From an uncultured Bacteroidota bacterium (GTDB lineage Bacteria > Bacteroidota > Bacteroidia > UKL13-3): a stretch of DNA of 64,000 nt. The notes beneath the pieces are model-generated. The model did not search any database, was not told where the DNA came from, and worked only from the letters and a program-made list of their open reading frames with translations. The position numbers were made by a program, and so were the translations under genes. The DNA lies in contig CAIVZR010000046.1 of NCBI GenBank assembly GCA_903910445.1, positions 1-64,000 on the forward strand, read 5' to 3'. Positions 1 through 64,000 of this stretch are shown here, one piece after another. Each line of letters starts with the position of its first letter. Within the stretch, counting starts at the first letter, position 1.

Positions 1-657
1 AGAAGTACCGATACCACGCTGCACCTGAATATTACTCACACTTCCGGCCAGGTCGGGCAAATCAACCCAGTACACACCGTGACTTTCGGGGTCGTTATAA
101 GGCACTCCATTGATGGTAACATTTACACGTGTAGCATCAATGCCACGAATTCTAATTCCGCTATAACCCACACCTGCACCGGCATCGCTGGTATATACGG
201 CACCTGGGGTGGTGCTTAAAATCACTGGAAAATCCTGGGCGATGTTTAATTTCCGAATTTCTTCTTTGCCAATATTTGTATGTGTATTGGCCATGGGCTT
301 TTTGCTTTTAATACTCTCCACCAATACCTCATCGGTCAACACCTGCAAGGGTTTGAGTTCTATAATTAGATCCACCTTATTGGCACTAATACTTAATAAT
401 TGTGTATTGGGTTTGAAACCCGTTTGATAAATGGTGAGCTTATAACTGCCTGAAGCTACATTCTTAAAAAGGAAATATCCATTTCTATCGGTATAACCTT
501 TTTGTACGAGTTGCCCTTCTTCGTTATCGAGGGTCACGGTACCATTCATGATGGTGCTGTAATCGGACGACGATAAAACCAAACCTTTTATGGTAAATTG
601 TGCATGAAGTGTTAGCGACAGCATCATGGCAAAAAAAGCAACGAATAATTTTCTCAT
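1..657 (-). CDS. TonB-dependent receptor, N-terminal part (cut by left edge)
   Basis: The first 219 codons of an outer-membrane active transporter are present; the barrel lies outside the window. Residues 1-20 are a signal peptide (MRKLFVAFFAMMLSLTLHAQ). Residues about 21-105 form a carboxypeptidase-regulatory-like beta-sandwich typical of Bacteroidota receptors. A plug domain follows, with the recognisable pieces GYSGIRIRGIDATRVNVTI and NGVPYNDPESHGVYWVDLPD. A TPP riboswitch lies in the 5' leader on the same strand, so the likely cargo is thiamine, a thiamine phosphate or a precursor. That substrate is inferred from the regulation only. The start is the ATG at 657, directly followed by the signal peptide. 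Confidence 0.93.
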   Translation of the reverse strand, partial: MRKLFVAFFAMMLSLTLHAQFTIKGLVLSSSDYSTIMNGTVTLDNEEGQLVQKGYTDRNGYFLFKNVASGSYKLTIYQTGFKPNTQLLSISANKVDLIIELKPLQVLTDEVLVESIKSKKPMANTHTNIGKEEIRKLNIAQDFPVILSTTPGAVYTSDAGAGVGYSGIRIRGIDATRVNVTINGVPYNDPESHGVYWVDLPDLAGSVSNIQVQRGIGTS

Positions 658-715
658 CTTAAAATTGGTTTTAAAACGGATTGCAATACAAATAAAGGCT
701 GAGGGAAAGCGGAGA

Positions 716-796
716 AGTGTCCTTTAACAGCATTACCTGTCCAAGTTCATCGGGTTTAATCTCAGCCAATGCCTTTACGCATAGAGCACCCCGTTT
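716..796 (-). promoter_or_regulatory. TPP (thiamine pyrophosphate) riboswitch
   Basis: Read on the minus strand the leader contains the THI-box signature in order: GGGGTGC (about 793-787), CTGAGA (765-760) followed by an ACCC that pairs with the opening GGGG, then GGACAGGTAATGCTG (742-728) and AAAGGA (726-721). These correspond to the P2/J2-3 pyrimidine-binding arm and the P4/P5 pyrophosphate-binding arm. The element ends about 60 nt before the receptor ATG at 657. I cannot tell from sequence alone whether control is by termination or translation; no strong T-tract hairpin is seen between it and the ATG. Confidence 0.88.
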
Positions 797-869
797 ATAA
801 TAATGATGCAAATAACGTCTTTTGGCACGATATTGGCAAAAAATCGGAAATTAAAAAAACCAATCATAA

Positions 870-1826
870 ATGAAGCTAATCAATTTACCTCTACTACTTA
901 TTTTATTATTTATTACAGCACTTGGTAATTCACAAACCAAGGTAGACAAATCCACTGCCACCGATGTGAAAGCCATGAAGGACGAAGGCACAGAAATTAA
1001 AGAAGGCTGGACACATGGCGTAAGCATCAATGCCGCATTCAATCAGGCCTCTTTAACCAACTGGTTCTCCGGTGGCGAAAATTTCTCCATGGGTTTGAAT
1101 AGTGTATTGAAGGCCAATGCCATCTACAAGAAAAAGAAAAACCTTTTCAAATCAAGCTTTGAAGGCGCTTACGGTTTGTTAAGCTCTACCTCAACTGGTG
1201 GCATACGCAAAACCGACGACCGTTGGGTTTTGACATCTTCCCTCAATACCAAATCGTCGAAGAACTTTTATTATACCCTGGCAGGTCAGTTAAAATCGCA
1301 GTTTGCCAATGGATATAGCTATACCAATAATGTGCGCAACGAAATTCTATCAGCGCCCTTCGCTCCTGGTGATGTGAAATTAGGTATTGGTATCACCTAT
1401 CAAAAGAACTCTAATTTCTCGGCTTATATCTCTCCTTTAACAGCTAAAATCAATTTAAAATATGGTAAAGCATTTTTAAACAAAAGCATTTTTGGGGTAG
1501 ATAGTGGCAAAACTTCTTCCTTCGATTTAGGAGCCTTTGTTCGTTTGGATTACACCAAAGAATTGAAAAAGGATTTGAAATATACCGGATCACTCGATGC
1601 TTTCTACGGTTATGTTTTGCGCAACTATAACTTTTATTTCGCCAATATGATTAACTGGAAATTGAATAAGTATTTCGGGGCAACCGTTGGATTGGATATC
1701 ACATTTGATAATACCCAACCGAGTTATACTTACCCTACTATTAGTGGCGTGGTAACAAAAACAGAAGGAAAAGCTAAAATGCAATACAAGCAATTGTTTG
1801 GATTAGGATTTAACTATAGCTTCTAA
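870..1826 (+). CDS. DUF3078 outer-membrane beta-barrel protein
   Basis: A 318-residue protein with a signal peptide (residues 1 to about 21, ending GNSQ). Its body alternates polar and aromatic strands and ends in F-N-Y-S-F, as expected of an outer-membrane barrel. The segment WTHGVSINAAFNQASLTNW near residues 48-66 matches the start of the DUF3078 family, which is common in Bacteroidota and has no assigned function. It is divergent from the thiamine-regulated receptor, and the two genes share a 212-bp intergenic space. A strong terminator follows at about 1847-1879, so it is probably transcribed alone. Confidence 0.82.
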   Translation: MKLINLPLLLILLFITALGNSQTKVDKSTATDVKAMKDEGTEIKEGWTHGVSINAAFNQASLTNWFSGGENFSMGLNSVLKANAIYKKKKNLFKSSFEGAYGLLSSTSTGGIRKTDDRWVLTSSLNTKSSKNFYYTLAGQLKSQFANGYSYTNNVRNEILSAPFAPGDVKLGIGITYQKNSNFSAYISPLTAKINLKYGKAFLNKSIFGVDSGKTSSFDLGAFVRLDYTKELKKDLKYTGSLDAFYGYVLRNYNFYFANMINWKLNKYFGATVGLDITFDNTQPSYTYPTISGVVTKTEGKAKMQYKQLFGLGFNYSF

Positions 1827-1846
1827 GTACTAAAAATATAACTATT

Positions 1847-1879
1847 GAAAAACCCGTTAGCTCTTGCTGCGGGTTTTTT
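1847..1879 (+). terminator. Rho-independent terminator of the DUF3078 gene
   Basis: AAACCCG and CGGGTTT arms around a short loop, followed by a run of seven T residues, 20 nt after the stop codon. Confidence 0.8.
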
Positions 1880-1899
1880 TATGCCCCAAACAGAAATAA

Positions 1900-1933
1900 A
1901 AAAAGCCTGTTGTAATAATACAACAGGCTTTTA
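1900..1933. terminator. Terminator hairpin of rpsU, possibly bidirectional
   Basis: A perfect 11-bp stem, AAGCCTGTTGT / ACAACAGGCTT, with an AATAAT loop and A/T tracts on both flanks. It lies 20 nt beyond the rpsU stop codon on the minus strand and can also back up the DUF3078 terminator on the plus strand. Confidence 0.8.
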
Positions 1934-1952
1934 AATTATATAACAGATTGAA

Positions 1953-2153
1953 CTATGCTTCTGCAGCAGCGCTCAATTTCTGTGCTTCACGGTATACCGC
2001 ACGTTTTTTGGTTTCACGTAAGCGAACACATTTTTTTGTGAATGCTTGACGGCTACGCAATTGTTTTACAACTTGCGTTTTTTCAAATTTCTTTTTGAAT
2101 TTTTTTAACGCCTTTTCTAGTGGTTCCGATTCTTTTAATTGAATGTATAACAT
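1953..2153 (-). CDS. rpsU: 30S ribosomal protein bS21
   Basis: A 66-residue highly basic protein with the S21 pattern: a short N-terminal strand (MLYIQLKESEPLEKALKKFK) followed by basic helices (KKFEKTQVVKQLRSRQAFTKK). bS21 binds the small ribosomal subunit near the 16S rRNA 3' end and influences initiation. It is about the usual Bacteroidota length (around 65 residues), with an Ala/Glu-rich tail. It stands alone, with its own consensus promoter at 2186-2193 and terminator at 1900-1933. Confidence 0.96.
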   Translation of the reverse strand: MLYIQLKESEPLEKALKKFKKKFEKTQVVKQLRSRQAFTKKCVRLRETKKRAVYREAQKLSAAAEA

Positions 2154-2185
2154 ATATTTTTTCTCCGATTTCCGAAAATGGAGTG

Positions 2186-2193
2186 CAAAAATA
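2186..2193 (-). promoter_or_regulatory. Bacteroidota -7 promoter box of rpsU
   Basis: On the minus strand TATTTTTG matches TAnnTTTG exactly, with a TTTTG upstream element about 18 nt further upstream. The box is 32 nt before the rpsU ATG. Confidence 0.65.
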
Positions 2194-2231
2194 CATATTT
2201 TTTGCTTTTTACAAAATTTATAATGAAAATA

Positions 2232-2855
2232 TCACCGGAAACTTTGCAAGGTGCGGTACAGTAAGAGAAGCATGGTGCCGAAGAGTACCGTAACCTGACC
2301 TATTAGCAGCATATTATTGGGTTCAAGGGTATGATTGAGCAGGAATCGGCTCATTCGGAAAGGGTGCTGAAAGGCATCCCAACTATTAAACCGGAGCCAT
2401 CGCCCCATATAAATGCCATAACCACAGAGTGCAAAACTGATGGGTAATACCCAATATGCCAAGGTGGGACGTATTTCTTGTAAATAATTCCAAACGGCTT
2501 TGCTGGAAGCATAAAAGAGTAGGATGCCTATCAACGAAAACACGAACATGATAAAGGTATCGATCCAATAGGGCGAATCGGTGCGTGGATGCAGGTGAAG
2601 CATATCGGTGATGAGATAGGGCGCATTGGGCAAAAAAAGCAACCACAATACTAACCTCAAGGGAATGAGGTATCGACGACTGCTTGCAGAAAGCCCCAAT
2701 GTAGCCACATATGGCACCCAGGCAAGAAAGAGATTCCATGCTAGGAAAATAAATTTAAGATTATCGGCCTCATGCATGCGATATCCTAAGAGCAGAATGG
2801 CAAATATTGAAAACACGCCAAGATTGAATCCTGCCGATTGAAAATGCTTATTCAT
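2232..2855 (-). CDS. DUF1361 integral membrane protein
   Basis: A 207-residue protein with about six hydrophobic segments. The central motif LLFLPNAPYLITDMLHL (about residues 73-89) is diagnostic of the DUF1361 family; WRLRFNSWDAFQHP-like residues near 152-166 are also typical. The function of the family is unknown. It is the last gene of a four-gene minus-strand operon and overlaps the end of the DUF4173 gene by 8 bp, so its translation is probably coupled. Confidence 0.8.
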   Translation of the reverse strand: MNKHFQSAGFNLGVFSIFAILLLGYRMHEADNLKFIFLAWNLFLAWVPYVATLGLSASSRRYLIPLRLVLWLLFLPNAPYLITDMLHLHPRTDSPYWIDTFIMFVFSLIGILLFYASSKAVWNYLQEIRPTLAYWVLPISFALCGYGIYMGRWLRFNSWDAFQHPFRMSRFLLNHTLEPNNMLLIGQVTVLFGTMLLLLYRTLQSFR

Positions 2856-4386
2856 TGATGGCGGGTTTTTGTTTTAAATAATTAATAGCGGCTGCATCTG
2901 CTCTTGAAAAACTCGCCCAGGTATACTTTTCATTTTCAGCCAGATAGGCTATTCGATTGTAATCCAGCGATCTTTTGAAATCTTCAATATTATGAAAATA
3001 CAAATAATCGAATGTGCCTGGTATATGAGAATCAATCTGAGCCTGAATTTTATCGAGATTTTCATAAACTATAGGGTACGCTTTGGGTGATAGTTTCAAG
3101 TAAAAATCGGTATCGAGCTGGGAGCCATTGGCAAACGATACATTGTATTGGGCAATATAAATATCCCAGTTCACCACGCAGGTAAGCGACATGATAAAGT
3201 AAGCCGACCAAAAATTAATTCTCAGTAAATAGTATACTGATTTCTTTTGCTGGATTTTGATAATCATGGTAATGAGTCCAATGAATACCAAAGCTATGAA
3301 AACATACACCCCCAGACGCTTATAGGCCATAGCATGCCAGTTTACATACTGGTTATTGCGAATGCATAAGGAAATAGCGAGGAACATATTCTGAATCATC
3401 CATGCCATCGCTAAGAGCTTCACTAATTTATTTTTAGAATAGAAATTTTGATTCGCACGAAAAACATAAATCACAACAATCATCGATAATACAATACTCA
3501 CAATAAGCCATTCGGTTCCTTCATGCACCATCTCTTTGAGAGAAACCCCTTCAGGAATTTGAAAATTAATCCATACATATTTCAGGTCGATATAATTCAA
3601 TACGAAGAGCATGATATTCACGATCACCAATAAAATCAAGCTACTGATGACCTCATACTTAAAATCCATGCTGATGTATCCAAACAAGGAACGTTTGCGG
3701 GTGCGTATAATATCATTGGCAAACTGAGCATCTTCCCTTTTGAAGAGTTGATATCCTCTATGTATTAATAAACCAGAGATGATGCCCAATCCCAAGAGCA
3801 GGAATAGGATTCTTGCAAAAGAGATATGCTTGAATAGCTCCGTAAACCAGTCTTCAATAGTTTTCCAAAATGAATTGGTGAGCTCCGCAAAAATAGGATT
3901 GGCCACACGGTAAATAATAAAAAACAGGAGCCCCACCGTAAGAGGAATCAATGTCAGGGTAATTGATTTGGAAACTTTTCTTCGCTTGGGATTGCGCTCT
4001 TCATCGCGGTTCCAGGAGAAAAACTCGAATGGCAATTTCCCAAAATTACTCATCGCAGTCAAAAACGAATAACCTATCATTCGAATGCTGGGTTGCAAAA
4101 TAAATCCCAGGGTGAAGGCATAAGAAATGAAGAACATCCATTTGCTCAATGCGCTATTATGCCATACCACCATGATAGCAAGGAATAAGGAAAGTCCTGC
4201 AGAAATAAATACCCTGGGGTTTCGAAAGCTCTCTTGAAAAAGCAGGAACTGAAACGAAAGTATCAGTATGAAAAATAATAAAAGGTTCAAACCGAATCGT
4301 TCGGCAAAAAACAAACTGTTGTAAGCCAATAAGGCTGCGAGCAATAAAATATTACTACGGTTTCGATTCCAAAATTTAATCAACAT
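2848..4386 (-). CDS. DUF4173-type polytopic membrane protein
   Basis: A 512-residue protein with roughly a dozen hydrophobic stretches in the first 430 residues. A more soluble C-terminus (about residues 430-512) contains LDTDFYLKLSPKAYPIVYENL and ends near SRADAAAINYL. This arrangement, including the DFYLKLSPKAYP-like segment, matches the DUF4153/DUF4173 group, whose function is not established. It lies between a small membrane protein (34 bp upstream) and the DUF1361 gene (8-bp overlap). The chain of small gaps suggests one transcript starting near 5.4 kb. Confidence 0.72.
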   Translation of the reverse strand: MLIKFWNRNRSNILLLAALLAYNSLFFAERFGLNLLLFFILILSFQFLLFQESFRNPRVFISAGLSLFLAIMVVWHNSALSKWMFFISYAFTLGFILQPSIRMIGYSFLTAMSNFGKLPFEFFSWNRDEERNPKRRKVSKSITLTLIPLTVGLLFFIIYRVANPIFAELTNSFWKTIEDWFTELFKHISFARILFLLLGLGIISGLLIHRGYQLFKREDAQFANDIIRTRKRSLFGYISMDFKYEVISSLILLVIVNIMLFVLNYIDLKYVWINFQIPEGVSLKEMVHEGTEWLIVSIVLSMIVVIYVFRANQNFYSKNKLVKLLAMAWMIQNMFLAISLCIRNNQYVNWHAMAYKRLGVYVFIALVFIGLITMIIKIQQKKSVYYLLRINFWSAYFIMSLTCVVNWDIYIAQYNVSFANGSQLDTDFYLKLSPKAYPIVYENLDKIQAQIDSHIPGTFDYLYFHNIEDFKRSLDYNRIAYLAENEKYTWASFSRADAAAINYLKQKPAINE

Positions 4387-4420
4387 GGATATAAGCTAAT
4401 TAGTGCTTCGTAAAATTATT

Positions 4421-4861
4421 TCATGCTTCGGTAATTTGATTAGTGGTGATATTTTGATTTGAATAAAATGAACTGGAAAGTATACGAATATGGAGTAGTA
4501 TCGAAATAACGACTGAAAACAATGTAGAGTAAAACAGCGCAGTTTCAATTTCAGCAGCCAATAGCCCGAGGCCTCCAATAACAATTACCGCAAAGAACAT
4601 GACGAACAAAAACTGTGTTGTTCCAGCGTATGCACGCAGGTTCCCTTTGGCAAAAAGGATCACCAAAAAAAGCACAAAGGCCAAGGGGCTCGTGGCGAGT
4701 GGTAAGGCAACGAGTATCGCCGCTTCATCACCTTCTAAAATACGAAACGATTCGGGGGTAAAGTATAATACCAGCCCAACAAATATCACCATAATGCTTA
4801 ACCAAATACGGAAGGTAAGTAAGAATACACGGCCGGCTATTTTTAGAATAGGACTGTTCAT
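4421..4861 (-). CDS. Small four-helix membrane protein, unknown function
   Basis: A 146-residue protein with four predicted membrane helices (about residues 12-34, 45-68, 82-104 and 106-130) and short loops. I recognise no family. It starts 14 bp after the Coq4-like gene stop and ends 34 bp before the DUF4173 gene, so it is part of the same minus-strand operon. Its job is probably linked to the membrane, but nothing more can be supported. Confidence 0.7.
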   Translation of the reverse strand: MNSPILKIAGRVFLLTFRIWLSIMVIFVGLVLYFTPESFRILEGDEAAILVALPLATSPLAFVLFLVILFAKGNLRAYAGTTQFLFVMFFAVIVIGGLGLLAAEIETALFYSTLFSVVISILLHIRILSSSFYSNQNITTNQITEA

Positions 4862-4875
4862 TGTGATGCTCGTAT

Positions 4876-5373
4876 TTAGTATTTAGTTGCTATTTTTTGA
4901 ACGAGTGAATTATAATCATCATGGAGAAGTGCTTCAAAGTTCCAGTTGGCCATGGAATGACTGCGAATGCCTCTCTTGAATTGCTGAAAAAAATATCCAA
5001 AGCGTTCGGGCAAAACGGCGGCTGCAAGGATCGAGGTGCCAAGTGTAAAGGGAGATCGTTTGCCATTGCCCAATAAAAAAAACTGCATGCCCGCTTCTTC
5101 TTTTATATCGGTGCCGTAGCCAAGCAAAACATGATAGGCATCGTGTTTCTCGGCCTTGGGAACGGGTTGCAGCTTGTTCTCGAAAAGGAAATTACCTAAT
5201 TGGTAAGCCAACGTATTTTGTGGCTGACTCCTCAGTTCGTCCACACTTTTACCCCATGGCTTTCGGTGACGATGTATCATGCCATGTAATGGATTCAGGA
5301 GATCGAAGGTCTTGAGTAAAAACCATTCTCTTCGATTGAGCTTAGCGGAATAATGAATGATAACGTTTGACAT
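4876..5373 (-). CDS. Coq4-family protein
   Basis: A 165-residue soluble protein. It carries the Coq4 metal-binding signature HDxxHx11E exactly: H77, D78, H81 and E93 in the segment KHDAYHVLLGYGTDIKEE. In eukaryotes and Proteobacteria, Coq4 acts in ubiquinone biosynthesis, where it has been linked to C1 decarboxylation/hydroxylation and lipid binding. Bacteroidota normally make menaquinone only (menB is at 8757), so this homologue must do something else or act on another prenyl lipid. It heads an operon with three membrane-protein genes. An imperfect inverted repeat lies immediately upstream (5386-5429). Confidence 0.75.
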   Translation of the reverse strand: MSNVIIHYSAKLNRREWFLLKTFDLLNPLHGMIHRHRKPWGKSVDELRSQPQNTLAYQLGNFLFENKLQPVPKAEKHDAYHVLLGYGTDIKEEAGMQFFLLGNGKRSPFTLGTSILAAAVLPERFGYFFQQFKRGIRSHSMANWNFEALLHDDYNSLVQKIATKY

Positions 5374-5385
5374 GAGGTTTTTCTG

Positions 5386-5429
5386 TTACTTACATTGTAC
5401 TCTTTATTACAAAGTACATTGCAAAGTAA
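5386..5429. repeat. Imperfect inverted repeat upstream of the Coq4-like operon
   Basis: TTACTTACATTGTACT (5386-5401) faces AGTACATTGCAAAGTAA (5413-5429). The sequence lies 13-56 bp upstream of the operon's first ATG, the usual place for an operator. The minus strand also reads as two direct ACTTTG(C/T)AAT pieces. No regulator gene is adjacent. Confidence 0.4.
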
Positions 5430-5566
5430 ATGAATAAGTTTAGAATTCTCCAAATTTATTTTGAGAAAACGCCAGAATGAGAATAAAATTTTGGGTATGA
5501 CGAAAAACTGACAAGCTATTCATCAGAAAATTCATGAAAATAAAAAGGAAGGTAATAACTTAAGAA

Positions 5567-6364
5567 CTACACTGCTACCGGTGCTTTGATGCCTGGATGC
5601 GGGTCGTAGTTTTGCAATTCGAAATCGCTGAATTGGAATTCAAAAATATCATTCACCGCCTCATTGATTTTCATTTGAGGGAACGGGCGGGCATCACGGC
5701 TCAACTGCAAATTCACCTGATCGAAATGATTGGTATAGATATGAGCATCACCCAAAGTATGTACAAAATCGCCAGGAGCATACCCGCATACTTTGGCAAT
5801 CATGAGGGTAAGCAAGGCATAAGAAGCAATATTGAATGGCACGCCCAAAAATAAATCAGCACTGCGCTGATACAACTGACAACTTAATTTACCATCGGCA
5901 ACATAAAACTGAAACATCACATGGCAGGGCATCAGTGCCATCTCCGAAAGTTCGCCTACATTCCAGGCACTCACAATCATACGGCGGCTGTCGGGGTTCT
6001 TTTTTAACTGGGAGATGACATCCGTTATTTGATCAATGACTTTACCATTGGCTGCATGCCAGCTTCTCCACTGGTAGCCATATACAGGACCTAAATCGCC
6101 ATTCTCATCGGCCCATTCATCCCAGATAGATACCCCATTTTCTTTCAGATAGCGAATATTGGTCTCGCCTTTCAAAAACCACAATAACTCATAGATGATA
6201 CTTTTTAAATGTACCTTCTTCGTAGTAATTAACGGGAAGCCTTCGCTGAGGTTGTATCTTAGCTGATGCCCGAAAATGCTCTTCGTGCCAGTACCTGTGC
6301 GGTCTTCCTTAAAAGTACCATGCTGCATCACATGCTTTAATAAATCTTCGTATTGTGTATTCAT
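5567..6364 (-). CDS. thyA: Thymidylate synthase
   Basis: A 265-residue protein, about the standard ThyA length of 264. It makes dTMP from dUMP with methylene-tetrahydrofolate. Key segments are the phosphate-binding DRTGTGT (21-27), the catalytic cysteine C147 in [11 protein letters not shown], the [20 protein letters not shown] substrate loop (about 166-185) and [12 protein letters not shown]. No folA follows, and the nearest downstream gene is unrelated. A consensus -7 box at 6382-6389 sits just upstream, so it is probably a single-gene transcript. Confidence 0.97.
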
Positions 6365-6381
6365 CGATCTGAAATAATATT

Positions 6382-6389
6382 CAAATATA
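6382..6389 (-). promoter_or_regulatory. -7 promoter box of thyA
   Basis: TATATTTG on the minus strand, an exact TAnnTTTG match 18 nt before the ATG, with TTTTGG about 21 nt further upstream. Confidence 0.6.
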
Positions 6390-6451
6390 TTTTTTAGTTA
6401 CCCATTTTACCCAAAATAGATTTTAACAAAATGTTTGAAGAAAAAAAACTC

Positions 6452-6459
6452 TAATTTTG
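6452..6459 (+). promoter_or_regulatory. -7 promoter box of the 2OG-Fe(II) oxygenase gene
   Basis: TAATTTTG matches TAnnTTTG. Transcription would begin near 6465, which rules out the in-frame ATG at 6435 as a start and supports the ATG at 6495. Confidence 0.55.
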
Positions 6460-6494
6460 TTTCCAGAGATTCGTCTCCAATTAAAAAGAATATT

Positions 6495-7460
6495 ATGAGC
6501 GTATATACCCAATCCATCCCCAGCGTAGATTTGAATTTATTTATCAATGGTAATTCAGAAGAGAAAAAAAAATTCGTGCAAGACCTGGGTAATGCCTACG
6601 AAAACATTGGCTTTGTGGCCGTTAAAGGTCATTTATTAAGTGATGCCCTCACTGGGAAACTATACGAGAGTGCCAAGCAATTTTTTCAATTGCCTACCGA
6701 GACCAAACTTAAATATGAAATCGAAGGAATGCATGGGCAACGTGGCTATACCTCATTCGGGAAAGAGCATGCCAAAGGCCGTGAAGAGGGCGACTTGAAA
6801 GAGTTCTGGCATTTTGGTCAGGACCTACCCGAAAGCAGTACCGTGAATCGTGCCGAATACCCCGCCAATGTATATGTGACAGAGGTTCCCGAATTCAATA
6901 TTGCCGGAATGGAAGCCTATCGCCAACTTGAAAAAACTGCGGTGTATATGCTTCGCGCAATTGCCTTGTATCTTGGTTTGGATGAATTTTATTTCGATGC
7001 CAAGGTAGAGCATGGACAAAGTATTTTGCGCCCTATTCATTATGGTCCCATTGCGGGCGAGCCCAAAAATGCAGTACGAGCTGCAGAACATGAAGATATC
7101 AACCTCATTACGTTGTTGATGGGCGCAAGTGCCGATGGACTCGAAGTGTTAAACAAGCAAAATCAATGGATTCAGGTGACAGCCCTCCCCGAACAATTAG
7201 TATGTAATGTTGGTGATATGTTGCAGCGCCTCACCAATAATAAATTGAAATCAACCACACACCGCGTAGTAAATCCACCCCGTGAATTGTGGAATACCTC
7301 ACGTTACAGTATCCCCTTCTTTATGCACCCACGAAGCAGTATGAGCCTTGCTTGCCTTCCGGGTTGTATCGATTCGGCACATCCAAAAATGCATGAAGAT
7401 TTCACCGCAGGCCAGTTTCTCGATGAACGCCTTCGCGAAATTGGATTGAAAGGAGCATAG
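6495..7460 (+). CDS. 2-oxoglutarate/Fe(II) oxygenase, isopenicillin-N-synthase-like
   Basis: A 321-residue enzyme of the IPNS/flavonol-synthase-like dioxygenase family. The N-terminal DIOX_N part (residues 1 to about 115) includes the typical IGFVAVKGH. The iron ligands are H199 and D201 (EHEDINLITLL) and H256 (STTHRVVNPP). R270 in SRYSIPFF is the RxS co-substrate clamp. The substrate is unknown; such proteins hydroxylate or desaturate small molecules. I start at 6495 because the promoter box at 6452 lies downstream of the ATG at 6435 and family members begin close to the VPSVDL-like strand. It has no obvious operon partner. Confidence 0.85.
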   Translation: MSVYTQSIPSVDLNLFINGNSEEKKKFVQDLGNAYENIGFVAVKGHLLSDALTGKLYESAKQFFQLPTETKLKYEIEGMHGQRGYTSFGKEHAKGREEGDLKEFWHFGQDLPESSTVNRAEYPANVYVTEVPEFNIAGMEAYRQLEKTAVYMLRAIALYLGLDEFYFDAKVEHGQSILRPIHYGPIAGEPKNAVRAAEHEDINLITLLMGASADGLEVLNKQNQWIQVTALPEQLVCNVGDMLQRLTNNKLKSTTHRVVNPPRELWNTSRYSIPFFMHPRSSMSLACLPGCIDSAHPKMHEDFTAGQFLDERLREIGLKGA

Positions 7461-7508
7461 GGCAAGCAACGGGGTTATCATAATTTACGAAACTAAATAA
7501 GACCTCAT

Positions 7509-7640
7509 AACTGCAGAGTAACCCATCAAAATTATTAATCTAACTGCAAAGTAGTTTAACCGGACTAACTTCAGAACTGCAAATTAGTTCAACATGACAA
7601 ACTTCAGAACTGCAACGCAGTTCAATAATAATAGCCATAG
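7509..7640. repeat. Four degenerate 33-bp tandem repeats
   Basis: Units begin at 7509, 7542, 7575 and 7608, exactly 33 bp apart. Each opens with AACTGC and contains part or all of an AACTGC...GCAGTT-like palindrome. Units 2 and 3 both end in ACTTCAG. The last unit carries the perfect hairpin GAACTGCAACGCAGTTC (7607-7623) and runs into the composite element at 7607-7691. Confidence 0.7.
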
Positions 7641-7691
7641 GTGAAACCTATGGTAAATGAATTCGTTTAAGTCAGAACCCCAACGGGGTTC
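7607..7691 (+). repeat. Composite hairpin element, left arm of inverted pair
   Basis: Three perfect short palindromes stand in a row: GAACTGC/GCAGTTC (7607-7623), CCATAGGT/ACCTATGG (7635-7653) and GAACCCC/GGGGTTC (7675-7691). Each has a 3-nt loop. The same three modules recur inverted at 7826-7908. The element lies in the 0.5-kb gene-free stretch between the oxygenase and the next gene. Confidence 0.85.
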
Positions 7692-7825
7692 AACATTTCT
7701 AATCATATTTAAAAAGGTAGTTAAGTTAATTGAATTTAAAACATAAATCTTTAATGCTTTTATGTTGGCAACTTTGAATTATCGAATGAACACGAAACTA
7801 TTTTAACGAGAAATCTCTAATTGTT

Positions 7826-7908
7826 CAACCCCGTTGGGGTTGTGAATACAAATCATATCTCAACCATAGGTTTCACCTATGGCTATTATTATTCAACTAC
7901 TTTGTAGT
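7826..7908 (-). repeat. Composite hairpin element, right arm of inverted pair
   Basis: This is an inverted copy of 7607-7691. It contains CAACCCC/GGGGTTG (7826-7842), CCATAGGT/ACCTATGG (7864-7882) and AACTAC/GTAGTT (7894-7908). Two of the three stems differ from the left arm by paired, structure-preserving changes. The central spacer (7692-7825) is AT-rich and shows nothing recognisable. Confidence 0.85.
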
Positions 7909-7986
7909 TGGGAAATATTGCTGTCTTGCACATAAATTTCCTAAATCCTCAAGCAACGCAAAACGATTTTCATTCGATATAGTGGT

Positions 7987-8697
7987 ATGATTAAACTTAC
8001 TACCTATCGTTCAATTTATTTTGTATGCTTCATTTTCTTACTCTTCAATTCATTTTTCAGCTTAGGGCAAAAGCCAAAGAACCCACCCAAGGAATGGATT
8101 CATCGTATCGAACCCCGATCAATTGACGAGATATTTGTGGCGGAGGAAAAGGAAACTGTAAAAAGAGATACCGTCATCCCACCTATTGATTCCAGCAAGG
8201 CTTATGTTCAAAGGAGTGCTTCTACCCCATCTTATAACTATTGTTTCTACAATAGAAGTTTGAATTACCTACCCAGCGATACAAAATTGCGATTCCGTCT
8301 GATTGATGACAAAGGGAAAACGATTAAAAATTGTATGATGAGAGTGCGTTATGATCCTTCCAAAGGTGTTTTAATTCCGCATGATTCGAATGGGATATTT
8401 TCTATTTGTTTGCCCAAAGGATATAAAAATTTGGAAATTGTTTATTTCCAGTTTGAGAAGAATGTTCCCACGTCACATAAATTTATTGATGGTCAGAAAA
8501 TTACTTTACCTGAAGATCAAGGCGATATAACCTATATTCCAATTCGTTCCTACCTATCTTATGACTCTGGTGAAGTGCTCCTTCGCTTGCCCTGGTTTCG
8601 CATTCCTGATTATGAGAAAATCGTTAAATCGAAATTTGAATTCCGCGATGTGAAGCAGCTGGGAACGCGATACACCGATATTTATTTACGTTATTGA
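7987..8697 (+). CDS. Exported protein of unknown function
   Basis: A 236-residue protein with a signal peptide (about residues 1-28, ending FSLGQ) and no further membrane segment. A proline- and charge-rich stretch follows, then a region from about residue 85 with strand-like alternation (TKLRFRLIDDKGKTIKNCMMRVRYD) that could be a beta-sandwich of the carboxypeptidase-regulatory kind. I recognise no family. It is followed 59 bp later by menB on the same strand, but nothing suggests a shared function. Confidence 0.65.
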   Translation: MIKLTTYRSIYFVCFIFLLFNSFFSLGQKPKNPPKEWIHRIEPRSIDEIFVAEEKETVKRDTVIPPIDSSKAYVQRSASTPSYNYCFYNRSLNYLPSDTKLRFRLIDDKGKTIKNCMMRVRYDPSKGVLIPHDSNGIFSICLPKGYKNLEIVYFQFEKNVPTSHKFIDGQKITLPEDQGDITYIPIRSYLSYDSGEVLLRLPWFRIPDYEKIVKSKFEFRDVKQLGTRYTDIYLRY

Positions 8698-8756
8698 AAT
8701 AATTTTTCAGACCCATGCCGAACCCTTAAATTCGCAGTCTTAAAAATTTTCCATTC

Positions 8757-9581
8757 ATGCAACTCAAATACAACTGGCAAACCATCAAAGAATACGAAGA
8801 AATTAAATTCGACTTCTTCGAAGGCATCGCAAAAATCAGCATCAATCGCCCCGAAAAACATAATGCATTTACACCACTCACCGTAAAAGAGATGAGCGAA
8901 GCCATGGAGCTTGCCCGTCAGGATGAGCGTGTAGGCGTAGTCATCCTTACTGGTGAAGGAGGCAAAGCCTTTTGTAGCGGTGGCGACCAAAGTGTTCGTG
9001 GCAATGGTGGCTATGTTGGAAAAGATGGGGTACCTCGCCTCAATGTACTCGATTTACAAATGCAAATCCGTCGTATCCCAAAACCCGTTGTGGCCATGGT
9101 AGCGGGTTGGGCTATTGGTGGCGGTCATGTATTACACGTAATTTGTGATATCAGTATTGCTGCCGAGAATGCGCGCTTCGGACAAACTGGCCCAATGGTG
9201 GGTAGCTTCGATGGTGGTTTTGGTGCAGGATATTTAGCAAGAGTTGTTGGCCAAAAGAAAGCCCGCGAAATATGGTTCCTATGCGATCAATATGATGCCA
9301 AGGAAGCACTCGATATGGGGCTCGTGAATAAGGTAGTACCAATTGAAATGCTCGAAGAAACCACAGTAACATGGTGCAAAAAAATGTTGGAAAAAAGCCC
9401 AATTGCCCTTCGCATGCTGAAGTCGGCCTTCAATGCCGAACTCGACGGACAAGCTGGAATACAGCAATTAGCAGGCGATGCTACCTTGCTTTATTATATG
9501 AGCGATGAAGCGAAAGAAGGAAAAAATTCATTCTTAGAAAAACGCAAGCCCGATTTTAGCAAATACCCTAAGTTCCCTTAA
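8757..9581 (+). CDS. menB: 1,4-dihydroxy-2-naphthoyl-CoA synthase
   Basis: A 274-residue crotonase-fold enzyme that closes the ring of o-succinylbenzoyl-CoA in menaquinone synthesis. Features are [17 protein letters not shown] (about 31-47), the MenB-specific [11 protein letters not shown] (about 82-92), the oxyanion segment [12 protein letters not shown], and [22 protein letters not shown], whose SFDGG is typical of MenB rather than other crotonases. The C-terminal [13 protein letters not shown] is also typical. No other men gene is in the window. Its presence indicates that menaquinone is the respiratory quinone. Confidence 0.95.
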
Positions 9582-9651
9582 ATAAAGGGTTTCAGATTTT
9601 TTTATTGAACCTTAGAAATCGTTTCTAACAATGATTTAGTTCGTTTTATTA

Positions 9652-11112
9652 TCAACTCTTCAAATTCAAAATGAGCTGATGATAGAATCGTATGCAATCC
9701 TTAAAATTATCAATACCGATTCTTTCATTCACACCATGAATACGATCTAAGTCTTTTGAATTACATCGTATGGGTGCGAAGCGATAAATATTATCCGCTA
9801 CTTTTTGATAATGTTTTGAATCGGTACCACCCAGTACGAGCGAAGGAGCTACGATGGTATTGGGAAAAATCTGACGGATACTTAACTCTATTTTCTTAAA
9901 TCCTTCGGAGTTTATATCGGATACTGGACTGGCTTCATCGCCTATACCGTATACTTTTATTTGCACCCTATCATCATTAATTTCTGTCTTTAAGAATTCA
10001 AGTACCTCTTGAATTGTGTTGCTTGGTAAGATTCTAAAATTGATGATTGCCATGGCCGACGAAGGCAATACATTATCTTTTACGCCACTCTTAAGAATTG
10101 TTGGCGCATGGGTTGAATGCACCATGGCATATCCCGAATTGCTTTTCTCATAAGCACTTACAATGAGATTCTTAAAGAACCATCTATTGGCGAATGCCAT
10201 CCGCTTTACAAAAGGCAACTCGGGCCCAAGATAATCTAAGAATTCATTCACTGGCTCACAAAACCTTGCTGGCAAAGGCTTTCGTTCAATCTTCGCAATG
10301 GTATTTGATAAAATACCGATGGCGGTTTCTCGAGGTGGCATCGACGAATGTCCGCCTTCACTGGTAGTAGTCAGTTCAACCGATAAATATCCTTTCTCCG
10401 AAATTCCAATCAATGCCACAGGATCTTGGGCATCGGGAATAATTTGCTCAGTAACCAATAACCCTTCATCAATAACAAAAGATGCATGTATTTTTTTTGA
10501 TTCAAGATACGAAGCAATATAGGAGGCACCATTATTTCCACCGATTTCTTCATCATGTCCGAAAGCCAGGTATATCGTGCGTTCTGGCTTGTATCCTGAT
10601 TTTAACAAAAGCTCTACCGCTTCCATAATTCCAATCACATTCACCTTATCGTCGAGGGTGCCTCGTCCGTTGATTTGTCCGTTAACTATCACCCCACCAA
10701 AGGGGTCAAAATCCCAATGCTCATCGGTTCCATTCTTTGATGGTACTACATCATAATGTGCCATCAAAATAATGGGCTCAAGCTCAGGATTGCTTCCATT
10801 CCATCGATACAACAAACTAAAATCATGAATGGTTTGGGGATGCAATAACGAATCGGTAAGGGGGTAGGTGCTCTTTAAAAAGGCAAGGAATTGCAGGTAG
10901 GCTATGGTATCAAAACTTAGATTGCCTTCATTTGAAACTGTCTGTATTTTTACCGCTTCCGATAGGTGCTCAATACTTTCGTCGCCTATAGGCAAAACCG
11001 CTATGGGTGCTACTTTCAACTGCTTAGATGTACGCGTGAACGTGCGAAAAATCACTACTGTAGCCAATAGCAATAGCACGAGTCCAAGCATTCTTAAAGT
11101 TTTTTTTATCAT
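9652..11112 (-). CDS. M20 family metallopeptidase (carboxypeptidase-S-like)
   Basis: A 486-residue di-zinc peptidase with an N-terminal hydrophobic segment (about residues 6-24) that acts as a signal anchor or signal peptide, so it probably works in the periplasm or on the membrane. Zinc and catalytic residues are H119 and D121 (MAHYDVVPS), D154 (GRGTLDDKVN), E188/E189 (FGHDEEIGGNNGA) and a C-terminal H in GGTDSKHY. The dimerisation domain lies at about residues 230-350. The best match is the long M20 subgroup resembling yeast carboxypeptidase S and mammalian PM20D1; substrate unknown. Confidence 0.85.
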   Translation of the reverse strand: MIKKTLRMLGLVLLLLATVVIFRTFTRTSKQLKVAPIAVLPIGDESIEHLSEAVKIQTVSNEGNLSFDTIAYLQFLAFLKSTYPLTDSLLHPQTIHDFSLLYRWNGSNPELEPIILMAHYDVVPSKNGTDEHWDFDPFGGVIVNGQINGRGTLDDKVNVIGIMEAVELLLKSGYKPERTIYLAFGHDEEIGGNNGASYIASYLESKKIHASFVIDEGLLVTEQIIPDAQDPVALIGISEKGYLSVELTTTSEGGHSSMPPRETAIGILSNTIAKIERKPLPARFCEPVNEFLDYLGPELPFVKRMAFANRWFFKNLIVSAYEKSNSGYAMVHSTHAPTILKSGVKDNVLPSSAMAIINFRILPSNTIQEVLEFLKTEINDDRVQIKVYGIGDEASPVSDINSEGFKKIELSIRQIFPNTIVAPSLVLGGTDSKHYQKVADNIYRFAPIRCNSKDLDRIHGVNERIGIDNFKDCIRFYHQLILNLKS

Positions 11113-11181
11113 AATACAAGGTAATTATTAAAGGTCAAACATCACTATCAACAATCAATCAAAAAGAATATAGGGTGCAAT

Positions 11182-12666
11182 TTAAAATCCCAACTCTTGC
11201 ACCAAGGCCTTCCTAAATAAGGAATCCATATTATTATTTCCATTCAGTCGGTCGAGGGGCACGGAAATAAAAATGAAGTTGGTTTGATTGGTATTGGCAT
11301 CTGTACGCTTGGCACATACCACCGATGGGCCCGACCAACTCACGGGGCCACTCGTAGTACTCACAATCAAATCGCCTTGATATACATCTACAAACTTAGA
11401 ACTTCCATTATCAATCGATTTCAAAAATGGACGTGCAGAGCTGATGATGCTGGTGGCTTTCAGTGTTGGATAGCCCGCAATCATTGGCTTTAAAGCGGCT
11501 GTATTATTCATTCTAAAGATACCCATCGTATCGGGAATGAGTTCTTTTACAGGAGTAAAATCGAGTAATGCCGATTGCTCATAGAAAAACTGAGAGAAAT
11601 TGATGGCCATAAAAATTCGGCCATTATTGGAAAGGAACTCACCCAAGCTGCGTTGTGCAAAAGAGAGCGATACCGAATCGTTATCACTAAACCATACAAT
11701 CTTATCGAAGAATTTTAATGCTTTGTTTTGGGTGAAATAATCAGGACTCAGCTCATCGTAATTATTATTGTTTTTCACGAAGGCGTTCAATGTATCGTAG
11801 GCAGTAATCCCTACATTCAACATATTGATATGAAAGGTACTCAGCTTCGATGGAGTATAGGGTGAAGTAGCATTCACCACCAAAATTTTATTAACAGGCT
11901 TCTTGCAATAAAATGAATACGATGCAGCGGCTACCGACTTCGCTCCTACCCTATCTACCGCTCTTACATAAAATATATTGATGGCATTGAGCTTCAAGCC
12001 TTTGATATCTGGATTCAATCGTTGGTTGGTACCCGAGTACACTTCGCAATCGGGATTATTACTTAGCAAATCTTTCGCTACGAAAGCTGCTTCCTTAATG
12101 CTTGAAGGCAAGATATATGGTGCTGTGGTGGTATCGTTGAAAAATAATTCGAAGTGATCGAGGTTGGGGTCTCCATCAGGGTCGGAAGCATTCCAGTAGA
12201 ACTTAAATGCAGGGTACGTTTTGATGGTATTGCGGGATGGAAATAAAGCGGTTCCTGCAGGGATAAAGATGCTGCACCTTGGCGAAGAATTTTTCACCGG
12301 ATATACTAAAGATGCTGGTGATGGATCCTTCAATCCCTCATTGTCAATGGCTCTTACCTGGAAATTAAAATTTGCTGTATCGCTGCCTGCAGGTAAGGAA
12401 AGCGTGAAGAGGCTATCTTGTTTGGTGGTATAAACCCAGTTGATCCCATCAAAAGAAAACTCAAATCCTTTCACAAACCCATCCTGATCATCGCCCCACC
12501 AGGTAATTTTTATTTGAGAGATGAAACGATTATCGCCCGATCGCAAAATGGTATCGGCCACAGTATGGGTATCGGGAGCCGCATTCTCAGATGGCTTCCC
12601 CGTAAAACCCTTTTTACAGGCAATAACAAAAAGAACACCAACAAAAGCAAGTAGCAGAATTCGCAT
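11182..12666 (-). CDS. Surface lipoprotein with Ig/FnIII-like domains
   Basis: A 494-residue lipoprotein. The signal peptide ends in a lipobox, VIAC, with C17 as the lipidated cysteine followed by KK. Two fibronectin/Ig-like regions (about 45-125 and 130-250) contain repeated phrases such as WWGDDQDGFVKGFEFSFDG and FYWNASDPDGDPNLDHFELF. The C-terminal part (about 255-494) begins KILVVNATSPY and looks like a Rossmann- or flavodoxin-like fold. Function unknown. It starts 236 bp from the aconitase ATG and is divergent from it. Confidence 0.7.
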   Translation of the reverse strand: MRILLLAFVGVLFVIACKKGFTGKPSENAAPDTHTVADTILRSGDNRFISQIKITWWGDDQDGFVKGFEFSFDGINWVYTTKQDSLFTLSLPAGSDTANFNFQVRAIDNEGLKDPSPASLVYPVKNSSPRCSIFIPAGTALFPSRNTIKTYPAFKFYWNASDPDGDPNLDHFELFFNDTTTAPYILPSSIKEAAFVAKDLLSNNPDCEVYSGTNQRLNPDIKGLKLNAINIFYVRAVDRVGAKSVAAASYSFYCKKPVNKILVVNATSPYTPSKLSTFHINMLNVGITAYDTLNAFVKNNNNYDELSPDYFTQNKALKFFDKIVWFSDNDSVSLSFAQRSLGEFLSNNGRIFMAINFSQFFYEQSALLDFTPVKELIPDTMGIFRMNNTAALKPMIAGYPTLKATSIISSARPFLKSIDNGSSKFVDVYQGDLIVSTTSGPVSWSGPSVVCAKRTDANTNQTNFIFISVPLDRLNGNNNMDSLFRKALVQELGF

Positions 12667-12779
12667 GAGGTGGTAAAAATAATGAAAATATTTGCGGTTA
12701 AAGTTATTAGTAAATTAATATGATGCACAGCATCAAAAATCCTATCTCTGGGGAGGTGGCAATCTTTATTCAAATTTTG

Positions 12780-12787
12780 TACCTTTG
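12780..12787 (+). promoter_or_regulatory. -7 promoter box of the aconitase gene
   Basis: TACCTTTG is an exact TAnnTTTG match 114 nt upstream of the aconitase ATG, implying a leader of roughly 110 nt. No clear -33 box is seen at the best spacing. Confidence 0.5.
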
Positions 12788-12901
12788 CGCCAAAATCGGC
12801 AAATAGCCTCACGTTTAGGACAATACCCAAACAATGCCTGCTGATATGGCCCTTTGAATTATCATTTTCTTGTATTTATCGCTTATAATTAAAATCCATT
12901 T

Positions 12902-15163
12902 ATGTTCGATTTAGATCTCATTCAAAAAGTTTACGCTCAATATGCTGCTAAGGTAGATGCTGCGCGCGCTCTCACTGGTAAACCTCTTACCCTCACCGAA
13001 AAAGTATTGTATGCCCACTTATCGCATACCCTTCCTGCTACTGCATTTCAGCGTGGTAAGGACTATGTAGATTTTGCTCCCGATCGCGTGGCCATGCAAG
13101 ATGCAACAGCACAAATGGCATTATTGCAATTTATGCAAGCTGGCAAAGCCCAGGTGGCGGTGCCGAGCACTGTTCATTGCGACCACCTAATTGTGGCGAA
13201 AGATGGAGCTACAGCCGACTTAAAAGAAGCAAACAGCGAAAACAAAGAAGTATATGATTTCTTAGCAAGCGTAAGTAATAAATATGGTATCGGTTTCTGG
13301 AAACCCGGTGCAGGTATCATTCATCAGGTGATTCTCGAAAATTATGCATTCCCAGGTGGAATGATGATTGGAACCGACTCACACACGGTAAATGCAGGTG
13401 GATTGGGCATGGTTGCCATTGGTGTAGGTGGTGCTGATGCAGTGGATGTGATGGTAGGAATGGAATGGGAATTGAAATTCCCTAAATTGATTGGTGTGAA
13501 GTTAACTGGTAAATTAAGCGGCTGGACTTCTGCCAAGGACGTCATATTAAAAGTTGCTGGAATCCTTACCGTTAAAGGCGGAACAGGATGTATCGTTGAA
13601 TATTTTGGAGAAGGTGCACAAGCATTAAGCTGCACCGGTAAAGGTACCATCTGTAATATGGGTGCCGAAATTGGAGCTACTACTTCTATCTTCGGATATG
13701 ACGATAGCATGCGTCGTTACTTGAATTCAACAGGCCGTAATGAAATTGTGAAAGCAGCTGATGCGGTGGCCTCATACCTTACTGCCGATGAAGAAGTATA
13801 TCAAAACCCTGAAAAATATTTTGATCAAATCATTGAAATAAATCTTTCGGAATTAGAGCCACATATCAACGGCCCATTCACTCCCGATTTGGCCTGGCCA
13901 TTGAGTAAATTTGCTGCTGCCGTTAAAGAAAACGGATGGCCTGCAAAATTGGATGTAGGATTGATTGGTAGCTGTACCAACTCAAGTTATGAAGATATCT
14001 CGCGTGCTGCCTCATTGGCACAACAAGCCATCGATAAAAATTTAATCGCAAAAAGCGAATACACCATTACCCCTGGAAGCGAGCAAGTACGCTATACTGT
14101 GGAACGCGATGGTTACCTCGACACCTTCGTAAAAATGGGTGGTGTGGTATTGGCCAATGCCTGCGGACCATGTATAGGGCAATGGAGCCGTCATAATGCG
14201 GATAAGGGAGAGAAGAACTCCATCATCACTTCATTCAATCGTAACTTCGCCAAGCGTGCTGATGGAAACCCAAACACACATGCATTTGTAGCATCACCAG
14301 AAATGGTTACTGCATTTGCCATTGCAGGTAGCCTTACATTTAATCCAATGACCGATAGCCTCCCGAATGAAAAAGGAGAAATGGTAAAACTGGATGAACC
14401 TACTGGTCATGAATTGCCAGCTAAAGGATTTGATGTGAAGGATGCAGGATTTCAGGCACCAGCAGAAGATGGCAGCAAGGTGAATATTTTGGTGAGTGAA
14501 ACCAGCGACCGTTTGCAATTATTATCTCCATTCCAAAAATGGGATGGTAAAGATTTGAAAGGATTGAAACTCCTGATTAAAGCCAAAGGCAAGTGTACCA
14601 CCGACCATATCTCTATGGCTGGAAAATGGCTTAAATTCAGAGGTCACCTCGATAATATCAGTAATAATATGTTGATTGGAGCCACCAATTTCTATAACGA
14701 AAAAACCGACTCTGTAAAAAATCAACTCAATGGCAAATACGAAAGTGTACCTGCTGTTGCCCGTCAATACAAGGCTGCAGGATTTTACAGTATCATTGTA
14801 GGAGATGAAAATTATGGAGAAGGATCATCGCGCGAACATGCAGCGATGGAGCCACGTTTCTTAGGAGCCCGTGTGGTATTGGTTCGTAGCTTTGCACGTA
14901 TACACGAAACCAACTTGAAGAAACAAGGAATGCTGGCTGTAACATTTGCCAATAAAGAAGATTACGATAAGATACAAGAGAACGACACCTTCGATATTAT
15001 TGGATTAGAAAATTTCGAACCAACCAAACCATTGAAAGCTATTATACATCACGATAATGGAAGTCAGGAAGAAATCATCCTGAACCATACGTATAATGTA
15101 AATCAGTTTGAATGGTTGAAAGCAGGAAGTGCATTAAACCTAATCAAAGAAAAGAACGGATAA
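12902..15163 (+). CDS. Aconitate hydratase, mitochondrial type
   Basis: A 753-residue TCA-cycle enzyme interconverting citrate and isocitrate. Length and layout match the mitochondrial aconitase branch rather than AcnB. The first 4Fe-4S ligand is in [11 protein letters not shown] and the other two in [11 protein letters not shown]. Substrate-binding segments include [15 protein letters not shown] and [19 protein letters not shown]. The swivel domain covers about residues 535-753. It has its own promoter, a long leader and a perfect terminator right after the stop, so it is probably monocistronic. I leave out acnA because that symbol usually denotes the IRP1-like form of about 890 residues. 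Confidence 0.96.
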
Positions 15164-15186
15164 TTAATATTCGTTTACTAAGAACC

Positions 15187-15222
15187 AGAGGCCATCTAAT
15201 TTTAGGTGGCCTCTTTTTTTTG
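15187..15222 (+). terminator. Rho-independent terminator of the aconitase gene
   Basis: Arms AGAGGCCATCT and AGGTGGCCTCT (with one G-T pair) are followed by eight T residues, beginning 24 nt after the stop. Confidence 0.88.
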
Positions 15223-15269
15223 ATTGTTGTAAGGCTTGCTGTCCAAGAATCTTTCATGAACCAATACTC

Positions 15270-15332
15270 TTGCCGCCGTTGTTGCGTGTTGTGCGGTTGC
15301 AATTGCGGCTGCTCACCAACAACTGGGCGTAA
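15270..15332 (+). repeat. 63-nt intergenic repeat, copy 1
   Basis: It matches 15690-15752 at 62 of 63 positions in the same orientation, exactly 420 bp apart. It can fold through GTTGTTG...CAACAAC, extended by GTG/CAC across a one-base bulge. No coding sense is seen. Confidence 0.9.
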
Positions 15333-15420
15333 GGTGTTCATGACCATTAATTTTTTATGTAAAATTTCTTTACGCTCAGTTGCGTTTTTTGCGTTTGGAT
15401 TTTCGTCGCAACATTCACAA

Positions 15421-15476
15421 TTGGCCGTTGGTGAGGCATGCGCTATACCCAACACGCAACACCAACTGCGGCGTTT
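15421..15476 (-). repeat. Diverged inverted relative of the 63-nt repeat
   Basis: On the minus strand it shares TGTTGCGTGTTG and the TCACCAAC block with the 63-nt repeats, but the middle differs. It has its own stem, GTTGGTG (15427-15433) with CACCAAC (15460-15466). Confidence 0.6.
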
Positions 15477-15548
15477 TTAGAGTGAATTTTTTACGAATAC
15501 AATATTAAATTAGATTATCAAGATTTCAATTTGTTCAAGTCATTGTAT

Positions 15549-15625
15549 TCAAACGTTCCTAAGGAACGTCAATACAGGGGACTTTCTCTGCTACCCACCA
15601 AATGTCCCTAGGGGGACATAATACA
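15549..15625 (+). repeat. Second composite hairpin element, left arm
   Basis: It contains the hairpin ACGTTCCTAAGGAACGT (15553-15569), a spacer of about 21 nt, then CTACCCACCAAATGTCCC with a second palindrome TGTCCC/GGGACA and the tail ATAATACA. The whole 77-nt unit recurs inverted at 15798-15875. Confidence 0.88.
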
Positions 15626-15689
15626 GCGGTAAATTATATTAAATAAAGGTGTTTTTCTGTGCTCTCCCCGCTTCACTCTAGCTCTGTTT

Positions 15690-15752
15690 TTGCCGCCGTT
15701 GTTGCGTGTTGTGCGGTTGCATTTGCGGCTGCTCACCAACAACTGGGCGTAA
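15690..15752 (+). repeat. 63-nt intergenic repeat, copy 2
   Basis: It differs from copy 1 (15270-15332) at a single base (15722 T versus 15302 A). It lies inside the inverted pair formed by 15549-15625 and 15798-15875. Confidence 0.9.
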
Positions 15753-15797
15753 TTACAAGTTGCCCTAAAATGCAAAAGGTGCACCGATATAGGCTAT

Positions 15798-15875
15798 TGT
15801 ATTATGTCCCCTAGGGACATTTGGTGGGTAGAAAATCGATTCCCCCCACCCTGACCTTCCGTAGGAAGGTTTGAA
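15798..15875 (-). repeat. Second composite hairpin element, right arm
   Basis: Inverted copy of 15549-15625. It contains TGTCCCCTAGGGACA (15806-15820), the TTGGTGGGTAG block and the hairpin ACCTTCCGTAGGAAGGT (15854-15870). Its outer stem carries a G-C to C-G pair swap relative to the left arm. Confidence 0.88.
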
Positions 15876-15986
15876 GCAATTTCTTACAGTGCGTATTAAT
15901 GCTTGAAAGAATAATCCTCCTCCCTCGCTTGCATTAAACCATCCTTTTCCCTTTCTTTGAATGCATTGAAATATTCAATAGCAAGT

Positions 15987-16343
15987 ATGCTCACCGATAT
16001 CAACCCCAAACTACCGATGCGTGATAAAGCCATCACGATGGATTTTTATATAAATAAATTGGGGTTTCAATTGTACGGCAGCCCCGATTTTCCTGGATAC
16101 CTCATGCTACAAAAAGATGCCATTCAAATTCATTTTTTCGAATACAAAGAACTCAATCCATTAGAGAATTACGGACAAGTATATATACGTACCGATGCGA
16201 TTGACACATGGTATGACTCACTAAAACAGCGCGATATTCACATGCCCGCATTGGGAAAATTCGAAATGAAACCGTGGGGACAAAAAGAATTTTCCATCAT
16301 CGATCCCGATCACAACCTGCTTACTTTTGGCGAAGCGATTTAA
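15987..16343 (+). CDS. VOC superfamily (glyoxalase/bleomycin-resistance-like) protein
   Basis: A 118-residue single vicinal-oxygen-chelate domain. The N-terminal strand-helix is LPMRDKAITMDFYINKLGF, and the closing strand is KEFSIIDPDHNLLTFGE, whose E is the usual metal ligand of this fold; H in QIHFFEY is another candidate ligand. Members include glyoxalases, dioxygenases and drug-binding proteins, so the substrate cannot be called. I choose the ATG at 15987 because family members begin just before the NPKLPMRD strand; the ATG at 15957 adds ten unmatched residues. Confidence 0.75.
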   Translation: MLTDINPKLPMRDKAITMDFYINKLGFQLYGSPDFPGYLMLQKDAIQIHFFEYKELNPLENYGQVYIRTDAIDTWYDSLKQRDIHMPALGKFEMKPWGQKEFSIIDPDHNLLTFGEAI

Positions 16344-16347
16344 TGAA

Positions 16348-18264
16348 ATGAATATTTTTGAATCAATAAAAAGCATGAATAGAATAATCAATATTGTATT
16401 CATCAACATACTTCTTTTGAGCTCATGGTCATCTGGGTATTGCCAAACAGATGCAAACATTCCTTATCGTGGAATAACCATTTACATAAGCTATCCTGAT
16501 GCACCCCCTGCAGTTACTCCTGCACAATTGGATAGTATTATTAATGGCGTTAATTATCAAGAAGCTGGAATCCAACGCACCTTCAGAAAGTATTGGCATG
16601 AGCAAACCAGAAGGAATGCAGTTATTAAACACGATATATTCTTCTATGTTGCCCCAAAAGCCTCCACGTATTATGATACCATTGGATGGCAAAATGGCAT
16701 TCTACTTTGGAAAGATGCAATCGAACAAGTCATTGCAACGAATCCAACCTTAAACTGGAATAACTTTAGTCTCAATCAGGGCGGGGCACTGAGGTCGGTA
16801 ATGATTATTAGCAGTAAATGGGGACCTGCTGCTGTTGGCGGGTGTCATTTTCCGAATTGGACATTGTCTAATGGAGTAAAAATAAATTCAATTTATGGCT
16901 CTGTATTAAAGGCTCCATGGGATGTTTCGAACAATGTTTTTATGAATTTGCATGAAAGTGGGCACGGAATTTTTCGCTTGCCCGACACCTATGATACCGA
17001 TTATAATTCTGGAGGGACTTCTTTCTACACACTAATGTCGGGTGGTAAAAATGATATAGAACCCATTGGAGGCCCTTTTCGGGTTCAAAACAATTGGGGG
17101 CATGTCCTCACTCTCGGTCCAGGCACCTATAATATCACGCTTAATGCCGACGGGGATAGTGTAGTGGCCATTAGAAACCTGCACGATACGTTGGAATTTT
17201 TCACCATAGAAGCGCGTAAAAAAACCACCCAAGGAAATTCTCTTTTTCCCGCTAATTTAGGGCTGCTCATATGGCATTCCGATACAAAAGTGAATACCTC
17301 TAACACGTTACAAGATAGAACTCCACTGAAACATTATGCTCACTCCATTGAGCAAGCCGACGGATTATATGAACTGGAGACAAGTACTACCATAGGTGGA
17401 AATGTTGGCGATATTTACTTACCCGGAAATTCATTTAATACTACGACTACGCCGAATACAAAATGGTGGGATAATTCCATTTCTGGCATTGATTTGAAAA
17501 ATATCCAATTGATAGGAACGAATAAAGTAAGCTTTACGATTACCATACCAAATCCGCATACAGGCCACTATCCATTAATTCCTCAAGGCGGATGGAGTGT
17601 AGTCTCCGCCCCTGTTTCTCAAGCTGGTTACGAGCCTGCTAAGGCCTTCGATGGAGATGTAAATACCTATTATCATATTCCTTATGGAAACACAATTCCT
17701 CGACCTCATGATCTAGTGCTTAATTTAGGTCGGGAATATTCTATTAATGAACTTTTTTATACCGCGAATAAAAATGAGAGTCCACCTTGGGAAGGAAGAA
17801 TAGAAAATTATAAAATATACATCACGAGAGATACTTTGAATTGGGGTACTGCGGTTGCTACTGGAACTTTTTTTCAAACTGGCATTCAACAATATGTTGC
17901 ACTTTCAAATAAGGCAGGAACATATTTGAAGTTTTCGGTTTTAAGTTCTTTCAATAGCGATGCTCGAACTTCCATTGCAGAAATTAATTTGAGAGGATTT
18001 GATCCTTTGGGCCAATCCATTGAAACGAATTATACAACGACAGATTTTCAAATTTACCCAAACCCAACCTCAGGAGAATTTACCGTTCAGCTTCCTGATG
18101 CAACGGCTGAAATTACAATTTTAAATATGCTTGGTGAGCAAATTATTAAAACGGAGACGAGTAAACGTGAGATGATTATTAATCTCGAAAATACTGGGGT
18201 ATATTTAATTTACATCAGAACAGATCAAGGTGTAATAACCAGAAAACTGATAGTGAATCGATAA
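16348..18264 (+). CDS. Secreted M6-like metalloprotease with T9SS sorting domain
   Basis: A secreted protein of about 638 residues. A signal peptide ends near GYCQ; the ATG at 16375 is an equally possible start. The catalytic segment HESGHGIFRLPDTYDTD (about residues 207-223) fits the HExxHxxxxxPD zinc signature of M6 (immune-inhibitor-A-like) peptidases. Residues about 420-555 look like a discoidin/F5-8-type carbohydrate- or surface-binding domain. The last 75 residues (YPNPTSGEFTVQL... to the terminal R) are a type A T9SS C-terminal signal, so the protein should reach the surface or medium. It starts just after the VOC gene stop but is probably functionally unrelated. Confidence 0.85.
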   Translation: MNIFESIKSMNRIINIVFINILLLSSWSSGYCQTDANIPYRGITIYISYPDAPPAVTPAQLDSIINGVNYQEAGIQRTFRKYWHEQTRRNAVIKHDIFFYVAPKASTYYDTIGWQNGILLWKDAIEQVIATNPTLNWNNFSLNQGGALRSVMIISSKWGPAAVGGCHFPNWTLSNGVKINSIYGSVLKAPWDVSNNVFMNLHESGHGIFRLPDTYDTDYNSGGTSFYTLMSGGKNDIEPIGGPFRVQNNWGHVLTLGPGTYNITLNADGDSVVAIRNLHDTLEFFTIEARKKTTQGNSLFPANLGLLIWHSDTKVNTSNTLQDRTPLKHYAHSIEQADGLYELETSTTIGGNVGDIYLPGNSFNTTTTPNTKWWDNSISGIDLKNIQLIGTNKVSFTITIPNPHTGHYPLIPQGGWSVVSAPVSQAGYEPAKAFDGDVNTYYHIPYGNTIPRPHDLVLNLGREYSINELFYTANKNESPPWEGRIENYKIYITRDTLNWGTAVATGTFFQTGIQQYVALSNKAGTYLKFSVLSSFNSDARTSIAEINLRGFDPLGQSIETNYTTTDFQIYPNPTSGEFTVQLPDATAEITILNMLGEQIIKTETSKREMIINLENTGVYLIYIRTDQGVITRKLIVNR

Positions 18265-18401
18265 TTATATTTAGTTTTTAAAAACTGTAGGAACTTCAAA
18301 AAATCATCGATTAAGAAACGTTACATGTTTGATTTTAACCGAACAACAGTAGTCTCTGACTTCGTGGCACCGTAAGCAAATCTTTGATTTGCATTTTTCA
18401 A

Positions 18402-18421
18402 GAATAATCTAATTTTTAAAT
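18402..18421 (+). repeat. 20-nt direct repeat upstream of the HNH gene
   Basis: GAATAATCTAATTTTTAAAT is identical to 19416-19435 on the other side of the HNH gene. Weaker similarity continues about 30 nt downstream in both copies. Confidence 0.6.
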
Positions 18422-18713
18422 TAGCAGAAAGTTTTATAAAATTACTAGCCAACCCCGGAAAATTGGTAGATGGTTTTACTTTGAGAAACATATCTTGAGA
18501 GGTGGATTGAAAATGAGATTGAACTTTAAACCAAAGAAATAGCTTTACCCGCGCTAAGCTTTCGGGATTCAGTTCTGTTTTAAATAATCAATTTACTCTA
18601 ATTTAGGCCAAAGACTATTAAGATTTGGAACAATCGATAGTAATTGGCAAGGATTAGGTTTTGGAGGTTTTTGATAGGAATTAAATTTAGTGACAGACTT
18701 GTTTAAACGGTTG

Positions 18714-18721
18714 TACCTTTG
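18714..18721 (+). promoter_or_regulatory. -7 promoter box of the HNH gene
   Basis: TACCTTTG, an exact TAnnTTTG match. A start near 18727 excludes the in-frame ATG at 18690 and supports the ATG at 18774. Confidence 0.55.
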
Positions 18722-18773
18722 TTTTGTAATAAATTACTTTACTTATTTCGAATACTATATAACTGTACCTAAG

Positions 18774-19268
18774 ATGAAAAACTTTAAAATCTTCCTGATT
18801 CTTTTTTTGTTGCTATTTTTTTTCGTTACCATGAGCGCACAGCACACCAGGAAAGACGGAGCGCCTGACCGGAGATATAAAGAGAATAAAAGCAGTTCAG
18901 CAAAAAGCACGTATAGGCCATCATCTGCTACACGCACTCCAAAATCAAGCACAAAAACATCTGCTACCTCAAAGTCTACCAAAGCGGGTAAGAGTTATTC
19001 GAAATCAACCCCTCCCAAATCAAGCACAGCCAAGCGTAGCACAAAAGCCACCAACCCCAATATCAAGAGAGAGAAGAACGGCAAAATTGCCAGAAGCGAA
19101 TCCGCGAAACGAGAATTTATGAAGAAAAGCGGCTATCCCAAAGGCCGGAAGGGATATGTGGTCGATCATATTGTTCCTTTGAAAAAAGGCGGCTGCGATT
19201 GTCCAAAAAACATGCAGTGGCAAACTGTTGAAGAGGCGAAAAAGAAAGACAAAGTGGAAAATCCTTAA
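18774..19268 (+). CDS. Exported HNH-motif protein
   Basis: A 164-residue protein. Residues 1-23 are a signal peptide (…FFFVTMSAQ). Residues about 24-105 are a low-complexity Ser/Thr/Lys linker. The C-terminal 60 residues carry an HNH-type nuclease core: GYVVDHIVPLKKGGCDCPKN with DH as the first catalytic pair, the conserved GG and N, and MQWQT as the third element. A secreted HNH enzyme of this type would cut DNA outside the cytoplasm or in the periplasm; this is inferred. Start chosen from the signal peptide and the promoter at 18714. Flanked by 20-nt direct repeats. Confidence 0.75.
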   Translation: MKNFKIFLILFLLLFFFVTMSAQHTRKDGAPDRRYKENKSSSAKSTYRPSSATRTPKSSTKTSATSKSTKAGKSYSKSTPPKSSTAKRSTKATNPNIKREKNGKIARSESAKREFMKKSGYPKGRKGYVVDHIVPLKKGGCDCPKNMQWQTVEEAKKKDKVENP

Positions 19269-19415
19269 TAAACTCCGCTCTGATTCGAATGAGATATTCG
19301 AATTAATACCTCGATTTTTTCACTAGCCATTTACTCGATTAATTTCACCGGACAAAAATTAATCAAGTCAATGAAGATGCTCAAGAAGTATGTGTCTTGA
19401 AAAATAACTTATCAT

Positions 19416-19435
19416 GAATAATCTAATTTTTAAAT
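19416..19435 (+). repeat. 20-nt direct repeat downstream of the HNH gene
   Basis: Identical to 18402-18421, 1,014 bp away. It lies in the 309-bp gap between the HNH gene and the next coding region. That gap otherwise holds only an ATTCGAAT...ATTCGAAT inverted pair just after the HNH gene and the promoter box at 19545. Confidence 0.6.
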
Positions 19436-19544
19436 ATATGAAAACTTTATGAATTTTCTTAACAATAAATGAATTCAGAGACTTCACGGAACTAGGAGGA
19501 TTTAATTCCATTAACCCGCCCCCATTTTACTAAAATGAATTTGA

Positions 19545-19552
19545 TATATTTG
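19545..19552 (+). promoter_or_regulatory. -7 promoter box
   Basis: TATATTTG fits TAnnTTTG. The transcript would start near 19558, so the downstream gene must begin at 19578 rather than at the ATG at 19554. Confidence 0.55.
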
Positions 19553-19577
19553 TGTGCTGCCAAACAACAGTTTTAAA

Positions 19578-20120
19578 ATGATAACGCAATTGAAACTTCT
19601 ATTCTTAATCCTTCTGTTTCCTTTGTTGATTTTTTCACAGGACCAGTCTTCGAAACCGAATGAGCATTTGAAATTCCGGGTATATTGCGGGGCCACAGGA
19701 CCTTATACATTTTTTGCGCAGAAAGGCTTCTTTCATGTTGGTGCAGGCCTACAATTTCAAAGAAATGAATTTATAGCAAAGTTTCTTTTTGAGAGCAAGG
19801 CTATTGACAAGAAGCCCGATATGCTCCGAGGTGTTTCTCTTGAATATTTTAATCATTTTAAGTCCCCATACCGTCGCTTAAAATTCGGATTGATTGCACA
19901 ATACGGCCTGGGCAAATTCTACTATTCATGGGGGGTAGGGGCATCCCTTCTTGATAGAGAATTCAAGACCCATGGAATTTATATTGGCCCTGCAGCATCA
20001 ATCACTGCCATTAAAATCAAAAATTTCAATTTAGATTTTCTTTATCATACAGGAATTCTTTACGCGAAGAGAGGATTGTATTTTGTATCGCTGAGTTGCA
20101 ATATGAGTTATCAGTTCTAG
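19578..20120 (+). CDS. Predicted small outer-membrane barrel protein
   Basis: A 180-residue protein with a signal peptide (residues 1-21, …LLIFSQ). Alternating amphipathic strands follow (FHVGAGLQFQRNEFIAKFLF, RRLKFGLIAQYGLGKFYYSWGVGASL), and the C-terminal residues YFVSLSCNMSYQF end in F as barrels do. I recognise no named family. It is a single gene with its own promoter. Confidence 0.65.
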   Translation: MITQLKLLFLILLFPLLIFSQDQSSKPNEHLKFRVYCGATGPYTFFAQKGFFHVGAGLQFQRNEFIAKFLFESKAIDKKPDMLRGVSLEYFNHFKSPYRRLKFGLIAQYGLGKFYYSWGVGASLLDREFKTHGIYIGPAASITAIKIKNFNLDFLYHTGILYAKRGLYFVSLSCNMSYQF

Positions 20121-20225
20121 TTGATTTACGACTCCATGATCCGCAAAGGAATATTTCCAATTCGAAATATGCGTCGCTTTGAAAAGTGACAATCCTCACA
20201 AGTAAACATATAGCATTACTTTATA

Positions 20226-20280
20226 TTTGGTTTTGTCAAGTTATATATTTACTTTTGTGTATGGTTAGTCAAGTAATAAC
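20226..20280 (+). promoter_or_regulatory. Promoter and candidate operator of the mobile mystery A/B pair
   Basis: TTTGG (20226-20230) and TACTTTTG (20250-20257) form a Bacteroidota promoter with 20-nt spacing. Two direct repeats, GTCAAGTTAT (20235-20244) and GTCAAGTAAT (20268-20277), flank the -7 box 33 bp apart. They are natural binding sites for the HTH protein encoded directly downstream. Autoregulation is inferred. Confidence 0.55.
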
Positions 20281-20288
20281 CTTACAAA

Positions 20289-20747
20289 ATGAGCACAAAA
20301 TCACTTTTAGTACAGCAGCTAAACAATAAAATGATGGCCTACAATAACCTCAAACAGGCGGCAATTCCGCCTGCAGGTTGGGTTAAAGCAATTCGCACAG
20401 CCCTTGGCATGTCCATGCAACAGTTGGGTGCAAAACTAGCTATTACCAAACAAGGCGTTTTGGAAATTGAAAAAAGAGAGAAGGAGGGGTCGATTACTAT
20501 CAAATCGCTGAAAGAAATAGGTAGTGCATTAGATATGCAATTGGTATATGGTTTCGTCCCAAAGGATAATACATTAGATGCATTGATTGAACGTAAGGCG
20601 TTTGAACTTGCTACAAAAATTGTTCGGCGAACTTCCAACACGATGAAATTAGAAGATCAGGAGAATTCTAAAGAAAGATTAGAAAAGGCGATTCATGAAA
20701 GAGTTGGTATCATTAAAAACGAAATGCCGAAAATATTATGGGATTAG
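20289..20747 (+). CDS. Mobile mystery protein A (HTH regulator/antitoxin candidate)
   Basis: A 152-residue protein with a Cro/C1-type helix-turn-helix at about residues 30-85 (IRTALGMSMQQLGAKLAITKQGVLEIEKRE). It matches the mobile mystery protein A family, which always occurs just upstream of a Fic protein (mobile mystery protein B), often in mobile contexts. The stop overlaps the start of the Fic gene by 10 bp, giving a toxin-antitoxin-like arrangement in which A may repress the operon and/or hold B in check. Direct repeats around its promoter fit autoregulation. Confidence 0.85.
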   Translation: MSTKSLLVQQLNNKMMAYNNLKQAAIPPAGWVKAIRTALGMSMQQLGAKLAITKQGVLEIEKREKEGSITIKSLKEIGSALDMQLVYGFVPKDNTLDALIERKAFELATKIVRRTSNTMKLEDQENSKERLEKAIHERVGIIKNEMPKILWD

Positions 20748-21334
20748 ATTTGAATTATGATGAAGGACAAACTCCTCTCGATGAAGATGAGAAAGAAGGT
20801 TTACTAATTCATACGATAACAACGAAACGAGATCTGGATGAATTTGAGCAACTTAATATTGAACAAGCGATTCAATGGACATTGAGTCGAAATTTCAAAC
20901 AGAAGGAAATACTAACTGAAGCATTCGTTAAAGAAGTACACAAAAGAATGTACAATAAGGTATGGGCATGGTCGGGAGAATACAGAAAATCGAATGAAAA
21001 TTTAGGTATTGATAAGTGGCGAATTGCTACTGAGCTCAGGACCTTATTGAATGACATAATTTATTGGATAGAAAACGAAACTTATTCACCTGATGAAATC
21101 GCGGTTCGATTTAAGCACCGGATAGTAAGCATTCATTGTTTCGCCAATGGGAATGGGAGGCATAGTCGATTGATGGCTGATATAATTATTGAGAAAATAT
21201 TTAACAGGCCAATTTTTAGTTGGGGTGCTGGTAAACCAGTAGCTAATGGTAATACCCGAATTGATTATATAAATGCTATCAAGGCTGCCGATAGTGGAAA
21301 TTTTAATTTGCTATTAATTTTCGCCAGGTCGTAA
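20738..21334 (+). CDS. Mobile mystery protein B (Fic domain)
   Basis: A 198-residue Fic-fold protein, the partner of mobile mystery protein A. The Fic motif is HCFANGNGRHSR (residues 133-144): catalytic H133 and the GNGR anion-binding loop are intact, while the usual Pro after His is Cys and the usual acidic residue before GN is Asn. Fic enzymes transfer AMP or other nucleotide parts to target proteins. Target unknown here. The ATG at 20738 overlaps the end of the upstream gene, so translation is likely coupled. Its 3' side leads directly to the tRNA region. Confidence 0.87.
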   Translation: MGLDLNYDEGQTPLDEDEKEGLLIHTITTKRDLDEFEQLNIEQAIQWTLSRNFKQKEILTEAFVKEVHKRMYNKVWAWSGEYRKSNENLGIDKWRIATELRTLLNDIIYWIENETYSPDEIAVRFKHRIVSIHCFANGNGRHSRLMADIIIEKIFNRPIFSWGAGKPVANGNTRIDYINAIKAADSGNFNLLLIFARS

Positions 21335-21552
21335 TATTATTTTAATTATCATAAAGTAAAAAGTAAAATTAGATTTGCTAAATTACTTTCAGCTAAGCGC
21401 CCGCCTCTGAATTGATTGCCTTGGTTGATATGAGAACACTGCTTTAACAAATGCAAAACTTTATTAGTGCTATTGATTATCTTCTCTGAATCTTTGAATG
21501 AATAAATCGCAAACATCACTTTTGATGCGACATTCCAACTGCAAATCGCTAA

Positions 21553-21596
21553 AACAATAGTAAGGGTTCCAGTTGCCTGAAACCCTTACTATTGTT
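21553..21596 (-). terminator. Hairpin after the decayed tRNA copy
   Basis: A long stem: AACAATAGTAAGGGTT pairs with AACCCTTACTATTGTT. On the minus strand it lies just 3' of the tRNA-like sequence and is followed by TTTTAG. Confidence 0.6.
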
Positions 21597-21598
21597 GG

Positions 21599-21668
21599 TG
21601 GGAGTTACTGGGTTCGAACCAGTGACCCTCCCGTTTTAAGACGGGATGCTCTGAACCAGCTGTGCTTT
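21599..21668 (-). pseudogene. Decayed tRNA copy
   Basis: The 3' 31 nt (T arm, acceptor 3' strand, discriminator A) and a 17-nt D-loop block are identical to the tRNA-Val at 21720-21794. The 5' acceptor strand and one side of the D stem are replaced by an A/T run, so no acceptor stem can form. The anticodon region CCCGTCTTAAAACGGG gives a 6- or 8-nt loop instead of 7. The gene should not make a charged tRNA. Confidence 0.75.
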
Positions 21669-21689
21669 TTTAAAATATTGGAAAATAAA

Positions 21690-21718
21690 CAAGGGTTTCA
21701 GAAAACTGAAACCCTTGT
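21690..21718 (-). terminator. Hairpin after tRNA-Val
   Basis: CAAGGGTTTCAG pairs with CTGAAACCCTTG around a short AAAA loop. On the minus strand it directly follows the tRNA 3' end and runs into a T-rich tract. Confidence 0.65.
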
Positions 21719-21719
21719 G

Positions 21720-21794
21720 TGGGAGTTACTGGGTTCGAACCAGTGACCCTCTGCTTGTAAGGCAGATGCTCTGAACCAGCTGAGCTAAACTCCC
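21720..21794 (-). tRNA. tRNA-Val (anticodon UAC)
   Basis: A full 75-nt cloverleaf: acceptor GGGAGTT/AACTCCC with discriminator A, D stem GCTC/GAGC, anticodon stem TCTGC/GCAGA with loop CTTACAA (anticodon TAC), and T arm ACTGG-TTCGAAC-CCAGT. CCA is not encoded. It reads GUA/GUG valine codons. Confidence 0.95.
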
Positions 21795-21884
21795 TTTTTC
21801 CCTTCGAAACTCCTGGTGGTGAAACCTTTATTTCGTTTTTGGGAGTGCAAAAGTAAAATTATTTTTCTTTCCAGCAAAAGTATT

Positions 21885-22817
21885 TTAATTATTCTTTTTA
21901 TAAGTGGCAATATGACGCTCCTTCTTATGCGGATAAATATCGTCAATAGTCACCATAATTCCGGTCTCCTCAACATCCCCAAAGTGAGGATTCATCGCGG
22001 TTCCAAAGATTTTCATGGTAGCCGATAAGTTCATGTAAATATTCACCAAAGGTGGGATATTTTCTCCCAGGTTGCGTACACTCTGATTAAGCACTTTGAA
22101 CCCATCATTGAACTCCATATCGTTAAAAATGCCCTCAAACTCGCTTATATCAGTCTTGTACTTGATGCCGTGAATGGGTTCAAGCAAATGCTCGGTATCG
22201 GGGAAATAGTGATTCAGGAAGTAAATAATCATATCCCGCGCCTTGGCATTATAATGGGTATACATGGTTACTTTACCAAAGAAATAACGAATATGCGGGT
22301 TGTTCACCACAATGGCGCCCAGACCGTCCCAGATATTATCTAAAGCGAAAATTCCTTTGCGCGGATTCACCGATGGCTGAAAATTGGGCTGCACCCAGCT
22401 GCGTCCCAGCTCAATAGTATAAGGCAAATAATTATCGACGAATTTTTGTGAGAAGGTAAAATAGTTGGCGGTCGACAATCGCGCCTTATGATGCTCCAAA
22501 TCCAATGACTTCGCGCATTCTATATATCGGTAGCCTCCAATAATTTCTTTTTCTTCCGGACAATAAACAATCAGTTGCTCATAGCACACAGGGTCGGTAT
22601 CGAAATGATCAATGTCTAACTCTTCCCCCGTTCCGCCTCCGGCAGCTCTAAAGGTCACTTCACGCAAGCGCGCAATCTCCCGCATCAAATTGGGTGAGTT
22701 ATGATGATTCACAATATAAATCTCGTTATTGCCTTTATTCGTGCGGCGCACAAAGCGCTCGGCATTGAGCTCTGCGGTTACTAGCTCTTTGGGTACAGTG
22801 GGTATAATTTGCTTCAA
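21885..22817 (-). CDS. GNAT-fold N-acyltransferase (GlsB/OlsB-like, aminolipid synthesis)
   Basis: A 310-residue protein of the hemolysin/OlsB-like acyltransferase group. Landmarks are RRTNKGNNEIY, PNLMREIARLREVTFRAAGGGTG, LDIDHFD, GGYRYI and ELGRSWVQP, all typical of Bacteroidota enzymes that N-acylate an amino acid with a 3-hydroxy fatty acid (glycine or ornithine lipids). I place the start at the TTG at 22817: it overlaps the TGA of the upstream acyltransferase gene and gives the family-typical beginning (M)KQIIPTVPKELV. The longer ATG version at 22880 adds residues that simply overlap the neighbour. The amino-acid substrate cannot be read from sequence. Confidence 0.82.
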   Translation of the reverse strand: MKQIIPTVPKELVTAELNAERFVRRTNKGNNEIYIVNHHNSPNLMREIARLREVTFRAAGGGTGEELDIDHFDTDPVCYEQLIVYCPEEKEIIGGYRYIECAKSLDLEHHKARLSTANYFTFSQKFVDNYLPYTIELGRSWVQPNFQPSVNPRKGIFALDNIWDGLGAIVVNNPHIRYFFGKVTMYTHYNAKARDMIIYFLNHYFPDTEHLLEPIHGIKYKTDISEFEGIFNDMEFNDGFKVLNQSVRNLGENIPPLVNIYMNLSATMKIFGTAMNPHFGDVEETGIMVTIDDIYPHKKERHIATYKKNN

Positions 22818-23650
22818 ATCTCTGGATGTATTAAATGTTCTTTTAATCGATATACTTCTTGGCGCACCTCTCGTGCCCATGCTTCGTCGGTTTTTAATTT
22901 TGTAAATGTAGTAGGTTCAATCAATTTTCCAAAGACAATCGAAATATGTTTTCCTTTTTGTTTGTACATTTCATCAACCAAATAAAACATTTCTATATTG
23001 GCCTTGATTCCTATACGTCGACGGAAATTGCTTAGGCGGTAAAAAAAATTGCTATTCTGTGCATGAATATATACCGGAATAACGGGCTTATTGTACTTGC
23101 GAGCCCGGGTGATAAATGTTTTGCGCCATTCCAAATCTTCTACTACGCCATGATACTTGCGAGATACCAAGCCCGCTGGAAACAATACAATGAGCTGCTC
23201 GGAAGAAAATAAATCGTTGATCATTTTCAAAGAGTCGGCCGACGATTTACCCAACTTATTCACCCCCGCAAAAATCTCACGCAGGTTATGCAGGTTGAGC
23301 AATAAATCGTTTACAATAAATTTAATATCGGTACGTACCTTCTGCAATTCACTAATCAAACACATGCCCTCCAAGGCTCCCATTGGATGATTGCATGCCA
23401 AGATACACCCACCCGTTTTGGGAATGCGATCCATATTTTGCATATCGAATGTAATACCGATATCCTTTACAACGCCTGTAGAGAACTGAAAAGCATCATC
23501 ATTGGCATGATCCAATAAAAACTGATTGGCGTGATCCTGATGTAATACTCGCTTTAAATAGCCCATCACAAAGGATGGAATCCAGCGGTAGAGTCCCGGG
23601 TTTTTGGATTTGAACAAGCTGTCCAGGTCGATTAACTTTTTCTCCTGCAT
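22814..23650 (-). CDS. Lysophospholipid-type acyltransferase (GlsA-like)
   Basis: A 278-residue PlsC-fold acyltransferase. The usual NHx4D motif appears as NHPMGALEG (about residues 109-117), the H-x5-E variant seen in enzymes that O-acylate N-acyl amino acids. FPAGLVSR and PVIPVYIHAQNS are the later acyltransferase blocks. It precedes the GNAT gene with a 4-bp stop/start overlap. This is the usual gene pair for two-step synthesis of zwitterionic glycine or ornithine lipids, working at the inner membrane. Confidence 0.82.
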   Translation of the reverse strand: MQEKKLIDLDSLFKSKNPGLYRWIPSFVMGYLKRVLHQDHANQFLLDHANDDAFQFSTGVVKDIGITFDMQNMDRIPKTGGCILACNHPMGALEGMCLISELQKVRTDIKFIVNDLLLNLHNLREIFAGVNKLGKSSADSLKMINDLFSSEQLIVLFPAGLVSRKYHGVVEDLEWRKTFITRARKYNKPVIPVYIHAQNSNFFYRLSNFRRRIGIKANIEMFYLVDEMYKQKGKHISIVFGKLIEPTTFTKLKTDEAWAREVRQEVYRLKEHLIHPEI

Positions 23651-23671
23651 AGGGTTTTAACCTTTCTTACG

Positions 23672-23679
23672 TATCTTTG
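23672..23679 (+). promoter_or_regulatory. -7 promoter box of the CBS-protein gene
   Basis: TATCTTTG, an exact TAnnTTTG match. Transcription from about 23686 leaves a leader of only a few bases before the ATG at 23694. Confidence 0.55.
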
Positions 23680-23693
23680 TGGTTGATTTTAAT

Positions 23694-24356
23694 ATGATAG
23701 CTCGCGAATATATTGATAAAAATTTGCAACCCCTAAGTACTGATGCTTCTGTTGAAGATGCATTATATTTTTTTTCAGAACAACGTAGTAGCGAAACTTT
23801 CATCTATAACGCCAAACAGGAATTGATGCTCCTTCGTCAACGTGATATATTTCTTGTTGATGAAATGGAAGCCGCCCTCCCCTACGCTACCACCTTTGAT
23901 TTTAAGCTTCTCCCAAATATTCACTGGAGTCAATTGCTAACAATTTACAACTCATTCGATATAGGCATCCTGCCCTTGTTTAACGATAACTACGAATATA
24001 TTGGGCTCATTTCTCGCTCCAATTTAATGGCTACCCTCCCCGATTTTAGAAGTATGGAAGAGCCGGGTGCCATTATAGTACTCACTTGTGAGCCTAGTTT
24101 TTATGCTGCCTCGGAAGTGATTCGTATTGCCGAAATGTACAATGCAAGAATCATTTCCTTGCTTACACATTTGGATGCGGTAACCAAACAATTTGTGATC
24201 ACCTTGAAAATTAATATTCAAGAAACCCGCGGCATATCGAGCACCTACGAGCGCTTTGGGTATGAGGTGGCACATGTATTCATGAATAAGGATTTTGATA
24301 ATGATGTTTATATCGACCGCTACGAATCGTTTCTACGCGTGTTCGATTTGAAATAA
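23694..24356 (+). CDS. CBS-domain protein upstream of NAD kinase
   Basis: A 220-residue protein with a CBS pair in the first 120 residues (VEDALYFFSEQRSSETFIYN and FDIGILPLFNDNYEYIGLISRSNLM). The C-terminal region (from about residue 125) resembles an ACT-like fold. CBS pairs sense adenine nucleotides in many proteins. In Bacteroidota this gene commonly sits directly before nadK, as here (7-bp gap), suggesting adenylate-linked control of NADP supply; that role is inferred. Start chosen because the promoter at 23672 excludes the GTG at 23679. Confidence 0.78.
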   Translation: MIAREYIDKNLQPLSTDASVEDALYFFSEQRSSETFIYNAKQELMLLRQRDIFLVDEMEAALPYATTFDFKLLPNIHWSQLLTIYNSFDIGILPLFNDNYEYIGLISRSNLMATLPDFRSMEEPGAIIVLTCEPSFYAASEVIRIAEMYNARIISLLTHLDAVTKQFVITLKINIQETRGISSTYERFGYEVAHVFMNKDFDNDVYIDRYESFLRVFDLK

Positions 24357-24363
24357 TATACCG

Positions 24364-25239
24364 ATGCGCATAGCCATATATAGCCGAATTTTACGCCCCG
24401 AATGCCTCCCTTCAGTGTTGAAACTAATTCAATTGTTTCAAAAGAAGAACGCCAGCGTTCAAGTACATGAAACCCTCTATACTCAGCTAGTTCAGTCGCA
24501 AAAGAAAAAAATATCTATCCCCTATTTCAGCGGCATACTCAGCCACGAAACCACCGATTTAATTATTTCTATTGGTGGAGATGGCACCCTACTCGATACC
24601 ATTACCTTACTTAAAAATCAAGAGATTCCAGTTCTGGGAATCAATACTGGCCGATTGGGATTCTTAGCCAATGCGGCTTTCGAGAATTTCGATACCATTG
24701 CAAGTAATATCATGCAACGACGCTATGTGCTCGAGAAACGCACACTCATTGAGTTTAAAAGCGATAGCGATTTATTTGGAACGGATATTTGGGCACTCAA
24801 TGATTTTGTGATTCACAAAAAGGAAAGCTCAAGTATGATTACCATTCATACTTTTTTAAATGGAGAGTTCCTTAATACCTACTGGGCCGATGGATTGATT
24901 GTAAGCACCCCTACAGGCTCTACAGGCTACTCTTTGAGTTGTGGCGGACCCATCATCTTCCCCGATTCATCCAACTTCGTTATTACCCCAATTGCCCCAC
25001 ACAACTTAAATGTGCGCCCTATCGTGGTATCCGACGATGATGTGATTTCCTTCGAAGTGGAAGGAAGGGTAAATTCGTTTTTAGCAAGTTTGGATTCTCG
25101 CTCCGTTCCTTTCGAATCACATACCGAAATGGCTGTAAAAAGAGCCGCACATAGTTTTGTTTTATTGCGTTTTAATGAAGATAATTTTTTAAATACTTTA
25201 CGTAATAAATTGTCGTGGGGAAATGATACAAGAAACTAA
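24364..25239 (+). CDS. nadK: NAD kinase
   Basis: A 291-residue enzyme that phosphorylates NAD to NADP. The catalytic GGDGTLLDT motif is at about residues 71-79, followed by LGINTGRLGFLA (about 93-104), the dinucleotide loop STPTGSTGYSLSCGGPI (about 182-198), and APHNLNVRPIVV. Length is normal. It follows the CBS gene by 7 bp and precedes a PorG-like gene, the conserved Bacteroidota order. Confidence 0.95.
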   Translation: MRIAIYSRILRPECLPSVLKLIQLFQKKNASVQVHETLYTQLVQSQKKKISIPYFSGILSHETTDLIISIGGDGTLLDTITLLKNQEIPVLGINTGRLGFLANAAFENFDTIASNIMQRRYVLEKRTLIEFKSDSDLFGTDIWALNDFVIHKKESSSMITIHTFLNGEFLNTYWADGLIVSTPTGSTGYSLSCGGPIIFPDSSNFVITPIAPHNLNVRPIVVSDDDVISFEVEGRVNSFLASLDSRSVPFESHTEMAVKRAAHSFVLLRFNEDNFLNTLRNKLSWGNDTRN

Positions 25240-25469
25240 ATTTTTAGCTGATTTTAATGGGCTTGAGCGGTGTCGCCTTTTCTATACAACCATAGGTGTT
25301 GTGAATAAATAAAAAATATTTTAGCACTTGTAAAACTCCTGAAACCCTTGATAATGCAGTGACACACCCACCCTATAACCAATATAAACATTTTCTTTGC
25401 TTTTGTCGATAATTCACTTAATTTTACGCATTGAAATACTTACTTAAGCACTTGCAAACTTCTAATCTC

Positions 25470-26306
25470 ATGAAATCAAAATTATTATTATTCGCACTTT
25501 TGGTGAGCAGTTTATTCGTTAAAGCCCAGGAATGGGAACTCGGATTAACGCTCGGTCCAATGAATTATCAGGGAGACTTGGCGCAAGCCACTGTTAATGT
25601 GGTGAAGACTAAATTTAACCTCGGTGCCTTAGGACGTTACACAATCAACCCCCTATTCGCAGTTCGTGGTGAAGTGAATTATGGTCAAATTGGTGGTGAC
25701 GATAAATATGCAAAACTACCTCCAGAAGGATACGGTCATAACAAACGTAACTTGAACTTCAAATCAAATATTTTTGAAGTGAGTGCCAGTTTGGAATATA
25801 ACTTCTTCAAATACGTACCCGGAAGTCGCCGTAAACGCTTCACCCCTTTCATCTCTGCTGGTATTGGCATCTTCCATTTCGATCCTACTACCACCTACCA
25901 AAATAATACAATTCACTTACAACCACTTCAAACCGAATTAAACAAACCTTTATACTCTCTTACTCAAGTATGCTTCCCTGTTGGTGGTGGAATTAAATGG
26001 AATGTAAAAAAGAACTGGACACTCGGATTCAATTATGCAACCCGATTCACTTTGACCGATTATTTGGATGATGTATCGCATAACTGGCAAACAAATCCAA
26101 CTCCGGGAAATTTAGGCCAAGAGTTGAGCTATCGTGGTGATGAAACAGCGGATCCAAACTGGCAAAAAACGATTGTAAGAAACTATCAAGATCCAAACAG
26201 CCCTCGTACTGTAAACCGTGGCGACCCAAGAGACCGCGATACCTATATGGTGATTGGATTCTCTATCACAAAAACCTTCCGTAAGTTTGCTTGTAACGCA
26301 TTCTAA
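25470..26306 (+). CDS. porG: PorG/DUF6089-type outer-membrane protein (T9SS-associated)
   Basis: A 278-residue barrel protein with a signal peptide (MKSKLLLFALLVSSLFVKAQ). The body starts EWELGLTLGPMNYQGDL, the typical beginning of the DUF6089 family. PorG of Porphyromonas gingivalis is an outer-membrane member of this family needed for type IX secretion and contacts the PorK/N ring. Position after nadK is conserved. I start at 25470, at the signal peptide; the ATG at 25431 adds an unmatched stretch. The six T9SS cargo proteins in this window support the assignment; the symbol is by family, not tested function. Confidence 0.75.
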   Translation: MKSKLLLFALLVSSLFVKAQEWELGLTLGPMNYQGDLAQATVNVVKTKFNLGALGRYTINPLFAVRGEVNYGQIGGDDKYAKLPPEGYGHNKRNLNFKSNIFEVSASLEYNFFKYVPGSRRKRFTPFISAGIGIFHFDPTTTYQNNTIHLQPLQTELNKPLYSLTQVCFPVGGGIKWNVKKNWTLGFNYATRFTLTDYLDDVSHNWQTNPTPGNLGQELSYRGDETADPNWQKTIVRNYQDPNSPRTVNRGDPRDRDTYMVIGFSITKTFRKFACNAF

Positions 26307-26324
26307 GGTTTAATTTATAAAATA

Positions 26325-26357
26325 AAAAGCTGCTTCCCAATCGAAGCAGCTTTTTTT
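26325..26357 (+). terminator. Terminator of the CBS-nadK-porG unit
   Basis: AAAGCTGCTTC / GAAGCAGCTTT with a CCAATC loop, then seven T residues, 19 nt after the porG stop. Confidence 0.85.
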
Positions 26358-26593
26358 ATGTCTTAATTTTTTTTGAAGATATGAGGTTGTGGATAACACA
26401 AAATGAATATTGCAAAAATGGCACGGATTCAAAAAAAACACAATCGAATTTCTGATAATTCTTTGCGGATTCAAGTTTGTTGAAAAAGTCGAATTAGATT
26501 CAACGTGGTTTGTATCCAATTAATTTAAGTGCCTATAAATACTAGTTAAGCACTTAACAATAAAAACTTTTTTCAACCTTTAATTACTTATTT

Positions 26594-29500
26594 ATGAAAA
26601 AAACACCCCTACTCCTACTCTGGGCTTTCCTGCTCCTAAGCGCCACCTTACGCGCGCAAAACAACGACAGCATTGGCCCCCAAGGCCTCATCGACACCCT
26701 CTTCTCTGGGCTAAGTCGAGCTCACATCACCACCGGTTTGCTATCCGACAAAACCGTTTCTGTTTACGTTCCATTAGATCAATACAATGGAAGCAGTGCC
26801 AAGTACATTTCCTTCGATCAAATTCTAACCCTGCCTCCAGTGCTTCAAAACATGTGTACCGGGAGCTTGAAAATTCCTGATGAAACACAGATTCGAAAAT
26901 CGTATGCACAACACAATCGCCAACATCTGGTGGTGCCACTCGTTATCGATTATGAATACAATAGCATTAGCGACAGTGCCTTTGTCGACGGATTAATTGA
27001 TTCCAGCGGCGTTTTTTGGACCGATACAGTTATCAATGGCATCAGTGCATTTGAAAAGCATCAACTAAAAGCCACTGCACTCAATTATGATTTACTCCCT
27101 GGCAACGATTTTAAATTTATGTACGACCCAGCGCTTTATTTCACCAATAAACCTTTGCCAAATAACGTATTTATTGACTTTGGAGATGGATTGGGAATTC
27201 GCCCGGTGAGTCGTTATGATACCCTTTCAATTCATTACTTGAACGATGGAGAACATGATATTACGGTATATGGGCAAGACCCAGGAGCCAATGAATTGAG
27301 CACTTTGGGCAAGTACAAAGTGACTACAAAAACCCTTGCCTCCAACGATGACTATACCGATTGCCGATTCATGTTTAACTCCAATCAAATCGTATATAAA
27401 TATGAAAATAAATTAGGCATTACAGGATACGATAATAATGGGAATCCAATCATGGGAAATTTAAATATACCAATTTATATGCAAGCCATGATATCGATTC
27501 AAATGGGACGCGACAAAGCCAATGGCACCAAGCATAGCTGCTTAAAGAAACCACTCATCTTCATTGATGGAATTAATTTTGGATATACCAATCATACCGA
27601 TGAATTTTTTCAATGGGGGAATAAATGCAATGAGCTCGGATTTGAAAATATTGCGAAGGCCATCGACTTCGATCCGATAACAGGCACCTCCTCTGTGGAT
27701 GCGCGATTCATTAATGGCCCCGATTTTATTAAGAAGGCAACCGATGCTGGTTATGATATAATATTTTTTGATATGCTATACGGTGCAGCGAATATTAAAC
27801 TCAATGGATTATTGCTTGAAGAATTCATTGTAAAAATGAATAATGGAAACTTGCAAGGTGGAAGCTGCTATTGCGGAAAAACATATGATGAAATTGCAAT
27901 TATTGGCCCAAGTATGGGCGGACAAGTATCGCGCTATGCTTTGCTGGACATGGAACAGAATGGGATCAATAACTGTGTTCGCGAATGGGTAAGTTTCGAT
28001 TCACCCAATCAAGGAGCTAATATTTCCTTGGGATTACAACAATTTGTGGAATGGTCGGCACTCAATAACAAAAAAGCATTTGGATTATTTAATTCGAGTC
28101 AAAATATCTTAGATCAAAAGCTTAATCGCGATGCTGCCAAGCAATTACTCATCTATCATTATAGTGAAAAAAATAACAGCAAAGCCAATCCTGCTTTTGA
28201 TGATTTTTATAATGATTTGCAACAAAAAGGTGGCCTCCCTAGTAAATGCCGTAAGGTAGCTGTTGCCAATGGTTCGCTCACTGGTGCACAGCAAGATTTA
28301 GGTGCCAGCCGTGGCTCCTATGGTGGTGGCGAACTGCTTGCCGAATTAAATTTACCATTCAACAGATTCTCGAAATTGAGTTATAGCTTTTATGCCAAAT
28401 TGTACGCAACCGAAGGAGCCACCCTCACCAAAGCTCCATGCTCATTCGACAATAAGAATAAGTATGTATTCTCTGCATCTCGCGAATATCACCTCATCAA
28501 TAAATATATTCCGATTGGCAATGTGAGCTGCGATTTCGTGAAATTTGATGGATGGGGCTTTGATTATGCTCCCGGAGGAACCAATAAAAGTATCCTTTCA
28601 TTAGACATCAGTATGCCAATCACGAATGTCTTGAATTTCACTCCAGGTGTAACGTACCATGATAATTTTGGATTCATACCTACCGTAAGTTCGCTGGCAA
28701 TCTACCCGAATGTTTGGGTAAATAATGGTGGCGCAAATTATCAGGTGCTTAATAATTTCGGGGTTGCGAATATTGAGACACATCAACCCAACTACGCAAT
28801 CACCCCTTTTGACGCCATTTACGGCCCTTACACCAACCAGCTCAACGAAGAACATGTATTCATATCACAAGGCCTCGTTAAGTGGGCTATCGACGAATTA
28901 TTGATGGGCGATTATGAATCTACATTGAGCGCAGGAAGCAAAGCAGGCAATTCGTATAATTTTGGTAATCATCATTTCGATCGCCTGAAAAGCATCACCG
29001 TAAATGCAACTTGTTCCCTGAAAGTATTTGCCAACGAGACCCGAGGCTATAAAAACCGTGTGACCGGATATGAAGAGCAATACTATGCCTCATTAACTCC
29101 TCCCGATGATCAGGCAATATTTGAATTGTATACCGTAGATAATTGTGATCCAACCCGAGTGAAAATTATGACCGATGGGGTATTTGAATTAGGCGATGGA
29201 CAAACTCGCAAAACCAATACCCATTTCAAAAAAGGAAGTGCTCTGGAACTCATGGCTGGTGCCACTTTGCACATTCTTGATGGGAGTACTCTTATTATTG
29301 AAAAAGGGGCTACCCTCATCTATCATAAAGGTGCTAAAATTGTATTAGATGGACCCAATGCAGTATTGCAAATTATTGGAACACTCAGCCTGCCCGATGC
29401 AGGTACGCAGTTTACATTTACCCACCATCCATCGCTCGGTAATGGCTTTATCGATTTCGTGAACTCACCTGCAATCACTACCATTGGAAACAGCAATACT

Positions 29501-30889
29501 ATGGTTATCAACGGAAATAGTATGGCACAAAAAATTGTTCGAATTACTGCTGGCGATTTAAATATCAATGGCATATTCAGAAATCCGAAAAGCTCCTTTG
29601 CAAGTATTATTTTAAGCAATGGAATCGTAGAAGTGGATAAAAACAGCGCGTTAAAAACCGATGCTGCCATCAGCTGTAACATGGTTAGCTTCAAAGGAAA
29701 AGGAAGTCAGTATCGTGGTACCGGTTTAGAAACTTTCGGGCAAGACAATATCCTTGTAAGTTATTGCCGATTTGAGAATTTGAATACTGGGTTCTTAGTG
29801 CAAAATGCCATGAGCTCGAGTAATGTGATTATGGTAGCGCATAATTTATTTTCAAATTGTGTGAAAGGCGCTTCCTTCCTAATGATGCCAACTAATTTGA
29901 ATCAAAATAATTTTACCCATTGTACTACTGGACTCGATATTGATTATTGTCCGAAATTTAAAATGGTGAACAGCACCTTCTCTAATAATAACACTGGACT
30001 TTCTTATCAAGGGAATAATGGATTGAGTGGAATAGTAAAAACCTGTTCGTTCAAATTAAATTATTATGCCATCCGCCAAAATGGAAATAACAATTCACTC
30101 ACGCTGGCATGTTGCGATTTTAGAAACTGCACCACAGCGGTGTATGCAGAAGGTCGTATCAATATGAGTAAAAACTTTACTGATAAAGATTATGGCATTG
30201 CCGGTGGCGATTGCAACTTCAGCGATCATCAAACTTTTATTGAAATGAACTATGGAGATATTGAACTGGCCAACGGCAATAATAATTTCTTGCAAGGCAA
30301 TCCAATGATTCCAATACGTTATTTGCAAGGCATCATCGATCGTCGCAATGCCACTGGAATATTTGTTCCAAACATGGTGAACGCCCAAAATAATTACTGG
30401 TCGCCAAGCCCTGCAAGCAATCCTTCTTATTATAACTTCGTCATATTAACACCTGCACTAATGTATCCAGGTATACTATTCACAGGAACTCCAGTAACCA
30501 ATGCTTATGGCAACTGCTACCTGCAAACTACGGGTTCTGGAGGCCCTGGCGATGTGGTGCTTGGTGATGGAGTGGCAGGAGATGGAATGGCCAATGCCAT
30601 GGTTTTTAATGGAGGAGGCAATACCACCAATGAATCCAATACTATTTCATTATACCCAGTTCCTACAGGAGTAATACTTAACGTAGTTATTCCTGGAATT
30701 CAAAACGAAGAGATTTCGAATATTCAAATTGCTTCCATTCAAGGAACTAAATATGATATTGCACCAAACTACATAGCCCCAGGAGTACTTCGTTTCAATA
30801 CCGAATTACTTGCCAATGGAACTTATTTCATTACGATTAAAACAAACTCAAATACTTACCGCAAAGAATTTGTGGTGATTCATCCTTAA
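26594..30889 (+). CDS. Giant secreted protein: lipase-like domain plus beta-helix, T9SS sorted
   Basis: A 1,431-residue protein with a signal peptide (…LLLSATLRAQ). Residues about 300-620 look like an alpha/beta hydrolase of the PGAP1/lipase type: KPLIFIDGIN, YDIIFFDMLYG, the nucleophile elbow IIGPSMGGQ (Ser near residue 440) and VSFDSPNQGANI. Residues about 890-1290 are a right-handed parallel beta-helix, with ladders such as LHILDGSTLIIEKGATLIYHKGAKIVLDG. The last 80 residues (ISLYPVPTGVILNV…) are a type A T9SS signal. A surface esterase or lipase is the best guess; substrate unknown. It stands alone with a terminator at 30902. Confidence 0.82.
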   Translation: MKKTPLLLLWAFLLLSATLRAQNNDSIGPQGLIDTLFSGLSRAHITTGLLSDKTVSVYVPLDQYNGSSAKYISFDQILTLPPVLQNMCTGSLKIPDETQIRKSYAQHNRQHLVVPLVIDYEYNSISDSAFVDGLIDSSGVFWTDTVINGISAFEKHQLKATALNYDLLPGNDFKFMYDPALYFTNKPLPNNVFIDFGDGLGIRPVSRYDTLSIHYLNDGEHDITVYGQDPGANELSTLGKYKVTTKTLASNDDYTDCRFMFNSNQIVYKYENKLGITGYDNNGNPIMGNLNIPIYMQAMISIQMGRDKANGTKHSCLKKPLIFIDGINFGYTNHTDEFFQWGNKCNELGFENIAKAIDFDPITGTSSVDARFINGPDFIKKATDAGYDIIFFDMLYGAANIKLNGLLLEEFIVKMNNGNLQGGSCYCGKTYDEIAIIGPSMGGQVSRYALLDMEQNGINNCVREWVSFDSPNQGANISLGLQQFVEWSALNNKKAFGLFNSSQNILDQKLNRDAAKQLLIYHYSEKNNSKANPAFDDFYNDLQQKGGLPSKCRKVAVANGSLTGAQQDLGASRGSYGGGELLAELNLPFNRFSKLSYSFYAKLYATEGATLTKAPCSFDNKNKYVFSASREYHLINKYIPIGNVSCDFVKFDGWGFDYAPGGTNKSILSLDISMPITNVLNFTPGVTYHDNFGFIPTVSSLAIYPNVWVNNGGANYQVLNNFGVANIETHQPNYAITPFDAIYGPYTNQLNEEHVFISQGLVKWAIDELLMGDYESTLSAGSKAGNSYNFGNHHFDRLKSITVNATCSLKVFANETRGYKNRVTGYEEQYYASLTPPDDQAIFELYTVDNCDPTRVKIMTDGVFELGDGQTRKTNTHFKKGSALELMAGATLHILDGSTLIIEKGATLIYHKGAKIVLDGPNAVLQIIGTLSLPDAGTQFTFTHHPSLGNGFIDFVNSPAITTIGNSNTMVINGNSMAQKIVRITAGDLNINGIFRNPKSSFASIILSNGIVEVDKNSALKTDAAISCNMVSFKGKGSQYRGTGLETFGQDNILVSYCRFENLNTGFLVQNAMSSSNVIMVAHNLFSNCVKGASFLMMPTNLNQNNFTHCTTGLDIDYCPKFKMVNSTFSNNNTGLSYQGNNGLSGIVKTCSFKLNYYAIRQNGNNNSLTLACCDFRNCTTAVYAEGRINMSKNFTDKDYGIAGGDCNFSDHQTFIEMNYGDIELANGNNNFLQGNPMIPIRYLQGIIDRRNATGIFVPNMVNAQNNYWSPSPASNPSYYNFVILTPALMYPGILFTGTPVTNAYGNCYLQTTGSGGPGDVVLGDGVAGDGMANAMVFNGGGNTTNESNTISLYPVPTGVILNVVIPGIQNEEISNIQIASIQGTKYDIAPNYIAPGVLRFNTELLANGTYFITIKTNSNTYRKEFVVIHP

Positions 30890-30901
30890 CCAAATTAATT
30901 T

Positions 30902-30934
30902 TAAATCCCTCCATGAAAACATGGGGGGATTTTT
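30902..30934 (+). terminator. Terminator after the lipase/beta-helix gene
   Basis: AAATCCCTCCATG / CATGGGGGGATTT (one G-T pair) with an AAAA loop, followed by T residues, 13 nt after the stop. Confidence 0.82.
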
Positions 30935-31007
30935 GTTTTTCTGAAATTATTTTTATCTTTACATCGGTAATTCTAATAAACATTACTTCCATTAAATACT
31001 TATCATT

Positions 31008-31526
31008 ATGAAATCAATTGTAAACCCTGCTGCCCGAATTTTTCTTGCACTCTTTTTTTTAATTTCAATGTTCTCTGTGAAGCCTTTGGAGGCGCATCAT
31101 CTGGCTCATTTTCGATTCTCCGTGATTACTACCGATTCGGTGTACACACGATATCAATTGATATCCACAACCGATAGCAGCATCACCATACAAAACCCCG
31201 CTGATGCAGGTGCCCGAACGATTACCTTGCCTGTTTCAAAAATCATTGAGATTAAAGCGGAACGTAAAGGCTTCCGAATCATTAATTATGTCGCCCCTGT
31301 ATTGGTGGGTATTGCAGCAGGCTATCTAGCAGGTCGCGATCTTGCTACCGAATCCCCCGAAGGTGCATTAATTGATGCCAATGATTTGTACAAAAATTTG
31401 GAAATCTATACAGGCATGGCTTGCGGACTTGTTGCCGGAGTTGTTATTGATGCCAGCAGGTTTCATACCTACGCCGTTAACACTCGAGCATCAGGCTTTA
31501 TTCCATTTAGAAATCACTGGCAATAA
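31008..31526 (+). CDS. Exported small protein of unknown function
   Basis: A 172-residue protein with a signal peptide (about residues 1-29, …KPLEAH). A strand-rich middle follows (TRYQLISTTDSSITIQNP, TITLPVSKIIEIKAERKG). Two glycine-rich hydrophobic segments (about residues 99-112 and 138-152) resemble glycine-zipper helices. I do not recognise a family. It lies between two terminators, so it is transcribed alone. Confidence 0.62.
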   Translation: MKSIVNPAARIFLALFFLISMFSVKPLEAHHLAHFRFSVITTDSVYTRYQLISTTDSSITIQNPADAGARTITLPVSKIIEIKAERKGFRIINYVAPVLVGIAAGYLAGRDLATESPEGALIDANDLYKNLEIYTGMACGLVAGVVIDASRFHTYAVNTRASGFIPFRNHWQ

Positions 31527-31544
31527 ACAGCCATGGAGACACAA

Positions 31545-31588
31545 AAAAACCCGCCAGGCTAACTATTAAATCCTGACGGGCTTTCTTG
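31545..31588. terminator. Hairpin between convergent genes
   Basis: AACCCGCCAGG and CCTGACGGGCTT form a stem with one mismatch around a 15-nt loop. It lies between the stop codons of the plus-strand gene at 31526 and the minus-strand gene at 31599 and could serve both. Confidence 0.6.
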
Positions 31589-31598
31589 CATCAAAAAA

Positions 31599-34500
31599 TT
31601 AATTCAAAATCACAATTTTTGTTCTATAGTTTTCTCCGTAAGAAGTATTCGATAAAAAATAAACTCCATTATTTAATCCGGTTATTTCAATCGTAAATTT
31701 ATTCTTCTCATCAAGCTGGAAGTGTTTTACAACCTGGCCTAATTCGTTCGATAATTCGAACAACCCTTCGCTATTCGCTGAAATCGTTATTCGATCGCGG
31801 CTAGGATTAGGGAATATTTTCACCAATGCATTCGATGAAGATTGATTGATTCCAACTCCACTTACCGTAACACAATCGCTTGTATCTAAACAGGTTCCCA
31901 ATCCAACCACCACAGCATAAGAGCCATTGGCAGTGGGTGTAAATGATTGATTGGTAGCGTTGGGAACTGGAATATTTCCATTGCAATTAATCCATTTATA
32001 AGTAGCACCCGTTTGCGTTGCCGTGATGGTGAAACCCGATTTGGTAGTGGTTCTGTCGGGAACAGGATTGATGGTGGCAGTTACCATCGTGCGACTTGAG
32101 GTGCAATTATTATTCGTTGCATCTACATAGTAACTCGTGGTGGCATTTAAAGATGGTGTAGTAAGTGATGCCCCTGTTGCAAAACTTGAACCTCCACTGG
32201 CCGCTGTATACCAGTTGATGGTGCCAGCACTTGCGGTGACCGAGAGCACCACCGAACCGGATCCACAGCGGCTGGCAGATTGAACAGCACTAATAGTAGG
32301 TATTGGATTCACCGTAGCAGTAACAAGAGTACGAGCCGAACTGCAACCTCCATTGAAGGCTTCAACAAAATAGTTGGTTGTGGTACTTATGCTTGGGGTG
32401 GTAGCAGTTAATCCAGTAAACAGAATTGACCCTCCCGTACTTGTTGCGTACCAATTGGCAGTGCCCGCCGATACTACTGCACTGAGATCAACTGTTCCTG
32501 TGCCGCAACGAACACCCTGTTGAACCGAACTAACACTTGGTATTGCCTGAATCGTAGCGATGACAGGAACACGCGTGCTACTGCATAAACCAGCCAATGC
32601 TTCTGCATAATACGTTGTGGTAGTGCTTAGTGAAGGTGTAGTGAACGTTGTGCCTGTGGCTATTGGTGAACCTCCACTTGCAGCAACATACCAGCCAATG
32701 ACGCCAGCGGAAGTAGTGGCTGCAAGTGTTACAGAACTAGGTCCACAACTGGTTGCAGGCGTGGTTGTTAGAATTGTTGGAGTGCCAATAGTTATTGGAA
32801 TTCCAATACGTGTGCTTGCCGAGCAAGTACTATCCTGAACATAATACGTGATATTGGCAGTGAGGTTAGGTGTTTGATAGGTATCTCCACTTCCTAAATA
32901 AGTACCACCAGTACTCGCTGTGTACCAGCTAATTTTTCCTTCACCTTTGGCAGTGAGGTTGGTATATTCTCCGGTACAAACAATCGCACTGGCAGCGGAG
33001 GTATAATTCGTTGGAGCTGGTGGCGGACACGATTCGCTGAACTTACCTATGATTCCCACTTGAGAGCCCGCAATGAAATCGCCATTATTAACCAACGCAA
33101 TACAATTTACGATTTGTGTTGCATAAAGTCGCGTAAGTATGTTCCAGGTAACTCCTGCATTCGTAGTGTAAGCCAGCATTCCATCCTGCCCAACAGCCCA
33201 TCCGTAGGTGCTTGTTTTAAAAACAATTTTGGTGAAATATTTTGTGGTGCCTGTACTTTGCGCACTCCAGTTAGTTCCTCCGTTGGTGGTTTTTAATATG
33301 GTTCCATTGACGCCGCAGGCATACCCTTCTGTGGTGGAAATGAAATGACAGCCAATTAAATTCGCGGTAGTGCCACTGCTTAAAACCGACCAGGTGGCGC
33401 CACCATCGGTGGATTTAAGCAAGGTACCTCCATGGCCAGCAACAAAAACCACGGTTGCCGATGCATAGAATACACTTCTCAATGCACTGGTAGTGCCACT
33501 TGTTACTGGAGTCCATGTGGTGCCTCCATTCACAGTGCGTAATATTTTGCCTTGATCACCAACACATAATCCATTAGAAACAGTATTGAATCGAATATCA
33601 TACAAGATAGTACTTACTCCGCTTGTTTGGGCAACCCATGTAACACCTCCATCAGTTGTTTTGGAGAGGACTCCGCCAATCCCACAAAACCATGCTGTTG
33701 TGGATGAGAAGGCGGAAACACCGGTTAGCAAAGTAGTTGTGCCAGAAGTTTGTTCAGTAAAGTTAGTTCCTCCATTAGTAGACTTTGTAACAGTTCCATA
33801 ATCGCCTACCATCCAGCCATCGGCCGATGAAGTACAAAAACTTGCTGCATATAAATTGGCTGATTTTGTAGCACAATAATTAACTGGAGTCCAGGTGGCA
33901 CCACCATTGGTAGTTTTAATTATATTGGCATAAAATCCACATGCATATCCTGTATTGGCATTCACAAAATATACAGAAGTCATATAGGCAACATTATTGA
34001 AGTATTGCGTAGTCCAGGTAACCCCTCCATTGGTAGTTTTTCTAATTTGATTGCTGAAATCCTGAGTAACCACCCAGCCAGTATTTGCATCAATAAAGTT
34101 TAATTGAACTATCCCAGTAGTAATGGTAGAAACATTCGACCAGGTTGCTCCACCATCGGTGGTTTTGAAAACTAAAGTAGGAGTGTTAAACCACCCTGTT
34201 GTTCCAGAGATAAAGGAGAACGATAAAATAACCGCATTGGTATTAGAGGTTTGAGAAGTCCAGGTACTCCCTGCATTGGTGGTCTTTTTTAAGATGCCCC
34301 CAACCCCTGCAAACCACCCTGTTTGTGCATCACTAAAATAGATGCATCGAATCCCTGTAGTGATTCCAGTGGTTAAATTAAACCAGGTTAATCCTCCATT
34401 AATAGTTTTGTATAGCTGACCTGTTTCATCAGCCACATAGCCTATATCTGCACTTGTAAAAAAAACACAGTTATATGACGGGTTAAGCGTATTGATGGTG

Positions 34501-34886
34501 GTGATTTGCAACCAGGTTCTTCCTCCATCAATTGTTTTAAAAGCGGCCCCTTCATATCCTACAACATATCCAACCGTAGTGGAAACAAATGACATATCAG
34601 TAAAATAAACTTGATTACCTGTTACCGATTTGGCGTATTGTAATGCTAAGGGTGTCCATGTTGTACCCCCATCAATGGTGGTCATTACCACTGCATTCTC
34701 ACCAATGGCATATCCAATACTGGTAGTAACCATTTTAATTTTTTGGAAGTTTTGATACGAGTTGGCTGGCTGATACCAGCTAGCATTCGCAGCTTGAAAA
34801 AGAACTAAAAGAAGCAATGCAAAAAGGAGTCGTGATGTTCGAAAAGCTTTGACTGGCATGGAAGCCTGAGTGTAAATGTTTTTCAT
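31599..34886 (-). CDS. Secreted YCF48-type propeller and Ig-repeat protein, T9SS sorted
   Basis: A 1,095-residue protein with a signal peptide (…LVLFQAANA). Residues about 50-640 hold around a dozen repeats built on KTxDGGxTW, the YCF48/BNR beta-propeller motif. Residues about 645-985 contain five related Ig-like repeats, each with a C, a GWY/NWY-type tryptophan and a closing SSRTLVTATV-like strand. The end (VKIFPNPSRDRITIS to the C-terminal IVILN) is a type A T9SS signal. Likely a surface adhesin or structural protein; no enzyme motif is seen. Confidence 0.85.
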   Translation of the reverse strand: MKNIYTQASMPVKAFRTSRLLFALLLLVLFQAANASWYQPANSYQNFQKIKMVTTSIGYAIGENAVVMTTIDGGTTWTPLALQYAKSVTGNQVYFTDMSFVSTTVGYVVGYEGAAFKTIDGGRTWLQITTINTLNPSYNCVFFTSADIGYVADETGQLYKTINGGLTWFNLTTGITTGIRCIYFSDAQTGWFAGVGGILKKTTNAGSTWTSQTSNTNAVILSFSFISGTTGWFNTPTLVFKTTDGGATWSNVSTITTGIVQLNFIDANTGWVVTQDFSNQIRKTTNGGVTWTTQYFNNVAYMTSVYFVNANTGYACGFYANIIKTTNGGATWTPVNYCATKSANLYAASFCTSSADGWMVGDYGTVTKSTNGGTNFTEQTSGTTTLLTGVSAFSSTTAWFCGIGGVLSKTTDGGVTWVAQTSGVSTILYDIRFNTVSNGLCVGDQGKILRTVNGGTTWTPVTSGTTSALRSVFYASATVVFVAGHGGTLLKSTDGGATWSVLSSGTTANLIGCHFISTTEGYACGVNGTILKTTNGGTNWSAQSTGTTKYFTKIVFKTSTYGWAVGQDGMLAYTTNAGVTWNILTRLYATQIVNCIALVNNGDFIAGSQVGIIGKFSESCPPPAPTNYTSAASAIVCTGEYTNLTAKGEGKISWYTASTGGTYLGSGDTYQTPNLTANITYYVQDSTCSASTRIGIPITIGTPTILTTTPATSCGPSSVTLAATTSAGVIGWYVAASGGSPIATGTTFTTPSLSTTTTYYAEALAGLCSSTRVPVIATIQAIPSVSSVQQGVRCGTGTVDLSAVVSAGTANWYATSTGGSILFTGLTATTPSISTTTNYFVEAFNGGCSSARTLVTATVNPIPTISAVQSASRCGSGSVVLSVTASAGTINWYTAASGGSSFATGASLTTPSLNATTSYYVDATNNNCTSSRTMVTATINPVPDRTTTKSGFTITATQTGATYKWINCNGNIPVPNATNQSFTPTANGSYAVVVGLGTCLDTSDCVTVSGVGINQSSSNALVKIFPNPSRDRITISANSEGLFELSNELGQVVKHFQLDEKNKFTIEITGLNNGVYFLSNTSYGENYRTKIVILN

Positions 34887-35094
34887 GATGTGAAAGAAAT
34901 AAGGGTTTGTTTTGAATTAATTTTTTGAAAGGTATATGCTGAGGGAAGTCCTTTTTCCTTCACTTATTATATGGTCGTGTTTAGATGGTAATTGGTAAGA
35001 ATGCACTATTAATCATTCCCCGGCATTGAATCAAAATCCACCTTACATCATTTCAATTATTAAAATGAAATAGGTTAATTGCATTCGAATTATT

Positions 35095-35577
35095 ATGAGT
35101 ACACCAACCAACCTTCGCCCCACCTGGGATGAATATTTTATAGAAGTGATGGATGCCATCAGCAAAAGAGCTACCTGCAACCGCGGTAAAAGTGGTTGTG
35201 TGATTGCTCACGACAATCGTATATTAGTGAGCGGCTATGTGGGATCACCAGTGGGGCTGCCCCATTGCGATGATGTTGGGCATTTGATGAAGAAAGTAAT
35301 TCATGATGATGACAGCATCACCGAGCACTGTATGCGCACCGTGCATGCCGAACAAAACGCCATTTGCCAGGCTGCCAAACTGGGAGTTTCGCTGGATGAT
35401 GCAACCCTTTATTGTAGAATGACTCCCTGCCGTACCTGTTGTATGATGATTATAAATTGTGGTATTAAAAGGGTGGTATGCCAGCGCAAGTATCATGCTG
35501 GAACAGAGAGCGAACAAATGTTTGCCGATGCTGGTGTGAAGATTGAGTTCATAGAAAATGATATCCAGAAGTATTGA
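35095..35577 (+). CDS. dCMP/deoxycytidylate deaminase family protein
   Basis: A 160-residue zinc deaminase. The zinc and catalytic residues are HAEQ (about 83-86, catalytic E) and PCRTCC (about 111-116). GYVGSPVGLPHCDDVGH is the dCMP-deaminase/ComEB insert between them. It should convert dCMP to dUMP and so feed ThyA (encoded 29 kb away), although substrate choice among ComEB-like proteins varies. No partner genes are adjacent. Confidence 0.87.
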   Translation: MSTPTNLRPTWDEYFIEVMDAISKRATCNRGKSGCVIAHDNRILVSGYVGSPVGLPHCDDVGHLMKKVIHDDDSITEHCMRTVHAEQNAICQAAKLGVSLDDATLYCRMTPCRTCCMMIINCGIKRVVCQRKYHAGTESEQMFADAGVKIEFIENDIQKY

Positions 35578-35655
35578 GAAAATAACTCAACCAGCACATA
35601 TTGAATTGCACAAAATCGTTTAGGCATTCCCTCAAGCATTTAGTAATATTGTAAA

Positions 35656-36240
35656 ATGGATTTCGCGCCCATCTTAAAAAATATTTCCAAGCATATCACC
35701 TTGACTCCTGATGAGGCGCAGCGTTTTGTGTCGATGCTGGAATATAAACAGGTGAAGGCACGCAAATTACTTTTGCAAGAGGGGGAAGTGTGCAAGTCCT
35801 CCTATTTTGTTATCAGTGGTTGCCTCCGAGGTTATACCGTTGACAAAAATGGCATTGAGCATGTATTGAATTTTGCACCCGCCGATTGGTGGATTGGCGA
35901 TATATACAGCATCATCACACAGAAGCCGGGGATGCTTAATATTGAAGCCATTGAAGACACCGAATATTTGATTTTATCTATGGCTAATCAAGAAAAGCTC
36001 TATTTAGAAATTCCTAAATTTGAGCGCTTCTTTCGAATCATCATCCAAAATTATTTAGTTGCCAATCAGCAACGGCTAATTGATAGCATGAGTTTAAGTG
36101 CGAGCGAACGATATCTGAATTTCTGCAAGGTGTACCCATCCTTGATTAATCGATTGCCTCAAAAGCAAATCGCCGCGTATCTTGGAGTGACACCCGAGTT
36201 TTTGAGCAAGCTAAAAAGCAAATTGAATAAGAAGCCCTAA
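35656..36240 (+). CDS. Crp/Fnr-family transcription regulator
   Basis: A 194-residue protein. The N-terminal cyclic-nucleotide-binding barrel (about residues 20-120) includes LLLQEGEVCKSSYFVISGCLRGY. A dimerisation helix and a C-terminal winged helix follow (LPQKQIAAYLGVTPEFLSKLKSKL, about 168-191). The phosphate-binding arginine region of true CRP is not obvious, so the ligand is unknown; this subgroup is abundant in Bacteroidota. It precedes pirin and YceI genes on the same strand; pirin has its own promoter, so the Crp protein could be their regulator. Confidence 0.85.
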   Translation: MDFAPILKNISKHITLTPDEAQRFVSMLEYKQVKARKLLLQEGEVCKSSYFVISGCLRGYTVDKNGIEHVLNFAPADWWIGDIYSIITQKPGMLNIEAIEDTEYLILSMANQEKLYLEIPKFERFFRIIIQNYLVANQQRLIDSMSLSASERYLNFCKVYPSLINRLPQKQIAAYLGVTPEFLSKLKSKLNKKP

Positions 36241-36347
36241 AATAAAGAGTTTCATGCGCTATCATTTGGTATAGCTTCTATCTTAAATATCACCCCCTCG
36301 ACCCCATTTCTTAATCTAGGTTATTGGAACAGCCTCGCCAATGGAGC

Positions 36348-36355
36348 TACCTTTG
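36348..36355 (+). promoter_or_regulatory. -7 promoter box of the pirin gene
   Basis: TACCTTTG with a TTG element 21 nt upstream (36324-36326); the pirin ATG follows 24 nt later. Confidence 0.6.
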
Positions 36356-36379
36356 TGCTCATAAATTATTCAAATTAAA

Positions 36380-37096
36380 ATGTCACAATCTGTAATCCAT
36401 TTGGCTGCGAGCCGCGGAGAAGCCAATCACGGTTGGCTGCACAGCTGGCATTCGTTCAGTTTTGCCAATTACTTCAATCCCGACCGCATGCATTTTGGTG
36501 CTTTGCGTGTATTGAATGATGATACGGTGGATGCTGGACAAGGTTTTGGAACGCATCCTCACGATAATATGGAAATCATTTCCATTCCGCTGGAAGGCGA
36601 TTTAGAGCATAAGGACAGCATGAATAATGTGGCTGTGATAAAGAATGGCGATATCCAGGTGATGAGTGCAGGCACTGGAATTTACCATAGTGAATACAAT
36701 AAGAGCCGCGAAAACCGGGTGAAGTTTTTGCAAATCTGGGTTTTCCCAAACAAAAAAAATGTAACCCCTCGATACGATCAAATTACTTTGAATGCGGCCG
36801 ACCGCCACAATAAGTTACAGCAAATTGTATCGCCCAACCCTGAGGATGCAGGCGTTTGGATACATCAGGATGCCTGGTTTCATTTGGGCCAGTTTGATGG
36901 GGGCGTTGAAACAGAATACAAATTTAAAGGAGCGAATCATGGTCTTTACGTTTTTAATTTAAGTGGCAATATTGAAGTATCGGGACAGCAGCTTTTTACC
37001 CGCGATGGCTATGGAATATGGGATACCCCATCGGTAACCATCAAGGCCATTGTTCCCAGTGAGTTTTTACTTATGGAAGTATCCATGAATATTTAA
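36380..37096 (+). CDS. Pirin family protein
   Basis: A 238-residue bicupin. The N-terminal cupin carries the pirin metal site: FGTHPHDNMEIISIPLEGDLEHKDS and, about 40 residues later, MSAGTGIYHSEYN. The second cupin is degenerate, as usual. Bacterial pirins of this type (YhhW-like) can act as quercetinases; the natural substrate is unknown. It is followed 36 bp later by a YceI gene, and a Crp-type regulator lies upstream, an arrangement often tied to stress or redox responses. Confidence 0.9.
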   Translation: MSQSVIHLAASRGEANHGWLHSWHSFSFANYFNPDRMHFGALRVLNDDTVDAGQGFGTHPHDNMEIISIPLEGDLEHKDSMNNVAVIKNGDIQVMSAGTGIYHSEYNKSRENRVKFLQIWVFPNKKNVTPRYDQITLNAADRHNKLQQIVSPNPEDAGVWIHQDAWFHLGQFDGGVETEYKFKGANHGLYVFNLSGNIEVSGQQLFTRDGYGIWDTPSVTIKAIVPSEFLLMEVSMNI

Positions 37097-37132
37097 TCAA
37101 AATTTAATTTTATCTATAATCAATTTTCAAAT

Positions 37133-37681
37133 ATGACAACAACCAAATGGGCACTCGACCCAACACACAGCGAAATCCAATTCAAAGTAAAACACTTGAT
37201 GATTACCAATGTAACAGGTAGCTTCAAGCAATTCAATGCAGCAGTTGAAACAGAAGGTGATGATTTCACCACTGCTAAAATTTCATTCGACGCAGCAACT
37301 GCTTCAGTGGATACCAATAACGAACAACGCGACGGACATTTGAAGAGCGCTGATTTTTTCGATAGCGAAAATCATGCAAACATCTCTTTTGTATCGACCA
37401 GCTTCGTGAAGAAAGACAATGATGGAAACTTTACCTTGAATGGAAATTTAACCATTAAAAATGTTACCAAACCAGTGGCATTAAATGTAGAATTTGCAGG
37501 AATGGAAAAAGATCCTTGGGGAAATGCAAAAGCAGGATTCTCATTGAACGGAAAAATCAATCGTAAAGACTGGGAATTAAACTGGAATGCTGCTTTAGAA
37601 AGTGGTGGCTTACTGGTAAGCGATGAAGTACGTTTAAGTGCTGAAATCCAGGTGGTGAAGCAAGTTGAGGCTACCGCGTAA
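37133..37681 (+). CDS. YceI-family lipid-binding protein
   Basis: A 182-residue lipocalin-like barrel. It starts with TKWALDPTHSEIQFKVKHLMI, and contains the family signatures VDTNNEQRDGHLKSADFFDSENH and GFSLNGKINRKDWELNW. YceI proteins bind polyprenoid or fatty chains. There is no signal peptide, so this one is cytoplasmic, like other short Bacteroidota members beside pirin genes. Probably co-transcribed with pirin (36-bp gap). Confidence 0.9.
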   Translation: MTTTKWALDPTHSEIQFKVKHLMITNVTGSFKQFNAAVETEGDDFTTAKISFDAATASVDTNNEQRDGHLKSADFFDSENHANISFVSTSFVKKDNDGNFTLNGNLTIKNVTKPVALNVEFAGMEKDPWGNAKAGFSLNGKINRKDWELNWNAALESGGLLVSDEVRLSAEIQVVKQVEATA

Positions 37682-37832
37682 GGCTTGCCAATGCTTAGCA
37701 CCTCGATGTACATAATATAAAATATGAGGTAAAAAGTGTTTAGAGGAGAATGGGTGTCGAAACAAATTTCAATTTGTTCCGGCACCCTTCTTTATTTTAA
37801 GGGATGGCATTTTTTATAATCTATTTCTTGTT

Positions 37833-37840
37833 TATATTTG
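37833..37840 (+). promoter_or_regulatory. -7 promoter box of the DUF1801 gene
   Basis: TATATTTG fits TAnnTTTG. A transcript from about 37846 must use the ATG at 37855, not the upstream ATG at 37804. Confidence 0.6.
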
Positions 37841-37854
37841 AGTATAATTTACCC

Positions 37855-38319
37855 ATGCAAAGTAAAGCCACCGATATTGAAACTTATTTAAAAGAACTAC
37901 CTCCCGAGCGTGTAGTATCGTTTAACCAATTGCGTGAAACCATTTGCAAGAATCTGCCAAAAGGATTTAAGGAGGAGATGAGTTACGGCATGATTGGGTA
38001 TGTGGTGCCACATGAAATTTTCCCTGCGGGCTATCATGTCAATCCAAAAACACCATTACCCTTTGTAAATATTGCTTCACAAAAAAATTTCATTGCCTTT
38101 CATCATATGGGATTATATGGCAGTAAAAAGCTACTCGACTGGTTCGTTGGCGAATACCCAAAGCACTCGAAAACCAAACTGGATATGGGAAAAGCCTGTG
38201 TTCGATTTAAGAAACCTAAACATATCCCATTTGAACTCATTGGCGAACTCATGAGAAAAGTTTCTGTAGATGAATATGTTTCCAATTATTTGCAATTGCT
38301 GAAGGGAAGCAAGAAATAG
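37855..38319 (+). CDS. DUF1801 protein
   Basis: A 154-residue protein with the DUF1801 (YdhG-like) layout: an N-terminal helix pair (ATDIETYLKELPPERVVSFNQLRETI), EEMSYGMIGYVVP, NIASQKNFIAFHHMGLYG and a C-terminal FKKPKHIPFELIGELM. Distant relatives are frataxin-like iron-binding proteins, but no function is assigned to this branch. Start from the promoter at 37833 and family alignment. Confidence 0.8.
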   Translation: MQSKATDIETYLKELPPERVVSFNQLRETICKNLPKGFKEEMSYGMIGYVVPHEIFPAGYHVNPKTPLPFVNIASQKNFIAFHHMGLYGSKKLLDWFVGEYPKHSKTKLDMGKACVRFKKPKHIPFELIGELMRKVSVDEYVSNYLQLLKGSKK

Positions 38320-38672
38320 TTGAGCCCAAGAAATTCCACCTTATTAGTTTGAGCAATTCATAACCTATCGTTTGTTGCAGCTTTTTAATTTCTCATAATT
38401 ATTTGTTTTGATGAATTGGGTAAGCACCATATATTATCTATGAAGTATTACGGTTCATCGAAAGATAAAAATTAATTACTAAATCCAATAAATCATTACT
38501 ATTTTTTTTAAAATCGACAATAATCACGGATTTAAAATCTTATTCCTTTTGGAGTTTAAATTCAGATAAATGAATTTAATACCTGAATATTCATTTACCC
38601 CTAAAACATAACTAATTGAGGTTATGAACCATAGGTAATTAAAATATTTTTCCTTTGCTAGTTATTTTTGTT

Positions 38673-38680
38673 TACATTTG
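38673..38680 (+). promoter_or_regulatory. -7 promoter box for the 38.9-45.6 kb gene pair
   Basis: TACATTTG fits TAnnTTTG, with TTTG 15 nt upstream. It is the only such box in the 600-bp gap before the large T9SS genes. Confidence 0.5.
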
Positions 38681-38792
38681 ATATTAATGAATTGAATATT
38701 AAATCCAGAAAAAAACTAAATTAAAACTATATGATTAAAAATTAACAGAAAGCCAAGTTCTTAAACTTTACAATTAATAAAGACGCTTCAAA

Positions 38793-38900
38793 ATGAGCCG
38801 TGCAATTGATAGCAAAGGCATCTCTCTTTATAATTGGGCTTCAGCAGACAGACAGCCTTTGATTAATTTAATTCAAAATTTTATTAACGTAAACGAATAA
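38793..38900 (+). CDS. Possible 35-residue leader peptide gene
   Basis: An ATG-to-TAA frame between the promoter and the next gene (stop 16 bp before its ATG) encodes a balanced soluble sequence starting MSRAIDSKGISLYNWA. It is not low-complexity, unlike the surrounding AT-rich DNA. No family, ribosome-binding signal or conservation is available, so it may be chance. Confidence 0.2.
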   Translation: MSRAIDSKGISLYNWASADRQPLINLIQNFINVNE

Positions 38901-38916
38901 AAAAATTAAGTCAATC

Positions 38917-41529
38917 ATGAATCATTTATTTAAAATCGTAAATTTACTTTTAGGAGGTAAATATTTATCGTTAAACAAAGGCAAATTTAATTTCAAATTG
39001 TTTTTGCTTATTTTCCTTTTTAGTATTATAAGCAAGTTGCAAATGGCGCAATGTACTTTTAGTTTGCCACCGGTCGTGTGTAAAACGGCGTTGTTAAACC
39101 TGATGGCATACGCAGGACCACAACCAGGAACTTTTACTGGAATAGGAGTTGTAAATTTACTAGGAACATATTACTTTGATGCCGCTACGGCAACTCCTGG
39201 TGGGCCTTACACAATTACTTATTCTTTTACTTTTCCATATTCATGTTCTACGTCATCAAATATTAGAGTTGTAAATAATTTGTCAATAACACCTCTTGGA
39301 AGTGGAAGCCCACTAAAATACACAATGACAAGTGGCACTTCAATTAATCTATCAGTCTTAGACGCCACTGACCACTCCAATTTTCATTGGTATGAAAACG
39401 GCTTCGAAGTCGGTACCGGTAGTACTTTGTTTAGTGTGCAAAGGATGGGTACTTTTACTTGTATTGCTGACGGTCCTTGTGGCACACCGGAAAAGGCTGA
39501 ACTAGAAGTTGTCTGTGATTGTAGTGCAGGGAATAATACATATGCACTTGGACATACATTTACTAGTGGCAAAACTACATTATCAGGTATAGGAGGTCCT
39601 CATACTACCACAGATTATGTTCTCGGAGGTGTTATAACCGTTCAGAAAGGGGCAGAGCTCGAAATATCTAATGCAAATATAGATATGAAACCAGGAACCA
39701 TAATATTGTTGGAGAATGGAGACGGAACTACTAACGGAGGGAAACTCTCTCTTGATAATGGCACATGTAGATTAAGAGGTTGTGATAAATGGCAGGGGGT
39801 TATTGTGGAAGGAAATGCAGGTTATGCCAGATCAACCAACCGTCATGGTAAATTCCTTAGTGCTGCAGACTTTTGCTACATTAGTGATGCGTATATAGGA
39901 GTATATTCTTCGACAGGTGGAGAAATAGAAATAATGATGACTACGTTTTCAAATAATAATACATCAATTGCGCTGATGGATTACACATCCTATGATTATC
40001 ATCCGGTACTTCACGATAATATATTTTACGGATTAAATATGCATGACAACTTTGCAAGCCAAATGAGTTTGAATAGCAGGTATTCCACGTTTACAGGAAG
40101 CGGAAAAAGAAGTTCTTTCAATCAAATGATATATCTTGAAGATGCAAAAGATTTTGACATACATCTATGTTCATTTGAAGGCAATGACTTTTTAAGTGGC
40201 AATAACTACGTTGCCAATGCAATTGAATTAAGCGATATGAATAATGTATATCTTAGTGATGTTACTTTTACTGGTTTTTTAAATTCCGGTATTTATACAC
40301 GTACTCTCACAAATGTAAAAACGGGCTCTGCTATATATTCACAGGGGGTAAACTATGTATTCAACAATTACTCGTTCGATGCGAATGTCAATTTAGACAA
40401 GGCTATTGATCTGGATGATGTTCATGATATAATATTAGGTGTGGCTCCTCAACCAACTCCCTATGAAGCAAACCGATTCTTGGGGATAATGAATTATGGA
40501 GTCTATGTTACGGGTGGATCTTCAGGTATTTACCAGTACGAGAATCTTTTTAATGTAAACAATGTCGGATCAACATCAGGTCTTGGAAGCACAATAGGTA
40601 CTGCTCTTTATTATAATAATTGTACTAATCTTGAAATTGATGGAAGTTGGATGGCTAATATTGGTATTGGTGGTTATTTTCAAGATATTAGTTCTGGTGG
40701 TAATATTCACAATAATCAAATATATGGTGCTAATTATGGATTTCATTTTAAGGATTGTGATGATATAACTATTCAAGGAAATACATTTGACGGGACTTCA
40801 AATTATGCAATGCAATTTTATGGGCTTGGAGGAACAAAAAGTTACATTGATGATAATAGGTTTATAAATGCGACAAGTGGATACGGCTTAATTATAAGCC
40901 CTGTGCAGGACCCGATTGGAACAGGAAGTTCATCAAATGATAATTCCACAGCGATGAGCATAGATATCACATGCAATCTTTTTCAAAATAATGCTTACGG
41001 GATTATTGGGAGTGGAGATATAAATACCCAAGGAAATGGAGCGTATACAAATGGCAATAAATTTGATGGTAATTCATCTTGGGATCTTTGTTGGATGGAT
41101 TTTGACTTAACGAAGTTTGATTGGTACAAATCAGGAGCTCCTACAGCAGACCCAACCGTCACATCAGGTTCTTTGACTTTAAATGGAAGTTCGATTTCAT
41201 CTCCCTCTAATTATAACTCTGTGAATGGAAAAACTAATCCTGCATGCTTCTACAATTTTTTGATGGCCTTTCCAAATAAGAAGATTGAACCTAATACGAA
41301 TCGACCCAAGATTTCAAATACAATGGTAAGCGATGAATTAAGAATTAATTCTGCAGAAACGAATGTCGAAAATGGACATATAATCTGTTTTGATCAATTA
41401 GGAAGATTGTATAGTTTAGAATTAATTTCTTCAGATAATGGAGTGTATAAATTCAATACTCAAAACCTTGCTTCTGGTATTTACTTTATTTCCATGAATA
41501 ATGTACCTTTGAAATTCTACAAAATTTAA
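38917..41529 (+). CDS. Secreted beta-helix protein, T9SS sorted
   Basis: An 870-residue protein. The hydrophobic segment at about residues 27-45 is a signal peptide with an unusually long n-region, cut near MAQC. Residues about 30-195 form an Ig-like section. From about 220 to 760 there are parallel beta-helix repeats (FDIHLCSFEGNDF, NNVYLSDVTFTGF, DDITIQGNTFDG). The last 65 residues (SDELRINSAETNVENG… to FYKI) resemble a type A T9SS signal. The next gene starts 2 bp after its stop, so the two are one operon. Function unknown; likely surface-exposed. Confidence 0.8.
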   Translation: MNHLFKIVNLLLGGKYLSLNKGKFNFKLFLLIFLFSIISKLQMAQCTFSLPPVVCKTALLNLMAYAGPQPGTFTGIGVVNLLGTYYFDAATATPGGPYTITYSFTFPYSCSTSSNIRVVNNLSITPLGSGSPLKYTMTSGTSINLSVLDATDHSNFHWYENGFEVGTGSTLFSVQRMGTFTCIADGPCGTPEKAELEVVCDCSAGNNTYALGHTFTSGKTTLSGIGGPHTTTDYVLGGVITVQKGAELEISNANIDMKPGTIILLENGDGTTNGGKLSLDNGTCRLRGCDKWQGVIVEGNAGYARSTNRHGKFLSAADFCYISDAYIGVYSSTGGEIEIMMTTFSNNNTSIALMDYTSYDYHPVLHDNIFYGLNMHDNFASQMSLNSRYSTFTGSGKRSSFNQMIYLEDAKDFDIHLCSFEGNDFLSGNNYVANAIELSDMNNVYLSDVTFTGFLNSGIYTRTLTNVKTGSAIYSQGVNYVFNNYSFDANVNLDKAIDLDDVHDIILGVAPQPTPYEANRFLGIMNYGVYVTGGSSGIYQYENLFNVNNVGSTSGLGSTIGTALYYNNCTNLEIDGSWMANIGIGGYFQDISSGGNIHNNQIYGANYGFHFKDCDDITIQGNTFDGTSNYAMQFYGLGGTKSYIDDNRFINATSGYGLIISPVQDPIGTGSSSNDNSTAMSIDITCNLFQNNAYGIIGSGDINTQGNGAYTNGNKFDGNSSWDLCWMDFDLTKFDWYKSGAPTADPTVTSGSLTLNGSSISSPSNYNSVNGKTNPACFYNFLMAFPNKKIEPNTNRPKISNTMVSDELRINSAETNVENGHIICFDQLGRLYSLELISSDNGVYKFNTQNLASGIYFISMNNVPLKFYKI

Positions 41530-41531
41530 TA

Positions 41532-44500
41532 ATGACACGAATATTAATTTTAATATCGTTTCTAATAACTCTTACAACCGCTTATAGTCAAATAGCCGAT
41601 AACTGGGTATTTGGCTATAAATGCGGTTTTAATTTCAGTTCTGGTAACCCCGCATTTTTTCAAAGTGGAATTAATAATAAACGCTGCAATGGTGTTCTTT
41701 ATAATGATACAGAATCATCTGTTTGTTCAAACTCAATTTCCGATTGCAATGGAAATCTATTGTTCTTTACCAATGGACGTTGCGTTTGGAATAAGAACAG
41801 TACACTGATGAACATTTATTGTTTAAACGACACCGATTACAATGATATTTATACTGATACTAAAATATTAAAATTTCCAACAAACGATAGCCTATACTAC
41901 ATTTTTTATTCTACAGGATACTTTGGGTTACGTTATGCGGTAATAAATATAAATGCAGATAGTGGAAGAGGTGATATTTTAAATACACATAATTACATTA
42001 ATAATTATACAGACATCTTTCCACCAGAATTAATTAAACATACAAATGATAGTAATTATTGGCTTGTCTGTAAACCAAATGCTACACAGATATTTTCCTA
42101 TTTAATTACATCGTCGGGCATATCTTTAACCCCAGTAATAAGCAGCGCTGCTGGCACAAATAGTAATTCATTACCACTTAAAGCTTCTTTAAATGGTAAT
42201 TTTCTTTTGTATTTCGACAAAGCAAGTTCAGGTTATCTTGGCTCTGGTTACTGTTGTGATTTTAACCGGTCGACTGGGAGCATTACAAGTATAAAAACAT
42301 TATTTAACGCTAACAATTTTCCGAGCCCGAATTTAATTTTAAGGGCAGTGGAATTTTCACCTAATGATTCTTTTGTATATACAAGTACCTCAGTGAATCC
42401 TCAAAACAATGCAAGGATTACTCAATTTAAAAGATATTTAACTAACCCAGGCAGTTTCCCGATTGACCTTGCATATATTAATAACCAAATGCCAGGAATG
42501 CGATTGGCTCCAGACGGTAAAATTTATTTATCAAATGCCTGGACTAGCATAATATCATGTATTACCCGCCCTGATGAAATTAGTTATGGATGTAACTTTG
42601 TTTCCAACTATATCGATATTTCCCCATTCAAATTAATAGCTGGCTTCCCAAGTGTTTACTTCAAATTACGCCGTCTAAAATTTACATCCAATGCCTTTGT
42701 TCCATCGAGTTGCATTAGCGATAGTGTTTATCTCTTAGTTCAAGGAGACACAACCTTTTTAAATTACCGCTGGTATATTTATAACAGCAACGATAGTATT
42801 ATTGACAGCACAGATATAAAGAACCCTGTACTTTGGCTTGCCAATGGAATATATAAAATAAAACTACGAGCTAAAAACCCGGAATGCTATAACTATACCT
42901 GGTGGACGGATAATATTTATGTACATCGTAATCCAAAACTAATAGCAAACATTGATAGCGAAGCAACATCCTGCTCCCGACATTTTGTAAGAATAAAATA
43001 CCATGCGGTGGCAGATAGCATACAGGTAAACTGGAATGATGGTATTACCAGTTCTTGGATAAAGGCAGATACAGCAGGTTATTTAACCCATTACTATTAC
43101 GATAGTTCTTTTGTATACCCAATAAAAATAAATGTAAAGAACATCAATTGCAATATTGGAATTACTCTCACCGATTCTGTTTCACTTCAACCCATTCCTA
43201 AACCAAAATTTATTGCCAATAACGTCAATAAAACCTTCCCAATTAAAGGTTGTAGCATCCTAAACATAAACCTTATCGATAGCAGCAAAAATGCCGATAG
43301 TACTTGGTATATTGCTAAGAATTCAAGTGGAGCCAATTTTCAATTCAATAATCCTAATTTTCAACTTCAAGATACGGGCTGGTTCGATTTTGTTCAATAC
43401 ACCTCCACAAAAGATGGTTGCATCGACAGCTTCGTAGTGAAAAATGCAGCGTACGTTGCACCAAAGCCAACTATTAAAATACAAGTAGATTCAACTTACA
43501 AAACCTGCATTCAGGATTACCTAAGGCTGAAAATAATTTCATCCTTTAATGATAGCATAATTATTTACTGGGGTGACGGAAAAAGCGATTATTTTATTGG
43601 GGCGTTAAATTCAGCCACGTTAGATACCATAACGCATCATTATACAAGCGCGGGTTCCTATTTTATTAATGCCGCAAGTAATAACCGCTACTGCGCTTCA
43701 CAAGATTCGTTGATACACCTGGTTAGACCACCGTTACAAATTAAAACTTCCAGCGACACCACCATTTGTAAAGGAAGATTTGCAAATCTCTGGATTGTAG
43801 CCTCCGGTGGCGATAGCACCTTTAACTATATTTTGAAAGGTGGAAACATACTTTTTCAAAATAATTCTGGTTTGTTTTTACCCGCCCCAAGCATTAGTAC
43901 CAGCTATTTAATTGGTGCCATAAATGCATGTGCAATGGATACAATATGGAAACAAATAAATGTAACCGTGAGACCCGCCTTAGTGCTTACTGCCCATGAT
44001 ACCACCTTATGCAAAGGTGCCACCGATACTTTAAGAACCGCTGCCTCTGGTGGTGATTCAACAAATTACAATTTCACTTTATTAAAGCTGGGGCAAATAT
44101 TTCAAAGTAATTCTACTGGAGTTTTTGTTTTTAGCACCGATACTACAACAAATTACGCGCTTGTATTATCGGATGGTTGTTCGGTGAATGATACCATAAA
44201 TTTAACTGTTACCATTCGCCCTCCATTAAAACTACTTAAAGTAAAGGATAGCGTGTTATGCAAACCTGGAAGCATAAGCATGCAAGCATTGGGCCTTGGG
44301 GGTGATAGTGCTTCTTACAATTTTAGATTGTATAAGTCGGGACTATTACTTCAAAGCAACCATCATGGTAGGTTTACTTTCTTTAACGACTCAGCCACCG
44401 CATACTCCATCATCCTAAATGATATATGTGGCATTGAGGATACTATCAATTTTAAAGTATTGATGAGTGCTGACTTAAAACTAAAAGTAAACTTTACGGA

Positions 44501-45557
44501 TACTGCCATTTGCAAGGGGTCGACAATAAATATTGTTGCTACAGGTATTGGTGGAAATGGAAATTATTTTTACTCTTTGTTCAATTCAAAATTGCAAGTA
44601 ATAACAACGAATAGTTCTGGAATTTTTACCATAGTAGGAGATACAGACAAAATTCTCATCCTGAAAATTACAGACAACTGTAACTCAAAAATTGATTCAA
44701 CGATAATTCATATCAAAGTCATTGCATCAATTTTGAATGATACGGTTACGGTGCTCTATACAACAGTCATCGACAGCTTCACCACCGTTACAGTATGGAA
44801 CAAACTTCAGGATGCTGTTAGCTACTCCATCCGCAACAAAACCGTAACCGATACTTTTTTTGTTCATCATAATGCCGAGCCTTACTTAAAAAGCGAAAAG
44901 TATTTTGTAACCGCAATGAATCAATGCGGCTATAAAAGTAGTGTATCGGCAATTGCTCAAACAATTTACTTGCAAGGTGAAAATAAAAACTTTAATGAAT
45001 TTGCCTTGCTTCAATATACTCCTTATGAAACCTGGAAAAATGGGGTATTAGCATACCATGTAGACTACTTCGATAAAAAAACACAAACATGGATTCAGCT
45101 AAACACCTTAGCGGGCAATATACTCAATGCCAAGAGTGAAGTCATTCCCGATTCCTTGGGTACTAATATTTCCACTGCTACCATTTGCTATCGCATTGTT
45201 GCTATTGAAAAAGATGGAAACAATCAACTTAGTGTGAGTAATGTAATATGCATTCCTGTTTATCCCGTTGTTTTTCTTCCGAATGCTTTCAGCCCGAATG
45301 GTGATGGATTAAATGATTACTACAAACCCATCTGTGCCGGGTTGAATGCTTACCAGTTTGAAATATATGATCGCTGGGGCGCCTTGGTATACTCCGACAC
45401 TCCAGAAAGTATTGGATGGGATGGCACCTTTAATGGCAAAGCATTACCCATTGGGGCCTACACATTCAGGCTATCGGCTGCTGGCCAGTTGGTAAGCCCA
45501 GCAACAAACAATGCACGTAGGGTAGAAAGAAAAGGATTGATTTATTTGGTGAGATAA
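41532..45557 (+). CDS. Giant secreted protein with type B T9SS (gliding-motility-type) C-terminus
   Basis: A 1,341-residue protein with a signal peptide (…LTTAYSQ). Residues about 20-390 have the spacing of a beta-propeller (GNLLFFTNGRCVWN, LKASLNGNFLLYFDKASSG). Residues about 400-1,130 are repeated PKD/SprB-like modules with the recurrent phrases DTTICKG, ASGGDS and DTINL. The end, VVFLPNAFSPNGDGLNDYY… IYDRWGALVY… GWDGTFNGKALPIGAYTF, is the type B sorting domain (gliding motility-associated C-terminal domain). Probably an adhesin. It shares a transcript with the beta-helix gene before it. Confidence 0.88.
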   Translation: MTRILILISFLITLTTAYSQIADNWVFGYKCGFNFSSGNPAFFQSGINNKRCNGVLYNDTESSVCSNSISDCNGNLLFFTNGRCVWNKNSTLMNIYCLNDTDYNDIYTDTKILKFPTNDSLYYIFYSTGYFGLRYAVININADSGRGDILNTHNYINNYTDIFPPELIKHTNDSNYWLVCKPNATQIFSYLITSSGISLTPVISSAAGTNSNSLPLKASLNGNFLLYFDKASSGYLGSGYCCDFNRSTGSITSIKTLFNANNFPSPNLILRAVEFSPNDSFVYTSTSVNPQNNARITQFKRYLTNPGSFPIDLAYINNQMPGMRLAPDGKIYLSNAWTSIISCITRPDEISYGCNFVSNYIDISPFKLIAGFPSVYFKLRRLKFTSNAFVPSSCISDSVYLLVQGDTTFLNYRWYIYNSNDSIIDSTDIKNPVLWLANGIYKIKLRAKNPECYNYTWWTDNIYVHRNPKLIANIDSEATSCSRHFVRIKYHAVADSIQVNWNDGITSSWIKADTAGYLTHYYYDSSFVYPIKINVKNINCNIGITLTDSVSLQPIPKPKFIANNVNKTFPIKGCSILNINLIDSSKNADSTWYIAKNSSGANFQFNNPNFQLQDTGWFDFVQYTSTKDGCIDSFVVKNAAYVAPKPTIKIQVDSTYKTCIQDYLRLKIISSFNDSIIIYWGDGKSDYFIGALNSATLDTITHHYTSAGSYFINAASNNRYCASQDSLIHLVRPPLQIKTSSDTTICKGRFANLWIVASGGDSTFNYILKGGNILFQNNSGLFLPAPSISTSYLIGAINACAMDTIWKQINVTVRPALVLTAHDTTLCKGATDTLRTAASGGDSTNYNFTLLKLGQIFQSNSTGVFVFSTDTTTNYALVLSDGCSVNDTINLTVTIRPPLKLLKVKDSVLCKPGSISMQALGLGGDSASYNFRLYKSGLLLQSNHHGRFTFFNDSATAYSIILNDICGIEDTINFKVLMSADLKLKVNFTDTAICKGSTINIVATGIGGNGNYFYSLFNSKLQVITTNSSGIFTIVGDTDKILILKITDNCNSKIDSTIIHIKVIASILNDTVTVLYTTVIDSFTTVTVWNKLQDAVSYSIRNKTVTDTFFVHHNAEPYLKSEKYFVTAMNQCGYKSSVSAIAQTIYLQGENKNFNEFALLQYTPYETWKNGVLAYHVDYFDKKTQTWIQLNTLAGNILNAKSEVIPDSLGTNISTATICYRIVAIEKDGNNQLSVSNVICIPVYPVVFLPNAFSPNGDGLNDYYKPICAGLNAYQFEIYDRWGALVYSDTPESIGWDGTFNGKALPIGAYTFRLSAAGQLVSPATNNARRVERKGLIYLVR

Positions 45558-45717
45558 AAAACTACTCCCGTATGAATAGTTCTTGTTGTTGGCTTATTGT
45601 TAAATACCTCAATTGAGTTAAATCCTTTCTCACAAAACCCTTTCAAACCAAGCGTTTCAGCGGTTGAATAATAAGGCTTTGCTTTTACAGTTAATTTTCG
45701 TTTTTTTGAAGTTGAAG

Positions 45718-47325
45718 ATGAAAGTAAAATTACTCCTTACCGCAAGCCTGTTCTTTTCGGTGCTTACCTACGCTCAAACCGAATCAGGGGCAGGAAATTC
45801 AGGAACCTTCTCCGGAAGTTTCTATAGCAATACCAATGGCTTTATTAGAAATACCAAAATTGGAGCCACCACGCCCCTCTATACGCAGGCACTCAGTGCA
45901 GTGGAGGGATGGTTCAATGCCAACTATACAAGCAAAATGGTGAATGTGAGTATGCGATACGATTTCTACCATAATAGCAATTTACTACAACCCAACGAGC
46001 CCTATTCGAATAGCGGTATTGGCTTCTGGCAAATCAATAAAACGGCCGACAAATTCGATATCAGTGTAGGAAATATTTACGACCAATTTGGAAGTGGCAG
46101 CATCTTTCGTGCCTATTGGGAACCATTCATTGGTATTGATAATGCCATTCAAGGGGCCCGCGTAATTTTCCGCCCTAATGCCAACCTTACCATCAAAGCC
46201 ATCAGTGGCAAACAAAAATATCGGTTCTCCAGCTTCGAACCCATCCTCAAAGGCGTGAATATCGAACAAAGCCTCTCTACTAAAAATAATATCAATGCCA
46301 CCCTGGGCGCAGGCTTGATGAACAGAACCCTGGATAAACAAACCATGAACGCCATTGCCGATAATATTAATAATTATCCATTAGCCGATCGCTTTGTACC
46401 TACCTATAACGAATTCGCATACCAAGGATACGCCACCGTTTATGTGAAAGAAATTTCGCTGTCACTCGAGTATGCAGGCAAAACAAGTGAAGCCATACAA
46501 AACCAATCGTTCACTCAATTACAAAATAAACCCGGACAGTTTATTCAAGGTAATTTGGCCTGGTCGCATGCTGGCAAAAGAGGCATCGGTGTGAATTTGC
46601 AATATCGTAAATTGAATAATTTCGAGTATCGTATCTCCCCACTCGAAAATGGATTGACCGGACTGGTGAACTATTTACCATCCATCACCCGCCAAAATAC
46701 CTATCGCTTAATGGCCCGTTATAATGCCGTTACGCAGTATAATAACGAACAAACCATGCAAGCGGATATCACGTATACACATAATGATAAAAACACCTTA
46801 CAACTCAATGGCAGCTATGTAACTGGATACAATAATGTAGAATTGTTTCATGAACTATATTTCGACTGGCTTCATCAGTTCAACGATAAGTTCAAAATGC
46901 TATATGGTATCCAATCGGTGATGTTCAACCAATCGATTTTGCAAGGAGAAGCAGGAGCAAAAAATGTATATACCATCACCCCATTCACCGAAATAAATTA
47001 TGATATCGACTCCAAACGCTCTTTGCGTATTGAGGCGCAATACCTAAGCACCAAGCAGGATTCGGGCAGCTTCGTGAATGTACTCGCCGATTTTAATGTA
47101 GCACCACACTGGAGTTTCTCGGCGGGCGATATGATTAATATAATTCCCAACTCGGGCACCGATAAAATTAATTACTATACCCTATTTGCTGCCTATACCG
47201 AAGGGCCTTCACGTATTGCTTTGGCCTATGTAAAACAGCTTGCCGGTTTCAATTGTAATGGTGGAATCTGCCGATATGAGCCTGCCTTTAATGGTGTTAA
47301 ACTAACCTTATCAAGTACCTTCTAA
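45718..47325 (+). CDS. DUF6029-like outer-membrane protein
   Basis: A 535-residue predicted barrel with a signal peptide (MKVKLLLTASLFFSVLTYAQ). It shows a strand-rich body with phrases such as VNVSMRYDFYHNSNLLQP, FDISVGNIYDQFGSGSIFRAYWEP and QGNLAWSHAGKRGIGVNLQYRK, and ends in LTLSSTF. The order DUF6029 protein then Omp28-type lipoprotein is common in Bacteroidota; the next gene starts 11 bp after this stop. Start chosen at the signal peptide (45718); the upstream ATG at 45664 adds a second hydrophobic stretch. Confidence 0.68.
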   Translation: MKVKLLLTASLFFSVLTYAQTESGAGNSGTFSGSFYSNTNGFIRNTKIGATTPLYTQALSAVEGWFNANYTSKMVNVSMRYDFYHNSNLLQPNEPYSNSGIGFWQINKTADKFDISVGNIYDQFGSGSIFRAYWEPFIGIDNAIQGARVIFRPNANLTIKAISGKQKYRFSSFEPILKGVNIEQSLSTKNNINATLGAGLMNRTLDKQTMNAIADNINNYPLADRFVPTYNEFAYQGYATVYVKEISLSLEYAGKTSEAIQNQSFTQLQNKPGQFIQGNLAWSHAGKRGIGVNLQYRKLNNFEYRISPLENGLTGLVNYLPSITRQNTYRLMARYNAVTQYNNEQTMQADITYTHNDKNTLQLNGSYVTGYNNVELFHELYFDWLHQFNDKFKMLYGIQSVMFNQSILQGEAGAKNVYTITPFTEINYDIDSKRSLRIEAQYLSTKQDSGSFVNVLADFNVAPHWSFSAGDMINIIPNSGTDKINYYTLFAAYTEGPSRIALAYVKQLAGFNCNGGICRYEPAFNGVKLTLSSTF

Positions 47326-47336
47326 ATTTATTTATC

Positions 47337-48221
47337 ATGAAAAAATATTTGTTCATCCTGGTGATGGCAACCCTGCTCAACGCTTGTAAGGAAGACGGCC
47401 CATATATCGACTTCACCCCCACCAAAACACCACAACAAGGAGATACCGCTTATTTCGCTAGTGCGGTAGCCACCCCACAACAACGCAATGTGCTCTTGGA
47501 AGATATCACAGGCGTACGTTGTCCGAACTGCCCACAATCGCATGATGCTGCCAAAGCCATAAGCAATGCCAATCCTGGACGCATCGTCATCTTGGCACTA
47601 CACGGGTTTAGCAATCCGGTATTCACCGATCCATTAATCACTTCAGGTTTTGGATATCCCGAATTTAGAGATTCAACCGCCGAATATATCATCACACAGC
47701 TTTTAGGCAACCCTACTGCTTTACCTCAAGGCGCAATCAATCGTAAGTTTTTCGCCAGCGAATCGTATAGATACATCCCCTATTCAAAATGGAGTGGCTA
47801 TGTAAATTCCGAATTGGTTTTGCCTACACCCATGAATCTCGATATTACCAACTCTTACAACTCAAGTACAAGAGAGGTAACATCAGTAGTAAAGATGGAA
47901 TGTACCCAGGATGTAACCGATACCATGTACTTAACGGTAGGCATCACCGAGAACGGCATCTTAGGCACACAAAAAGGACCAACAGATACCATACAAAATT
48001 ACCAGCACAATCATATTTTCAGAGAAGGGCTTACACCGAAAAGCGGACTGCGATTGAATTCACCAACCATTACGCTTCAATCGAAGCAAGTGATTGTACG
48101 TGTGTTCAAATACAATTTACCTGCAGGATGGAATGTAAATAATTGCAATATCGTAGCTGTTTTGCATAAGAGCAGTTCGCGCATTGAAGCAATGCATTGT
48201 GCTGAAAAGAAAATCCTCTAA
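47337..48221 (+). CDS. Omp28-family lipoprotein with thioredoxin-like CxxC
   Basis: A 294-residue lipoprotein: the signal peptide ends LLNAC, with C17 lipidated and KED following. Residues about 52-150 form a thioredoxin-like domain, LLEDITGVRCPNCPQSHD with CPNC, then a beta-sandwich. Named after P. gingivalis Omp28. It likely has a redox or structural role on the envelope. It sits 11 bp after the DUF6029 gene and 15 bp before the DUF1684 lipoprotein, so the three form one operon. Confidence 0.83.
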   Translation: MKKYLFILVMATLLNACKEDGPYIDFTPTKTPQQGDTAYFASAVATPQQRNVLLEDITGVRCPNCPQSHDAAKAISNANPGRIVILALHGFSNPVFTDPLITSGFGYPEFRDSTAEYIITQLLGNPTALPQGAINRKFFASESYRYIPYSKWSGYVNSELVLPTPMNLDITNSYNSSTREVTSVVKMECTQDVTDTMYLTVGITENGILGTQKGPTDTIQNYQHNHIFREGLTPKSGLRLNSPTITLQSKQVIVRVFKYNLPAGWNVNNCNIVAVLHKSSSRIEAMHCAEKKIL

Positions 48222-48236
48222 ACAAGTTGAAACCGC

Positions 48237-48839
48237 ATGAAGCAAACATTGAAATACCTTTTATTATTGCTTTGCTGCTGGGGTTGTAAACTTACTACCG
48301 ATAGTTATGTAGCCAATGTTGAAGAACATCGTAGCAATATTGATGCGCTCTTCTCCAATGAGAAAGCCTCTCCACTCAATGATATAGACCGCGCTGCTTT
48401 TAAAGGTCTGGAGTATTTTCCCATTGATAAAAATTTCAGCGTCAATGCCCGAATTGAGAAATATGATTCGGTACGCTACCTCGAACTGAAACATACCCTA
48501 AACCGCACCTATCCTTTCATTGTATGGGGTGTGGCACATTTCAAATTACTCAACGATTCGTGCAAGCTCACCATCTACCTCACGGCCGAGAAAGAATCAA
48601 AAACCAATATGCTCTTCATCCCATTTAAAGATGCCTCCAATGGAATGGAGACTTACGGCGGTGGGCGATATCTGGATATGGAAATGCCCACTGGCAATAC
48701 CGCTAACCTCGACTTTAACCTGGCATATAACCCCAACTGCGCCTATAGCGATAATTGGAGCTGCCCGCTGGTACCCGAAGAAAATACCCTGCAAACGGCG
48801 GTGAGAGCGGGGGTTAAAACCTTCGAACGACAACATTAG
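48237..48839 (+). CDS. DUF1684 lipoprotein
   Basis: A 200-residue lipoprotein with lipobox CCWGC (C17). The C-terminal half has the DUF1684 signature: FIPFKDASNGMETYGGGRYLDMEMP, then LDFNLAYNPNCAYSD, then CPLVPEENTLQTAVRAGVK. The function of the family is unknown. Last gene of the DUF6029-Omp28-DUF1684 operon; korB behind it has its own promoter. Confidence 0.82.
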   Translation: MKQTLKYLLLLLCCWGCKLTTDSYVANVEEHRSNIDALFSNEKASPLNDIDRAAFKGLEYFPIDKNFSVNARIEKYDSVRYLELKHTLNRTYPFIVWGVAHFKLLNDSCKLTIYLTAEKESKTNMLFIPFKDASNGMETYGGGRYLDMEMPTGNTANLDFNLAYNPNCAYSDNWSCPLVPEENTLQTAVRAGVKTFERQH

Positions 48840-48924
48840 CAAGCTATGGATGCCTTATAAATCCATTCTAAATATCAGCTAATCAATATCATAAATTTCT
48901 TTTAAATCTTAACCAACAATTATT

Positions 48925-48932
48925 TACTTTTG
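48925..48932 (+). promoter_or_regulatory. -7 promoter box of korB
   Basis: TACTTTTG, an exact TAnnTTTG match, 32 nt before the ATG at 48964. Confidence 0.6.
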
Positions 48933-48963
48933 TGGAGTTTCAATACCTTATAAATTTTAAATC

Positions 48964-49989
48964 ATGGCTGAAGTTGCAGAAAAACTTTTTACATCAAAAG
49001 ATTTAGTAACCGATCAAGAGGTACGCTGGTGCCCTGGATGCGGTGATTATAGTATTTTAAAGCAAGTACAAACCGTACTTCCCGATTTCGGACGCCCGAA
49101 AGAAGAGTTCGTTTTTGTAAGTGGAATCGGGTGTTCGTCACGTTTCCCATACTATATGGAAACCTACGGAATGCATACCATTCACGGTAGAGCTACTGCG
49201 GTAGCTTCAGGCTTGAAAATTAGCCGTCCCGACCTAAGCGTATGGATGGTTACTGGTGATGGCGATTCACTAAGTATTGGTGCAGGCCATTTCATTCACT
49301 TGCTCCGTCGTAATTTAGATATCAATATAATGCTTTTCAATAACCAAATTTATGGTTTGACGAAAGGACAATATTCTCCAACTTCTGAAGCTGGAAAAGT
49401 TACCAAATCGAGCCCAATGGGTTCGGTGGATCATCCATTTAACCCTGCAGCATTATGTATGGGAGCCGATAGCACGTTCGTTGCACGTAGTATGGACCGC
49501 GACCCAAAACACTTACAATATGTCTTGAAACGCGCCTACGAACACAAAGGAACAAGCATGGTAGAAATCTACCAAAACTGTAATGTGTTTAATGATGGTG
49601 CCTTCGAAATATTCACAGAGAAAGGTTCGAAGAAACAAGAGACATTATTGATGGAACACGGCAAACCATTAATCTTTGGTGATAATGGTGAGAAAGGAAT
49701 TCGTTTGGATGGATTTAAACCAGTGGTAGTTGATATCTCTGGAGGTGCCAGTGCCAACGACCTTTGGATTCATGATGAAACCGATCGCGTGAAAGCTACT
49801 ATCCTTACTCGTTTCTTTGATAGCCCAAGCATGGAAAACCATTTACCTCGTCCGTTTGGTATCTTCTATATGGAAGACCGCCCTACTTACGAAGATGGTG
49901 TTACTGCACAAATTGAAGCAGCCCAGTTAAAAGGCAAAGGCGATTTGGATAAGTTGCTCAAAGGAAAAGAAACCTGGATGGTTGATTAA
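48964..49989 (+). CDS. korB: 2-oxoacid:ferredoxin oxidoreductase beta subunit (KorB type)
   Basis: A 341-residue thiamine-diphosphate/4Fe-4S subunit. It has WCPGCGDYSIL (cluster cysteines), GIGCSSRFPYYM, the ThDP/Mg site GDGDSLSIGAGHF…NNQIYGLTKGQYSPTS, and a final cluster cysteine in QNCNVFND. With an alpha subunit it would convert 2-oxoglutarate (or another 2-oxoacid) plus CoA to acyl-CoA, CO2 and reduced ferredoxin. The alpha subunit gene, normally directly upstream, is absent: the neighbour is a lipoprotein gene and korB has its own promoter. The ABC ATPase gene follows 48 bp later. Confidence 0.9.
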   Translation: MAEVAEKLFTSKDLVTDQEVRWCPGCGDYSILKQVQTVLPDFGRPKEEFVFVSGIGCSSRFPYYMETYGMHTIHGRATAVASGLKISRPDLSVWMVTGDGDSLSIGAGHFIHLLRRNLDINIMLFNNQIYGLTKGQYSPTSEAGKVTKSSPMGSVDHPFNPAALCMGADSTFVARSMDRDPKHLQYVLKRAYEHKGTSMVEIYQNCNVFNDGAFEIFTEKGSKKQETLLMEHGKPLIFGDNGEKGIRLDGFKPVVVDISGGASANDLWIHDETDRVKATILTRFFDSPSMENHLPRPFGIFYMEDRPTYEDGVTAQIEAAQLKGKGDLDKLLKGKETWMVD

Positions 49990-50037
49990 TTCCATCAATT
50001 CGATTATTTCTTCTCGTTCGTCATTCTCAATATTATT

Positions 50038-50733
50038 ATGTCTTTAATATCTTTAAAAGGAATCACAAAAAATTATGTGATGGGCAAAGAAGTGTTGCAG
50101 GTGCTAAAAGGCATCGACCTCACTATTGAGAAAGGCGAATACGTAGCGCTCATGGGGCCCTCAGGCTCGGGTAAGAGTACCCTCATGAATATGATTGGGT
50201 GCCTCGACTCTCCTACTTCTGGAACCTATATCTTAAACAATCAGGATGTGAGTGGCATGACCGATAATGAGCTCGCCGAAATACGTAATAAAGAAATTGG
50301 ATTTGTATTTCAAACATTCAACCTCATGCCTCGCCAAACTGCCCTCGATAATGTGGCGTTGCCATTAATTTATGCTGGTATCAAAAAAGCGCAAAGGGAG
50401 GAATTATCAAAGAAGGCATTGGAAGGTGTAGGTTTGGCCGATCGAATGACACATAAGCCCAATGAACTCTCGGGAGGACAAAGACAACGTGTGGCCGTAG
50501 CCCGTGCACTGGTAAATAACCCTGCCATCCTTTTAGCCGATGAACCTACAGGAAACCTCGACTCCAAAACATCATTAGAAATCATGCAGCTTTTCGCTGA
50601 TTTACATTCGAAAGGCAATACCATTATTTTAGTTACACACGAAGAAGATATTGCAAAATTTGCGAAGCGTGTCGTTCGACTTAAAGATGGCCGGATTGAA
50701 CATGATGGAAACGAAGGTGCGTTAGCATCTTAG
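50038..50733 (+). CDS. ABC transporter ATPase, LolD/MacB type
   Basis: A 231-residue ATP-binding subunit. Walker [10 protein letters not shown] (about 40-48), Q-loop [18 protein letters not shown], signature [15 protein letters not shown], Walker [14 protein letters not shown] and switch VTHE are intact. The phrase [13 protein letters not shown] and the overall length place it in the MacB/LolD/FtsE-like family that works with FtsX-type permeases. No permease gene is adjacent, so the partner must lie elsewhere. The stop is immediately next to the end of the convergent acyltransferase gene. Confidence 0.9.
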
Positions 50734-51300
50734 TTAGTTCTTCGCAATCCACTCCTCATACCACTTTTTTAAATTTGGATCGGTATCCAAAAAATATTTA
50801 TCCAGGGTACGTGTATCTCCAGTAATTTTCCCTTCTCCTTCAACGATAGAGAAATCGGGAATGGTAGCTCCCATGGGAATGATCGTATGCGGCTTTAATA
50901 TGCATCCTTTACCAATGCTGGCTCCTGGCAAAATCACCGAATGCGGACCAATAGCTGTGAAAGCCCCAATATTCACCGCTTCTATGAGGTAGGCTTTCTT
51001 CTGATGATCGGTGAATTCATTAAAATGATATCCATACAATCGAATGGCTTGATGGCTGCTATGCGTGAAAATGCCTACCCAAGCACCTATCTGACAGCCG
51101 TCGCCTATAGTTAATGGGCCTGTACCGTCAATAATGCTATAATGCCAGATATGAATCATATTCCCCATCTTCATATTTTCCTTACGATAAAAATGCGTGG
51201 TACTGCTATAGCTAATTTTACTGCCATTAAAGGCGGCATGATAATACATCCTCGGCTTATCGCTGATGCCTAAAATACGTCGGATGAATTTACGAAGCAT
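50734..51300 (-). CDS. Hexapeptide-repeat acyltransferase
   Basis: A 188-residue left-handed beta-helix (LbH) enzyme. Hexapeptide rungs run from about residue 60 to 160 (LTIGDGCQIGAWVGIFTHSSHQ, VNIGAFTAIGPHSVILPGASIGKGCILKPHTIIPMGATI). An early H in THSSHQ is a candidate catalytic histidine. Relatives O- or N-acylate sugars. It is the last gene of the SDR-ligase-ACP-acyltransferase operon and overlaps the ACP gene by 11 bp, so the ACP-bound acyl group is the likely donor. Confidence 0.82.
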   Translation of the reverse strand: MLRKFIRRILGISDKPRMYYHAAFNGSKISYSSTTHFYRKENMKMGNMIHIWHYSIIDGTGPLTIGDGCQIGAWVGIFTHSSHQAIRLYGYHFNEFTDHQKKAYLIEAVNIGAFTAIGPHSVILPGASIGKGCILKPHTIIPMGATIPDFSIVEGEGKITGDTRTLDKYFLDTDPNLKKWYEEWIAKN

Positions 51301-51514
51301 GTTGAATACGTTTAAGTAAATCGTTTAGGGTATTTAGTGAGCCCAGTTCGCGGGCTGTAATTTTAATGGCAAATTCCTCTTGCAGCCACGACATTAAAAT
51401 AAGTTTTGATAATGAATCGTACGCTTTGATTTGTTGCAATGGCGTATCGGCACTTACCACTTCATCGGTTTGTATTAAATTTTTAAACGCTGCAATTAAT
51501 TCATCAATATTCAT
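51290..51514 (-). CDS. Acyl carrier protein
   Basis: A 74-residue four-helix carrier. The 4'-phosphopantetheine site is the serine of YDSLSKL (about S35), matching the DSL motif. It is not the housekeeping AcpP, which has GADSLD. It overlaps the ligase gene by 4 bp (ATGA) and the acyltransferase gene by 11 bp. The tight coupling says it carries the acyl group activated by that ligase. Confidence 0.85.
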   Translation of the reverse strand: MNIDELIAAFKNLIQTDEVVSADTPLQQIKAYDSLSKLILMSWLQEEFAIKITARELGSLNTLNDLLKRIQHAS

Positions 51515-52737
51515 CGCTTCATTCGTGGAGTTAATTTTATTTCTTCTACAAAATTAATTTTTACTGGCACTTCCATGGGTCTTAATTTCTCTCTCGCATA
51601 ATTACGAATATACTGCTTCACCTCATCATTGGTATAGCCATCACTTTTCACCACATCGGCACATACCAATTCTCCCAAAATCAAACTCTTCTCAGCATAA
51701 ATTTTAATGTCTTTGATCTGAGGCAAGGAGCGTAAGGCCGTTTCCATCAATCGCGGCGAGAGCTTCTCCCCTCCTGTATTAATGAGTTCCGAACTTCTTC
51801 CGATGAGCTTGTAGTATCCATTGGCATTGCGTTCTACGAGGTCGCCAGTGGCAATCCATTCGTGTGCTTCAAATACTTTATTTTCTTTGATGATGTATAG
51901 CAACGATTCGGGAGCATGCAAATACAATTCGTCATTCTCAATTTTAAAATCAATCCCTTCTTCACCAAACTTAAAATATTCTTCGTCGGATGCATCAAGA
52001 ATTTTCTTTCTGCGAAGCCCTTGGGTAGTGGCATATACATCCTTGAGTTTTACCTGAGGCAATTGTTTTTTTAATTTATCTATCACATACTCGGGCATCA
52101 ACTCACTCCCGTATACAATTTGCTGCAGTGATGGAAGTGCGATATCATCATTCAAATGCAAACAAAAGAGTGCCAGAAACGAAGGACTTGCGAAGAGGTG
52201 TGTGACTTTGTGTTTTTGAATATCGAGGATGGCTTGCTCCGGATTGAAATGATCCTGTAGTACCATCGTTCCACCAGTTGCCATGGTACTAAGCAGCACA
52301 TCAATAAAGGCAATATGGTCGGGTTTGTAAAAACACAAACTCCTGATGGGATGTGCTGTACGCTGGTAACGTTTCATGAATAAAGTAAAATCATGAAACA
52401 CCGCTCTTGATTTTCCTGTAGTGGCTGATGTAAAGAAACCCAGCATTGGTTTGCCTTGTAGCGTATCAAGTTGTGTGTTCTCAATAATTTCTTCGGCATC
52501 ATTTACTTGCTCTTGCGAACAAAGCAGTATGGGATTTTTGTATTGAAGCAATTTGAAAAGTTGTGCCAAAGAGAAGATATTTGAATTCATCACAGGCAAC
52601 ATCAGCACTTGCGTTGGAGGTGTGCATGCTGCAGTCATTTCAACAAATTCCGCCACGGTTACGGCACTCATCTCACCCGATGCATCATTGGTTTTTGCAA
52701 TGAATAAAACATGAGCGGATGGAAGTTTTTCAAACAT
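51511..52737 (-). CDS. AMP-forming acyl ligase loading the adjacent ACP
   Basis: A 408-residue adenylate-forming (ANL) enzyme, shorter than the usual 500 or more residues. The phosphate-loop motif appears as FFTSATTGKSR (about 100-110). The later motif is WIATGDLVERNANGYYKLIGRSSELINTGGEKLSP. The C-terminal catalytic-lysine motif is shortened to LTPRMKR and the protein ends there, with Met in place of the usual Gly. The N-terminal subdomain is cut down. With the overlapping ACP gene it probably activates a small carboxylic acid and loads it on the carrier. Confidence 0.82.
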   Translation of the reverse strand: MFEKLPSAHVLFIAKTNDASGEMSAVTVAEFVEMTAACTPPTQVLMLPVMNSNIFSLAQLFKLLQYKNPILLCSQEQVNDAEEIIENTQLDTLQGKPMLGFFTSATTGKSRAVFHDFTLFMKRYQRTAHPIRSLCFYKPDHIAFIDVLLSTMATGGTMVLQDHFNPEQAILDIQKHKVTHLFASPSFLALFCLHLNDDIALPSLQQIVYGSELMPEYVIDKLKKQLPQVKLKDVYATTQGLRRKKILDASDEEYFKFGEEGIDFKIENDELYLHAPESLLYIIKENKVFEAHEWIATGDLVERNANGYYKLIGRSSELINTGGEKLSPRLMETALRSLPQIKDIKIYAEKSLILGELVCADVVKSDGYTNDEVKQYIRNYAREKLRPMEVPVKINFVEEIKLTPRMKR

Positions 52738-52750
52738 GATGCCTGTGTAC

Positions 52751-53440
52751 TTAGTTCACTCCTCCCAAATAAATTACTTGTGAGGTAATGAAATTACTTT
52801 CGGGTTTGATGAAGAAATCGATCACGTTGCTCACTTCTTCCAACTGTGCAAAGCGAGGAATGGCTTGCCTTTGAAGAAGCTGTTTCATTTTATCTTCTGG
52901 TACACTTTTAATTAAATCGGTTTGTAGTGGCGTGCACCCAAGCCCATTCACTGTGATACCATAACTTGCCAGTTCACGAGCGGCTGCATATGTTAAATGC
53001 TCGAGGGCAGCCTTCGATGCACCATAAACCGCCTCACCCTCCAAATGCAGTGGGGTAGCCACACTGAGCATATTCACGATACGCCCTTCACGCCTGGCAA
53101 TCATTTGTTTGGCGCCTTCACGCATCAATAAAAAAGCACCAAATACATTCACATCAAAAATATCCTTCACGCTTTGATAAGGGGTGGTGAGCAAGTGATT
53201 CATGGAAGCAATCCCTGCATTATTAATTAAAACATCCACGCCACCCAATGCCTGAATTTCCTGAAACATATTCAGTACGGCCTTTTCATCAGCTACATCC
53301 AGTATAAAATGGCGGTAATTCGAATGAGCAATACTGGCTGGGGTACGACTGCAGCCAAACACCTGATGGCCTGCTTCCAGGTAGTGCTGCGCCAAATACT
53401 GACCAATGCCTTTGCTCGTTCCGCTGATTAATATATTCAA
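52751..53440 (-). CDS. Short-chain dehydrogenase/reductase (FabG-like)
   Basis: A 229-residue SDR. Cofactor motif GTSKGIG (7-13), NNAG (about 73-76), and catalytic Ser-Tyr-Lys in MLSVATPLHLEGEAVYGASK. FabG-like length, so it likely reduces a 3-oxoacyl group on ACP or a related carbonyl. It is the first gene of the operon; the ligase gene follows after 13 bp. The group reduced may be the one later transferred by the hexapeptide enzyme. Confidence 0.85.
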   Translation of the reverse strand: MNILISGTSKGIGQYLAQHYLEAGHQVFGCSRTPASIAHSNYRHFILDVADEKAVLNMFQEIQALGGVDVLINNAGIASMNHLLTTPYQSVKDIFDVNVFGAFLLMREGAKQMIARREGRIVNMLSVATPLHLEGEAVYGASKAALEHLTYAAARELASYGITVNGLGCTPLQTDLIKSVPEDKMKQLLQRQAIPRFAQLEEVSNVIDFFIKPESNFITSQVIYLGGVN

Positions 53441-53527
53441 GTTATGATTGCTATTTTGAAAGTGCTAAATTCCTAAATATAATTGATTGAAAAAAATGAG
53501 ATGAATTATACTTCAACTCCGATTGCA

Positions 53528-54127
53528 TTAAAACAAATTGAGTTGTTGCAGTGATTTCACCACAAAGGTTTTACGATGAAGTGGCGAATAACCATATTGC
53601 TTGATGGCATCCACATGCAATTGGGTACCATAGCCTTTGTTTTTATCCCACCCATAATGCGAATATTGCAAATGGGCCTCCTGCATAAAATCGTCGCGGT
53701 AGGTTTTGGCGAGGATGCTTGCTGCTGCAATATTCATATATAATCCATCGCCTCTAATGATGCACTGATGTTTTATTTGCTGGTAAGGATAAAAGCGATT
53801 CCCATCAATAACCAATAACTGCGGAACAATTTGTAATCCATCCAAAGCCTGGTGCATTGCTTTGATGCTCGCCTTGAGAATATTTATTTTATCGATTTCC
53901 ACTTCGTTAATTTGAGCTACAGAATAGGCCACCGCTTCTTTTTCAATCACCGCCCTCAGTTCCATTCTTTGCTTTTCATTGAGCTGTTTGCTATCGTTCA
54001 AAATCTTGTTCTTGAAATTTTTGGGTAAGATCACAGCAGCCGCAAACACTGGACCAGCAAGGCATCCACGCCCTGCTTCATCGATGCCAGCTTCAATGAG
54101 CTTGTTTTGAAACGTCCTTTTTAACAT
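53528..54127 (-). CDS. rnhB: Ribonuclease HII
   Basis: A 199-residue enzyme that removes ribonucleotides from DNA-RNA hybrids. AGIDEAGRGCLAGPV carries the first catalytic acids (D and E), the later LVIDGN another, and AAASILAKTYRDDFM is the type 2 motif with a catalytic Asp. Start at the ATG at 54127, 18 bp inside the longest frame, because a near-consensus box (TAATATTG on the minus strand) would start transcription next to the upstream ATG at 54145. Confidence 0.93.
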   Translation of the reverse strand: MLKRTFQNKLIEAGIDEAGRGCLAGPVFAAAVILPKNFKNKILNDSKQLNEKQRMELRAVIEKEAVAYSVAQINEVEIDKINILKASIKAMHQALDGLQIVPQLLVIDGNRFYPYQQIKHQCIIRGDGLYMNIAAASILAKTYRDDFMQEAHLQYSHYGWDKNKGYGTQLHVDAIKQYGYSPLHRKTFVVKSLQQLNLF

Positions 54128-54236
54128 GTGCTTTATGAAGCACAATATTACATAAAACCGATTATACGAAGTGATTAAGGTCCATTCTTAAAGTATGCCC
54201 CTTTCAAATCCAATAAATTTATTCGTAATTCGCCCC

Positions 54237-54962
54237 ATGCTTCAATACCGAGACATTTTCTATAAGCAATACTTTAGCAGTCAGCTGGGCCGTGCCGAAA
54301 CGAACTATCAAAAGAATCTTGATAAAGAAACAGTGCAACTCAGCAAAGAGATTTTGCCATTGATTCCAGGCAATAAAAACCTCAAAATAGTTGATTTGGG
54401 ATGTGGTATTGGTGCCTTGGTAAAATCGCTCACCGATGCAGGTTACGCTCAAACTATCGGCGTGGATGTGAGTGAAGAAATGGTGAAAGTAGCGCATACC
54501 TTAGGAATACAATCGGTACAGCAAGCCGATGTAACCCAGTTCTTAGCTCAAAACAAAAATTCGTTCGATGTCATCACCGGCATCGATATTATCGAGCATT
54601 TTACAAAGGATGAGCTCGTACAATTACTAACGGGCATTCGCGAATCGTTGACTCCGGGTGGTATCGCCATTTTCCGCACACCCAATATGGATGCGCCTTA
54701 TGCAACCATATTTGCGAATGGTGATTTCACCCATGAGAACTATTTGAATTCTTCATCGGCAAAGCAAGTGATGCGTAATTGTGGGTTTAGTGAAACGGAC
54801 GTATTATCATCACGCATCTTCATTCAGAACCCCATAAAAGAAATTATCCGCAAAATGGTATGGGCCGCATTGTGTATGCGCATCAAGCTGGAACTATTTG
54901 CCAGCGGGCGAAGCAGCAATATTGTATTGACTCCTAATCTCGTGATTCGAGTGGTTAGATAA
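54237..54962 (+). CDS. Class I SAM-dependent methyltransferase
   Basis: A 241-residue protein with the Rossmann methyltransferase core. Motif I is KIVDLGCGIGALVKSL, followed by GVDVSEEMVKVA, DVITGIDIIEHF and LTPGGIAIFRTPN, typical of the Methyltransf_11/23 groups. A hydrophobic C-terminal helix (about 195-215) may associate with membrane. Similar enzymes act on sugars or lipids in glycan loci, but no glycan genes adjoin it. The alternative upstream ATG (54195) adds 14 residues without similarity. Confidence 0.75.
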   Translation: MLQYRDIFYKQYFSSQLGRAETNYQKNLDKETVQLSKEILPLIPGNKNLKIVDLGCGIGALVKSLTDAGYAQTIGVDVSEEMVKVAHTLGIQSVQQADVTQFLAQNKNSFDVITGIDIIEHFTKDELVQLLTGIRESLTPGGIAIFRTPNMDAPYATIFANGDFTHENYLNSSSAKQVMRNCGFSETDVLSSRIFIQNPIKEIIRKMVWAALCMRIKLELFASGRSSNIVLTPNLVIRVVR

Positions 54963-54967
54963 TTTAG

Positions 54968-57064
54968 TTATTCTTTGATCATTTTAACCGTTCCAATTCC
55001 TTCGGTTCCAACCACTTTCACAATATAAATTCCTGAAACAAAATATTGGGCAGGAATTACAGTGGTTTGTTCGGTAAGCGTTTCATGATAAATTAATTTT
55101 CCATCGATACTAAAAATATCGATTTCCATTTTACCGGCATTCAAATTTGCCAATGATATGGTAATGGAATTGACAAATGGATTGGGCAAAGCATTAATTT
55201 CTAACGCTGCACCCTTACTGCGAATACCAATATTATTTATTGCTAGTGGGTCAGACATTGCTGGACACGATTCAACACTATCGACACGTACACTGTAATA
55301 TGCTGGAACTGTAGGTCTATATTTACGCTGTGTAGCTCCCGAAATCGGCACATTATTTTTAAGCCATTGATAGGTTACACCGTTGCTATTACTGCAGATG
55401 ATAGTATCTAAATAATGTGTAATTACAGGCTTTTTCGGCAGTGCCAATATCTTCACCGAAAAGCTCCAAAGGCTAGTATCTTTTGGCCCGGTGCTGATAA
55501 AGCGATACTTATAATAAGGTGCAGCGTATGCATTTCCAGGAATTAATGCTAGTACACTATCTACTTTAAGTTTGGTTCCTATCTTAAATCCTACATTGGT
55601 GAGGTACGTAAAATTGCTATACCCATCGCTTAGTTGCAAGAAAATTTTATTGGTGTCGGCGAAGGTATTGGTGGTAGCATACGATACATAATCCATATCG
55701 TTTGGGCACATGAGCGTATCGTGTTTGGTGATATAAAAATTAGGTTGCTTTACTTTGGCAATCCAATAATCATAGGCACCATTCAAGGTATCAACCGTGC
55801 GATCATATTCTTTCCCTGATTTTGAATAGCCTGCCAATACAATATTATCGCCTGGTGTGAGCACCATATCTTGCATATAATCATCTTTCTTTCCTCCCAA
55901 ATGTTCATCCCATATTGGGCGACCACCCGAATCAATTTTTATCACCCAATAATCGAGCCCACCATAATTAAATTTGCTCCGATCGCCTGTGCTTGAATAG
56001 GAATATCCTCCCATTACATATCCATTGTCGATTGTTTGTGCGATGGCAAAACAACGCTCGTCAGAATTGCCGCCAATTTCACGTTCCCATAGTTTATTGC
56101 CATTGGCATCTGTTCTAATGAGCCAAATATCCAAATACGCTTTATTCTCTGATAATTTATTTCCGCTTTTACCCGAATTGGAATAGGTAGGAAATAAAAA
56201 TCCGCCATCTTTCAATTCCATGAAGGTATTGATTTCTTCAAGATTGGTTCCTCCATAAACCTTATCCCACTGAAATACACCATTGGCATTTATTTTCACA
56301 AGCCATAAATCGCTATTCCCAATCGTATCTTTTGTTTTATTACCGCTAATAGGTGATTTGGACCAAGCAGCAAGCATATATCCACCATCTTTTGTTTGAT
56401 GTCCTTCCCAACAATTATCATAACCCTTGCCACCGTAAGAGCTATCCCATAGCATCCGGCCCACGCTATCGATCTTTACCACCCAGATATCAGCGTCACC
56501 TTTATTTGGGCTTTTTTTATTGCCCGATTTGGCTGAATAGGATAACCCAATTAATAAATATCCTTTATCGGTAGTGGGTTCAATGTAATGCAATTCTTCA
56601 TAGCTATTACCACCATAAGCACTATCCCATTGCTTTACACCGGAGGCATTGAGTTTAACAATCCAGAAATCGCTTGATCCAAAAGATGCCTGATTTTTAT
56701 CTCCAGTTTTGCCACCGTTGGTAAATCCACCCACCAAGCATCCCCCGTCGGCAGTTGGCACCACCGAATACAAGTCTTCATTGCTGGTTGTTCCAATGGT
56801 TGCATCCCAGAGTTTAGTTCCATTACTATCGGTTTTCACTACCCAGTAGTCGTAACCACCTTTGCTTGTTAAAGATTTCTCCCCACTATTTTTGGAATTG
56901 CTTTTCCCTGCGAGAAACAAACTTCCATTTGAAGCTCTTTTGATAGCGTTTAAGTTATCGGTTGAGTCTCCAGCAAAACGTTTATCCCAAAGCCTTATAG
57001 GCGACTGTGCGGCCGCCGATAACAAGGTCATAAAAAAGGATATGAATATCAGGAATTTCATCAT
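54968..57064 (-). CDS. Secreted repeat protein with T9SS signal
   Basis: A 698-residue protein with a signal peptide (MMKFLIFISFFMTLLSAAAQ). Residues about 25-440 hold seven repeats of about 58 residues of the form LWD-x-GG-…-DGGxLxxG-…-SGNK-…-DxWVVKIDxxG, a beta-propeller-like tandem family. Residues about 440-615 are an Ig/PKD-type section. The end (LEINALPNPFVNSITISL… to VKMIKE) is a type A T9SS signal. I use the ATG at 57064 because the longer frame to 57247 places 61 unlikely residues before the signal peptide. Confidence 0.8.
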   Translation of the reverse strand: MMKFLIFISFFMTLLSAAAQSPIRLWDKRFAGDSTDNLNAIKRASNGSLFLAGKSNSKNSGEKSLTSKGGYDYWVVKTDSNGTKLWDATIGTTSNEDLYSVVPTADGGCLVGGFTNGGKTGDKNQASFGSSDFWIVKLNASGVKQWDSAYGGNSYEELHYIEPTTDKGYLLIGLSYSAKSGNKKSPNKGDADIWVVKIDSVGRMLWDSSYGGKGYDNCWEGHQTKDGGYMLAAWSKSPISGNKTKDTIGNSDLWLVKINANGVFQWDKVYGGTNLEEINTFMELKDGGFLFPTYSNSGKSGNKLSENKAYLDIWLIRTDANGNKLWEREIGGNSDERCFAIAQTIDNGYVMGGYSYSSTGDRSKFNYGGLDYWVIKIDSGGRPIWDEHLGGKKDDYMQDMVLTPGDNIVLAGYSKSGKEYDRTVDTLNGAYDYWIAKVKQPNFYITKHDTLMCPNDMDYVSYATTNTFADTNKIFLQLSDGYSNFTYLTNVGFKIGTKLKVDSVLALIPGNAYAAPYYKYRFISTGPKDTSLWSFSVKILALPKKPVITHYLDTIICSNSNGVTYQWLKNNVPISGATQRKYRPTVPAYYSVRVDSVESCPAMSDPLAINNIGIRSKGAALEINALPNPFVNSITISLANLNAGKMEIDIFSIDGKLIYHETLTEQTTVIPAQYFVSGIYIVKVVGTEGIGTVKMIKE

Positions 57065-57267
57065 ATGCTTGGTGTTATAAATAGTTAGGGAAGCCACAGC
57101 TTGAGCACTTGCACACGTTGTTAACCTCAATTGTTTTGTTCTTTGTAGGGTTGGAATAATACAAATTAAATAAAAAAACTCGAAAAAGTGATATGACTCA
57201 TAAAAAGATTTCACTCTTTTAAAAAAGGAGAATGCGTATTTTCGCAACTCATTTAATTTTAATGCAT

Positions 57268-58029
57268 ATGAATTTCGAGTTAGATCAAATACCGTTTAGA
57301 GCCGAAAAGCCCAGAAATGAAGGGCTTACCATGGTAATGGATAAAGGGCTAAGTGTAAGGGAAGTGGAAGACTTCTTAAGCTCCTCTTCAGTTTACACCG
57401 ATTTATTAAAACTTGGATTTGGGACTTCTTATGTAACTCCCCATTTACAAGAAAAGATTGATGTCTATCAAAGTGCTGGGATCCCCGTTTATTTTGGAGG
57501 AACTTTATTGGAAGCATTCATTGTTAGAAATCGTTTCGAAGATTATTTAAAGCTTATCGAAAAATATAAAATCACCCACGTAGAAATGAGTGATGGAAGT
57601 TTGGAAATGCCTCATGATGAAAAATGTGAGTATATCCGCCGTCTTTGCAAGTATGCTACGGTACTTAGTGAAGTTGGAAGTAAAGATGCTGAGAAAATAT
57701 TTGCTCCTTATGAATGGGTACAGTTCATGCAGAAAGAGAGTGAAGCAGGCGCTTGGAAGCTTATTGCCGAAGCACGCGAAAGTGGCAACGTAGGGGTGTT
57801 TCGTGGTAATGGCGAAGCACGCGAAGGATTGGTACACGAAATTGCTCATTTCATTCCAAAAGATAAAGTAATTTGGGAAGCCCCTCAAAAAAGCCAGCAA
57901 GTATGGTTCATAAAAGAGATGGGAAGCAATGTTAACCTTGGGAATATCGCTCCGAATGAATTGATCCCACTAGAAACACTAAGACTTGGATTGCGTGGTG
58001 ATACTTTTAGCACCTTCCTGGATAAATAA
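57268..58029 (+). CDS. Phosphosulfolactate synthase family protein (ComA-like)
   Basis: A 253-residue TIM-barrel protein. The start RAEKPRNEGLTMVMDKGL, then KLGFGTS, YFGGTLLEAF, VEMSDGSLEMP and IFEAPQK-like VIWEAPQKSQQ match the ComA family, which joins sulfite to phosphoenolpyruvate to give phosphosulfolactate. In methanogens this opens coenzyme M synthesis. Bacteroidota do not make coenzyme M, but several make sulfonolipids from cysteate, so a link to sulfonate supply is possible; this is inference. It is a single gene, divergent from the T9SS gene and followed by a clear terminator. Confidence 0.8.
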   Translation: MNFELDQIPFRAEKPRNEGLTMVMDKGLSVREVEDFLSSSSVYTDLLKLGFGTSYVTPHLQEKIDVYQSAGIPVYFGGTLLEAFIVRNRFEDYLKLIEKYKITHVEMSDGSLEMPHDEKCEYIRRLCKYATVLSEVGSKDAEKIFAPYEWVQFMQKESEAGAWKLIAEARESGNVGVFRGNGEAREGLVHEIAHFIPKDKVIWEAPQKSQQVWFIKEMGSNVNLGNIAPNELIPLETLRLGLRGDTFSTFLDK

Positions 58030-58045
58030 AGAAACGATATTTAGA

Positions 58046-58076
58046 AAAGCAGATAATTTTTATCTGCTTTTTTTTA
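58046..58076. terminator. Terminator between the ComA-like and paaA genes
   Basis: AAAAGCAGATAA / TTATCTGCTTTT with a short TTTT loop, followed by a T-run on the plus strand and flanked by A-rich sequence for the convergent paaA gene. Confidence 0.82.
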
Positions 58077-59063
58077 TGCCAATGGCAGAACGTAACGAGC
58101 ATCTTCACGAAGCAAGGCGCGTTTGATCCATTTGGCGTTCTCCTCTGCCGACCGACGAACTTCTAAGCGCTCTGCATTGCATGGGCCACCTCCATTAATT
58201 ACACGTTTAAATTCGTCCCAATCGGGTTCGGTATATTCCCATTTTCCTGTGGTTAAATTCTTTTTCAAATTTTCATCAGGGAGTGTTAATCCCAAATCAA
58301 AAATCTTCGGAACATACATATTCAAAAATTGCTGACGCATATCATCATTGGATGCCATCTTCACTTTCCAGCGCATCAATATTTCGGTATGGCTCGATAT
58401 TTTATCGCTCGGACCAAAGAAATGCATGATGGGTGGCCACCAACGTGTGAGGGCTTCTTGCACCATGGCTCTTTGAATTGGAGTGCCAGTAGCTAAATAC
58501 ACCACGGCATCGTGACCATATTTTAAGTGAAAACTTTCTTCTGTACAAATACGCTCCAGTGCACGGCAATACGGGCCATAACTTCCTTTAGCATTCGCCA
58601 ACTGATTTACAATAGCACCTGCATCAATAAGCCATGCAATAACCGCAGTATCAGCCCAGGTTTTTGCTGGATAGTTAAAAACATTACTGTATTTACTTTT
58701 ACCGCTGATGAGGTCGTTAATCATGGCCTCTCTGGTTTTTCCCAATGTTTCGGCTGCGCTATATAGAAGCTGTGCATGTCCCATCTCATCTTGAACTTTG
58801 GCCATCAGCGCTAATTTCCTGCGAAAGCCTGGAGCACGCGTAATCCAAGTACCTTCGGGCAATGCACCAATCACTTCGCTATGTGCGTGCTGCTCAATCA
58901 TTCGAATTAATTGTTTGCGGTACTCTTTGGGCATCCAATCGCGAGGCTCTACCTTTTCGCCACGTGCAATGCGGGCTTCAAACTCCTCAAGCAGTTTTGG
59001 ATTTTCATCAGCAATGATTGATGCCGATTTGTCGTTGGGGTCGATATATGCGTTTCCGTACAT
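58074..59063 (-). CDS. paaA: Phenylacetyl-CoA epoxidase subunit PaaA-like
   Basis: A 329-residue di-iron monooxygenase subunit. Iron-binding motifs are [10 protein letters not shown] (ExxH, about residues 87-96) and [14 protein letters not shown] (EExxH, about 167-180). [12 protein letters not shown] and the N-terminal [24 protein letters not shown] are typical of PaaA. In the known complex PaaA works with PaaB, PaaC and the reductase PaaE. None of these genes adjoins it: convergent ComA-like downstream, methyltransferase upstream. Start at 59063, since the 12 extra residues of the longer frame do not fit the family. Confidence 0.88.
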
Positions 59064-59213
59064 GGTTAGTATGTTATAATATTCAATATTGGGGTGCAAA
59101 AATGAATCGCATTTCCCAAAATAAATAAAGTATTGAAAAGTGATTTTACCTTTGTTTGAAAGGACAGTTAGGCAAAAATAAGGAATTGGAGTTGATGTTC
59201 CATGCCCTAGCGA

Positions 59214-59933
59214 CTATAATATTTTCACCGCAGTTTGGTAGTAATTGTTTACGCCCCCTAAAACCTCATATTTTATATAGTACGATTTAACGAACATATC
59301 GAATGCGAAGAACTCATGATTGGGTACATTAAACTCATCAAACATAATAATATCGCCTTCTTTCAAATAGGGGGCGAGGCTCGTAAGCACGAATAGTGTT
59401 GATGAAAACAAATCGGCATCCATATGCACAACCAATCTTTTTGAATTATCAAAAGTTTTAAGAAAGCCTGGCAAGGTATCTTGAAATAAACCTTTTACGA
59501 AGGTGGTCCTTTTATCATCCGTTTTCGGAATACCACTTTCCATTTCACCAGCTTTAAAGGCACCCCAATTTTCGGGTAAGCCTTCAAAAGTATCGAAGCC
59601 GAAGAATCTAGAGTTTTGATTTTTGATTTTGTCGGCCCACCATAAGAATGAACCACCATCAAATACCCCAAATTCGAGGTAGTTTATTTCGGTTAGGGTT
59701 TCCGAGTTGATGATATGTTCGTGTAACTTAAAGCGATCATCATAATTAAACTTAAAACTATAAAAGGTGCTATAACCCTTTTGCTTGTTGTCGGATATCC
59801 ATTTAGAAAGGCGTGAAATATTTCCTAAAAAAATCAAGGTATTAGAAAACCTATTGAATAAAAGATGAAGTTTAAGAAAGAAAAATATTCCTTTAATTTT
59901 CGCGGGCAACTTACTATATCGGGGAATGATCAT
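59214..59933 (-). CDS. TylF/MycF-type methyltransferase
   Basis: A 239-residue SAM-dependent enzyme. NYLEFGVFDGGSFLWWADKI is motif I, then FFGFDTFEGLPENWG (a TylF hallmark), LVVHMDADLFSSTLFVL (metal-binding Asp) and DIIMFDEFN. Family members O-methylate sugars on macrolides or glycans with Mg2+. There is no antibiotic or glycan cluster here, so the acceptor is unknown. It is flanked by a 326-bp AT-rich gap on one side and paaA on the other. Confidence 0.82.
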   Translation of the reverse strand: MIIPRYSKLPAKIKGIFFFLKLHLLFNRFSNTLIFLGNISRLSKWISDNKQKGYSTFYSFKFNYDDRFKLHEHIINSETLTEINYLEFGVFDGGSFLWWADKIKNQNSRFFGFDTFEGLPENWGAFKAGEMESGIPKTDDKRTTFVKGLFQDTLPGFLKTFDNSKRLVVHMDADLFSSTLFVLTSLAPYLKEGDIIMFDEFNVPNHEFFAFDMFVKSYYIKYEVLGGVNNYYQTAVKIL

Positions 59934-60259
59934 TTTTCAAAAATAATTTATTTTTAGACATCTCCTATTTAACTGGCATTTTTAAATTAATGCTTTAAAA
60001 TATCACCAATTTTAATTGTCGAGAAAATCAAAATTTAGAAGGAAAAGTATTATAACTCACTTTCCCTTTAAAACACGAAATTTCTCATCTTCGAAAATAT
60101 CATTTCACGATTTACTTTTTACGAATTACTATTGACTTTTTCAATCCTGCGTGTCAAATTATCGTCCTAAAATTCAAAATTTTGAAATTTATTTGTATTA
60201 TTACCGCTAATTTAGGGCCCCTATTTTCTAATAAAATTAATAACGAAAAAAATTTACTT
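59934..60259. other. Gene-free AT-rich stretch
   Basis: About 330 bp between divergent genes. I see AT-rich sequence with short poly-A/T runs, no clean TAnnTTTG box, no hairpin terminator and no repeat shared with other regions. Confidence 0.4.
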
Positions 60260-60997
60260 ATGATCTCTAACACACGAATTAAGGCTGTCATTATTGATGA
60301 CGAAGTTCCCAATCTGGACACCTTAGACAAAATCATTTCTCATTTCTGCCCCGATATCCTGGTCGTTGCGCGATGTCAGTTTCCAGAAGAAGCAGTAGGA
60401 ATTGTTCAGGAACTTAAGCCCGATATTGTTTTTCTGGATATTAAGATGCCCGTTTTAAATGGCTTCGACTTCTTAAACCGATTTACCTCTATCCCTTTCA
60501 AAGTTGTATTTACTACCGCCTTCAGCGAATATGCCTTACAAGCAATTAAATATGCAGCCTTCGATTTTATTTTAAAACCTATTGATCATGAAGAGGTGAG
60601 TGCCGTAGCCGCAAAACTTAAAAATTCTACAACACCAAGGGTGGTAACCCCCGTTATTCCAAATAATAACATGAATACGAATCTGGCATTACCCACGCCC
60701 GATGGTTTTTCATTCATTGAGATATCGGAAATCTTATATTGCCGAAGTGATAATAGCTATACCAAGTATATTTTAAGTAACGGCAAGGCCATCCTGGTAT
60801 GCCGCGGATTGCGTGAAACTACCGAAATGCTTGAACGTCATGGATTTTTCCGCATCCATCAGTCGTTTTTGGTGAATGCCCGTTGCATCCGCAAGTTCAA
60901 TAAACATACTTGCTCCATCTTAATCACCAATGGCGATGAACTTCCAGTTTCTACTCGCAAGAAGGACGAATTTCTTCAGTTTGTTGCTAAAATCTAA
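60260..60997 (+). CDS. LytTR response regulator
   Basis: A 245-residue two-domain regulator. The receiver (about residues 1-125) has the acidic pair in VIIDDEVPN, phospho-acceptor D57 in DIVFLDIKMP, the conserved T in VVFTTAFSEYA and K in FILKPID. The LytTR DNA-binding domain (about 145-245) includes ILYCRSDNSYTKYIL and GFFRIHQSFLVNARCI. The usual partner, a LytS/YesM-type histidine kinase, is not adjacent. Three CGAATTCA repeats at 21-bp spacing follow the stop codon and resemble the layout of LytTR sites. Start at 60260, directly before the receiver fold. Confidence 0.9.
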   Translation: MISNTRIKAVIIDDEVPNLDTLDKIISHFCPDILVVARCQFPEEAVGIVQELKPDIVFLDIKMPVLNGFDFLNRFTSIPFKVVFTTAFSEYALQAIKYAAFDFILKPIDHEEVSAVAAKLKNSTTPRVVTPVIPNNNMNTNLALPTPDGFSFIEISEILYCRSDNSYTKYILSNGKAILVCRGLRETTEMLERHGFFRIHQSFLVNARCIRKFNKHTCSILITNGDELPVSTRKKDEFLQFVAKI

Positions 60998-60999
60998 AA

Positions 61000-61049
61000 C
61001 GAATTCAAAGTAATTCCTAGCGAATTCATCAATATCCTGAGCGAATTCA
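61000..61049 (+). repeat. Three CGAATTCA direct repeats at 21-bp spacing
   Basis: Copies lie at 61000-61007, 61021-61028 and 61042-61049. The units also share neighbouring bases (CCT before the next copy). They start 3 bp after the LytTR regulator's stop codon. Two helical turns of spacing is the arrangement LytTR dimers use. Confidence 0.65.
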
Positions 61050-61080
61050 AAAAAACACCAAATTACTATTCTAAATAACC

Positions 61081-61120
61081 ATTTATTCGTAAGCATAAAA
61101 TCACTCGTTAGTGAATAAAT
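61081..61120. repeat. Inverted repeat ATTTATTC/GAATAAAT
   Basis: Perfect 8-bp arms at 61081-61088 and 61113-61120 with a 24-nt loop, between the LytTR repeats and the terminator at 61138. Function unknown; it could be part of the same control region. Confidence 0.4.
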
Positions 61121-61137
61121 ACTTATTGAATTGAATC

Positions 61138-61173
61138 TTAAAGTCCTGAAGTGCTCGCTTCGGGACTTTTTGT
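61138..61173 (+). terminator. Terminator after the LytTR regulator
   Basis: AAAGTCCTGAAG pairs with CTTCGGGACTTT (one G-T pair) around a short loop, followed by a T-run. It ends the regulator transcript about 140 bp past the stop codon and so includes the CGAATTCA repeats in the mRNA. Confidence 0.8.
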
Positions 61174-61316
61174 TGATGCCCCTTTCCCCGTTTTTCGGCA
61201 TTTCTTGCGTGATTTCAATTTTACCTTGGCTTCGAAAATGAATCCTGTGAATAACTTGTTATCTGTAAACGCCATAAATAAGGCAATTTCGCCGCGTATT
61301 TCAAACCCTATACGCT

Positions 61317-61973
61317 ATGAAGTTTTTTATTGATACCGCAAATCTAAATCAGATTAAAGAAGCCAATGATCTTGGAATCTTGGATGGAGTAACCACCAAC
61401 CCAAGCTTGATGGCTAAGGAAGGCATTACTGGTGCTGAGAATATCATCAATCACTATGTTACCATTTGCAATATGGTTGATGGAGATGTAAGTGCTGAGG
61501 TAATCAGTACCGACTTCGAAGGCATTGTTAGAGAGGGCGAAATGCTGGCTGCATTGCATAAAAATATTGTTGTAAAAGTGCCAATGATAAAAGATGGTAT
61601 CAAAGCCATCAAATATTTTAGCAGCAAAGGAATCAAAACCAATTGCACATTGGTATTCAGTGCTGGACAAGCTATTTTGGCTGCCAAGGCAGGTGCCACC
61701 TATATCTCACCATTCTTAGGACGATTAGATGATATTAGTTATGATGGTATTGAGCTAATCAATCAAATTGTACATATCTATAATATTCAAGCTTACGAAA
61801 CGCAAGTACTTGCAGCTTCTATTCGCAACCCTGTTCATATTGTAAAATGTGCAGAAGCAGGTGCCGATGTGATAACAAGCCCACTCGATTCAATTCTTGC
61901 ACTCTTAAAACATCCTCTTACCGATATTGGTTTAGAGAAATTCTTAGCCGATTATAAAAAAGGGAACCAGTAA
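61317..61973 (+). CDS. Transaldolase / fructose-6-phosphate aldolase, short form
   Basis: A 218-residue TIM barrel of the small transaldolase group. [16 protein letters not shown] opens the family, [14 protein letters not shown] follows, the Schiff-base lysine is K87 in NIVVKVPM, and [11 protein letters not shown] and GADVITSP complete the site. It acts in the pentose phosphate pathway or as an F6P aldolase; the two roles cannot be separated by motif reading here. The exopolyphosphatase-type gene follows on the same strand 89 bp later. Confidence 0.93.
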
Positions 61974-62062
61974 GTAGCTTCTTATTTCAAGGACGACGGT
62001 TATTGCATTTGCAATGATCTTAATCTTTGGTAACCAACAATCATCTATAAAATCGATAGCCC

Positions 62063-62980
62063 TTGCACGCCGTAATAGATCTCGGAACAAACACCTTTCA
62101 TTTGTTACTGGCAAAAGTTGTCGGTACAAAGGAAGTGCAAGAGGTTTTCAAACTCCAAATCCCTGTTAAGCTGGGCGAAGGAGGTATTAATAATAAAACC
62201 ATCACTGCCCCCGCCTTCGAAAGGGGCTTGAAAGCGCTTCAACAGTTTCAGGAGGTCATCACCGAATATAAAATTTCAAAGGTCTTTGCCTTCGCAACTT
62301 CCGCAATAAGAGGCGCAGATAACGGACCTGATTTTGTGGCCGAAGTAAAAAAACAAACTGGCATTGAAATCAATGTAATCACTGGTGAAGAAGAAGCCGA
62401 CCTCATTTTCTATGGAGTGAAGCATACCGTAGCCCTCACCAACGAAAGGGTGCTTGTAATGGATATTGGTGGAGGTAGTGTAGAGTTTATTATCGCCAAT
62501 AACGAGGAGATATTTTGGAAACATAGCTTCTTACTCGGTGCAGCCCGCCTGCTGGAGCTGTATCATACCACCGACCCCATCTCAAAAGAGGAACAATCGG
62601 CGCTAATCAAATACCTTGATTTCGAATTACTTCCTTTAAAGAATGCCATTCATGAATTCCCGGTGAAGACCTTGATTGGTTCGGCTGGGTCATTTGAAAG
62701 TTTGGTAGAGATGATTGAGCAAAACCTCGATAAAAAGCTTCATTTTACTACCAGCTGCCCAGTATTAATCGATGATTATCACAAGATTCATGAGCTCATA
62801 TTAAAGTCGACCCATGCCGACCGCATGAATTTCAAAGGACTCATACCTTACCGTGGAGAGATGATTGTGATGAGTTTCATGCTTATCGAATATGTGCTCC
62901 GTGCATTCCATATTGAAACGCTCTTTGCCTCCGACTATTCCCTTAAAGAAGGGGCACTCTTTAAAATGAGTGGTGTATAA
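62063..62980 (+). CDS. Ppx/GppA family phosphatase
   Basis: A 305-residue protein of the exopolyphosphatase/pppGpp-phosphatase family: VIDLGTNTFHLLLA (first phosphate loop), FATSAIRGADNG, VITGEEEADLIF, and MDIGGGSVEFI (second loop). This short, two-domain form is common in Bacteroidota; long Ppx enzymes have an extra C-terminal HD-like part. It acts on polyphosphate or (p)ppGpp. The only start that precedes the fold is a TTG at 62063, giving (M)HAVIDLGTN; no ATG lies in frame near it. Confidence 0.88.
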   Translation: MHAVIDLGTNTFHLLLAKVVGTKEVQEVFKLQIPVKLGEGGINNKTITAPAFERGLKALQQFQEVITEYKISKVFAFATSAIRGADNGPDFVAEVKKQTGIEINVITGEEEADLIFYGVKHTVALTNERVLVMDIGGGSVEFIIANNEEIFWKHSFLLGAARLLELYHTTDPISKEEQSALIKYLDFELLPLKNAIHEFPVKTLIGSAGSFESLVEMIEQNLDKKLHFTTSCPVLIDDYHKIHELILKSTHADRMNFKGLIPYRGEMIVMSFMLIEYVLRAFHIETLFASDYSLKEGALFKMSGV

Positions 62981-63038
62981 GCTTTTCACAATTCTTTTTT
63001 ATTTTATCGTCCCAAACAATTATTTTCGCTCTCTGTAT

Positions 63039-63563
63039 ATGAAAAAATTAAATTACGCATCTCTTTCCATCATTGGAATCATTGTATTAGTGGCTGCTTT
63101 GCGCGTCGCACAAGTATTTCCACCCAATTTCGCCCCGGTTACAGCGCTTTGTTTACTAGGTAGTGCCTATTTCAGCCGCAAATGGATGGCATTCATTATT
63201 CCTACTGCAGTGCTGGCCTTGAGCGATATTTTTATCGGTGGAGGTAAAGAATTAATCAGCGTTTATTTTGCTTACGCGCTCATCATCTTATTGGGTTTTG
63301 CACTTAACAATAATGTAAAACCATTGCGTGTATTAGCTACAAGCCTTGGAGCATCCGTATTGTTTTATGTAGTTACCAATTTCTTTTGCTGGTATGGAAG
63401 CCCATATTATACTCAAGATCTAAGCGGATTCACCACAAATTATGTTGGAGCACTTCCTTATTTCAGAACATCATTAGTTAGCGATTTAGGATATAGCGCA
63501 TTATTCTTCACTGCCTTCGAACAAGTTAGAGTTCGTTTCCCTCAGTTTTCTACTGCCAAGTAA
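63039..63563 (+). CDS. DUF6580 putative membrane transport protein
   Basis: A 174-residue protein with five hydrophobic helices. FPPNFAPVTALCLLGSAYF, ALSDIFIGGG and YVVTNFFCWYG are typical of the DUF6580 family, which resembles the substrate-binding S components of ECF vitamin transporters. The substrate is unknown. The chosen ATG (63039) starts MKKLNYASL, just before the first helix; the longer frame overlaps the phosphatase gene. Confidence 0.78.
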   Translation: MKKLNYASLSIIGIIVLVAALRVAQVFPPNFAPVTALCLLGSAYFSRKWMAFIIPTAVLALSDIFIGGGKELISVYFAYALIILLGFALNNNVKPLRVLATSLGASVLFYVVTNFFCWYGSPYYTQDLSGFTTNYVGALPYFRTSLVSDLGYSALFFTAFEQVRVRFPQFSTAK

Positions 63564-63582
63564 TTCATAAAATTCAACCTTA

Positions 63583-63623
63583 TAAAAAAGCCCCGAAGGA
63601 TTTTCCATCGGGGCTTTTTATTT
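63583..63623. terminator. Bidirectional terminator
   Basis: AAAAAAGCCCCGAAGG pairs with CCATCGGGGCTTTTT (one mismatch) around ATTTT. A- and T-runs on both sides serve the convergent genes that end at 63563 and 63622. Confidence 0.85.
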
Positions 63624-64000
63624 ATTTCACTTTTAGAAGCGATTTATATCTTGCTTCATCATGCAAGATGAGCAATGCCGCTTTTAGGTCGGTATCGTCG
63701 TCAAAAGTGCTCTCAACTGATGCTTTCTGGAAATAATATCTTTTGGTAATTTCCAATTCAAGTAATTCCTCGATTTCTACTTTGGCTCTTTCTAAGTCCG
63801 TTTTCTTATCATGAGATAGTTTCTTCTTCAAGTCATCATAATCGGTTTTGATGGCATCAAAATATTTCTCTTGCTCTGCCTTGGCTTTTAATTGCTCAAG
63901 TTCTTGCTCAGTCTCTGTAGTATATTGATAATCCTTATTGGCTATGAATTTCATGAAATCCTGCCAATCTGTTTCAGTTAATTTAAACTGGGCAGTAGGA
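63622..64000 (-). CDS. S41-family C-terminal processing peptidase, C-terminal part (cut by right edge)
   Basis: The frame stays open from the right edge, so the ATG at 63954 is internal. The visible 125 residues (FKLTETDWQDFMKFIANKDYQYTTETE…, then LSHDKKTDLERAKVEIEELLELEI, RYYFQKASVESTFDDDTDLKAALLIL) match the helical tail that follows the PDZ and protease domains of Bacteroidota S41 peptidases. The catalytic Ser-Lys region lies outside the window. Expected in the periplasm. Confidence 0.78.
   Translation of the reverse strand, partial: PTAQFKLTETDWQDFMKFIANKDYQYTTETEQELEQLKAKAEQEKYFDAIKTDYDDLKKKLSHDKKTDLERAKVEIEELLELEITKRYYFQKASVESTFDDDTDLKAALLILHDEARYKSLLKVK

Follow-up and report, generated by a model that had tools for sequence, protein, structure and literature searches.

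The inverted pair of hairpin units at positions 15549 to 15874 of the window, the whole stretch of 64,000 nucleotides that was analysed, very probably represents a REP/BIME-like (REPIN-like) non-autonomous single-strand mobile repeat, here called family B, which is served by a domesticated, RAYT-like TnpA of the IS200/IS605 type. The kind of system is a known one, here in a phylum-wide variant, and the repeat class of B is widespread and apparently undescribed. The unit of about 77 nt consists of hairpin 1, a spacer of about 21 nt, an invariant CTACCCACC, hairpin 2 and AATACA (Table 1), and the first-pass annotation, which had described a 77-nt two-hairpin unit with an inverted copy, was correct in coordinates and anatomy. 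Folding of the two window copies as single-stranded DNA gave z values of -3.5 and -5.8. For the copy at 15798-15874 a third helix, formed by a G-run of the spacer with CCCACC, was also predicted; the G-run is missing from some B copies. A chance origin of the hairpin pairs is excluded, since the window contains 11 GC-rich hairpins (stem of at least 7, loop of 3-4) with four pairs 15-40 nt apart, whereas 40 dinucleotide shuffles contained 2.1 hairpins on average and never a spaced pair. A third repeat family, GCCGTTGGTGAGGC...ACCAACTGCGGCG with a variant TTGCCGCCGTTGTTGCGTG...CAACAACTGGGCGTAA, is interleaved with B in the window (15270-15332, 15422-15473 and 15690-15752). Its last copy sits between both B units, and relatives of this repeat flank a subclass 2.6 tnpA (L036) on contig C92.

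Table 1. Positions of the family A and family B features in the window.
Feature	Position	Strand	Remarks
Family A inverted pair (the 7.6-kb pair, named by the first-pass annotation)	7603..7914	.	47 genome matches; flanks subclass 1.2 tnpA L035, contig C18
Family B unit, copy 1: hairpin 1, spacer, CTACC tag, hairpin 2, AATACA tail	15549..15630	+	aligns with 41 other full copies
Hairpin 1 of copy 1: ACGTTCC TAA GGAACGT	15553..15569	+	
Spacer of copy 1, 21 nt	15570..15590	+	
Near-invariant tag CTACCCACCAA	15591..15601	+	reverse complement includes GGTAG; 6 nt from CTACC end to hairpin 2
Hairpin 2 of copy 1: ATGTCCC TAGG GGGACAT	15602..15619	+	
AATACA tail, final strongly conserved block	15620..15625	+	candidate cleavage site
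172-nt interval separating both B tails	15626..15797	.	contains other-family repeat 15690-15752
Family B unit, copy 2, inverted, tail-to-tail with copy 1	15798..15874	-	

A whole-genome search revealed 59 matches to family B in its own 3.43-Mb genome (G000); 26 were found in the sibling species G003 and none in 56 other relatives (three further members of the genus and 53 more distant ones). The excess of paired palindromes over shuffled sequence, on which the first-pass annotation had beforehand staked its reading, is present, both in the window and in the genome-wide matches of B and of the 7.6-kb family. An alignment of 42 B copies contains 33 invariant columns, with the loops, the tag and the AATACA tail nearly invariant. 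The two stems covary, with 20 doubly changed cells against 3.1 in shuffles (0 of 500 shuffles as high), and covariation is stronger in hairpin 2, where three positions alternate UA/CG/AU, CG/UA and CG/UA. The exchange of ACGTTCC/GGAACGT for ACCTTCC/GGAAGGT between the window copies, reported earlier as a compensatory swap, is real but occurs in just one of 40 distinct copies. In one subtype of hairpin 1 an A.C mismatch is constant (the position is unpaired in 18 of the 40 distinct copies), which is reminiscent of the REP stems with bulges in E. coli. Close neighbours are inverted in 15 of 17 cases, head-to-head copies lie mostly 42-53 nt apart, and several arrays are located at contig ends. 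A short repeated module, GTGTGAGAGCGGAG..AATACAAG, likewise ended by AATACA, lies beside several B copies (L050, 16200-16250 and 16480-16520). At seven loci (L038, L044, L046, L047, L049, L051 and L058) B, L031-type, L033-type and L036-type repeats share intergenic regions, as if these were common landing sites.

The Pfam search of the genome detected seven Y1_Tnp (PF01797) genes, each a distinct single copy bordered by a distinct palindromic repeat family of its own. HuH, WQ and Y---Q--HH motifs were present in all of ten aligned proteins, which match Pfam Y1_Tnp and whose relatives of solved structure in the PDB are IS200/IS605 transposases, including the TnpA of ISHp608. Five of the seven genome proteins bear the signature of TnpA_Y1 subclass 1.2, as assigned by motif and not by the HMM of the class's authors; they share with it DH[IV]H, WQ and YIxNQxxHH, a length of about 150 aa, low copy number and occurrence in Bacteroidetes. 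Quentin et al. 2018 (PMC6006769) described subclass 1.2 from Cyanobacteria and Bacteroidetes as low-copy and without REPs; their automatic search demanded that GT[AG]G stand at the foot of the hairpin. This published absence of nearby REP-like repeats is not upheld here, where repeats surround these genes. The other two proteins, L036 and L037, have motifs (NHuH, YIH[NQ]NP) that agree with subclass 2.6, a Bacteroidetes subclass with atypical structures; each has its own repeats, and families A and B flank neither gene. A decayed tnpA relative with three in-frame stops (L076, G004:C6) is the sole Y1_Tnp match of that member of the genus.

A REPtron-like arrangement, that is, a single-copy Y1 gene with the same repeat on its flanks, is present on C18, where family A surrounds its gene, and likewise around L031 to L034 with their families. 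The whole-genome Pfam search found no tnpA flanked by true B copies in G000 or in G003, which is 89% complete; only related repeats flank such genes, at L031, L032, L074 and L075. The repeats of L031 (C11) and L032 (C43) follow the B plan of hairpin, spacer, TTTTCTACC[CA]AC, hairpin and GAATACAAG, and L031-type repeats are found within B-containing arrays. The nearest repeats to B are those flanking L074 and L075 in two sibling species, which have CAAACGTTCC..GGAACG, CTACCCACC and AATACA in common with B and show no wide dispersal within their own genomes. Repeats of L032 and L034 were likewise not found at a distance from their own gene. In the protein tree L031, L032, L074, L075, L073 and L077 are united in one clade (97/82), the family A gene falling in another, and B matches the repeat plan around this clade of three TnpA lineages. 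As had been proposed earlier, A and B are families of unrelated sequence with a common architecture. They probably share one mechanism class; A flanks its own TnpA, and B has the plan of sister-lineage repeats of the same subclass. The further proposal that this mechanism acts on shape and spacing and not on sequence did not hold, given the nearly invariant loops, tag and tail and the separate family of each TnpA lineage.

The tnpA belonging to B has presumably been lost, is unassembled, or has been replaced in trans by L031; an assembly gap hiding it is plausible, if unproven, because several B arrays end contigs. Tentatively, B might have been spread by a since-lost TnpA similar to L074/L075 and now be copied passively through recombination within arrays, a variant of the preferred explanation that would fit the missing cognate gene in G000 and G003 and the blocks shared with the L074/L075 repeats. 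The contig-end arrays and the incompleteness of G003 count against it, as does a difference in occupancy at C90:16400-16625, where this genome carries a B pair and the sibling a different repeat family, which suggests repeat turnover. The exact ends of B are unreadable at C90 because the sibling carries the other family there, and a clean empty site was obtained neither at C90 nor at the window locus. At the latter, G001, G002 and G004 align through an aconitase gene at 78% and then show no repeat or matching downstream flank, and G003 gave no match to the aconitase gene.

The preferred explanation, a repeat served by a domesticated TnpA, can be formulated as a series of steps in which cleavage, cut site, mobility and the identity of the TnpA serving B are what we infer. 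Both hairpins would fold when the unit becomes single-stranded, for example on the lagging-strand template. An HUH-tyrosine transposase, domesticated and of the TnpA type known from IS200/IS605 (subclass 1.2), would then recognise stem, loop and CTACC tag, cut beside the unit, with AATACA as the candidate site, and rejoin the unit elsewhere; this would leave dispersed, intergenic and mostly inverted copies. By analogy with the TnpA_REP of E. coli and Marinomonas and with IS608 (PMC8266576), the protein is predicted to bind the folded single strand and to cut next to it, and the tag to play a guide-like role. Because the tag stands at a distance from the foot of the hairpin, the recognition mode is expected to differ from that of GTAG-REPs.

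The transposase genes themselves do not behave as mobile, since their surroundings match in the two species at orthologous loci (L031/L073, L032/L077 and L034/L080); neighbouring genes include uvrB, an aldehyde dehydrogenase and an aminotransferase. At one such locus, L073 (G003:C1) has four downstream tandem units where L031 (G000:C11) has two, a copy-number change of a unit of about 127 nt. Ordinary mobile insertion sequences of the IS200/IS605 group, intact or decayed, whose left and right ends would be represented by the hairpins, are an improbable source of the units. The proteins are indeed IS200-type TnpA, with hairpins bordering their genes, and the likeness to IS608 and ISDra2 extends to the protein family and, putatively, to hairpin recognition. 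Unlike in those systems, however, no mobile IS is present here: tnpA is single-copy, divergent and at loci common to the sibling species, no near-identical copies with the same two ends were seen, the flanking units are mutually inverted and far more numerous than the genes, and TnpB was absent among the nine tnpA neighbours tested. Very improbable is the reading of B as a structured RNA or terminator/attenuator repeat acting chiefly at the RNA level: its stems are stable and covarying and all copies are intergenic (0 of 43 parsed copies inside ORFs), but no U-tract follows the hairpins, convergent genes are not preferred (10 tandem, 4 divergent and 3 convergent sites), the associated partner is a DNA transposase, and small-RNA signs are absent, an Rfam scan of the window yielding one tRNA only. 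The repeats may have a secondary effect on mRNA.

The arrangement recurs beyond this genome. In the closest 80 of 580 relatives, nearly all of them Bacteroidota, the motif Y---Q--HH was present in 74. Hairpin density was 2.29/kb in the first 200 bp next to the gene and had fallen to about 0.25/kb more than 600 bp away, and the tnpA flanks contained 119 hairpins versus 3-9 in shuffles. Of the 249 near hairpins, 97 (in 47 loci) had CTACC no more than 20 nt away on their 5' side, as against one of 143 distant hairpins; the gap between CTACC and hairpin measured exactly 6-7 nt in 83 of the 97 cases, and where another hairpin closely precedes the tagged one, it ends 29-39 nt ahead (the spacing peak). 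Tag and hairpins accompany the gene in 47 of the 80 relatives, the other 33 being without a CTACC tag by the criteria used. Units from six surveyed loci, searched in their own genomes, matched 35 times in F. anhuiense and 25 times in F. cutihirudinis, with 3-11 matches in the others; in F. anhuiense the close neighbours among the matches listed were all on opposite strands. AATACA was considered as a universal 3' motif and rejected: it occurs in families B, L031, L032, L033 and L074 and is not phylum-wide, because most Flavobacterium units do not carry it. Horizontal transfer or mis-binning would account for L104, a gene of subclass 1.2 that is accompanied by typical tagged hairpins and whose contig is binned as Methylococcaceae (Pseudomonadota). 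On balance, it appears plausible that subclass 1.2 TnpAs run a separately domesticated, phylum-wide REP system with a unit of two hairpins about 29-39 nt apart, a guide-like CTACC tag 6-7 nt from the second hairpin, a recognition mode other than that of GTAG-REPs and several coexisting families per genome.

Like REP/BIME elements with their RAYTs (the E. coli REPtron) and Pseudomonas REPINs, the repeats are short covarying intergenic palindromes with perfect and mismatched stem subtypes, they occur as inverted doublets and arrays, and single-copy Y1 genes lie among their own repeat family. Contrary to REP/RAYT systems, the units have two hairpins, CTACC/GGTAG stands 6-7 nt from the hairpin foot instead of GT[AG]G at the 5' foot, and the transposase motif is Y---Q--HH in place of the Y---NP of class 2. 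GTAG- and CGTC-tagged repeats share short-loop palindromes and head-to-head and tail-to-tail dimers with B (PMC3733652) and differ from it in a single hairpin with a terminal tag, a distinction drawn from their published description; Bacteroidetes yielded CGTC and not GTAG repeats (Di Nocera 2013, PMC3733652). In the open-licence literature we found no repeats reported for subclass 1.2, and an earlier description elsewhere is possible.

Candidate DNA substrates that follow a defined recognition grammar are now available for the low-copy subclass 1.2 transposases, which are common in Bacteroidota and have been thought partnerless, so that the activity of these enzymes becomes directly testable in vitro. 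Many unannotated intergenic hairpins of Flavobacterium and its relatives are thereby accounted for. The system also provides a second case for the question of why bacteria retain single-copy transposases that serve repeats and not themselves.
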